From positions 1 through 34,700 of the forward strand of contig JAUYKG010000043.1 in NCBI GenBank assembly GCA_030700105.1: DNA of 34,700 nt, in the 5' to 3' direction. Below are positions 1 through 34,700 of this stretch, one piece after another. How positions within the stretch are numbered: the first letter of the stretch is position 1; every line of letters starts with the position of its first letter. Source of the DNA: Candidatus Veblenbacteria bacterium. Lineage in GTDB: Bacteria; Patescibacteriota; Patescibacteriia; Veblenbacterales; UBA10138. Made by a program: the position numbers and the translations under genes. The notes under the pieces are model-generated. The model did not search any database. It worked only from the letters and a program-made list of their open reading frames with translations, and was not told the DNA's origin.

Positions 1-1589
1 AACTCCTTTACCAGCGGCACCACCACGCTCTTGGCACCATAGTAGTTCTCCTGCTCCGAGGCATTTAGTACCGGGAATACGAGGGCAGGCAAGAGCAGCT
101 CTTGCGAATCATTGTTCACGTATTGCCAGTAGCGCAGGTAGCCGCGCGTGGGCGTACCGAGCTCAAGCTGTGTGGGTGCTGGAACATCGTCAGTAGGCGG
201 TGTTTCCGGCCTGCCGGAAACCTGAGGGGCATCAACCGGCGGCTTTTCTGCCATAAGCGGCATAGGGTAACCGCCTTGGGAGTTGGAAGTGGCGTACTTT
301 ACCAACGTATCAAAGTCGGTTTCCGCCTCGTACTGTGAGGCCTGGTAGGACTGGCTGGTGAGGTTCCACAGGCCAGAGACGCGATTGTAGCGCACATTCA
401 CATTCACACCCAAGCCAACCTGCATGCCGCCGAATTCATACACCGGCGCGCCTTTCACCACCAGGGGATACATGACGGTAACCACGTCGGGCACATAGAC
501 CAGGCTTGTGTCCGCTGTGCGCTCGTACATTACGCGCCACTCATTTTGCACAAAAGGCTCGCCGTAATTGGCGCGGCTAATGCCATGGTCCTTAAGAAAG
601 TCGTTGGCAAGTGCGGTAAGCGTAGCATCGTCCGGCATGCTTTGGGGTGTAAGCTGCAAACGCTTGTAGCAGGCATCGTCCTGGCAATCATTAAAAGGCT
701 GGGGCCAGCGGCGCCAATTCTCGGATACGTTCACCGTACCTTCCATAAAATCAATATTTATCACGTAGCCGAATTCCCTGTCCTCGGTGAGCGCAAGCTG
801 AGAAAGGCTGGCACCGGAAAAACTCCCCAGGTTAAAGTTGCCAAGATCGAAACTGGAGAGAAAATCGGACGGGGCCGGGAACCCGACGTTCTTTAAACGC
901 TTCAATACGTCCACCGAGGCTGGCAGATCTGTTACTGGCTCACCGGCATAGCGGTAGGTAAAGCCGGGATAGGGGTAGGGGTACATGAGCCGACCGGCTG
1001 AACCACCACCCAGACCGGCGGGGGTGGTAGTGGCTACGGAACTATAGGCCGATTCGTTCAAGCTGGTGGCCGAACCGAATTCTGTAGCCGGCATACCAAG
1101 GGCGGCCAGTGGAGCTTGGGGTGAGGCGGCCATTTTATCGGCCCCGGCGCCAAGACCTTGCGGCGCGGTGAGCGAGCCAGTGGCTACCGCTAGACTGCCA
1201 AAGGCACCGGCCGGCAAGCGCGTAATGGAAGCAACAAAGGGCGAACTGGATCCGCTACGACGCAAAGCGCCCGGCAAAGCTGTAACCACCAAAAGCACAA
1301 TAGCGGCCGCGGTTAAGCTGGTAAGAAGGTAGGGGGCACGAATGAACGATAAAATGGTCATAAAGATAGATGTTGAGCTGGCAGCCGGCTTAGTAGCAGC
1401 CAGGCTGTGCGCATGGTTAGTAAGTTTAAGCTTAAGCTCCTGCACAAAGGCGGGGTTGGGCTCCACCTGAGGGGTGAGCGCCAATAGCTCCGCCACGAGC
1501 GGGGCAAGCTCGGCTTCCCGGGCTTTTAGCTCGGGCGCGAGAGCGTAGAGCTCTTGCAGAATGTCTTGGTGATTGAGCGGCATACGCAT
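1..1589 (-). CDS. Membrane protein with anti-sigma-like layout, partial at window edge
   Basis: This frame is open for 529 codons and runs off the left edge, so the C-terminus is missing. The start ATG at 1589 directly abuts the stop of the ECF sigma gene (TAGATG), which implies translational coupling. A second ATG lies two codons on. An N-terminal cytoplasmic segment of about 80 residues is rich in Leu, Glu and Ala and contains LTPQVEPNPAFVQELK. It is followed by one hydrophobic span (about residues 85-105), a Gly/Ser/Ala/Pro-rich linker with YPYPYPGF, and a large, presumably extracytoplasmic domain with two Cys in NDCQDDACYKR. Position and topology suggest an anti-sigma factor or the sensor partner of the sigma factor; that is inference. 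I see no zinc-finger (ZAS) motif and do not recognise the outer domain. Confidence 0.75.
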   Translation of the reverse strand, partial: MRMPLNHQDILQELYALAPELKAREAELAPLVAELLALTPQVEPNPAFVQELKLKLTNHAHSLAATKPAASSTSIFMTILSFIRAPYLLTSLTAAAIVLLVVTALPGALRRSGSSSPFVASITRLPAGAFGSLAVATGSLTAPQGLGAGADKMAASPQAPLAALGMPATEFGSATSLNESAYSSVATTTPAGLGGGSAGRLMYPYPYPGFTYRYAGEPVTDLPASVDVLKRLKNVGFPAPSDFLSSFDLGNFNLGSFSGASLSQLALTEDREFGYVINIDFMEGTVNVSENWRRWPQPFNDCQDDACYKRLQLTPQSMPDDATLTALANDFLKDHGISRANYGEPFVQNEWRVMYERTADTSLVYVPDVVTVMYPLVVKGAPVYEFGGMQVGLGVNVNVRYNRVSGLWNLTSQSYQASQYEAETDFDTLVKYATSNSQGGYPMPLMAEKPPVDAPQVSGRPETPPTDDVPAPTQLELGTPTRGYLRYWQYVNNDSQELLLPALVFPVLNASEQENYYGAKSVVVPLVKE

Positions 1590-2147
1590 CTAGCGATAGT
1601 TCATAAAGAGCAGCACTATGTAAGGCACAGCGGCGCGCAAGTTGCGCAGCGCGCGCGAGGTGGCCATTTTCAGCGCACCCTCGCTCTTGCCGGTAACCTC
1701 CGCAATCTCCTGGTACGTCATATCCTGCCACAAGCGCATTATAAGGAGTTCCTGCACCTCCGGCGGGAGCGAGGTAAAGTAGACTTTTACCTGCTCTAGG
1801 GTGAGCTGGTGCTGCACCTCTTCCCCCACGTTCTGCCGCGAGGCCAGATTGAACACCTGGTCCAAATCCACTGTTGGTTTGGTAGCGCGGTAGTGATCGA
1901 TCACGGTGTTCTGGGCAATACGGTACAGCCAGGAGGAAAAGTTGCCCTTGTCCGCGGCGTAGGAGCCTATCTTCTCCAATGCCTTCATGAAAGTGACGGA
2001 GGTAAGGTCCTCGGCTGTTTCGCGGTGCCAGGTTTTAAAGTAGACAAAGCGGTACACCCGCGCCACGTGCTGTTCGTACAAGAACGTGAACTGAGTAAGG
2101 TCACCCTGCTGGCAGGCGAAAATAGCTTGGCGTTCTGCTTCGTCCAT
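1590..2147 (-). CDS. ECF-type RNA polymerase sigma factor
   Basis: A 185-residue group 4 (ECF) sigma-70 factor, which would direct RNA polymerase to a small regulon. Region 2 spans about residues 12-90 (FTFLYEQHVARVYRFVYFK, then TAEDLTSVTFMKALEKI and FSSWLYRIAQNTVIDHYR). Region 4 lies at about residues 125-178 (SLPPEVQELLIMRLWQDMTY, then the helix-turn-helix YQEIAEVTGKSEGALKM). Regions 1 and 3 are absent, as expected for the class. The next gene starts at the base after the stop and encodes a membrane protein, the usual arrangement for a sigma/anti-sigma pair. A promoter-like pair and a perfect 15-bp dyad lie just upstream (2152-2196). The regulon cannot be told from the sequence. Confidence 0.92.
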   Translation of the reverse strand: MDEAERQAIFACQQGDLTQFTFLYEQHVARVYRFVYFKTWHRETAEDLTSVTFMKALEKIGSYAADKGNFSSWLYRIAQNTVIDHYRATKPTVDLDQVFNLASRQNVGEEVQHQLTLEQVKVYFTSLPPEVQELLIMRLWQDMTYQEIAEVTGKSEGALKMATSRALRNLRAAVPYIVLLFMNYR

Positions 2148-2151
2148 ATAA

Positions 2152-2166
2152 AGAGGTTATACCTCT
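2152..2166. promoter_or_regulatory. Palindrome at the expected transcription start of the ECF sigma gene
   Basis: The arms AGAGGT and ACCTCT are separated by TAT. The dyad ends 5 bp before the sigma start codon and covers the expected +1 of the promoter at 2169-2196. It could be an operator or an mRNA hairpin near the start codon. The match is direct; the function is inferred. Confidence 0.4.
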
Positions 2167-2168
2167 CT

Positions 2169-2196
2169 ATAGTAGCCGAACGCTCACTACTTTCAA
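2169..2196 (-). promoter_or_regulatory. Promoter of the ECF sigma gene
   Basis: On the minus strand TTGAAA (2196-2191) and TACTAT (2174-2169) are separated by 16 bp. Transcription would begin near 2162, about 15 nt before the ATG at 2147. There is no recognisable Shine-Dalgarno site. Confidence 0.5.
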
Positions 2197-2284
2197 AGTG
2201 CTAGGCCAGGTGGTGGCCAAAAGTTTCGTAGAACATTTCGCGGAACCAGCGCACAACTTTCAGCATATGGTTAGCGGCAAACTC

Positions 2285-3193
2285 TTACCGTGCCAGAAAG
2301 CTCCACCAAGGTTTTTGAATTGATACTACTCCCCCACTGGTGGCGTTTATCTTAGCAACGGTTTTAACGCTGACTGGAATAAAAAATAACAATTTCGCCG
2401 CGCGGGTTCCCTGTATGGTATAGACCGGCTGTTGGGCTTCGAGTTTTAATTCTGTCGCGGTAATAGTGGTAAGGCCAACGGAGGTAGTAGCGTTATCTTT
2501 GGCAACATTAGGTAACACGTTTACTGATTCTGTGTTGTCTGAGGAACCTACGAACAGATGATTATTCTCAACCACGACTTTTTCGGTAGTAGTCGCCGTT
2601 ACCCCTCGGCTCATAATCCCAATAGCCCCATCTGCCTGCTTTTGTATGGTTACCGCTTCGACTGGATTTTCAGTGCCTGCCGTCATGATTGGAACAATAA
2701 TTTGCTTCTCTTCTGAAGTGGGGCACGTTACCATTCCGCTCTCTTTGGTGCAGTTTGCCCGCAACTCTGAGGCAACTGATGGTAGAGCGCTAATCGCGGT
2801 CTTAGTAGCGGTTACCTCAATCGTAATGGGCAGAGACGTGTTCCATTGAGAATTCGGGTACCCGGTCGGTGGGGCGAAGGCTGATTGCTGCGGAACTGGC
2901 AGCCGCTTTGCTTTAGGTTGCGGCAGGGGCGTAGGTTCTGGTCCTGGCTCACTCGGTTGCGGCACATATGGGGTAACTGGCTTGGAGGGATGATCAATAT
3001 AAATTTCTTCACAATACAGAATTTTGCCTGCTGAATCACAGGCACAGTTTACCGGACACTGTACGCCGGGAGGAGTCGTCGGAAAGCCAGACGTCGGGGC
3101 TGAATCCCGCGTGCTCGTCTGAGCTAAAGCCACCAGAGACACCGGCCACGACATAGATGCGACTAACGAAAATGCTACGAGTTTAGTAAGCAT
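2285..3193 (-). CDS. Secreted protein of unknown function with PWWxFLA tail
   Basis: 302 residues with a clear signal peptide (MLTKLVAFSLVASMSWPVSLVALAQ, probable cleavage after ALA). The mature N-terminus has a Cys-rich patch (QCPVNCACD and LYCEE), then a Pro-rich linker (about residues 65-105) and a beta-type, Thr/Val-rich region with two further Cys. The C-terminus, QKPWWSFLAR, resembles the K/QPWWxFLA ending that I recall from other archaeal and CPR secreted proteins, where it follows a domain with VDAxTGxV. Here the equivalent is KINATSGGVVSI. I do not recognise an enzymatic function; a cell-surface or inhibitor-like role is possible. It is on the same strand as the cell-wall hydrolase upstream but separated by about 335 bp, so it is probably transcribed separately. 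Confidence 0.75.
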   Translation of the reverse strand: MLTKLVAFSLVASMSWPVSLVALAQTSTRDSAPTSGFPTTPPGVQCPVNCACDSAGKILYCEEIYIDHPSKPVTPYVPQPSEPGPEPTPLPQPKAKRLPVPQQSAFAPPTGYPNSQWNTSLPITIEVTATKTAISALPSVASELRANCTKESGMVTCPTSEEKQIIVPIMTAGTENPVEAVTIQKQADGAIGIMSRGVTATTTEKVVVENNHLFVGSSDNTESVNVLPNVAKDNATTSVGLTTITATELKLEAQQPVYTIQGTRAAKLLFFIPVSVKTVAKINATSGGVVSIQKPWWSFLAR

Positions 3194-3528
3194 AAATTAA
3201 GGGTATTAATAATCAGGTTTATTAATCTTTTTGTTACTGGATAGTTATCTTTCAACCTTTATATTTATAGGCTAATCACGGGGTATGGGGTACCAACCGC
3301 GCCCGCTACAAAGTACAACGAAGACTACTGCCTTTACGTAACAACAACAAAATAAGGCCCATAACCCAAGCGAAACGCCAAGGCGCCTAGGAGCGTTTTC
3401 TATATACGAAGAACCGTAAGGGTATTACCCCTGTCTTGCCTGCCTATACTTAAGCCCTTGGCAGCGCTGACGGGGGTTGCCCTTATCTAAGGTAAGCCAA
3501 ATGCCCTCACTTAATTAAGAGCCACATA
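3194..3528. other. Intergenic stretch without a recognisable gene
   Basis: These 335 bp between two minus-strand genes carry no convincing open frame. I see several short dyads: AAACGC at 3373 with GCGTTT at 3393, GGGTATTACCC at 3420, and CTTAATTAAG at 3510. There is no T-tract hairpin of terminator quality. An AT-rich segment at about 3194-3280 probably holds the promoter of the secreted-protein gene, but I cannot assign a -35/-10 pair. Confidence 0.5.
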
Positions 3529-4869
3529 CTACTTCCCCAGGGTGGCAATATCGTCGGCGTAACCGTCGGCCAGCTCTAGTACGCTGTTGCCGTAAAAACT
3601 GTAGGCCGGATTGGTGCCGCCGCTAAAGTAGCGCATGGCCGCCTTCCACTCCCCGTCTCGTGTGCCGTTAGCACCGTTGGCTTTCAAGAGAATGGCCGCG
3701 GCCGCGAAAGCGTCGCGAATGTCCCAGGGGTTAGCCGGACTATTGCCCGTGAACGCGCTCACCCGCGCCTTGTAACCCTGCCAAGTGGAAGGGATGAACT
3801 GGGCCGGGCCCATGGCCCCGCCCCAGCCTATCTGCTTGCCGTTCTTATCCTTCATGGGGCAAGAAACTGGCGTGGTGTCCGCGTTCATGCCCAGTTCCTT
3901 AGTTATGGCCAAGAACGGCTCCTGGTCGCGCTCGGGTTTCATAATCACTTTCCAACTTTTTTCCGGCGGGTCGCCCGGCCGGTTGCAGGTGCCCACATTC
4001 TTGCCCAGGTTGGATTCCTGTGTAAGCACGGCCAACAGGAATGGTGCGCGCACACCGGTTTGCTGCGCCACCCAGGTGGAAATTTCCACCGCCTGCCCAA
4101 AGGTTATGTTTTGGCTCACACCCAAGAGCTGGTAAATACGGCCACGAATCTCGGCTGCGCGCTGCTTGGTGTTCGTGAGCTCTTTTTGGTACTCGGTTTC
4201 GCGGCCGCGAGTTTTGGCAAGCAGCGAACTCTGCTGGCTCACCGAACCTATGAGCTCGTGCTGTTGCAAGAGGCTCACCGCCAGGAGATTCTGGTTCTCG
4301 TCCTGCTGCTCGCTGAATGTGGCCACCTGGGTATCCAGCTGGTTCCTGGTGGATTTAAGCTCGCCCATGAGCACCTGCAACCCCTCGCTCACCTGCACGT
4401 AAGCCTCCACGTCCACCATAACGTCCGAGAGTTTTCCGCCCAAGAGGAAAGTGTAGTAAAAAGGAAAGGTATCGCGCTGGTACATGAGCCGGATGTAGGA
4501 AGCCAGTTGCTCCCGCATGGCTGCCAACATGGCTTCGTTCTGGGTAATGTCGGCTTGGGTGGTGGTAAGCTTACGCTCCAGATCGGATATCTTTAAGCTG
4601 GTAGCCTGGATTTGCAAGTTCAGAGTGGCCTGCTTTTTCTTAAGCTGATTTATCTTGTTCTGGAGGGTATTCTTTTCACCCTTAATGGTTTTAAGCTCCT
4701 GCTCGTACTGCCGAATCTGCTGCTCTATCTGCGCCAGCTCCTGCTCCAGCGCCTGCCTTTGGGCCGCCTTTTCCTCGCCTGTTTGGGCGTAAAGCAAAGC
4801 CCCGGGCTGCAAAACCCCCGCCACAAACACAAAGGCAACTGTGAGCGAGATTAAACGTAGTCTTACCAT
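3529..4869 (-). CDS. Coiled-coil peptidoglycan hydrolase with lytic transglycosylase domain
   Basis: 446 residues from the chosen ATG. Signal peptide or anchor at 1-29 (LTVAFVFVAGVLQPGALLYAQ). A long coiled coil rich in Gln, Glu and Lys spans about 35-245, as in CwlO/PcsB/EnvC-type regulators of cell-wall hydrolases. The C-terminal domain (about 255-440) is an SLT-type lytic transglycosylase: the catalytic Glu is E285 in AVLTQESNLGKNVG, followed by GWGGAMGPAQFIPSTW and later AAMRYFSGG. It should cut glycan strands outside the membrane, with the coiled coil tethering or regulating it. An in-frame upstream start at 4905 is possible, but a perfect TATAAT at 4884-4879 lies between the two and favours 4869. 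No neighbour suggests an operon. Confidence 0.88.
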   Translation of the reverse strand: MVRLRLISLTVAFVFVAGVLQPGALLYAQTGEEKAAQRQALEQELAQIEQQIRQYEQELKTIKGEKNTLQNKINQLKKKQATLNLQIQATSLKISDLERKLTTTQADITQNEAMLAAMREQLASYIRLMYQRDTFPFYYTFLLGGKLSDVMVDVEAYVQVSEGLQVLMGELKSTRNQLDTQVATFSEQQDENQNLLAVSLLQQHELIGSVSQQSSLLAKTRGRETEYQKELTNTKQRAAEIRGRIYQLLGVSQNITFGQAVEISTWVAQQTGVRAPFLLAVLTQESNLGKNVGTCNRPGDPPEKSWKVIMKPERDQEPFLAITKELGMNADTTPVSCPMKDKNGKQIGWGGAMGPAQFIPSTWQGYKARVSAFTGNSPANPWDIRDAFAAAAILLKANGANGTRDGEWKAAMRYFSGGTNPAYSFYGNSVLELADGYADDIATLGK

Positions 4870-4878
4870 GATGTACTT

Positions 4879-4907
4879 ATTATAACGTACCCAAGCACAA
4901 TACATAA
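4879..4907 (-). promoter_or_regulatory. Promoter of the lytic transglycosylase gene
   Basis: TTATGT (4907-4902), a 17-bp spacer and a perfect TATAAT (4884-4879) on the minus strand. The expected start point falls 3-5 nt before the ATG at 4869, so the mRNA would be nearly leaderless. This decides against the longer reading frame that begins at 4905. Confidence 0.55.
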
Positions 4908-4928
4908 CACGCTCAGGCTAGCTTGCCC

Positions 4929-4956
4929 TTGACAATACGGGGGAAACTCTTAGAAT
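4929..4956 (+). promoter_or_regulatory. Strong promoter of first EF-Tu-domain-II-like gene
   Basis: Consensus TTGACA (4929-4934), a 16-bp spacer and TAGAAT (4951-4956). The flanks match the promoter of the second paralogue (CC before TTGACA, AG after TAGAAT), so the promoter was apparently duplicated with the gene. Confidence 0.75.
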
Positions 4957-5021
4957 AGTGGAAACTTTAACTAAATACCTAATTAACAAAAATCAAAAAA
5001 CAACATCAATTGGAGTAACAC

Positions 5022-5411
5022 ATGAACAAAACAAACCTGCCCGCCAACCATATTAACCCCGAGATCATCCAAAAAGGTAATCTCAACGCCCATAACACAC
5101 TCGGGTTTGCGAAAGTTGAGAATATTTTCTCAGCATCTAGTGCGAAAAATAAATGTGCTACCAAAATTCCAACCAAACATGGCACTATTATAATTGCTAC
5201 GATTAAGCATGGCTTTGCAAGGAATGGCATGGATATCACCGTTTCCACGGGTAATAATACGCCATTAATTACAGATCAAATTGCAAGGTTAGAACTCAAT
5301 GGAAAAGAAATTGAGACAGCCAATATAGGAGAGAAGGTAGGAATTTGCCTTGTTAATACAAGGTTGAGAAAAATAAAAAGAGTTCTTACCCGCATGGCCA
5401 TGGGTTCATAA
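5022..5411 (+). CDS. Stand-alone EF-Tu domain II-like protein, copy 1
   Basis: 129 residues, ATG start with GGAG at 5012-5015. From about residue 30 the sequence follows the beta-barrel second domain of EF-Tu-class translation factors. VENIFSASS parallels the V/IEDVFSISG of EF-Tu. GTIIIATIKHG parallels GTVVTGRIERG. IARLELNGKEIETANIGEKVGICL parallels the run that ends in the G-D-N-V-G-L stretch. The G domain and domain III are absent. A lysine/cysteine-containing insertion (SSAKNKC) replaces the short turn of EF-Tu. No signal peptide or membrane span is visible. In EF-Tu this domain contacts aminoacyl-tRNA and the ribosome, but what the isolated barrel does here is unknown. The gene is AT-richer than its left-hand neighbours and has its own promoter and terminator. 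Confidence 0.72.
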   Translation: MNKTNLPANHINPEIIQKGNLNAHNTLGFAKVENIFSASSAKNKCATKIPTKHGTIIIATIKHGFARNGMDITVSTGNNTPLITDQIARLELNGKEIETANIGEKVGICLVNTRLRKIKRVLTRMAMGS

Positions 5412-5424
5412 CAAAATTTGTTAA

Positions 5425-5458
5425 GACGGGTATTTCTAATAAATATCCGTCGCTTTTT
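5425..5458 (+). terminator. Intrinsic terminator after EF-Tu-like copy 1
   Basis: An 11-bp stem (5425-5435 with 5441-5451, one G-T pair) with a 5-nt loop is followed by GC and five T. It separates the two paralogues into independent transcription units. Confidence 0.8.
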
Positions 5459-5485
5459 ATTGAGGAGGAAAAACGAGTGCATACC

Positions 5486-5513
5486 TTGACAAATCCGCAC
5501 CAGCCACTAGAAT
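5486..5513 (+). promoter_or_regulatory. Strong promoter of second EF-Tu-domain-II-like gene
   Basis: TTGACA (5486-5491), 16-bp spacer, TAGAAT (5508-5513): the same hexamers and spacing as the promoter of the first copy, with matching flanks but a different spacer sequence. Confidence 0.75.
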
Positions 5514-5561
5514 AGGGGCAATCTATAAAACAAAATTATCAACAAAAAATAAGGTGCAAAA

Positions 5562-5915
5562 GTGAGTCAAACCAACAATCAAATTCCTCTTGAGGTTATT
5601 AACAAATACCGCCTAGTCCTACTAGGCACCGACTCCATAGCTGAGGTTAAGCGTATATTCTCGACTTCCAGCGCCAAAAAGAAGTGTGATACGCATCATG
5701 GCGTAGTAGTGCTGGCTACAATAACCAAGGGCTGTATAAAAACAAACGAAAGGATAGTTATGTCGTCTTGTGGTGATTTCCTACTGGATGACAATATTGT
5801 TCGCATTGAAATCAACAACAATGAGGCCGCGGGGGCTGCGGAAGGACAAAATATCGGTGTTTGTTTCGAAAGGACAAAATTGGACGACCTCAAAAAAATA
5901 CTCAGGGTCAACTAA
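5562..5915 (+). CDS. Stand-alone EF-Tu domain II-like protein, copy 2
   Basis: 117 residues starting at GTG, chosen because AAGGTG (5551-5556) gives a good ribosome binding site 5 nt upstream. It is a paralogue of the preceding gene. Shared blocks are IFS-T/A-SSAK-K/N-KC, then HGVVVLATITKGCIKTNERIVMS, DDNIVRIEINN and EGQNIGVCF, ending in LDDLKKIL against LRKIKRVL. The whole length corresponds to one EF-Tu domain II barrel. The two copies have diverged strongly outside these blocks. The conserved KC is shared by both copies and is not an EF-Tu residue, so it may mark the function of this small family. There is no GTPase domain in either copy. Confidence 0.72.
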   Translation: MSQTNNQIPLEVINKYRLVLLGTDSIAEVKRIFSTSSAKKKCDTHHGVVVLATITKGCIKTNERIVMSSCGDFLLDDNIVRIEINNNEAAGAAEGQNIGVCFERTKLDDLKKILRVN

Positions 5916-5924
5916 TATAGCGAA

Positions 5925-5953
5925 GGCGGATGCCACATCCGCCTCTTTTATTT
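5925..5953 (+). terminator. Intrinsic terminator after EF-Tu-like copy 2
   Basis: A perfect 8-bp stem GGCGGATG/CATCCGCC with loop CCA is followed by TCTTTTATTT. Confidence 0.88.
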
Positions 5954-5984
5954 ACCAAAATTATGGCGGGACTACTCGGCCACC

Positions 5985-6013
5985 TTGCCAAAGTCACCGC
6001 TATCCCCTAGCAT
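5985..6013 (+). promoter_or_regulatory. Candidate promoter of tRNA-Asn
   Basis: TTGCCA (5985-5990), 17-bp spacer, TAGCAT (6008-6013). The roughly 44-nt leader would contain a perfect 8-bp inverted repeat, GAGCGCTG (6017-6024) with CAGCGCTC (6048-6055), ending 8 nt before the tRNA. The hexamer matches are moderate. Confidence 0.35.
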
Positions 6014-6063
6014 AAGGAGCGCTGCTCTGGGACAGTACTCGGCTCGGCAGCGCTCATTTACAT

Positions 6064-6138
6064 TCCGGGGTAGCTCAGCGGTAGAGCAGGTGCCTGTTAA
6101 GCACTTGGTCGTGGGTCCGATTCCCACCCCCGGAGCCA
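6064..6138 (+). tRNA. tRNA-Asn (anticodon GUU)
   Basis: A 75-nt cloverleaf. The acceptor TCCGGGG pairs with CCCCGGA. The D arm is GCTC-AGCGGTA-GAGC. The anticodon arm is GGTGC-CTGTTAA-GCACT, giving anticodon GTT. The T arm is GTGGG-TCCGATT-CCCAC. The discriminator G and an encoded CCA end at 6138. Its 3' end is the parent or homologue of several partial copies downstream. Confidence 0.96.
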
Positions 6139-6180
6139 TAACAAAGCGTGCCACCTTGTGTGGTGCGTTTTGTTATAGTT
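6139..6180 (+). terminator. Hairpin directly after tRNA-Asn
   Basis: A stem of about 16 bp with G-T pairs (6139-6154 with 6160-6175) begins at the base after CCA and is followed by AGTTTT. It is probably the tRNA terminator. A diverged version of the same tail-plus-hairpin pair recurs at 6310-6366. Confidence 0.65.
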
Positions 6181-6190
6181 TTGAGATAGT

Positions 6191-6291
6191 GGGAATCGAA
6201 GGGCGTGAGATAGCGAAGCGGAAAGCACGCGAGCAAGCGTAGCGTGCTGAGTGTAGCGCCCAGGCTTTTTGTCGGAGCAAAAAGGATTCCC
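6191..6291 (+). other. Nested inverted repeats of unknown function
   Basis: The closing arms GGGAATC (6191-6197) and GATTCCC (6285-6291) enclose GGGCG/CGCCC (6201-6205 with 6257-6261). Those enclose a perfect 7-bp hairpin AGCACGC/GCGTGCT (6224-6230 with 6242-6248). CTTTTT/AAAAAG forms a side hairpin at about 6264-6283. The segment could be a structured RNA or a recombination substrate. GATTCCC is also the tRNA-Asn T-arm sequence. No known RNA family is recognised. Confidence 0.4.
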
Positions 6292-6309
6292 TGCCCCGTA
6301 TAGCGGTGG

Positions 6310-6324
6310 CCACCCCCGGAGCCA
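6310..6324 (+). repeat. Copy of the tRNA-Asn 3' end
   Basis: CCACCCCCGGAGCCA is identical to tRNA-Asn 6124-6138. GATTCCC occurs about 18 nt further upstream, as if the T-arm sequence had been split by an insertion. Like the tRNA, the copy is followed at once by an A-rich hairpin arm. Confidence 0.7.
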
Positions 6325-6366
6325 AAAGAAAGCGCATCACTATTCGGTGGTGCGATTTCTTTTTTG
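6325..6366 (+). terminator. Terminator hairpin after tRNA-tail copy 1
   Basis: AGAAAGCGCATCAC pairs with GTGGTGCGATTTCT (one G-T pair, one mismatch) and is followed by a run of T. GAAAGCG and GGTGCG are shared with the hairpin after tRNA-Asn, so the two are probably related. Confidence 0.65.
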
Positions 6367-6377
6367 TTTGAGGCGGA

Positions 6378-6442
6378 GAAACTGCCAGTGGCAGTTTCGT
6401 CTGGATTCGAACGCCGGAGCGTGTTTTGTCAGCAGACAAAAC
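6378..6442 (+). repeat. Two strong hairpins ahead of tRNA-tail copy 2
   Basis: GAAACTGCC/GGCAGTTTC (6378-6386 with 6390-6398) is perfect over 9 bp, and GTTTTGTC/GACAAAAC (6423-6430 with 6435-6442) over 8 bp. A T-loop-like GGATTCGAAC lies between them. No reading frame explains these; they resemble the structured segment at 6191-6291 in density. Confidence 0.5.
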
Positions 6443-6455
6443 CGCGAGGCGGGCC

Positions 6456-6502
6456 GCCCGAGCCACAAGAAAATGGTCTAACCAAATTGGTCGGACTTTT
6501 TT
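6456..6502 (+). repeat. Decayed tRNA 3' end plus terminator-like hairpin, copy 2
   Basis: GCCCGAGCCA (6456-6465) resembles a tRNA acceptor end with CCA. It is followed by A-rich sequence and the hairpin GTCTAACCA/TGGTCGGAC (6476-6496, imperfect) with a run of six T. Confidence 0.5.
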
Positions 6503-6562
6503 CAAAGTGAAGTTTTTGAAGAAAATTTCTTTTATCCTTCATAAGTCTCATCTGGAGACAAA

Positions 6563-6590
6563 TTGACACGCCATTATGGACGTGTATAAT
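6563..6590 (+). promoter_or_regulatory. Consensus promoter with overlapping dyads
   Basis: A perfect TTGACA (6563-6568), 16-bp spacer and perfect TATAAT (6585-6590). ACACG (6566-6570) and CGTGT (6581-6585) form an inverted repeat across the spacer, with CCATTATGG inside. A further dyad TCGAC/GTCGA (6602-6616) lies just after the expected start. It drives the secreted-protein gene at 6672 with a leader of about 75 nt. Confidence 0.75.
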
Positions 6591-6671
6591 GACCACTCAG
6601 ATCGACGTGTGGTCGAAACGCCGACATGGAATGAAAAGTTAACATACTTATAACAACTAACTATATAATAT

Positions 6672-7523
6672 ATGAAAAAATTGTTAACATATGGAATTGG
6701 AGTTTTCGCTTTAGCATTAATGGTTGGAACCGTAGGCTCCGCACTTGCGAGCAGCCACTTTATTAGTCCTGATCCGTTCACCGCGACAGAGCTTAGTACA
6801 AATTGGGGAGCGGATCGAACGTATCCTACAGGTGGGGTGACATCAGTTACGGAATTTGGACGCACCAATGTGGCGCATATCGGAATCAATAGCTTATTAA
6901 CTGCTTCCGGAGGGTTCTATCGTACGGAGGGAATCAAAACCACTGGCGCGGAGGACTTCGGTACCGCCGTTCAGGTAGATCTCTACATCGACCCCGCCTG
7001 GGAAAACACAGCTGTGCGTGCAGGATTCTGGGTTGTAGGTTACGACGGGGATGTGCGACCTGGGGATGCGCCCTTTGGAGTCATTGAGTTTGTTAATAGT
7101 GAAGATTGCGACGCAGCAGATTGCAGTACTCACATAAGCAACAGACCCGACTATGAAGGCTTCCGTATTTTCGACGGTGAAACTGGATGGACGAATGTTA
7201 CCACAGCTTTCGAGTATGGTGAGTGGGTAACACTCGGCATTGAGCTTGACACCGAAGCGGGGGAATACATTTACTACATAAATGGTGAAGAAGTTGGTAC
7301 TGCTTCAGGAGGTGGAAGCTTCATCCGTGAGTTGTTCCTTAACAGCTATAACTATGGATTGGATGACTTTCCTACTCTCAATAGCGACAGTTATGCCGCT
7401 CATTGGCACGTGGGTCTTGTAGTTCCAACATCAAAGGATGAGTGTAAAGATGGTGGATGGGAGACATTTACCGATGTTACATTCAAGAATCAGGGAGCGT
7501 GTGTAAGTTACGTTAATCATTAA
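6672..7523 (+). CDS. Secreted lectin-like (concanavalin-fold) protein
   Basis: 283 residues. Signal peptide at 1-26 (MKKLLTYGIGVFALALMVG, cleavage near ALA-SS). The mature part reads as a beta-sandwich of the LamG/concanavalin type: VQVDLYIDPAWENTAVRAGFW, then FEYGEWVTLGIELD and GEYIYYINGEEVGT, the edge strands typical of carbohydrate-binding jelly rolls. The last 32 residues (TSKDECKDGGWETF, then FKNQGACVSYV) match a short Cys-containing tail that I recall from many secreted bacterial proteins (K-D-x-C-K-N/D-GGW, F-K-N-Q-G-x-C-V-S). Ligand unknown. The gene has a consensus promoter, is closed by a strong terminator, and lies in the AT-richer accessory stretch. No Shine-Dalgarno site is evident before the ATG. 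Confidence 0.85.
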   Translation: MKKLLTYGIGVFALALMVGTVGSALASSHFISPDPFTATELSTNWGADRTYPTGGVTSVTEFGRTNVAHIGINSLLTASGGFYRTEGIKTTGAEDFGTAVQVDLYIDPAWENTAVRAGFWVVGYDGDVRPGDAPFGVIEFVNSEDCDAADCSTHISNRPDYEGFRIFDGETGWTNVTTAFEYGEWVTLGIELDTEAGEYIYYINGEEVGTASGGGSFIRELFLNSYNYGLDDFPTLNSDSYAAHWHVGLVVPTSKDECKDGGWETFTDVTFKNQGACVSYVNH

Positions 7524-7544
7524 TAATAAAACTTTATACTTCCC

Positions 7545-7571
7545 AAAAACCGCCCTCTTGGGGCGGTTTTT
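7545..7571 (+). terminator. Intrinsic terminator after secreted lectin-like gene
   Basis: AAAAACCGCCC pairs with GGGCGGTTTTT across a short loop, ending in a T run. Its A and T arms allow it to act in both directions. Confidence 0.9.
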
Positions 7572-7579
7572 GTTTCAGT

Positions 7580-7614
7580 GAGGGCTCCGCTAGGAAAGAC
7601 CTAGCGGAGCCCTC
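7580..7614. repeat. Perfect 15-bp inverted repeat without T-tract
   Basis: The arms at 7580-7594 and 7600-7614 are exactly complementary (GAGGGCTCCGCTAGG and its complement) with loop AAAGA. No T-tract follows on either strand, so it is not an ordinary intrinsic terminator. It lies 9 bp after one. Confidence 0.7.
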
Positions 7615-7666
7615 AAGGTTCACAGATACATCCGTAAAGTTCACATAAACTAATTAGATTAGTTTT

Positions 7667-7702
7667 AAACAACTCATCGAGAAATCGGTGGGTTGTTTTT
7701 TT
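7667..7702 (+). terminator. Intrinsic terminator of unknown owner
   Basis: AACAACTCATCGA pairs with TCGGTGGGTTGTT (two G-T pairs) around loop GAAA, followed by a run of T. No intact gene lies between this and the previous terminator, so its gene has probably been lost. Confidence 0.75.
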
Positions 7703-7776
7703 GGTAAAATAAAAATAAATGAATGAAAAAAAATTAGACAACATGCAAGAGAAGCAATGGATTCCTTGCCGTCTGA

Positions 7777-7905
7777 ATTTGCCAAAAGATTGATGAAGCC
7801 AACAAAGAATTGGCGAAGAGCGACGAGGAGAAATTGAAAAGCAATTTTGATGGTGCAATTGACCATTACAAAAATGCCTGGAAGCATGCGCAAAAGGCAG
7901 GATAG
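7777..7905 (+). pseudogene. Remnant of the 3' end of a helical protein gene
   Basis: A 42-codon open stretch bounded upstream by an in-frame TGA. The translation ends in NFDGAIDHYKNAWKHAQKAG, a charged helical tail of the sort that closes many secreted repeat proteins (the A-I-x-H-Y-K-x-A-W-x-H-A pattern). A short ATG frame starting near 7719 (NEKKLDNMQEKQW) lies in a different frame directly upstream, which suggests a frameshift. No complete gene can be assembled. It is probably debris from insertion or deletion in the accessory stretch. Confidence 0.5.
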
Positions 7906-7917
7906 TTTACCGACCCA

Positions 7918-8343
7918 GTGGTTTTTCGACTGAACATAGTCAATTTAGGGTGTGCGACGGTCACCTACGACGGTAAATTTAAGGCAGTCGCTGGACAGAC
8001 TGGCCCCGGCGGTAAAGAAACTATCGGGACCGACGTCCACGGAGATATGAAAGGCGGATACCGGGCTACCTTTACGGGAACGCTCCTAACGAACCCGACA
8101 TGGCCGACCCACGGGAATGTGGGGACGGTTGATTACGGGTGCGACATTACTGGAGCAACGTGTCACTACGTGAGCTGGACGGACCAGTATTTCACTGGGG
8201 TCGCGAGCTTTGACCAACCATGGTGGGGAGCCATTACAATTCGTTCTACGCGACCGGAACACGGTAGCAGGAAACCCACTGTTTATTGGGTCGCAACAAA
8301 ACACGAAGTTCTACGCTTCGTGTTTTGTTTTTCCGTTAAGTGA
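7918..8343 (+). pseudogene. Probable 3' remnant of a secreted protein gene
   Basis: An open frame of 141 codons with only a GTG to start it, no ribosome binding site and no signal peptide. The core (YDGKFKAVAGQTGPGGK through DVHGDMKGGYRATFTGTL to VDYGCDITGATCHYVSW and YFTGVASFDQPWWG) reads like the last domain of an exported protein with a pair of Cys. After PWWG the other two forward frames carry the more protein-like text (SHYNSFYATG, then NTVAGNPLFIG), so the 3' end seems frameshifted. The final residues simply read through the terminator hairpin at 8295. I take it as a decayed gene; a short functional secreted protein is less likely. Confidence 0.5.
8295..8332 (+). terminator. Intrinsic terminator
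   Basis: A perfect 14-bp stem AACAAAACACGAAG/CTTCGTGTTTTGTT (8295-8308 with 8316-8329) followed by further T. It lies inside the frame of the preceding remnant, which supports the view that the true stop of that gene was upstream. Confidence 0.85.
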
Positions 8344-8428
8344 GAATTGAGCAAAAACCCAATAAATCTCAGTTCGATTACAGGCCACTTCTTTTTTGGC
8401 TAAAATAATTGATCTACTTGTTTTTTGG

Positions 8429-8434
8429 TATACT
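8429..8434 (+). promoter_or_regulatory. -10 element of the Ntn-hydrolase-like gene
   Basis: TATACT preceded by TTTGG, with no good -35 at 16-17 bp (TAATTG or AATTGA). Leader of about 25 nt to the ATG at 8466. Confidence 0.35.
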
Positions 8435-8465
8435 AAACTTAGTTAATAAATAACTAACTATTGTT

Positions 8466-9140
8466 ATGAGTTTGATACTAGCGGCGCTATGCAAAGACGA
8501 TATATGTGTTTGCGCCGATACAAGGTATGTCGACCGGAAATGGAACGGTGGCTATAAAGACGGTTTCGATAAAATATACAAGTTTGATTCTTGTCCTTTA
8601 ATTATTTTTAATCACGGGAATAATAAATTTGGAGAAAAATATTGGAGTGATTATTGTTTAGATTATGAGAGGTTGGGAAGATGGAAAGGGAGAAATTTGA
8701 AATGGATTAGCGAGGATTTTAAGGGTTATGTTCAAAATGCAGTTTTACAACAACTTAATTTCAATATGAAACAGTGGCCAGATGACTATAATGTCAGGGG
8801 ATCTGGATTTGTTGTGTGCGGAAAGAATATTCAAAATAATATACTCGAAATGTACGAATTTTTCTGGAAACCCCAGCCTGTATTACCAGGAATGTATCCA
8901 TGGAGTGGAATACATTTAAATGGTTTTGGAACGGGCTATGATATTTATTTAAAGAGTGACTTAAATAGCAAACCTGATAAGTTAGTCAATTGGAATGCTT
9001 TTAATCGAGGACAGATAAAAAGCGAGCTAGAAAGATTGTTTTCCGTAGCAAGGGAAAGTAAAAAAGCAAGGGAAAGGGAAGATTCCACGGCCGGAAAAGA
9101 GTTTTCTGACGACTTTATTATTAAATCAGTTATGGAGTAA
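8466..9140 (+). CDS. Proteasome-fold Ntn-hydrolase-like protein with Ser1
   Basis: 224 residues. The N-terminus MSLILAALCKDDICVCADTRY aligns without gaps to proteasome/HslV beta-type subunits. If the initiator Met is removed, Ser takes the place of the catalytic Thr1, Asp falls at position 17 and Arg at 19 (the ADxR motif), and the Lys of FDKIYKFD sits near the position of Lys33. A later GFGTGYD could be the glycine-rich turn of the fold. Known relatives are self-compartmentalising threonine peptidases, and CodW (HslV of Bacillus) is described as using an N-terminal Ser. The C-terminal 40 residues are highly charged. No ATPase partner is nearby, so the substrate and even the activity are unknown. 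Strongly AT-rich, in the accessory stretch; likely acquired. Confidence 0.6.
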   Translation: MSLILAALCKDDICVCADTRYVDRKWNGGYKDGFDKIYKFDSCPLIIFNHGNNKFGEKYWSDYCLDYERLGRWKGRNLKWISEDFKGYVQNAVLQQLNFNMKQWPDDYNVRGSGFVVCGKNIQNNILEMYEFFWKPQPVLPGMYPWSGIHLNGFGTGYDIYLKSDLNSKPDKLVNWNAFNRGQIKSELERLFSVARESKKAREREDSTAGKEFSDDFIIKSVME

Positions 9141-9250
9141 TTATAGTTAACAAACTAATTTTACTCTTTCTACTGAGGCCGCTGTTCCTACCATTGCAAT
9201 AAGAATTTAGCTAAGGTTAAACAAATTCATAAATCCAGCGAGAATAGCGG
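9141..9250 (+). other. AT-rich spacer with a 7-bp long-range dyad
   Basis: No gene seen. GGCCGCT (9177-9183) and AGCGGCC (9246-9252) are complementary and enclose 62 nt, a tRNA-like distance, but no D, anticodon or T arm can be drawn. Confidence 0.35.
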
Positions 9251-9302
9251 CCCCGGAGCCATGATATTTAAACCACCCGATTAGGGTGGTTGTTTGCTTT
9301 TA
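9251..9302 (+). repeat. tRNA 3'-end-like tail plus terminator, copy 3
   Basis: CCCCGGAGCCA (9251-9261) is identical to the last 11 nt of tRNA-Asn. It is followed by the hairpin AACCACCC-GATTA-GGGTGGTT (9271-9291) and a T-rich run. It lies between the Ntn-hydrolase-like gene and the P-loop gene. Confidence 0.65.
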
Positions 9303-9325
9303 AAATTAAATGCTAAACTAACTCT

Positions 9326-9856
9326 ATGAAAACAATTTTTATATATGGTGCTCCGGGTGTAGGTAAACTTACCGTGGCGAGGAGACTTTCAAATCTCACC
9401 AGCTTCAGTCTGCTTCACAACCATCTTCTTAATGATCTTGTGGAAACGGTATTTGAGTTCGGCACCAATGAATTTAGCCAGGCGGTCCGCAAATATCGTC
9501 TAGATTTATTGGAGCGGGCAGCGAGGGCAAAACATAAAGGCATCATCTTGACGTACGTATATGGCAAACCGGCGGACAAAAACTCTCTTAAGAGAATCGT
9601 ACGGCAAGCTAGGAAACATAGGGGTCAAATTCTATTTGTTCATCTAATCTGTGATAAGAAAGTATTATTGAAAAGGATAAAGAATCCTTCACGTAGCGTG
9701 TTTAGTAAGATAAAAACTCATGAAAAATTACATGATCTCATGAAAAGACATGATATATTTGCCGATGTTCCCTATCAACCCAACTTTATAATCGATAACA
9801 CCCACCTTTCTCCTATTAGAGCTGCTAGGTTAATTCGGAAGCGCTACCGAATTTAG
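9326..9856 (+). CDS. Small P-loop kinase-like protein
   Basis: 176 residues with an N-terminal Walker A motif GAPGVGKLT (residues 8-16). It resembles the shikimate kinase/AAA_33 class of small-molecule kinases and phosphotransferases, where GKLT or GKMT replaces GKST. ILTYVYGKPADK and ILFVHLICDKKVLLKRIKNPSR (the Walker B-like and lid regions, with the R-x-x-x-R pattern) follow the expected order. HNHLLNDLVE after the P-loop may be the substrate-binding part. It is cytosolic, with a Lys/Arg-rich C-terminus. The substrate cannot be named. It stands alone between two tRNA-tail copies, AT-richer than the flanking core genes, and has no obvious partner. Confidence 0.75.
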   Translation: MKTIFIYGAPGVGKLTVARRLSNLTSFSLLHNHLLNDLVETVFEFGTNEFSQAVRKYRLDLLERAARAKHKGIILTYVYGKPADKNSLKRIVRQARKHRGQILFVHLICDKKVLLKRIKNPSRSVFSKIKTHEKLHDLMKRHDIFADVPYQPNFIIDNTHLSPIRAARLIRKRYRI

Positions 9857-9879
9857 TTCTAATGCCCTCCACGACCCCG
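9855..9879 (+). repeat. 25-bp direct repeat, left copy (tRNA-tail-like)
   Basis: Identical over 25 bp to 10881-10905. It begins AGTTCTAATGCCC and ends GACCCCG, which looks like a mutated T-arm plus acceptor 3' strand of a tRNA gene. The two copies bracket the ferric-reductase-like gene. The left copy overlaps the stop of the P-loop gene by two bases. Confidence 0.85.
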
Positions 9880-9887
9880 GGGCTAAA

Positions 9888-9922
9888 AACAAAGAATCGA
9901 GAAAAATTCTCGATTCTTTGTT
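9888..9922. terminator. Bidirectional intrinsic terminator
   Basis: A perfect 16-bp stem (9888-9903 with 9907-9922) around AAA. On the minus strand it is followed by a T run, serving the ferric-reductase-like gene. On the plus strand it closes the P-loop gene. Confidence 0.88.
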
Positions 9923-9937
9923 AATTGATAAGCAAGC

Positions 9938-10747
9938 TTATTTAATGAATTGCCTTCCCCAAATAAACGTCGCCAGATAAATGACTGGCAAAAAAAATAC
10001 GCAGCTATACCACACTATTTTACCAACTTTTATGTTTATAGCTTCGGCTATCCGTACAACAATTACCACTATCATAAACCAAGCTATCAGAATACCGAGC
10101 CCGGGCCATTCCGGACGTACCAACTGTGTACTCCCGCCTTGGCGGTACCATTCAATCCAGCCCGGCACTTTCATTATACCCACGTGTAGCGCTACCGCCG
10201 CAAGTGCAATGCGAATTCCCCAACGCTGCCAAAACCACCAACGATGAGCGGTCATGCGTTGTATAGCTCGATTATTGGAGATGGCAAAAATAGCCATTAG
10301 TACCACAATGCCTATTAAACCAAAAAGGAAAGGCCATTTTCCAGTTGTGAAATAGCGTTCCAAGGGGAAACGGCCTGGTAGAAAAAAAAGTGATGACACC
10401 GTATGCATCAATGCGAAGAAAAAAGCCATTATGCCTAGTTCTTTACGGAACCTTAAGTACTTATCAAACATATTAAACATGCGGCCTAACGGCCCCAGGA
10501 GAAGCACTATGCCAAGCAATACAGCGGCTACACCAGCGAACGCTTTATTGATGATAAATAAATCGTAAAACCCCCGTCGGCCATAGAGATACACTGAAAA
10601 GGCGACAAACTGCACAATGGCCAGTCCAAGCGCCACGCCGTATTCATACATGCGCTCATGCCAATAAGCGGCTGAGTGTTGTTGAATTCTCTCAAGTGAT
10701 GATTCAGATAGCACTTGCGGTTGCGAGTTATTAGGCGTATTTTGCAT
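9938..10747 (-). CDS. Ferric-reductase-like transmembrane protein
   Basis: 269 residues from the ATG at 10747; a TTG four codons upstream (10759) is possible but less likely, and neither has a Shine-Dalgarno site. About seven hydrophobic spans follow a polar N-terminus of about 30 residues. The core resembles the ferric-reductase/MsrQ cytochrome b fold. Candidate haem ligands are the His of FALMHTVSSLFF and those of MTAHRWWFWQRWGIR and ALHVGIMK. There is no FAD/NAD(P)H domain, so electrons would have to come from a partner such as MsrP (not present) or the quinone pool. It runs opposite to its neighbours and is bracketed by the 25-bp direct repeats, suggesting a separately acquired unit. Confidence 0.8.
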   Translation of the reverse strand: MQNTPNNSQPQVLSESSLERIQQHSAAYWHERMYEYGVALGLAIVQFVAFSVYLYGRRGFYDLFIINKAFAGVAAVLLGIVLLLGPLGRMFNMFDKYLRFRKELGIMAFFFALMHTVSSLFFLPGRFPLERYFTTGKWPFLFGLIGIVVLMAIFAISNNRAIQRMTAHRWWFWQRWGIRIALAAVALHVGIMKVPGWIEWYRQGGSTQLVRPEWPGLGILIAWFMIVVIVVRIAEAINIKVGKIVWYSCVFFLPVIYLATFIWGRQFIK

Positions 10748-10759
10748 AGGATAAGGCAA

Positions 10760-10880
10760 AAAATTAATCTCATCTAAATCATATCAGAAAATCATGGCAT
10801 CAGCCATGCGCACAAATACTTTCAGGTAAAATAGTTACAAAACTTGCGTTACGTTTTGTCTCTCTTATTCAACATACATA
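10760..10880. other. Upstream region of the ferric-reductase-like gene
   Basis: AT-rich, no gene. It contains ATGGC/GCCAT (about 10795-10807) and a hairpin ACAAAAC/GTTTTGT (10837-10843 with 10853-10859), whose sequence resembles the A-rich arms of the tRNA-tail hairpins. Confidence 0.35.
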
Positions 10881-10905
10881 AGTTCTAATGCCCTCCACGA
10901 CCCCG
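10881..10905 (+). repeat. 25-bp direct repeat, right copy (tRNA-tail-like)
   Basis: Exact copy of 9855-9879, 1026 bp away. It is followed by AGCCTTAACAAAAC, the start of a partly decayed hairpin (about 10910-10950, AACAAAAC pairing with GTTTTGTT). This is the same tail-plus-hairpin order seen after tRNA-Asn. Confidence 0.85.
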
Positions 10906-10977
10906 AGCCTTAACAAAACATGCCTCCCCATATGGCGCGCGTTTTGTTATTGTTATGTAGCCAAATAGTAGCCCCAG

Positions 10978-11023
10978 AAAAAAGAAAACACGCCGCTTTT
11001 TTGCTAGGGCGCGTTTTCTTTTT
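10978..11023 (-). terminator. Terminator after the YeaQ/YmgE-family gene
   Basis: AAAAAGAAAAC plus GC-rich stem bases pair with GTTTTCTTTTT (10979-10994 with 11007-11023, one mismatch and one bulge). Its T-rich arm acts on the minus strand 20 bp after the stop at 11043. Confidence 0.8.
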
Positions 11024-11042
11024 GTCTATGCGGTCTTCCGTA

Positions 11043-11291
11043 TTAACGCCGCAGAATTTTAACAATCCAGATAAGGACCACGGCTCCAAGCAGTGCCACC
11101 AGAAAGCTGTACAAATTAAAATCACCAACGCCGCTTTTACCGAACAAGCTCATAAGCCAGCCACCCAACAGGGCACCCACAATACCCACGACAACATTTA
11201 GCACAATGCCCTGCTGGGCATCGGTCTTCATAATTAGAGACGCCACCCAACCGACCAAACCACCGAACAAAATCCACAGGATAATTCCCAT
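11043..11291 (-). CDS. GlsB/YeaQ/YmgE-family small membrane protein
   Basis: 82 residues made of three hydrophobic spans with Gly-zipper character: [20 protein letters not shown], then [16 protein letters not shown] and [16 protein letters not shown]. The pattern G-x-x-x-GW-x-A and the full length match the transglycosylase-associated (PF04226) family, linked to stress responses in other bacteria; the molecular role is not settled. The gene lies 27 bp downstream of yggT on the same strand and is probably co-transcribed with it. A terminator follows. Confidence 0.9.
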
Positions 11292-11318
11292 AGCATTAGT
11301 GCTTAATGAATAAGATAT

Positions 11319-11678
11319 TTATTTATCTTGTATATCCAACTTAGCCGCGGCTTCCGGCGTGGATACCGACTTGCTGATAACCAAAAGCTTAATAATACCC
11401 CAAGCAATAAGCCCGTAGACTACCATTGCTAAAATAGTAGTCCACTCAAAAATACTGCCCTCCACCACCTTAGAAATGCGGAACACGTTCAGGAACGGAG
11501 CGACAAAGAGTTTCGTTGCTCCATAAATAAAGCTGGAAAATCCGGCCACGGGATTGGCGCCAAACAACTTTAAGACGAACCGAAACACCAAAAGCGCTTC
11601 CAGGACACCAAGAACATACCAAACGATTTGTGTGCCGCGATATAATGGCTTGGTAGTTGGCGAATTATATGAATCCAT
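11319..11678 (-). CDS. YggT-family membrane protein
   Basis: 119 residues. The ATG at 11678 is chosen because AAAGGGGG lies 5 nt upstream, whereas the GTG two codons earlier would overlap that site. There are two hydrophobic segments: IVWYVLGVLEALLVFRFVLKLFGAN and WTTILAMVVYGLIAWGIIKLL. Between them is a loop with APFLNVF. The R-x-x-L-K-x-x-G-A-N-P pattern after the first span is typical of YggT (PF02325). YggT-like proteins are associated with division and envelope functions in other bacteria. It probably forms an operon with the downstream YeaQ/YmgE-type gene. Confidence 0.85.
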   Translation of the reverse strand: MDSYNSPTTKPLYRGTQIVWYVLGVLEALLVFRFVLKLFGANPVAGFSSFIYGATKLFVAPFLNVFRISKVVEGSIFEWTTILAMVVYGLIAWGIIKLLVISKSVSTPEAAAKLDIQDK

Positions 11679-11812
11679 AACCACCCCCTTTCTATCTATT
11701 TATATCGATAATATAGATAAGTATACTCTTTAACATACAAAAATAATAGGTGGCTAAATTTTGCGTTGATGATACAGGTATTCTAGAGCGGGGTATAAAC
11801 TCCGATTAATGT

Positions 11813-11818
11813 TATACT
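11813..11818 (+). promoter_or_regulatory. -10 element next to the GH3 start codon
   Basis: TATACT ends 7 nt before the ATG at 11826, so transcription would start at or next to the A of the start codon. There is no good -35. One of several such cases in the window. Confidence 0.4.
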
Positions 11819-11825
11819 TATCATT

Positions 11826-13670
11826 ATGTTTGGTACTGTAACATCGAAGATTTCCACCACAATAAAAACCCTGGCAAAAATAGCACCTACGCCCTGGGTA
11901 CTAATCGTGATTGTCGTCCTCGGCGTAGCAGTCGCGGTAGTGACTTTCTGGCTAGCGGTTTACCCTGGTTCGGCCGACATTAATAGCGCCGTATACCGAG
12001 ATCCAACGCAACCTGTGGCGGCTCGGGTGGAGGACTTGCTGAACCGTATGACCACGGCTGAAAAAATCGGCCAACTAGCATTGGTAGAAAAGAACAGTAT
12101 CCACCGTAAAGCAGACATTGCCCGCTACGGCCTGGGCGCACTCCTGAGTGGTGGTGGCGCCAAGCCGGAATTCAACACACCACAAGCGTGGCTAGACATG
12201 GTTAACGAATTCCAAAGCTATGCCAAGAACAGCCGCTTGAGTATTCCGTTGCTGTACGGGGTCGATGCTACACATGGCCACACCAATGTTCTAGGTGCTA
12301 CTATTTTTCCCCACGCCATTGGCCTTGGCGCTAGCCGCGACGTCGACCTCGTGCGCCGCATTGGCGCAACCACAGCGCAGGAAATGGCTGCCACGGGCAT
12401 CCACTGGAATTTTTTGCCAAGTGTAGATGTAGTGCAGGATACCCGCTGGGGCCGAACGTACGAAACATTTGGCGCTGACTCGAAAGTCGTCAGTGAACTG
12501 GGTGCCGCCTACTTGGAAGGTCTTCAATCCCGAGTGTACAACGCTTCATCCGTCATTGGTACTGCCAAACACTACCTAGGTACTGGCGATATGGTTTGGG
12601 GCACCTCGGGTAACCCAAACTTCAAAATAGACCAAGGTATTACACGAGTAGACGAAGCGACGTTACGGGCAGTGCACCTACCCCCGTTCGCTGCCGCAAT
12701 TAAGGCAGGTGTAGGTAGCGTTATGGTCGGCCACACCACTTGGAATGGGGTCGAGCTGGCGGCTAGCCGCTACCTGCTTAGCGACGTATTGAAGGGCGAG
12801 CTTGGCTTCCAAGGCTTCGTGGTTTCGGACTGGTACGGGGTGTACGAAATTCCAGGCGGCGAGTACCACGCCGTGGTTACAGCTATTAACGCCGGGGTGG
12901 ATATGGTTATGTTGCCGTACGACTACAAATCGTTCACTCGGTACATGTGGCAGGCGCTGGAGCGGGGCGACATAACAACTGAACGTCTGGACGATGCAGT
13001 CCGCCGCATCTTGGGCGCTAAGTTTGCAGCTGGCCTATTCAACAGCGCGTCAGATGAGGACTCTGGACTGAACCAGCTTGGCTCGGCTGAGCACCGTGAG
13101 CTGGCCCGCGAGGCAGTACGCAAATCGTTAGTGCTGCTGAAGGATACCCAGCACACCTTGCCGCTAAACAAGCAAACACCACGCATTATTGTGGCTGGTT
13201 CTTCTGCGCACAATATCGGTCGCCAGAGCGGGGGCTGGACAGTGGAGTGGCAGGGCATCGACGGTAACTGGATTCCCGGCACAACTATCCTTGATGCGAT
13301 AAAGAACACGGTATCCAAAGATTCTGTTATTGAATACAGTCTTGAGGGAGACTTCGGCTCGGCTAGGCAACCAGCGGACGTAGGAATAGCTATTGTGGGT
13401 GAGGCACCCTACGCCGAGGGTTGGGGGGATAGCGAGCACCCCACCCTAACGCCGGAAGATTTGCAAACGATTGCCCAGGTTAAGGCGGCCAGCAAAAAGC
13501 TGGTGGTCATTATTATCTCCGGACGACCACTCGACATCCGCCCCTACGTGGATGAGTGGAACACGGTGGTGGCTGCCTGGCTGCCAGGCAGCGAAGGCGG
13601 GGGCGTAGCGGACGTGCTGTTCGGGGATTACCCCTTTACCGGCACGCTGCCAGTGGCCTGGCCACTATAG
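11826..13670 (+). CDS. Membrane-anchored GH3 beta-glucan exohydrolase / beta-glucosidase
   Basis: 614 residues. An N-terminal anchor (about 22-46) puts the enzyme outside the membrane. The TIM-barrel domain (about 60-400) carries KHYLGTGD and the nucleophile Asp335 in GFVVSDWYG. The second domain (about 425-614) has GGWTVEWQG, GTTILDAI and GEAPYAEGWGD (525-535), the block holding the acid/base Glu in barley-type exohydrolases. It should release glucose from beta-glucans; substrate range is unknown. The protein stops at TGTLPVAWPL, whereas relatives usually continue with a short segment (S-x-x-Q-L-P and F-P-F-G-x-G-L), so it lacks about 25-30 residues at the C-terminus. I find no continuation in other frames. 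Confidence 0.92.
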   Translation: MFGTVTSKISTTIKTLAKIAPTPWVLIVIVVLGVAVAVVTFWLAVYPGSADINSAVYRDPTQPVAARVEDLLNRMTTAEKIGQLALVEKNSIHRKADIARYGLGALLSGGGAKPEFNTPQAWLDMVNEFQSYAKNSRLSIPLLYGVDATHGHTNVLGATIFPHAIGLGASRDVDLVRRIGATTAQEMAATGIHWNFLPSVDVVQDTRWGRTYETFGADSKVVSELGAAYLEGLQSRVYNASSVIGTAKHYLGTGDMVWGTSGNPNFKIDQGITRVDEATLRAVHLPPFAAAIKAGVGSVMVGHTTWNGVELAASRYLLSDVLKGELGFQGFVVSDWYGVYEIPGGEYHAVVTAINAGVDMVMLPYDYKSFTRYMWQALERGDITTERLDDAVRRILGAKFAAGLFNSASDEDSGLNQLGSAEHRELAREAVRKSLVLLKDTQHTLPLNKQTPRIIVAGSSAHNIGRQSGGWTVEWQGIDGNWIPGTTILDAIKNTVSKDSVIEYSLEGDFGSARQPADVGIAIVGEAPYAEGWGDSEHPTLTPEDLQTIAQVKAASKKLVVIIISGRPLDIRPYVDEWNTVVAAWLPGSEGGGVADVLFGDYPFTGTLPVAWPL

Positions 13671-13746
13671 GCGAAAGTATTTTCAATTACTGCGTTTGCC
13701 CTTACGCTGGTCTACGGTTCTGAAACTGTCTACGGGTCGCAAACCA

Positions 13747-13777
13747 AAACAGAGCTTCAAGCTCTGTTTATGTTTTT
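13747..13777 (+). terminator. Terminator between convergent GH3 and helicase genes
   Basis: AAACAGAGCT and AGCTCTGTTT (loop TCA) followed by ATGTTTTT. It is oriented for the GH3 transcript. The helicase transcript meets the same stem from the other side without a good T run. Confidence 0.8.
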
Positions 13778-13785
13778 CAGCAATA

Positions 13786-15027
13786 TTACCTATACCCTCT
13801 GCGTGGTGGGCGGCGGCTATATCCGCTGTGGCTGCGCGGAGCCCCATGAGCACGGGGCAAGCTATGTGTTTGGCTTGTGTAGGCTGGTGTACGTAGTGGA
13901 GGCAGAGTGGGCAGCTTGGAAGGTGGCAGCATGATGCGCACAAGCTTCTCTATCTCCCGCACTTCTGTGCGCTGGTCTGGCGTGGCAAAGGAAATTGCCC
14001 GCCCGCTCTGGCCCGCCCGCGCGGTGCGGCCTATGCGGTGCACGTAATCCCCCGGGTTGTCCGGTAAATCATAGTTTATCACCAACTCAATTCCAGTAAC
14101 GTCTATACCGCGGGCTGCTATATCCGTGGCTACCAGTACGCGGTAGCGCCCCGACTTAAAGCCGTCCAGCGCTTCGCGCCGTTGGGCCAAGGAACGGTTG
14201 GAGTGTATCTCAGCTGCCTGGTGGCCCATGGCAACAACCGCCCGGGTTACCTTTTTGGCGTTGAACTTCGTGCGGCAAAATACGAGCGAGGAACCGTGGT
14301 AGTCGGTAAGTAATTTCTCGAGCAGCGAACTCTTGGCTTCGCGCGTAACCACGAACAGTTCATGGGTAACATTGTCAGCTGCCGTACCAGGCCTAGCTAT
14401 TTCCACCCTCACGGGCAGTTTCATATAGGTGGCGGCGATGCGCACAATACCCTCGGGCATAGTGGCTGAGAAAAGCATGGTCTGCCGGTCCACCGGCACT
14501 ACTTTCAGTATACGCGTTATCTGCGGCAGGAAACCCATATCGAGCATGCGGTCGGCCTCGTCCAAGACCAACGCATTCACCTCCGTAAGGCGTACGGTTT
14601 TTTGCTCCAGGTGGTCTATGAGCCGGCCAGGTGTGGCGATTATGACATGCGGACGCTTGGCGAGAGCAGAGTGCTGTTTTCGTATATCCTGTCCACCGAT
14701 AAGCACGGCGGTACGCAAACCAAACGCCCCGCCGAACTTACGGAACACCTCGTCCACCTGCAGCGCAAGTTCCCGCGTGGGCAAAAGCACCAAAGCCTGC
14801 CCCTTCATACGCGCCAGCCTTTGTATAACAGGTATGGCAAAGGCTAGCGTTTTGCCAGTGCCGGTTTGCGCTATACCAATAAGGTCCTTCCCCTCCATAG
14901 CTGGCGGAATTGCGTCGCGCTGAATAGGGGTTGGTGTGGTTAGTTTGAGACGGTCCAGCGCTTCCAAAATCCTTGGCGCAATACCGAGGCCAAAAAAGCC
15001 CGGGGGAGCAGTTTGAGATTCAGACAT
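13786..15027 (-). CDS. DEAD-box ATP-dependent RNA helicase
   Basis: 413 residues from the ATG at 15027 (MSESQ). A longer frame from 15081 exists, but the promoter at 15040-15068 lies inside that extension. Motifs in order: Q motif TPTPIQRDAIP (about 31-41), Walker A AQTGTGKT (53-60), PTRELA, ATPGR, DEAD (156-159), SAT, LVFCRTK, ATDIAARGID and HRIGRTARAG. This is the complete set for an RhlE/CsdA-type helicase that remodels structured RNA and ribosomal intermediates. The last 40 residues are a flexible Pro/Arg/Ser/His-rich tail (SHSGYSRRPPRRGYR), as in RhlE-type proteins, likely for RNA binding. It is transcribed alone, convergent with GH3. Confidence 0.96.
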   Translation of the reverse strand: MSESQTAPPGFFGLGIAPRILEALDRLKLTTPTPIQRDAIPPAMEGKDLIGIAQTGTGKTLAFAIPVIQRLARMKGQALVLLPTRELALQVDEVFRKFGGAFGLRTAVLIGGQDIRKQHSALAKRPHVIIATPGRLIDHLEQKTVRLTEVNALVLDEADRMLDMGFLPQITRILKVVPVDRQTMLFSATMPEGIVRIAATYMKLPVRVEIARPGTAADNVTHELFVVTREAKSSLLEKLLTDYHGSSLVFCRTKFNAKKVTRAVVAMGHQAAEIHSNRSLAQRREALDGFKSGRYRVLVATDIAARGIDVTGIELVINYDLPDNPGDYVHRIGRTARAGQSGRAISFATPDQRTEVREIEKLVRIMLPPSKLPTLPPLRTPAYTSQTHSLPRAHGAPRSHSGYSRRPPRRGYR

Positions 15028-15039
15028 AGTTAACGAGGC

Positions 15040-15068
15040 ATTCTCGCATGGAACGAGCTTTCTGTCAA
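15040..15068 (-). promoter_or_regulatory. Promoter of the DEAD-box helicase gene
   Basis: TTGACA (15068-15063), 17-bp spacer and GAGAAT (15045-15040) on the minus strand. The start point would be about 6 nt before the ATG at 15027. Confidence 0.6.
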
Positions 15069-15099
15069 CACATAAAAACAAAGTTAAGAAAATCTAAGC

Positions 15100-15202
15100 A
15101 GCGCCAAAAGAAGTCGTAAGCCTGGCGCTCGCGGCCTCTTCATTTTGCTGGCGGAGGAGGAACTGGTTTTGTGCTACGCTTAACAGCGTAACCTTACGAC
15201 TT
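15100..15202. promoter_or_regulatory. Cluster of dyads between divergent genes
   Basis: AAGTCGTAAG (15111-15120) is exactly complementary to CTTACGACTT (15193-15202). Around and within these lie AGCGCCA/TGGCGCT (15100-15106 with 15123-15129) and TACGCT/AGCGTA (15175-15180 with 15185-15190). The region holds the regulatory DNA for the helicase (leftward) and the DUF1003 gene (rightward). I cannot assign a confident promoter for the rightward gene. Confidence 0.4.
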
Positions 15203-15216
15203 AACCGCACACCAGT

Positions 15217-15645
15217 ATGCTCACCCCCCGTCATACCTCACACGGCCCTACCTGGCACGATAAGCACCAGGAAAGCCTTAGCCTAGGCCAGCGCCTGGCC
15301 GACTCCTTGGCTGGCGCTATGGGCTCGTGGAAATTCATTATCACCCAAACCCTTATCGTCATCCTCTGGATGTCGCTCAACGTAGTAGCCTACCTGCACC
15401 ACTGGGACCCCTTCCCTTTCATCCTCCTGAACCTGCTCTTCTCCACTCAAGCCGCCTACGCCGCACCTATTATCATGATGTCGCAAAACCGGCAGGCCGA
15501 CCGCGACCGGCACCAGGCACTGGCAGATTACGAAACCAACGTAGCGGCCAAATTGGAGATAGAAGAGCTGCAACAAGCGCTGGCGCGCATTGAGAACGAA
15601 AAACTCAACCGCATTCTGGCTATCCTGAACGAACGCCAGAACTAA
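15217..15645 (+). CDS. DUF1003 family membrane protein
   Basis: 142 residues. A polar N-terminus with LGQRLADSLAGAMGSWKFI leads into two membrane spans (about 40-60 ITQTLIVILWMSLNVVAYL and 67-88 FILLNLLFSTQAAYAAPIIMMS), followed by a charged helix with QNRQADRDRHQALADYETN. The DxxA-xxxGSW start, the FP-F-xLLN-xx-S-xQAA-aPiIMMSQNRQ block and the D-R-x-x-x-x-x-DY run are characteristic of DUF1003 (PF06210). Function is unknown; the family sits in the cytoplasmic membrane with its C-terminal coiled helix probably inside. Transcribed singly, 125 bp before typA. Confidence 0.92.
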   Translation: MLTPRHTSHGPTWHDKHQESLSLGQRLADSLAGAMGSWKFIITQTLIVILWMSLNVVAYLHHWDPFPFILLNLLFSTQAAYAAPIIMMSQNRQADRDRHQALADYETNVAAKLEIEELQQALARIENEKLNRILAILNERQN

Positions 15646-15708
15646 CGGCACAAAGGCGACCCTTCCTCCTACCACTGCTAAAAAGTGGCTGTGCTTTGGT
15701 GTTTAACA

Positions 15709-15737
15709 TTGACAGAACACAATAAAACCTCTATGAT
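15709..15737 (+). promoter_or_regulatory. Promoter of typA
   Basis: Consensus TTGACA (15709-15714), 17-bp spacer, TATGAT (15732-15737). Leader of about 27 nt with no clear Shine-Dalgarno site close to the ATG at 15771. Confidence 0.75.
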
Positions 15738-15770
15738 TGCGCACCAGGCAGAGAGAGCGCCCTTTTTCCT

Positions 15771-17573
15771 ATGAACACAATCCGTAACATCGCCATTATC
15801 GCTCACGTAGACCACGGCAAATCCACGCTGGTGGATGCGTTGTTAAAGCAATCGGAAACCAACCTGGGCAAGCTTGCTCAGACAGATCTTATTATGGATT
15901 CGAACGAGCTAGAGCGGGAACGGGGCATTACTATTTTCTCCAAGAACGCGGCGGTAGTGTACCGCGGCACCAAGATAAACATTATCGATACGCCTGGCCA
16001 CGCCGACTTCGGGGGCGAGGTGGAACGCGTTCTTAATTTGGCCGACGGCTCACTGCTCCTGGTGGACGCCCAGGAGGGGCCCATGCCGCAAACACGCTTT
16101 GTTCTCAAAAAAGCGCTCCAAGCCGGGCACAAAATTATTCTAGTAGTCAACAAAGTGGACAAGGCGAACGCCCGTCCGAACTATGCCCTGGAAAAGGTGC
16201 TGGAGTTATTTATGGAATTTGGCGCCACTAACGAACAGCTGAACTTCCCCATTCTGTACGCCGCTGGTAAGCTCGGCTTGGCCGGCACAATGCCCGAACT
16301 GGCGAGTATGAAGAACGCCGTTCCACTATTCGACGCCATTATTAAACACATTCCGCCCCCGGCCATAGCCGAAGGACCCTTGCAACTGCGCGTGGTGTCC
16401 ACCGTGTACGACAACTACGTAGGCAAAATTGCCATTGGCCGCGTGTACCGCGGCGCCATAACTGCCAATCAAGCGGTAATGCACCTGCCCGCGGAAGGCA
16501 GTCCTGTGCGCGGCAAGGTAACTGCGCTCATGACGTTCGGCGGCTTAGCGCGTGTACCAGCGGATAAGGTGGCGGCGGGCGACATTGCGGCCGTGGCGGG
16601 CATAGCAGACGTGAACATAGGCGATACCATAGCCGACGTGGAAAATCCGGAAGCGCTAACGCCCATCGCTATAGAGAAACCAACTGTAAAAATGGTATTC
16701 TCGGTGAACAGCTCACCCTTCGCCGGGCAAGAGGGGCAGTACTGCACTTCGCGCAACCTGCGCGAACGCCTGTACCAGGAACTGGACCACGACGTGGCGC
16801 TCCAGGTGGCCGACGGCGGCTCGGCCGACGAGTTCGTGGTGAGTGGGCGTGGTGAACTGCATCTGGCTATCCTGATAGAAAAAATGCGGCGCGAGGGTTA
16901 TGAACTCCAGGTTTCCCGGCCCGAGGTCATTTTTAGGCACGAGGGGGACTTGGTGCTGGAACCCACTGAAGATGTATGGATAGACGTACCCGAAGCCTAC
17001 TCCGGCATGGTGGTACAAAAAATGAGCCTGCGACGCGGCGAGCTAAAAAACATGTCGGTGGAAAACGGGCTGGCGAGCTTTCACTTCTTCATCCCCACGC
17101 GCGGACTAATAGGTTTCCGCAATGAGTTCATTATAGAAACCAAGGGCTTAGGGATAATCAATTCTCTCTTCGCCGGCTACTTCCCCAAGGCCGAAGCTAT
17201 TGAGGCAAGCCCCCACGGCTCGCTGGTAGTGCACGAACCAGGCACCAGCACCGCCTACGCACTACTGCGCACGCAGGAACGGGGTGTGCTGTTCATAGGC
17301 CCGAGCGAGCGGGTGTACGAAGGCCAGGTGGTAGGACAAAACGCTAAGGCCGAGGATATAGTGGCGAACGTGTGTAAGGCCAAACAACTCTCCAACTTCC
17401 GCTCCAATGCCGATACGGTTACCTCCGACCTCACTCCGCCAAACCGGCTCACTCTGGAGGAAGCGCTGGAGTACATAGGCGACGACGAATTGGTGGAAGT
17501 AACTCCACAAAGTATACGTTTGCGCAAGCGTATACTTAAGAACGAGCTTAGGAAAAAATCCGGGCGCGCCTAA
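15771..17573 (+). CDS. typA: Translational GTPase TypA/BipA
   Basis: 600 residues, the family's normal length. GTPase motifs: AHVDHGKST (11-19, G1), RGITI (about 51-55, G2), DTPGH (73-77, G3) and NKVD (127-130, G4). After the G domain come the EF-Tu-like barrel, two EF-G-like alpha/beta domains and the BipA-specific C-terminal domain (GSLVVHEPGTSTAYALL and ERGVLFIGP, then RLTLEEALEYIGDDELVEVTP and the basic end RLRKRILKNELRK). It binds the ribosome and assists 50S assembly under cold or stress conditions. It is a single-gene unit with its own consensus promoter and a terminator shared with rpoD. Confidence 0.98.
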   Translation: MNTIRNIAIIAHVDHGKSTLVDALLKQSETNLGKLAQTDLIMDSNELERERGITIFSKNAAVVYRGTKINIIDTPGHADFGGEVERVLNLADGSLLLVDAQEGPMPQTRFVLKKALQAGHKIILVVNKVDKANARPNYALEKVLELFMEFGATNEQLNFPILYAAGKLGLAGTMPELASMKNAVPLFDAIIKHIPPPAIAEGPLQLRVVSTVYDNYVGKIAIGRVYRGAITANQAVMHLPAEGSPVRGKVTALMTFGGLARVPADKVAAGDIAAVAGIADVNIGDTIADVENPEALTPIAIEKPTVKMVFSVNSSPFAGQEGQYCTSRNLRERLYQELDHDVALQVADGGSADEFVVSGRGELHLAILIEKMRREGYELQVSRPEVIFRHEGDLVLEPTEDVWIDVPEAYSGMVVQKMSLRRGELKNMSVENGLASFHFFIPTRGLIGFRNEFIIETKGLGIINSLFAGYFPKAEAIEASPHGSLVVHEPGTSTAYALLRTQERGVLFIGPSERVYEGQVVGQNAKAEDIVANVCKAKQLSNFRSNADTVTSDLTPPNRLTLEEALEYIGDDELVEVTPQSIRLRKRILKNELRKKSGRA

Positions 17574-17590
17574 GCCACCGCCTATAATCA

Positions 17591-17622
17591 AAAAGACCCG
17601 CCTCTATCTGGGCAGGTCTTTA
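17591..17622. terminator. Bidirectional terminator between typA and rpoD
   Basis: AAAGACC plus GCC pair with GGGCAGGTCTTT (17592-17602 with 17610-17621, one mismatch), with A-rich and T-rich flanks. It lies midway between the convergent stops at 17573 and 17632. Confidence 0.75.
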
Positions 17623-17631
17623 GTGTATCTT

Positions 17632-18852
17632 CTAGTAATCCTTAAGCTTGCGCATATTGAGGTGGCCTTGGATCTTCTCCAGCGCCTTGGCCTCTATTTG
17701 CCGAATGCGCTCGCGGGTAACCCCGAACTCCTGCCCCACCTCTTCCAGGGTGTGGGAAACGCCGTCTTGGAGCCCGAAACGCATTTCTAAAATCTTCTGC
17801 TCGCGGGGCGTGAGCTCGGAAACAATCTCCCGCACATGGTCACGCAAGAGCTGCATGGCAGCCACGCGGTCGGGTGAAATGGTTTTTACATCCTCAATAA
17901 AGTCACCTAGTGTGCTGTCCTCCTCGTCCTCGCCCACACTGGTCTCTAAACTGATGGTCTCCTGTGAGATCTTGATGATATGGTGGATTTTCTCCACCGT
18001 CTCGCCCATTTCGGCCGCGATTTCCTCGGGCAGGGGCTCACGACCCAAATCCTGTATGAGCTGGCGCTCTATTTGCTGAAAACGATTGATGGTTTCCACC
18101 ATGTGCACGGGTATGCGGATGGTGCGCGATTGGTCCGCCAGCGCTCTCGTAATGGCCTGGCGTATCCACCAGGTGGCGTAGGTGGAAAACTTATAGCCCT
18201 TGCGGTAATCAAATTTTTCCACGGCCCGAAACATGCCAATGTTCCCCTCTTGAATAAGATCCAAGAGCGAGAGGGATTTGCCGGTGAATTTTTTGGCAAT
18301 GGAAACTACCAGTCTCAGGTTGGCTTCTATGAGACGGCGTTTAGCCTCAGCATCGCCCCGTTCCTTGCGCTTGGCCAGCACAACCTCCTCCTCGGCCTTG
18401 AGGAGCGGCACCTTGCCTATTTCCCGCAGGTACATCTGAATAGAATCGGCCGAGATCTCCGTAAGGTCGTACGGTTTGCGATCGGTAGGCAAATTGGCTT
18501 TCTGAAAGATGTCATCCTTTTTCTCGGTAAGGTCCAAAATATTGCCCTCGGTTTCAATGAGCTGAACGCCGTTACGTTCCAGATCGTCCAAGAACTCGTC
18601 GTAGAGCGACAAGTACTCCTCCACCTCGGAGAACACCGCCAGCGCCTCATCCTCGGTAACAAAGCCGCGCTGACGAGCTTTCTGAACGAGCCTTAGAACC
18701 TCCCGCTGGTCCGGCTGCACTGCCAGCCTAGCTGCACGGACCTTCGCCTTAGCTTTGGCGTGCACCACCAGACGACGCTTCTTGGGCTGGGGGCGCGCTT
18801 TGGCATGGGGCTTCTTTACCACCTTCTTCGGCTTACGTTTCGTTTTGACCAT
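17632..18852 (-). CDS. rpoD: Primary RNA polymerase sigma factor RpoD/SigA
   Basis: 406 residues from ATG 18852; an upstream TTG at 18864 is less likely. Instead of an acidic region 1.1, the first 45 residues are a Lys/Arg/Ala/Pro-rich tail ([19 protein letters not shown]). The rest is a standard primary sigma: region 1.2 ([16 protein letters not shown]), region 2 ([15 protein letters not shown], then [19 protein letters not shown]), region 3 ([12 protein letters not shown]) and region 4 ([16 protein letters not shown], with the -35 helix [14 protein letters not shown]). It recognises TTGACA/TATAAT-type promoters, in line with those seen here. It follows dnaG by 18 nt, the classical dnaG-rpoD order. 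Confidence 0.97.
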
Positions 18853-18870
18853 ATGATAGTACAAATATAA

Positions 18871-20655
18871 TTACCGCTGCAGCTGGGTAAGTTCCACGGT
18901 GACCTCGCGGTACTTAAGCTTAAGCTCCTCCAGCTTATCGTTCTGGCCCGCGTGCTCGGCCTGGGCAATAGCGTCGCTCAAGAACTTAAGGGAACGCTTG
19001 TGGTAGTTCGTCTTAAGCTCGCGAGCCACCTGCTCGAATTCCTGTCGTGCTTCCCGCGGGTCAACATCGGCAAAATCATGCTCTGCCCTCAGCGAGAGTA
19101 TGTTGATAAGTCGATTGGTCGTTGGTTCGTGTACGAGCTCTTGGGCGAGCTCGTCAAAATCGACACGTTGCCTTTCACTATACTGTAAGGCTGCCTGCCT
19201 GTAAAGTTCCGCCCAGACCGGGGCAATCATACCCGCTTCCAAACCTAAGGTGAGTGGCCAGAGCTCTGGGCCGAAGCCCACCAGGAGAACCAGGAGCCGT
19301 TCCGAGAGCAGTTGCTCTCGGCTGGGCTTGGCCACAGGCTCGGTTACCGGCTCGGGGGAAGCACCGGCTACCGGAGTTCTATTAACAGGTAAGCGTTCAC
19401 GCAAGCTGCGCTCATCCACGTCCAACTCGCGGGCCAAGCGCTTAAGGTAGTAGTCACGGTCCACTGGGTCCGGCAGCTTAACAATAGCGGCGAGCAAGAG
19501 CTTGGCCGCCTGCTTCTTGCCCTCGCGCGTGGTTGTGTCCACCTGCCCGAGAACGGTAGCAAAAGCGTAATCACCGATTGGCAGCGCGCTTTCCACCGCG
19601 CTCTTGAAGCCGACGGCGTCCACCCGTGCCGCGTCGTCCGGGTCCTTACCCTGCGGCAGCTTTATCACCTTCACCTCCAGCTCGGCTTGCAGCGCCAGGT
19701 CTATCCCCCGTTCGCTGGCTGTGCGGCCCGCCAGGTCCGCATCGAAAGCCAGTCGGAGTTCATTCGTGTAACGCTTTAAAAGTTTTACCTGCTCCGGGGT
19801 GAGCGCCGTGCCGGAAGTGGCCACTACATTCCTCACGCCCGCTTCCCAACTGCCAATAATATCCATGTACCCCTCCACCAGCACAGCACAGCCCGCCTCC
19901 TTAATATACAATTTGGCCTTGTCCAGGTTATAGAGTATTAAGCTTTTATTATAGATGGGCCCCTGAGGCGAATTGATGTACTTTGCCTCCTTGGCCTCGG
20001 GGTCCAAGGTTCGCCCACCGAACCCAACCACTCGACTCTGCGCGTCGGTAATGGGGAAGAGTAAACGGTCGCGGAACCTGTCGTACACACCCGGACCGCG
20101 CTCGCTCTTCATGGCCACACCAGAGAGCAAAGCCTCCTCTATACTGAACCCATTGTTACGCAAGTGGTTGGTAAGCTTGTCCCACTCCGGCGGTGCATAG
20201 CCCAAGCTGAAATCGGCCACGCTCTCAGGTGTAACACCGCGCTTAGCAAGATAGGCTCGCGCCACAGCACCCGAAGCACTACTCTTAAGCTGCTCACGGT
20301 AAAACGCGGTAGCAACTTCCAATAAATGAAAAAGCCGCAAGCGTTTGCCAGCCTCGGGCCCCCCGCCTTGGCGAGATGTAAGCTCCACCCCAGCCTTGCG
20401 CGCCAAAATTTCCAACGCCTCGGGGAATTCCACATTCTCAATCTTCTCTATAAATTCAAACACGTCGCCGCCCAAGCCGCAACCGAAGCAGTGCCAAATC
20501 TGCTTTTCACGATGTACCATTAAGCTCGGAGTTTTTTCACCATGGAACGGGCACAGGCCTTTCCAGTTCTGCCCCGATTGCTTTAAGCGAATGTACTCGC
20601 CTACCACCTCTATAATATCCAGGCGGGATTTGATTTGTTCAACGTCGTTGGCCAT
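18871..20655 (-). CDS. dnaG: DNA primase DnaG
   Basis: 594 residues. The N-terminal CHC2 zinc domain uses C35, H38, C56 and C59 (CPFHGEKTPS and HCFGCGLGGD). The catalytic core has RLLFPITDAQSRVVGFGGR (about 198-216), EGYMD (261-265) and FDADLAG (304-310), the TOPRIM metal-binding residues. The C-terminal part (about 425-594) is alpha-helical and should bind the replicative helicase DnaB. It makes the RNA primers for replication. It starts 11 bp after the deaminase gene and precedes rpoD, so one transcript probably carries tRNA-Ser, deaminase, dnaG and rpoD. No unusual residues seen. Confidence 0.98.
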   Translation of the reverse strand: MANDVEQIKSRLDIIEVVGEYIRLKQSGQNWKGLCPFHGEKTPSLMVHREKQIWHCFGCGLGGDVFEFIEKIENVEFPEALEILARKAGVELTSRQGGGPEAGKRLRLFHLLEVATAFYREQLKSSASGAVARAYLAKRGVTPESVADFSLGYAPPEWDKLTNHLRNNGFSIEEALLSGVAMKSERGPGVYDRFRDRLLFPITDAQSRVVGFGGRTLDPEAKEAKYINSPQGPIYNKSLILYNLDKAKLYIKEAGCAVLVEGYMDIIGSWEAGVRNVVATSGTALTPEQVKLLKRYTNELRLAFDADLAGRTASERGIDLALQAELEVKVIKLPQGKDPDDAARVDAVGFKSAVESALPIGDYAFATVLGQVDTTTREGKKQAAKLLLAAIVKLPDPVDRDYYLKRLARELDVDERSLRERLPVNRTPVAGASPEPVTEPVAKPSREQLLSERLLVLLVGFGPELWPLTLGLEAGMIAPVWAELYRQAALQYSERQRVDFDELAQELVHEPTTNRLINILSLRAEHDFADVDPREARQEFEQVARELKTNYHKRSLKFLSDAIAQAEHAGQNDKLEELKLKYREVTVELTQLQR

Positions 20656-20666
20656 AGGCTAATGAA

Positions 20667-21125
20667 TTATCTAACGCTTGCTTCCCAATCATCTATTACT
20701 TTTGCCGCCTCCCTTTCTAATTCAGATAAATGAACAAGCTCAATGTGGCGGCGGGCAGCCTCGTTCACAGCCACTATATCATGCGTACCCTCGGAGTGCT
20801 GTTTAGACACCCTCCCCTTTCTACAAGCATATACTATCCGTGGAATATGTGCCCAAAACGCCGCCGCAAAGCACATAAGGCAGGGCTCCAAGGAAGAATA
20901 CAGGGTAACGCCTTTTAAATCTCTGTTATCTATTTTTTTACACGCCTCACGGATGGCCGCTATCTCAGCATGATTGGTAGGATCCTTGAGCTGCTTACCA
21001 TCGCTCACTCCCCAGCCGAGCACCACACCCTCCTTAACCACCACTGCCCCAATAGGGAATCCTCCGGCCTCTACCGAAGCCCTAGACTGCGCTATTGCCT
21101 CTCTAAGATGCGCTACGTCATCCAT
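20667..21125 (-). CDS. Zinc-dependent nucleoside/nucleobase deaminase
   Basis: 152 residues of the CMP/dCMP-type deaminase fold. Zinc ligands and catalytic Glu are visible: H52-A-E54 in NHAEIAAIRE and P81-C82-x-x-C85 in SSLEPCLMC. GGFPIGAVVVKEG at about 21-33 is the substrate-pocket strand. It resembles both guanine/cytosine deaminases and the tRNA adenosine deaminase TadA. The post-PCxxC segment (WAHIPRIVYACRKGRVS, then HDIVAVNEAARRHIEL) fits a free-base or nucleoside deaminase better than TadA, but this cannot be settled by eye. It starts 23 bp after the 3' end of tRNA-Ser and ends 11 bp before dnaG, so it lies within the macromolecular-synthesis unit. Confidence 0.88.
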   Translation of the reverse strand: MDDVAHLREAIAQSRASVEAGGFPIGAVVVKEGVVLGWGVSDGKQLKDPTNHAEIAAIREACKKIDNRDLKGVTLYSSLEPCLMCFAAAFWAHIPRIVYACRKGRVSKQHSEGTHDIVAVNEAARRHIELVHLSELEREAAKVIDDWEASVR

Positions 21126-21148
21126 AGGGCACGCTAATTTCCCATACC

Positions 21149-21236
<88 letters not shown>

Positions 21237-21352
21237 GCTAGATACAGGAATTCTGACTAAGCGGGTTATAAAGTACCATTTTACGACCAAAAAAGGAAGC
21301 CTGGTACCTAAACGGCCGGGCCTATCATTACATCCGTGGCAGCAGATATTTA

Positions 21353-21386
21353 GTCTATAACCTTTTCGCGCGAAAAGGTTATAGAC
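21353..21386. repeat. Perfect 34-bp palindrome
   Basis: Each 17-bp half (GTCTATAACCTTTTCGC and its complement) is exactly mirrored with no loop bases. It sits between the stop of ppsA (21468) and tRNA-Ser. It is not followed by a T-tract on either strand, so it is atypical as an intrinsic terminator. It may be a cruciform or protein-binding site, or a terminator that works without a U-run. The remaining sequence at 21237-21467 holds no gene that I can recognise. Confidence 0.8.
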
Positions 21387-21467
21387 CTCATAGAAAAACA
21401 TCAACGTAACGCCATTTTATCCATACTAAAACAAGATGGCACTTCGTGAAATACCTTGTATGACGAG

Positions 21468-23924
21468 CTACCTCCGTCTGCGCCTGGGTTTCCGTTTCGG
21501 ACTCGATTTAGCCCGTTTGGCTTGCTTGGCCAAACGCTGTTCAAGCTTGAGAATACGCACGGTAGTAGCGAGCACCGAATCCGGGTTCAAAGACATGGAA
21601 TCTATCCCCTCCCGTACCAAAAACTCAGCGAAGTCGGAAAAATCAGATGGGCCCTGGCCGCAAATGCCTATCTTGCGCCCCGAGGCCTTAGCCGCCTGTA
21701 TTACCTGACGGATGAGCGTTTTTACCGCCTCATTCTTCTCATTGGCCACACCAGCTATTTTGAGAATGCCGGAATCCCTATCAATACCCAAGGTAAGCTG
21801 GGTGAGGTCGTTGGAACCAATGGAAAAGCCGTCAAAAACCTTGGCAAATTCGGCAGCCAGAATGACGTTCGAGGGGATTTCGCACATTACATACACCTCC
21901 AGCCCGTTCTTGCCGCGCACCAGGCCTTCGGAGGCCATAAGCGCGAGCACCCGCTTACCTTCCTCCACGGTGCGGCAGAACGGCACCATAATTTTCACGT
22001 TCGTAAGCCCGAACTTCTCCCGTACCAGCTTGAAAGCTCGGCACTCCAGGCGGAAAGCAGGTTCGTACGCCGGATCGTAGTAACGTGAGGCGCCGCGCCA
22101 GCCGATCATAGGATTATCCTCCTTGGGCTCGAACTCTTTGCCACCTATCAAATTAGCATACTCGTTGGATTTGAAATCTGACAAACGCACAATAACGTCC
22201 TTGGGGTAAAAAGCAGCGGCCAAAGTGCCGATGCCTTGGGCCAACTTGTCCACAAAATACTTGGGCTTGTCATTGTACCCCACGGTCAGCTGGGCGATTT
22301 TGGCCTGGGCTGCTTTGTCTTGCAGCTTGTTGAAATGGATGAGGGCCAGGGGATGAATCTTGATGGTATCGTTGATAATGAACTCCTCGCGCGCCAAACC
22401 AACGCCGTCGTTGGGCAGCTGCGCCAAAGTGAAGGCCTGCTGCGGCTCGCCCACGTTCATCATTATTTTGGTCTTAGGTTTGCCTAAGCCCTTTAAATTG
22501 GTGTGCACCACCTCATACTTCATAATCCCCTGGTACACCTTACCCAGCTCGCCTTCAGCACAGGACACTGTAACCTTTTGCTTATTCTTCAATACCTTGG
22601 TGCCGGTGTTGGTACCGACAATGCAGGGAATCCCCAGCTCACGCGATACAATGGCGGCATGGCAGGTACGTCCGCCGGAGTTGGTGACGATGGCTGAGGC
22701 CTGCTTCATAACTGGCTCCCAGTCGGGATCTGTCATCTCTGTTACCAGCACGCTGCCTGGCTTGAACCGACTTATCTCCTTAACGTCGCGAATAACATTA
22801 ACTGGTCCCACACCTATCTTGGCACCTACGGCCGCACCAGTTACCAACACCTTACCCATGCTTTCGAGATGATATGTTTCCAACACCGTCTTCGATTTCA
22901 CGGTTTGTACCGTCTCGGGCCTAGCCTGCACTATATACAGATCGCCGCTACGGCCGTCCTTGGCCCACTCCATATCCATAGGCCGCTTGTAATGCTCCTC
23001 TATCTGCATACCCCATCTAGCCAGCTGCAGCACCTCTTTTGGTTTCAGCACAAAACGCTGCTGATCTTTGGTCGGCACGGCCATGTTCTTGGTCGGCTTG
23101 GTGTCGGACGCGGCATAAACCAACTTGCGCTGCTTCGAGCCCAAGCGCTGGCTGACAATAGCAGGGAAGCCTTGGCGGAAAGTGGGCTTGAACACCACAA
23201 ATTCATCCGGATTCACAGCGCCCTTCACAATGTACTCGCCCAGTCCCCAGGCGCCGTTTATCAACACGACGTCGCGAAAACCCGACTCAGTGTCGATAGT
23301 GAACATGACGCCAGAGCATGCCTTGTCCGAGCGCACCATTTTTTGCACAGCAATAGACAGGCCTATCTTGAAATGGTCAAAGTGCTTGTCGACGCGGTAG
23401 GAAATGGCGCGGTCGGTGAAAAGTGAGGCAAAACACTTCTTACATGCCTCCAGCAATTCCTTTTCGCCGGTGATGTTAAGATAGCTTTCTTGCTGGCCGG
23501 CAAAAGAAGCGTCCGGCAGGTCCTCGGCAGTGGCTGATGAACGCACGGCCACGTCGACGGCCTTGACCCGGTACCGGCGCGAGAGCTTGCGGTAATCTGC
23601 AATAATAGCGCGCACTAACTCGGGTGGGAACTTGGATGTCAGAATGAGCTGACGCACGGCCGCGCCGCGGCTGGCCAAGTCCTTCAAATTATTAGTATTA
23701 AGGCCCTTCAATATCTTCCTAATGCCCTTTTCTAGCTTGGCCTTCTTTAGTAAATAACGGTAAGCATAGGCCGTCACGCCAAAGCCAGGCGGCACCTTAA
23801 CCCCCTTAAGCGTAAGCCGCTGGTACATTTCACCCAAGGAGGCAGTCTTGCCGCCGACCAGCGGAACATCTTTAATAGTAATGTTCTCGAACGGCAGCAC
23901 GAAACTGCGGGCACGACTGGGCAT
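21468..23924 (-). CDS. ppsA: Phosphoenolpyruvate synthase (pyruvate, water dikinase)
   Basis: 818 residues. The N-terminal ATP-binding domain (about 10-340) has GGKTASLGEM, DVAVRSSATAEDLPDASFAGQQESYLN and GVMFTIDTESGF. The swivelling phosphohistidine domain has His422 in TNSGGRTCHAAIVSRELGIPCIVG. The PEP/pyruvate-binding barrel follows with NPMIGWRGASRY, FCRTVEEG and CGQGPSDFSDFAEFLV. The enzyme interconverts pyruvate plus ATP with PEP, AMP and phosphate, allowing gluconeogenic PEP formation or, in fermenters, ATP yield in reverse. An Arg/Lys/Pro-rich tail (about 800-818, SSPKRKPRRRRR) is an unusual addition. It lies 52 bp after a small membrane-protein gene on the same strand, so it may be the last gene of a three-gene unit. 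Confidence 0.96.
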   Translation of the reverse strand: MPSRARSFVLPFENITIKDVPLVGGKTASLGEMYQRLTLKGVKVPPGFGVTAYAYRYLLKKAKLEKGIRKILKGLNTNNLKDLASRGAAVRQLILTSKFPPELVRAIIADYRKLSRRYRVKAVDVAVRSSATAEDLPDASFAGQQESYLNITGEKELLEACKKCFASLFTDRAISYRVDKHFDHFKIGLSIAVQKMVRSDKACSGVMFTIDTESGFRDVVLINGAWGLGEYIVKGAVNPDEFVVFKPTFRQGFPAIVSQRLGSKQRKLVYAASDTKPTKNMAVPTKDQQRFVLKPKEVLQLARWGMQIEEHYKRPMDMEWAKDGRSGDLYIVQARPETVQTVKSKTVLETYHLESMGKVLVTGAAVGAKIGVGPVNVIRDVKEISRFKPGSVLVTEMTDPDWEPVMKQASAIVTNSGGRTCHAAIVSRELGIPCIVGTNTGTKVLKNKQKVTVSCAEGELGKVYQGIMKYEVVHTNLKGLGKPKTKIMMNVGEPQQAFTLAQLPNDGVGLAREEFIINDTIKIHPLALIHFNKLQDKAAQAKIAQLTVGYNDKPKYFVDKLAQGIGTLAAAFYPKDVIVRLSDFKSNEYANLIGGKEFEPKEDNPMIGWRGASRYYDPAYEPAFRLECRAFKLVREKFGLTNVKIMVPFCRTVEEGKRVLALMASEGLVRGKNGLEVYVMCEIPSNVILAAEFAKVFDGFSIGSNDLTQLTLGIDRDSGILKIAGVANEKNEAVKTLIRQVIQAAKASGRKIGICGQGPSDFSDFAEFLVREGIDSMSLNPDSVLATTVRILKLEQRLAKQAKRAKSSPKRKPRRRRR

Positions 23925-23976
23925 AGGGTGTGGTACGAAAAACGATTAACTAAGAACTAGGGGCTGAATGGCTGTG

Positions 23977-24318
23977 CTAGAAATTCCACTTCTTGGCGTA
24001 GGCGCCCAAGATGGGCATTTCCCATTCGCGGCCCGAGAGAGCCGCCAACAAACCGAGAATGGAAAGTATTGCAGCGGCAATCCAACCGACGAACCCGACT
24101 AGCCAGCCTAAAACCGGCACCATAGCGATAACGCTTATAGCCACCTCGGCCAAGAACAGGAAAAAACCCTGCTTAGCATGATACTGCACAAAAGGCCTGT
24201 CGCGCTTCATTAAGAGCGGGAAGAGCGAGAGTATCCACAAGTACGACAAGGCGGCATACACCTTATCGTCCTGCGGACCGGCTGCTGACTGGCTGGGGGG
24301 AACAGATTGGTTAGGCAT
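23977..24318 (-). CDS. DUF4870/Tic20-like small membrane protein
   Basis: 113 residues. After a Gln/Ser/Pro-rich start of about 17 residues comes DDKVYAALSYLWILSLFPLLMKRDRPFVQYHAKQG, the hallmark of the DUF4870/Tic20-like family (early helix, charged K-R-D turn, F-V-x-x-H-A-K-Q-G). Two to three further membrane spans follow, then GREWEMPILGAYAKKW, also typical. Function is unknown for the bacterial members. It begins 19 bp after the preceding membrane-protein gene. Confidence 0.82.
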   Translation of the reverse strand: MPNQSVPPSQSAAGPQDDKVYAALSYLWILSLFPLLMKRDRPFVQYHAKQGFFLFLAEVAISVIAMVPVLGWLVGFVGWIAAAILSILGLLAALSGREWEMPILGAYAKKWNF

Positions 24319-24337
24319 AAAAACTACGGCTTAAGAT

Positions 24338-24778
24338 TTAAACTGCTTGCCCGCGCCTTATAAGCTCGGGCAAGTGGAAAAAGCCAATGGTAATTACCCC
24401 TACACCGGCTGCCAGCAAACCACTCCACACCGGTTCTGTTACCAGGTTTAGGAGCAGCCAGGGGTAGAAAAAGCGAATAAAGGAAAGCACGGCCGATACC
24501 AGCCCGCCACCGGCACCTACCAACAGGCAGGTAATAAGCGTTTGCCCCCAGGTGGCACCGCCGTGCACGCCGGTAAGGTAAGCTGCCACTACAGCAGCTA
24601 GCAACTGGGCTACGAGAGCCAACGGAGCCACCACCTCAAGGTAGGAAATCTCCAGCCAAAAACTACTCACAAACCCCAAAAGGAGGAAAAGCGACAGCCC
24701 CACCCAGGGCCGCTCGGCCTGGTCCACGTACCAGCGCATGGGCTGGCCTAAAAGTCCTGCTTCTTGAACTGGCGCCAT
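24338..24778 (-). CDS. Hypothetical four-span membrane protein
   Basis: 146 residues with four predicted hydrophobic segments (about 26-44, 49-70, 79-102 and 112-133) and a short basic end (ELIRRGQAV). The segment AYLTGVHGGATWGQTLITCLLVGAGGGLVSAVLSF is Gly-rich, like Yip1-type membrane domains, but I cannot assign a family confidently. It appears to head a unit with the DUF4870-like gene and ppsA. A TATACT at 24792-24787 lies 8 nt before the ATG. Confidence 0.72.
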   Translation of the reverse strand: MAPVQEAGLLGQPMRWYVDQAERPWVGLSLFLLLGFVSSFWLEISYLEVVAPLALVAQLLAAVVAAYLTGVHGGATWGQTLITCLLVGAGGGLVSAVLSFIRFFYPWLLLNLVTEPVWSGLLAAGVGVITIGFFHLPELIRRGQAV

Positions 24779-24786
24779 ACAGGTTA

Positions 24787-24792
24787 AGTATA
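24787..24792 (-). promoter_or_regulatory. -10 element next to a start codon
   Basis: TATACT on the minus strand, 8 nt before the ATG at 24778. No good -35 (TTTTTA at 17 bp). Another candidate for near-leaderless transcription. Confidence 0.35.
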
Positions 24793-24805
24793 GAGGTTTT
24801 GATAA

Positions 24806-24841
24806 TAAATAAAAAGGTTCTGAATCGTTGTTCAGAACCTT
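24806..24841 (-). terminator. Intrinsic terminator, minus strand
   Basis: A perfect 11-bp stem AAGGTTCTGAA/TTCAGAACCTT (24814-24824 with 24831-24841) followed on the minus strand by a T-rich run. It closes the short open frame at 24850-25035 or read-through from groEL. Confidence 0.88.
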
Positions 24842-24849
24842 AACTAAGA

Positions 24850-25035
24850 TTAATCTATCAAGTCACCTACGTTAACCGATGGCGTGTGGCTTACCGAAAC
24901 CACATATTTTCCCATTTTAGGATCAAATACGGCCACCACTGCATAAATATGATTAACCGCATGTCCAATCGTAACGGCTACCGGCAGGCAGGCGCTCTGT
25001 TCTGGCCCTCCGACAGGGCGGCATGTATAAAACAA
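24850..25035 (-). CDS. Short open frame of uncertain reality
   Basis: 61 codons that can only start at TTG (25035), inside the arm of the groEL terminator, so a functional start is doubtful. The text AVNHIYAVVAVFDPKMGKYVVSVSHTPSVNVGDLID looks protein-like, and the frame ends 9 bp before a strong terminator on the same strand. It may be the 3' remnant of a lost gene or a small gene with an unusual start. GGAGGG occurs within the frame at about 25011-25016 but no in-frame ATG follows closely. Confidence 0.3.
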   Translation of the reverse strand: MFYTCRPVGGPEQSACLPVAVTIGHAVNHIYAVVAVFDPKMGKYVVSVSHTPSVNVGDLID

Positions 25036-25063
25036 CAGCAGCGCCGGTATAACCGGCGCTGCT
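25029..25063 (-). terminator. Terminator of groES-groEL
   Basis: A perfect 12-bp GC-rich stem AGCAGCGCCGGT/ACCGGCGCTGCT (25037-25048 with 25052-25063), loop of 3 nt, then GTTGTTTTAT on the minus strand. It starts 38 bp after the groEL stop. Confidence 0.82.
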
Positions 25064-25100
25064 GCTCTACTAACTACTTACTATTGACTACTGCCTATTC

Positions 25101-26750
<1,650 letters not shown>

Positions 26751-27047
26751 TTATTCAACAACCGCAATAACATCCCCGAGTTGGAGCGTGCCAAACTCTT
26801 CCTCGTCAATCTTAAATTCATCCAGGCTGTACTTTTTGAACAGCACCTTGTCGCCCGGCTTTACCTCCATAGGAGCACGATTGCCGTTGTCTAAGAGCTT
26901 GCCCGGGCCCGCGGCGATAACCTCGCCGGTTTCCTGCTTTTCTTTATCTACCGTATCCGGCAGTACGATACCGGACTTGGTCATTTTGTCTTCTTTGGAG
27001 ACTTTGACGACGATATGGTCGCCTAGTGGTTTGAGCTTTAGGTTCAT
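26751..27047 (-). CDS. groES: Co-chaperonin GroES
   Basis: 98 residues. The family pattern is clear: [17 protein letters not shown] at the N-terminus, the mobile loop [19 protein letters not shown] that binds Gro[23 protein letters not shown], and the C-terminal DVIAVVE. It caps the GroEL ring. It is the first gene of the groESL operon, with a leader of about 75 nt that carries the CIRCE inverted repeat. Confidence 0.99.
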
Positions 27048-27086
27048 AATATAAAATGGGGGTTAATTATTAAGAGAGGGAATAAA

Positions 27087-27113
27087 TTAGCACTCCAACT
27101 GCTTGAGTGCTAA
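27087..27113. promoter_or_regulatory. CIRCE operator of groESL
   Basis: TTAGCACTC (27087-27095), a 9-bp spacer and GAGTGCTAA (27105-27113): a perfect match to the CIRCE consensus, the binding site of the heat-shock repressor HrcA. It lies just downstream of the groES transcription start. hrcA itself is not in the window. Confidence 0.97.
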
Positions 27114-27128
27114 CGCTAACTAAACCCA

Positions 27129-27157
27129 ATTTTAGCTAATGATTTAGGGGCTGTCAA
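27129..27157 (-). promoter_or_regulatory. Promoter of groESL
   Basis: TTGACA (27157-27152), 17-bp spacer and TAAAAT (27134-27129) on the minus strand. Start expected near 27122, directly before CIRCE. The -35 is embedded in an inverted repeat GGGGCT/AGCCCC (27147-27152 with 27157-27162), which could serve as the 3' hairpin of the gene upstream. Confidence 0.85.
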
Positions 27158-27178
27158 GCCCCCTTGCGGCGAGCAGAG

Positions 27179-28009
27179 TTAGGCTTTCCGTGGATAACCG
27201 TAATTAGGTGGCTGGCCCTGGCTTTCCAGTAGGCGCAAATTCTCAGTATCCATTTGTTCAAGCCATCCCACATCCACCCCTAAAGATTTTCCCAGCGCTA
27301 TGAGGGTCCGCACATCCTTCGGAAAACAAGCGCCGTTATAGCCTCGGTAACCCTTGTCCTCGACGGCCCAACCGTAATCACCAATACGACTATCAGCGCC
27401 CATTAAACGCCTTACCTCTGTATAGTTCACGCCCAAGACATGCGCGAAATCAAAAATCTTGTTGGCGAACGCAACCTTGGTGGCAAGCATTACGTTCGAG
27501 GCGTACTTAATGAGCTCGGCTGCCGCCGCCGGCAATACAGCTGTATACTCAGCTGGCGCCGAGGGCAACAGAGCCAGCACACCTTGGGCCTCGAGCTGGC
27601 TCTGTTTAGTAACACCGATAATTTGCCGCGGTGGTTTAATAAAATCTTCGTACGCCGTAGCCGCACGCAAAAACTCGGGGTTAAAAAGCAACTGGTGGTG
27701 CGGAAAACGGACCTGCAGCGCAGCGGTGGTGCCGGGTGGAACTGTGGAACGGATAACCACAACTTTAGCCCCCTCCAGTGCACCCAGGGCAGCTACCACG
27801 TAACTCAAGTCAATATTTTGTTTAGACTGGTCGAATGGCGTGTTAACGCAAATAAATACGAACTCCGCCCGGTTCACCTCAACGAGCGAACCAGTCCCAT
27901 TCTTGTCATAGCACAAAGTAGCAAGGCCGCGCTCGCTAAAGTAGCGCTGCATAGTACTCCCGAGCGAACCTAAACCAACAATACCTACATTAGGACGCGA
28001 GGATAACAT
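27179..28009 (-). CDS. Short UDP-glucose/GDP-mannose dehydrogenase family protein
   Basis: 276 residues, against about 390-450 for the family. The N-terminal NAD-binding domain has GIVGLGSLGS (about 9-18), FICVNTPF and IRSTVPPGTT. NPEFLR (110-115) and the middle domain with LIKYASNVMLATKVAFANKI follow. The catalytic Cys228 lies in YNGACFPKDVRTL, the usual FPKD motif. The protein stops about 48 residues after this, so the whole C-terminal UDP-binding domain is missing. It may act on another nucleotide sugar, bind its substrate through a partner, or be a natural minimal form. It follows the O-antigen-ligase-like gene by 30 bp, hinting at surface polysaccharide synthesis. A TATACT lies 8 nt before the ATG. 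Confidence 0.88.
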   Translation of the reverse strand: MLSSRPNVGIVGLGSLGSTMQRYFSERGLATLCYDKNGTGSLVEVNRAEFVFICVNTPFDQSKQNIDLSYVVAALGALEGAKVVVIRSTVPPGTTAALQVRFPHHQLLFNPEFLRAATAYEDFIKPPRQIIGVTKQSQLEAQGVLALLPSAPAEYTAVLPAAAAELIKYASNVMLATKVAFANKIFDFAHVLGVNYTEVRRLMGADSRIGDYGWAVEDKGYRGYNGACFPKDVRTLIALGKSLGVDVGWLEQMDTENLRLLESQGQPPNYGYPRKA

Positions 28010-28017
28010 TGCTTCTC

Positions 28018-28023
28018 AGTATA
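28018..28023 (-). promoter_or_regulatory. -10 element next to the dehydrogenase start codon
   Basis: TATACT on the minus strand, 8 nt before ATG 28009, with TTGTAA 16 bp further upstream (28045-28040). It may give an internal promoter within the two-gene unit. Confidence 0.35.
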
Positions 28024-28039
28024 GGTTACGCTTAAGCTT

Positions 28040-29320
28040 TTACAAACCTCTGTCTGGTGCCGTGCTGCTAGTTAATTGGTCGCCTAGCGCAATTATTAAG
28101 CAAAACAACAACAACATGGAGGCTGAGGTCCACCAGTAGTGATCGAACAGCGAGGTTACTAGTATTGGCACCAGAAAAACGAGCAGGGACTTATTGTACT
28201 CACGCAGTCTTCGCCAGGCAAACCAGAGCAGTAATAGCAAACCCACAATCCCAAGCTCGGTAAGAACCAACAGAAAAATGTTGTGCACAGGCTGGTAGCG
28301 GTACGCGCGCAAACCAGGTTGATACTCGGCCAGGGCCGCTGTGTAATTCCCCAAACCAACCCCGTGCCACCAGGCGTTGGCGAGCAGGCTCTTGCTCTCT
28401 CGTATGCCGGTAACGCGCTCCTCTATCGCCTGCTGCTCCAGGCGACTTGTTGACGCCCCCACCAGGCGCGCCTTAGTAGGCTGCCAAAGTATCGCGCCCA
28501 TAATCACAAAAACCAAGGCAGTAACAACTATAACTAATTGGCTGGCCGCGCGGCTCTCACGCACTAGCCACCACCCTGCGGCTAAAGAAGCGAACAATGC
28601 CAACCAGCCCGCACGCGAAAACGTTACGAATAACCCGCCAAGCTGCAGTACATATAGAGTGATAAGTACATAGCGCTGGCGGACCGTGGAAGCCTTAGTA
28701 ATAAGCCAAGCCGTAGCGAGCGAGGTAATAACCAATAACCCACCAAGTACGTTTGGGTGCACCTGTCCGCCGTAGGCCCTGAGCCAGCGACCGCCTTCGT
28801 TCAAAAGTACCGAGGTGCCACCTTGCGCTACAGGGTGCGCCGCCACCCCGAGCCATTTATTGGCCGCTATAATCTGACTGGAGAACTGTGCTAGCCCCCA
28901 AACCGCCTGTAGAATACCCGCCAGTGTCAACGACCAAAAAACAACTGATAGTTTGGGCTTGAGCGCTCGCACTATAAGCCATAAAGCTCCACCTTCAAGC
29001 AGGCGCAAGCCCCAATACGAAACAAGCAGCGGCTCGGTAGCCCAAGCGCCGGTTAAAAAGCCAAGACTCACTAAGAGTAGAAAAAAGTAAAACGAGCGGC
29101 TGGTGCGAAAGGCCAGAATAAATTCCTGCCGCAGCCTGGGCCACAGCCATACGACCAACAGGACCAACAATATATCCCACCCGTACACGCTCAACCGCCC
29201 GTATTCCCAGGTTCCACCGAATAATTGCGGATCGTAAAAAATGTACCTCGTCTGCCACGGCAGCAGGAAAACAAGGAGATAGAACAAGTGTTCCTGGATT
29301 TTACTAACTGACCACGTCAC
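28040..29320 (-). CDS. O-antigen ligase/polymerase family membrane protein (Wzy_C-like)
   Basis: 426 residues starting at GTG 29320, chosen because a -10 element lies directly upstream and no other in-frame start precedes the first span. About ten to twelve membrane spans are visible. Family landmarks are GGQVHPNVLGGLL (about 183-195), TFSRAGWLALFASLAAGWWL in the core, a large extracytoplasmic loop (about 285-345) with HGVGLGNYTAAL, and PVHNIFLLVLTELGIVGLLLLL. These match the Wzy_C/O-antigen ligase fold that joins or polymerises lipid-linked sugars outside the membrane; which of the two reactions occurs cannot be told. It is followed by a nucleotide-sugar dehydrogenase-like gene. Confidence 0.88.
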   Translation of the reverse strand: MTWSVSKIQEHLFYLLVFLLPWQTRYIFYDPQLFGGTWEYGRLSVYGWDILLVLLVVWLWPRLRQEFILAFRTSRSFYFFLLLVSLGFLTGAWATEPLLVSYWGLRLLEGGALWLIVRALKPKLSVVFWSLTLAGILQAVWGLAQFSSQIIAANKWLGVAAHPVAQGGTSVLLNEGGRWLRAYGGQVHPNVLGGLLVITSLATAWLITKASTVRQRYVLITLYVLQLGGLFVTFSRAGWLALFASLAAGWWLVRESRAASQLVIVVTALVFVIMGAILWQPTKARLVGASTSRLEQQAIEERVTGIRESKSLLANAWWHGVGLGNYTAALAEYQPGLRAYRYQPVHNIFLLVLTELGIVGLLLLLWFAWRRLREYNKSLLVFLVPILVTSLFDHYWWTSASMLLLFCLIIALGDQLTSSTAPDRGL

Positions 29321-29326
29321 GCCTGT

Positions 29327-29355
29327 ATTATCGCCCCTGCGCCGCGCCTTGACAA
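29327..29355 (-). promoter_or_regulatory. Promoter of the O-antigen-ligase-like gene
   Basis: TTGTCA (29355-29350), 17-bp spacer and GATAAT (29332-29327), ending 6 nt before the GTG start. Its -35 shares bases with the divergent promoter on the plus strand, because TTGACAA reads as TTGTCAA on the other strand. Confidence 0.5.
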
Positions 29356-29377
29356 ATTGGCACCTATGGGCTAAAAG
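29349..29377 (+). promoter_or_regulatory. Promoter of the 50-residue membrane peptide gene
   Basis: TTGACA (29349-29354), 17-bp spacer, TAAAAG (29372-29377). The CC before TTGACA resembles the promoters at 4929 and 5486. Confidence 0.6.
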
Positions 29378-29419
29378 AGTACTATAAAAACAAAAAATTC
29401 ATTAACAAAAGGGAACCAT

Positions 29420-29572
29420 ATGAAAAAGGAACTCATAAAAGTAGGCTTAATTATCGTGAGCTTAGCTATCACAGGAACGCTGGCATTCCAGGCACCATTT
29501 TTCTTCATCGTATTTGCAATAAACGTTGCGATAGGTATAGCCTTCTTGCTCAAGCCCAAGGAATCCGTATGA
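29420..29572 (+). CDS. Small two-span membrane protein, 50 residues
   Basis: ATG at 29420 with AAAAGGGA as a good ribosome binding site, stop TGA at 29570-29572. The translation starts MKKELIKVGLIIVSLAITG and continues through LAFQAPFFFIVFAINVAIG to AFLLKPKESV. This gives a first span at about 8-24, a second at about 28-44 and basic ends, so both termini are probably cytoplasmic. Promoter, ribosome binding site and a strong terminator all frame it, which makes it a likely real gene despite its size. I know no family for it. It is divergent from the O-antigen-ligase-like gene. Confidence 0.72.
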   Translation: MKKELIKVGLIIVSLAITGTLAFQAPFFFIVFAINVAIGIAFLLKPKESV

Positions 29573-29623
29573 GGAAGGGGCGGCTCGTAATTCTTAAAAG
29601 AATAACCCTGAGAGGGCACAACG

Positions 29624-29657
29624 AAAACGGTTACTCAAACAATGAGTAACCGTTTTT
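29624..29657. terminator. Bidirectional intrinsic terminator
   Basis: A perfect 13-bp stem AAAACGGTTACTC/GAGTAACCGTTTT (29624-29636 with 29644-29656) with A and T arms. It lies between the small membrane gene (plus) and the end of uvrA (minus). Confidence 0.9.
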
Positions 29658-29675
29658 CCTTTGCGAAGTACTCCC

Positions 29676-32606
29676 TTACAAAACCTTTTTGAGCCATTGG
29701 CCGGTAAAACTCGCTTTCACCTTGGCCACGTCCTTGGGCGTGCCGGCTGCTACCAGCTGGCCGCCCTTGTCCCCGCCCTCGGGCCCGAGATCAATAATCC
29801 AATCAGCGCACTTGATAACGTCCAAATTATGCTCGATAACCAGCACGGTGTTACCGCGATCCACCAGTTCGAACAGCACGGCTAGTAAACGCTTCACGTC
29901 ATCAAAGTGCAGGCCAGTAGTAGGCTCGTCCAGAATGTAGAGCGTGCGGCCGGTGGAGCGGCGCGAAAGCTCAGTGGCGAGCTTAATGCGCTGGGCTTCG
30001 CCACCCGACAGCGTGGTAGCGCTCTGGCCTAGGTGAATGTACCCCAAGCCGACATCACACAACACCTTCAGCTTCTGGTAAATAGCCGGCACGTTCTCAA
30101 AAAAGTTGGTCGCCTCCTCGGCCGTCATTTCCAGCACATCCGAAATGTTCTTGCCCTTATAGTGTATCTCCAACGCCTGCTGATTATAACGCTTGCCGTG
30201 GCACTCCTCGCACTCTACATACACATCCGGCAGAAAGTGCATCTCAATGCGCACCAAACCATCACCCTCGCAAGCTTCACAGCGCCCACCCTTCACATTA
30301 AAGGAGAAGCGGCCCGGATCGTAACCACGGATTTTGGCCTCGGGCAATTGCGAGAATAGGTCGCGAATAGGTGTGAACACGCCAGTGTAAGTGGCGGGGT
30401 TGCTGCGGGGCGTGCGGCCAATGGGCGACTGGTCTATGGTAATTACCTTATCAATGTGCTCCAAACCTTTAATAGCCCTGTGCTTACCAGGCAGGTCTTT
30501 GGTGTTGTAAAAATGCTGGGCCAGGGCGCGCGACAGGATGTCGGTCATAAGGGTGGATTTACCCGAGCCGGAAACGCCGGTTATCACCACGAACTTGCCC
30601 AGGGGAATATCCACAGTGATGTTCTTAAGGTTGAATTCCTGCGCGCCTTGAATGGTAATGTACTTTCCGTTGCCTGCTCTGGCTTTGGTGGGCGCTTCAA
30701 TGGTCAGCTTACCCGAAAGGTACTTGCCTGTGAGCGAGCTTGGCATATTGGCCACCTGCTGAGGTGTGCCCTGCGCCACCACCTCGCCGCCGTGCTTACC
30801 CGCGCCTGGGCCGATGTCGATAAGCTCGTCGGCCGCCAGCATGGTCTCGCGATCGTGCTCCACTACGATAACAGTATTGCCCAGATCCCGCAGACGCTTA
30901 AGTGTGGTAATGAGTTTGCTGTTGTCGCGCTGGTGCAAGCCAATGGACGGCTCGTCCAGAATGTAAATAACACCAACCAAGCTGGAGCCAATCTGCGTGG
31001 CCAAACGAATGCGCTGCGCCTCGCCGCCGGACAAGGTGGAGGCGGCACGATTGAGCGTGAGGTAGTCCAAACCGACATCGGAGAGAAAAGAAAGACGCTC
31101 ACGAATCTCTTTAAGTATGGTGCGGGCGATCTTCATATCGCGCTCGGAGAGCTTTTGCTTGGCCTCGAGCTCGGCGAAAAAAGCTTTGGTCTCCGCAACC
31201 GACGTGTTCACCACCTCGGCAATGTTCTTACCCGCCACCGTTACAGCCAACACCTCGGGCTTTAGGCGCTTGCCCTGGCAGGCCGAACACGGCCATATCC
31301 GCATGTAGCGCTCTATCTCCGCCCGCATGTAGTCCGATTCGGTTTCGCGGTAGCGGCGCTCCAAGTTTGGTATCACGCCCTCATAGGTAGTGTAAAAGGC
31401 TCGCACTTTACCGCCCGAGCCAGCACCGGCGTTCACGTTGTAACTCTTCTCACCTGTACCGTAGAGCGCCAGCTTAAGCTGAGCGGGCGTAAGTTTGGAA
31501 ACCGGCGCACTCAGGGAAAACCCGTACTCGTGCGCCACCGCTTCCAAAATACGATAGTACCACGTTTGATTGGCGCTGGTGCGGCTCCAAGGGCGCACGG
31601 CTCCCTCGGCCAAACTGAGCTTTTTATTCGGAATCACGAGGTCGGGATCTATCTCCAACCTGGTACCTAAGCCTGTGCAAGTAGGGCAGGCCCCGTGGGG
31701 TGAATTAAAGGAAAAACTTCTTGGCTCTATGTTGGGCAGATCCACCTGGCAGTGTGGGCAGGAAAAATGTTCGCTGAAAAGAATGTCCTCACCAGTATCA
31801 GCTCGCGTAACCGTTACCAGGCCATCACCCAAATCAAGCGCGGTTTCCAGTGAATCGTGTAAACGCGTAACGTCATCAGCTTCTCGTGATACGGTCAACC
31901 TGTCCACCACCACCTCCATAGTATGCTTTTTCTGCTTGTCCACCGGCAAGTCCTCAGCCTCTTCCATAGACATCTGTTTGCCGTCGAAACGTAAGCGCAC
32001 GTAACCGGCTTTCTTAAGCTCGGCCACGGTGTTCTTATGCTCGCCTTTTTGGTCCCGTATCACGGGCGAGAGCAAGGCCAGCTGAGTGCCGAGCGGTAGC
32101 TCCTGCAAACGCGCTACTATCTGGTCCACCGATTGGCGGGAGACCTCGCGCCCGCACTTGGGGCAGTGCGGCACACCCACGCGGGCATAGAGCAATCTCA
32201 GATAGTCATAAACCTCAGTAACCGTGCCTACGGTAGAACGGGGGTTGTGTGAAGTTGAACGCTGGTCTATAGAAATGGCCGGGCTTAGGCCCTCGATCTG
32301 GTCCACGTCCGGCTTGTCCATCATACCCAAAAACTGCCGGGCGTAAGCTGAGAGCGATTCAATGTACCGGCGCTGTCCCTCGGCGTAAATGGTGTCAAAG
32401 GCGAGGGACGATTTGCCCGAGCCGGACAAGCCGGTGATTACCACAAGCTTATCCCGGGGAATGGAGAGTGAAATATTCTTTAAGTTGTGTACGCGCGCAC
32501 CACGAATAACAATGCTGTTAGTGGGTAACGCGCCCTTGGAACGGCCACCGTAAACAGCGGTTGCGGAATTAGGTAAAACTTTGAGTTTAGTAATGGTTTT
32601 AGGCAT
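29676..32606 (-). CDS. uvrA: Excinuclease ABC subunit A (UvrA)
   Basis: 976 residues from ATG 32606. Longer frames (32654, 32627) are excluded because the -10 of a good promoter lies at 32631-32626. There are two ABC ATPase modules: Walker A GLSGSGKS (59-66) and GVSGSGKS, each with an LSGGEAQRI signature and ILDEPS/ILDEPT Walker B. Zinc-binding Cys pairs are present: CPKCGRE, then [10 protein letters not shown] with [16 protein letters not shown], and CEACEGDG with [10 protein letters not shown]-like spacing. UvrA dimers find bulky DNA lesions and load UvrB. About 30 extra residues precede the usual first strand ([14 protein letters not shown]). It is divergent from uvrC, a natural pairing for excision repair; uvrB is not in the window. 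Confidence 0.98.
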
Positions 32607-32625
32607 ACGCGCGCAAAGTGGATTC

Positions 32626-32654
32626 ATTCTACACCCGGTGTCAATACCGGTCAA
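32626..32654 (-). promoter_or_regulatory. Promoter of uvrA
   Basis: TTGACC (32654-32649), 17-bp spacer and TAGAAT (32631-32626) on the minus strand. The start point falls near 32620, about 14 nt before ATG 32606. No LexA-type box is recognised. Confidence 0.65.
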
Positions 32655-32726
32655 GGAGTAAGGCTGGAACCCCTGTACTGTTGAGCTTGCGGACCGCGCG
32701 ACTACGTACCAAGGCAGCGCCTCCGC

Positions 32727-32732
32727 TATACT
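32727..32732 (+). promoter_or_regulatory. -10 element next to the uvrC start codon
   Basis: TATACT ends 11 nt before ATG 32744. No good -35 at 17 bp. Leader of about 5 nt expected. Confidence 0.4.
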
Positions 32733-32743
32733 GAAGATACGCT

Positions 32744-34498
32744 ATGACACCGCTCCTGCAACGCCAGCTCCAAGCCCTGCCTGCCAGCCCGGGTGTGTAC
32801 GAATTCTTTAACGCGCAGGGCAAACTCCTATACGTGGGCAAGGCCAAGGGCTTGCGCAACCGCGTGCGCTCATACTTTCAACGAGGTGCCGAGCTCTCTC
32901 CTGCCAAACAACTAATGGTGGCCAACGTTCACCACCTGGAAACCATGGTAGTTACGAACGAAACCGAGGCGCTGCTTTTGGAGCGCACGCTCATCGGCGA
33001 ACGCCAGCCACCCTACAACGTGGACCTGAAGGACGATACGAGCTGGCTCTACCTGACTATAGACTATCGCGAACCATACCCGCGGGTTGCGCTGGTGCGC
33101 CGACCAAGCAGAACCCCCAAGCTCAAAATGTTCGGCCCTTACGTGGCCGCGAGCTCTATTCGTTCCTTGTTTCAACTGTTCAAAAAAACGCTCGGGCTTA
33201 AAACCTGCCCTAACGGGGCGAACAAACTCTGCTTTCAAGCCAGCTTGGGACGGTGCTTGGGTCATGATACCGGCCCCGGCAGCCGCGCCAAGTACCGCCG
33301 GCACCTTAGCTACCTAGAACAGTTGTTGCGGGGTGATGTGAACCGGGTAGTTAACGAACTTACTTCTGAGATGAAAAAGGCTGCTCAACTGAAACAGTTT
33401 GAACGGGCCGCCCGGTTACGGGATCAAATACAAGCTCTGGCGCACTTGCGGGAAAAGCAAAGCGTGGTGAGTACCAAGCGTGAATCGTTCGACGTGTTTG
33501 GCCTGAGCCGCAACCAATCACAATCGGCTATTGTGCGCTTGCCTATACGGCAGGGCCTGCTCATGGAAGCCGAACGATTTCTGCTGGACAACATAAAAGG
33601 GCTTTCCGATGTTGAGGTCATCACTGGTTTCCTGGAGCAGTACGCCGCGGCGGCCACGGACCGAGCTAAACGTGCTTTCGTGCCGGTTGCCTTACCCGAA
33701 ACCAAACTGGCCGGCACTGTGTTCAGTGTGCCTACGCGCGGCGGCAAACGCCAGCTGCTTGCTCTGGCCAGCCGTACCGCGGATACGCACCTCACCCAGA
33801 GCGCAGCCAGTTGGCAGCGCCGCGAAGTGCGCGCACACGAAGGCCTGCGCCAGCTGCAGCAGGTGCTCAAGTTAGCGAATAAACCTAAGCGCATTGAATG
33901 CTACGATATTTCCAACATCCAGGGCACGGCCGCGGTTGGTTCTATGGTGGTGCTCTCCCAAGGGTTGCCCGACCCTAAACAATACCGCAAATTCAAGATC
34001 CAGGGCGGCGAAAAACCGAACGATTTTAAAATGCTGGCCGAAGTGTTGTGGCGGCGCTTTACCAAAAACCATGACTGGCCTATGCCAGACCTCGTAATGC
34101 TGGACGGCGGGGCTGGGCAGCTCTCGGTGATAAAGCGAACACTGGATGCTGCCAAAATTAAAATTCCACTAGTAGCCCTGGCTAAACGCGAAGAACTTTT
34201 GTACGTGCCGAACAAACCCCACCCCATAAAACTCCCGGCTGATGCGCCTGGGCTGTTGCTGTTGGAATCCCTGCGCGATGAAGCTCACCGTTTTGGCATT
34301 ACCTTTTACCGCTCCCGCCACCGCAAGCGTACAGTGGAATCCGCCTGGGACGAACTGCCTGGTGTTGGGCCGGTGCTTAAACGCAAGCTCAAGTCCACCT
34401 TCGGCAGCCTAGCTGCCCTGCATCGCGCCAGTGAACAAGAGTTAACCAAAGTGGTAGGCCCATCCCGCGCCGCCGACATAAAACGCTATCTTGTATAA
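32744..34498 (+). CDS. uvrC: Excinuclease ABC subunit C (UvrC)
   Basis: 584 residues. The GIY-YIG-type nuclease (about 14-95; GVYEFF 17-22, LLYVGKAKGLRNRVRSYF 28-45) makes the 3' cut. The UVR helix pair (about 203-235, ELTSEMKKAAQLKQFERAARLRDQ) binds UvrB. The RNase H-like nuclease for the 5' cut keeps D388 (CYDISN), D427 (KPNDFKM), D454 (LDGGAGQ) and H515 (DEAHRFG). Helix-hairpin-helix motifs end the protein (LPGVGPVLKRKLKSTFGS). Odd point: the Fe-S cysteine set is incomplete. C155, C163 and C171 are present, but the fourth position, four residues after C171, is Asp175. Divergent from uvrA. Confidence 0.96.
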   Translation: MTPLLQRQLQALPASPGVYEFFNAQGKLLYVGKAKGLRNRVRSYFQRGAELSPAKQLMVANVHHLETMVVTNETEALLLERTLIGERQPPYNVDLKDDTSWLYLTIDYREPYPRVALVRRPSRTPKLKMFGPYVAASSIRSLFQLFKKTLGLKTCPNGANKLCFQASLGRCLGHDTGPGSRAKYRRHLSYLEQLLRGDVNRVVNELTSEMKKAAQLKQFERAARLRDQIQALAHLREKQSVVSTKRESFDVFGLSRNQSQSAIVRLPIRQGLLMEAERFLLDNIKGLSDVEVITGFLEQYAAAATDRAKRAFVPVALPETKLAGTVFSVPTRGGKRQLLALASRTADTHLTQSAASWQRREVRAHEGLRQLQQVLKLANKPKRIECYDISNIQGTAAVGSMVVLSQGLPDPKQYRKFKIQGGEKPNDFKMLAEVLWRRFTKNHDWPMPDLVMLDGGAGQLSVIKRTLDAAKIKIPLVALAKREELLYVPNKPHPIKLPADAPGLLLLESLRDEAHRFGITFYRSRHRKRTVESAWDELPGVGPVLKRKLKSTFGSLAALHRASEQELTKVVGPSRAADIKRYLV

Positions 34499-34553
34499 CA
34501 AAGCGGTTCGTTTGATTTTCAAGCGCTAACAACCATGAAGAGGCTCTAAACTT

Positions 34554-34700
34554 TTATATAAGCCTGCTGGCGGAAATTGATTCCACGCACTCCTCCGGCA
34601 ACTCGCCCAGAAAACGCGAAGGCAGGCCCGGGTACATACCGCCGAACAAACGACGGTTTAGCGCATACAAACAGTACACCCGCTCGCGGGCACGGGTGAG
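34554..34700 (-). CDS. UvrD/PcrA-type DNA helicase, C-terminal end (partial)
   Basis: 49 codons including the stop, entering from the right edge. LTRARERVYCLYALNRRLFG matches helicase motif VI and what follows in UvrD/Rep/PcrA proteins (V-A-x-T-R-A-x-x-x-L), and PSRFLGELPEE is the usual start of their tail. The remainder lies outside the window. It would unwind DNA with 3'-5' polarity during repair. Convergent with uvrC, with 55 bp between the stops and no strong terminator visible. Confidence 0.88.
   Translation of the reverse strand, partial: LTRARERVYCLYALNRRLFGGMYPGLPSRFLGELPEECVESISASRLI

Follow-up and report, generated by a model that had tools for sequence, protein, structure and literature searches.

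The window analysed here, i.e. the whole stretch of 34,700 nucleotides from a Candidatus Veblenbacteria bacterium (contig JAUYKG010000043.1), contains a tRNA-Asn gene that is followed by hairpins, partial tRNA copies and structured segments. The part directly behind the gene is composed as follows:

6064..6138, + strand: tRNA-Asn(GTT) with encoded CCA, the putative target gene (ARAGORN; Rfam RF00005, 68 bits)
6139..6175, + strand: hairpin 1, terminator-like, separating the tRNA from the element (fold, -21.3 kcal/mol)
6189..6197, + strand: GTGGGAATC, the element's 5' arm, which complements the 3' strand of the tRNA T-loop/T-stem, GATTCCCAC (sequence; outer-stem covariation over 85 members)
6198..6291, + strand: conserved core of type 1, with GAA, arm A (6201-6206/6256-6261), arm B (6265-6284) and the 3' arm GATTCCC (6285-6291) (models R1 and R2; fold)
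6292..6309, + strand: 18-nt insert within the tail copy, a degenerate TGCC...GGCAGG palindrome (comparison of elements)
6310..6324, + strand: copy of the tRNA-Asn 3' end, 15/15 identical
6325..6365, + strand: hairpin 2, terminator-like, weakly similar to hairpin 1 (fold; alignment)
6372..6465, + strand: second, different structured unit with a diverged tail, CGCCCGAGCCA, at its end (fold, -44.3 kcal/mol)
6466..6505, + strand: hairpin 3 with a T run (fold)

The segment 6189-6324 is one intact member of a family of structured elements, matched by covariance model R1 at 6191-6291 with 91.7 bits and by model R2 with 68.7 bits. The palindrome that interrupts its tail occupies the equivalent position in other elements. 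The similarity between hairpins 1 and 2 corresponds to an alignment score of 22, which equals the 99% point of mismatched pairs. The unit at 6372-6465 matches neither R1 nor R2, and its tail agrees with that of tRNA-Asn at only 9 of 11 positions.

A preliminary description of this locus had pointed to serial copies of the tRNA-Asn 3' end, most of them followed by a hairpin. Alignment confirmed exact copies at 6310-6324 (15 nt) and 9251-9261 (11 nt), and folding placed hairpins downstream of every site that had been named. Moreover, such matches are more frequent in the window than expected by chance (four with at most one mismatch versus 0.78 expected; none of 100 shuffles reached four). The copy proposed at 6455-6465 is weak, as some 15 unrelated sites of the window match equally well, with two mismatches in 11; it is favoured only by lying within a structured unit that has a terminator. 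The tails proposed at 9855 and 10881 are not the tRNA-Asn tail; 9855-9879 and 10881-10905 are identical to each other and constitute a 25-nt direct repeat. The three-helix core at 6189-6291, the real signal of the locus, had escaped notice. Across the genome, 9 of the 41 tRNA genes have a copy of their tail within 190 nt that matches at 12-14 of 14 positions, and the remaining genes reach at most 11/14; an apparent tenth case, at a tRNA-Met, was discarded because the supposed copy is a neighbouring tRNA gene.

The members of the family are structured elements of 52-110 nt that are found behind tRNA genes in several groups of Patescibacteria. Their fold, formed on the tRNA-sense strand, consists of an outer stem and two conserved arms, GGGCGC..GCGCCC and CT..GUCGGAGC..AG. 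The outer stem complements the T-loop/T-stem sequence of the adjoining upstream tRNA (its 5' arm complements tRNA positions ~57-63), and the arms are followed by an exact copy, 15-23 nt long, of the 3' end of that same tRNA. As the element ends in this copy, the tRNA remains whole. The fold is backed by covariation, both in an alignment of 10 sequences made independently of the model, whose score none of 500 shuffles attained, and in 85 distinct sequences, which show 213 two-sided changes versus 46.9 after shuffling. The inner helices hold 20 G.T versus 3 A.C pairs (p=0.0005), a bias that favours the tRNA-sense strand. For 64 of 83 elements an ARAGORN tRNA ends within 110 nt, at a median distance of 52 nt; at least 11 nt of the upstream tail are shared by 58 of these 64 elements and at least 20 nt by 37. 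The median shared tail is 20 nt, as compared to 6 nt for the tail of another isotype.

With the covariance model, elements were detected in 41 of the 286 genomes of the class (about 1 in 7 at the threshold used), as well as in eight genomes sampled beyond the class. The tRNAs ahead of them, some 52 nt away, represent 17 isotypes, and one element lies behind a tmRNA. A 66-nt core with conserved loop sequences is common to different classes, and the loop motifs are kept across the phylum. A search of 6139-6520 against Rfam 15 gave no match at E values up to 5, and other element loci returned only the tRNA plus weak chance or tRNA-derived matches, which led us to reject a known RNA family. An origin from phages, plasmids or viruses was likewise rejected: the core found no match in viral contigs or plasmids, and in phages the tRNA itself was the sole match. 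A literature search yielded no paper on such elements, and the family is apparently undescribed.

In an array of tRNA genes for Arg, Lys, Pro, Phe and Gly that is present in eight genera, filled and empty sites occur at Arg, Lys and Pro, the comparison being one between genera and not between strains. The native spacer behind the tRNA resumes after the second tail, and three different types of element are found behind tRNA-Lys. The earlier proposal that the tails arise by insertion beside a tRNA, with duplication of its 3' end, was supported, and in relatives each segment is either there or missing as a whole. Further partial copies of tRNAs lie in the same arrays, as does a tRNA-Phe gene embedded in what is left of an older copy. 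The similarity of cores follows the genome and not the tRNA: the nearest core lies in the same genome in 23 of 73 cases versus 2.5 expected from a shuffle that ignores relatedness, and never behind the same isoacceptor, intron-split tRNA-Asn genes missed by ARAGORN being unlabelled in this count. In genome G004 the elements at tRNA-Lys and tRNA-Pro share a core but have differently matched arms. In 15 of 51 loci the repeat extends beyond the tail, mostly through the hairpin or terminator, and tandem units occur at five loci (L112, L114, L126, L131 and L132).

On balance, the sequence comparisons lean towards mobility: the family would consist of small, non-autonomous Patescibacterial elements that settle immediately behind tRNA and tmRNA genes and duplicate their target, although neither a transposition event nor a circular form came to light in these comparisons. 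The stretch duplicated by an insertion would begin in the T-loop and reach the CCA end, in many cases taking in the terminator as well, and the resulting order would be tail-terminator-(~15 nt)-core-tail-terminator. The 5' arm could be re-matched to the new target by copying while the element inserts, or through a template switch within the quasi-palindrome, and recombination between two tails would lead to tandem amplification or to clean removal of the unit. More tentatively, the family may represent a new class of site-specific element that targets the T-arm common to all tRNAs and tmRNA, copies the T-stem into its outer stem and moves, with no encoded enzyme, in a folded single-stranded form (ssDNA or RNA); in such a scheme the copied T-stem would allow one core to fit any tRNA. 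If the mobile reading is correct, Patescibacteria carry undescribed tRNA-targeted elements that spare the tRNA and fit their own stem to each target, and these provide sequence-defined sites from which to trace the recombination machinery in organisms that can hardly be manipulated genetically.

The main rival is a selected RNA function. Core and tail would be transcribed, either as part of a tRNA operon or when transcription passes the terminator, and the product would take part in maturing tRNA 3' ends or work as a sponge or small RNA, with selection keeping the elements at tRNA loci and gene conversion homogenising them. The strong covariation, the wobble bias towards the sense strand, the loop motifs conserved across the phylum, the steady spacing (median 52 nt) and the elements within tRNA operons that lack terminators all fit such a function. 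Against it, most elements lie behind a terminator where a promoter has no room, they are missing at most orthologous tRNAs of sister genera and in most genomes, they are not tied to an isotype, and unrelated types occur at the same tRNA-Lys. Moreover, an RNA role requires neither tail duplication through the terminator nor tandem arrays, and we regard this function as rather doubtful. It may be added that gene conversion between elements could imitate the spread of a core within a genome, and that conserved loop motifs and a tRNA-sense strand bias are equally expected of a selected RNA. Should the cores prove to be functional RNAs after all, they would form a novel family of structured RNAs linked to tRNA loci. 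Under both readings the motif would account for many partial tRNA copies in these genomes. A mere product of error-prone replication at hairpin-rich tRNA loci, where tail and terminator are duplicated in tandem and template switching creates palindromes, appears very improbable because the core is shared: an independent origin is impossible for a 66-nt core that is common to classes and for one and the same core behind two tRNAs. The partial tRNA copies and the nested tRNA-Phe gene do agree with such errors, and template switching is known to create and maintain hairpins (PMC8794818). Replication errors or template switching may still explain the arm matching. The decay of a tRNA array, put forward earlier, leaves the phylum-wide core unexplained. 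The suggestion of a mobile tail-plus-terminator module came close, except that the conserved module is the folded core preceding the tail.

The model originally preferred, in which integrase-encoded islands serially integrate at and are lost from a specific site, with the cores as parts of the attachment sites, we consider unlikely. In its favour, accessory genes are bounded by tail-plus-terminator copies in the window and in two relatives (G007 at L068, G001 at L058). Nevertheless, most units are cargo-free and ~100-180 nt long, and most tails genome-wide end a conserved, cargo-free structured element of 52-110 nt; the view of the repeated tails as mere scars of integrase-driven islands was not supported. 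T-stems are equally intact in tRNAs with and without copies (mismatches in 6/74 versus 11/114), which argues against tails imported from other tRNAs; tail swapping by incoming elements, which should give chimeric T-stems, was rejected on this basis. One odd case, GTGGG/CCCTC in a tRNA-Asn of G002, is left. The window indeed lacks an integrase, and the tyrosine recombinase sought elsewhere in the genome proved to be a single PF00589 gene, Xer-like, located outside the units and beside a gene that we take to encode ribosomal protein S15. Carrier genomes have 1-3 PF00589 genes each and several have just one, Xer-like in some, on which ground a tyrosine integrase was rejected as the partner. The genome also encodes one large serine recombinase, adjoining a tRNA-Met. 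Its island pushed an existing core unit 9 kb away, in line with the island model, but it ends at CTACCA without a core and was discarded as the core source. A Y1 transposase is absent from G000, G002, G004, G152 and G244, and a reverse transcriptase from G000, G002, G055, G152, G244, G156 and G225; non-autonomous IS200/RAYT elements and SINE-like retroelements were therefore rejected. The searches for PF00589, Y1 transposase and reverse transcriptase genes thus did not identify a mobilising enzyme, and since several carriers lack both IS200-type transposase and reverse transcriptase, host recombination or replication could do the work.

Among known systems, the tandem 178-bp repeats behind the tRNA gene tyrT of E. 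coli (rtT RNA) each contain the last bases of that gene, like the present ones, but they are confined to one locus, whereas the present family occurs behind many tRNAs of a phylum and has a three-helix core, tRNA-matched arms and no Rfam match. With REP/RAYT and MITE-like palindromic repeats the elements share a short, non-autonomous, structured and multi-copy nature; they differ in being strictly tied to tRNA tails, in arms that vary by target and in the absence of a Y1 transposase from several carriers. Integron attC sites are imperfect hairpins of similar size with strand-specific folding, a variable apical stem and the possibility of cassette arrays. The elements, however, are anchored on tRNA tails and have two arms instead of one long hairpin; no attC-type core sites were recognised by eye and the only PF00589 gene of this genome is Xer-like. 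ICEs, IMEs and prophages target the T-loop/3' end of tRNA genes and leave the tRNA intact plus a partial copy (PMC9897764). The direct repeat at the far end, equal to the 3' part of the tRNA, is shared with these, whereas the present elements duplicate the target's own tail and have no encoded integrase, mostly no cargo and a length of only ~100-180 nt. Casposons insert at tRNA 3' ends with a target-site duplication as well, but are kilobase-sized with Cas1 and inverted repeats, and their duplication of 14-15 bp takes in no more than the terminal 4 bp of the tRNA gene in M. mazei (PMC6977970). Here the duplication starts in the T-loop and runs for 15-23 nt or through the terminator, and no Cas1 gene lies beside the units inspected.

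Further downstream in the window the ladder continues with accessory genes:

8466..9140, + strand: accessory gene, family unassigned
9251..9261, + strand: tRNA tail copy, exact over 11 nt, followed by a terminator hairpin at 9271-9291
9326..9856, + strand: AAA/kinase-like accessory gene (Pfam AAA_18)
9855..9879, + strand: 25-nt direct repeat, left copy, with hairpin (distinct from the tRNA-Asn tail)
9938..10759, - strand: gene for a ferric-reductase-like membrane protein (Pfam PF01794), flanked by the 25-nt repeat
10881..10905, + strand: 25-nt direct repeat, right copy, with hairpin

The 25-nt repeat has no other copy in the genome at up to three mismatches, and no match to the tRNA tails of this genome was seen. 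It is plausible that this ladder, with the tail copy at 9251 and the repeat around the 9938-10759 gene, is accessory DNA; on the best reading, the part up to 10.9 kb would be cargo acquired at the same hot spot. If the elements are mobile, they would mark loci where accessory genes collect in very small genomes. The 8466-9140 gene has a homologue in G007 (41% identical) that adjoins an element.

In the window (contig C39 of a genome of 811 kb in 47 contigs), one element, consisting of an outer stem, two arms (A and B) and a copy of the tRNA 3' end (the tail), follows tRNA-Asn:

6064-6138, tRNA-Asn
6139-6175, terminator hairpin directly after tRNA-Asn
6189-6291, core GTGGGAATC-GAA-GGGCGT...GCGCCC-AGG-CTTTTTG(TCGGAG)CAAAAAG-GATTCCC
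6292-6309, 18-nt insert between core and tail copy
6310-6324, exact copy of the tRNA-Asn 3' end, followed by another terminator

The same layout, each time closing with the tail of the tRNA concerned, is found in this genome behind a second tRNA-Asn (C9), behind tRNA-His, -Arg, -Lys and -Pro on C36, and behind tRNA-Pro on C24 and on C41. A tail copy lies behind 9 of the 41 tRNA genes; the remaining genes are at background level. Three layouts can be distinguished: type 1 (as in the window), type 2 (Arg and Lys on C36, Pro on C24) and looser hairpin units (window 6372-6465 and C41). Larger core types of ~100-150 nt, outside our models, occur behind the same tails in L057 (3' of the first core), L099 and L105, the last two carrying the motifs GCGGCCTGCGACCGA and GAGAGTTGTAGGC. 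The palindrome TGCCTGCCGGCAGGCAGG (~18-26 nt) interrupts the tail copy of several units at the same point, and once sits in an arm-B loop (window 6292-6309, the units at C36:15618 and C33:35178, L067, L107, L109 and L111); it would be a second tiny palindromic insert.

The fold is supported by covariation. Within 10 type-1 cores aligned with MAFFT 99% of the pairs are kept, with 19 two-sided changes versus 4.9 after shuffling. For 85 distinct members the covariation score was 0.404 against 0.161 (sd 0.007) for shuffled and <0.08 for slid controls, in an alignment that leans towards the model because it was fitted to it. The tRNA-sense strand is the better-folding one in 75 of 83 elements, and the inner helices tolerate G.T (20) and not A.C (3). 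The element therefore probably functions as a single-stranded molecule with the tRNA-sense sequence, either RNA or ssDNA. Wobble bias is absent from the outer stem (18:16).

Covariance model R1 of the core matched 41 of the 286 genomes of the class and R2, run across the phylum, eight genomes outside it, most with the same layout, where the E-values of both models are rough. Candidatus Kerfeldbacteria records are among the same-family relatives, and Candidatus Uhrbacteria and Parcubacteria records among the class carriers. The targets comprise 17 tRNA isotypes, a tmRNA gene (L123 1719-2108, G044) and two tRNA-Asn genes whose anticodon loop holds a group I intron:

L057 (G002:C67) 516-1109, intron of ~520 nt (RF00028, 49.7 bits, E 1.3e-11)
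L097 (G055:C26), intron assigned by sequence only

The tmRNA case implies that the T-arm and CCA end are targeted, rather than tRNA identity. Elements lacking a close upstream tRNA are mostly second tandem copies, or lie at contig ends or split tRNA genes, or are a displaced unit.

Three lines of evidence argue for mobility. An Arg-Lys-Pro-Phe-Gly tRNA array, conserved in the family (our genome and seven relatives), exists in filled and empty versions, compared at the level of genera or species rather than strains. Its Pro site holds type 1 in G000 and G004, and in G003, G005 and G007 only a native spacer of ~30 nt, with remnants of a tRNA-Phe copy in places; the Lys site holds three different elements in three genomes and is empty in two, and the Arg site has type 2 in three and is empty in two. 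Moreover, core similarity clusters by genome and not by isoacceptor: in G004 the same core has arms GGGACTC/GAGTCCC where it follows tRNA-Lys and GGAATTT/AAATCCC where it follows tRNA-Pro. Finally, the direct repeat runs beyond the tail at 15 of 51 loci, mostly through the terminator, as a duplication of tail plus terminator would predict.

At three loci an intact tRNA-Phe, with an inverted repeat on its flanks, lies inside what is left of an older tRNA-Phe copy, whose 5' part precedes it and whose 3' part follows it; in G004 and G005 the inner gene has a different acceptor stem:

L041 11244-11470 (C36)
L059 3582-3800
L226

Among known systems the E. coli tyrT 3' repeats (rtT RNA) come closest: these 178-bp units include the terminal bases of their tRNA gene, but are not known to have a conserved core with target-matched arms. 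Nor is such a core known from casposons, which also target tRNA 3' ends, with duplications of 14-15 bp (of the M. mazei gene just the final 4 bp are duplicated; PMC6977970), or from integrative elements at tRNAs, after whose insertion a single partial tRNA copy remains at the distal end (PMC9897764).

In the elements described here, the direct repeat begins near position 56-57 in the T-loop, and the insertion comprises ~15 nt, the 5' arm and the core. A nick or replication switch in the T-loop, together with one behind the terminator, would yield this layout. Drift does not explain why each 5' arm matches its tail, since near-identical cores have different arms; template switching, which makes and maintains hairpins (PMC8794818), would match the arm to each target tail. 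The search for a partner enzyme covered single Pfam families.

The preliminary description read tail copies and hairpins over 6124-10950 as a ladder that repeated insertion and loss might have left. The tail copy at 9251-9261, with its terminator, is indeed present 3' of gene 8466-9140; of the copies at 9855 and 10881, what stands is an exact 25-nt repeat around a ferric-reductase-like gene. Own-tail matches outside elements are few (4 exact versus 0.37 expected, three within 310 nt). Gene 8466-9140 belongs to an uncharacterised family of 218-224 aa that has no match in Pfam or PHROG and occurs as an accessory gene near tRNA tails in two genera. Its homologue in G007 (41% identical, L068 629-1285) and an adjacent PIN-domain gene sit between two copies of one terminator plus leader, 3' of an element whose tail is of the tRNA-Ser type. 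G001 has a copy of tail and terminator 4.1 kb 3' of tRNA-Ser, beyond PIF1-helicase, pRiA4b ORF-3-like and Fic genes. These arrangements, including the 25-nt repeat in the window, would be consistent with cargo DNA acquired at tRNA tails, but neither an integrase nor an att site was identified.

An integrative island of ~9 kb at tRNA-Met (L036, C33:30000-44604, at 5179-14406) carries a 510-aa large serine recombinase gene that overlaps the end of the tRNA, genes for nuclease and HD-domain proteins, and a tRNA-Arg of its own. At its far end CTACCA is followed by the native terminator and core unit; thus, the island separated tRNA-Met from its element.
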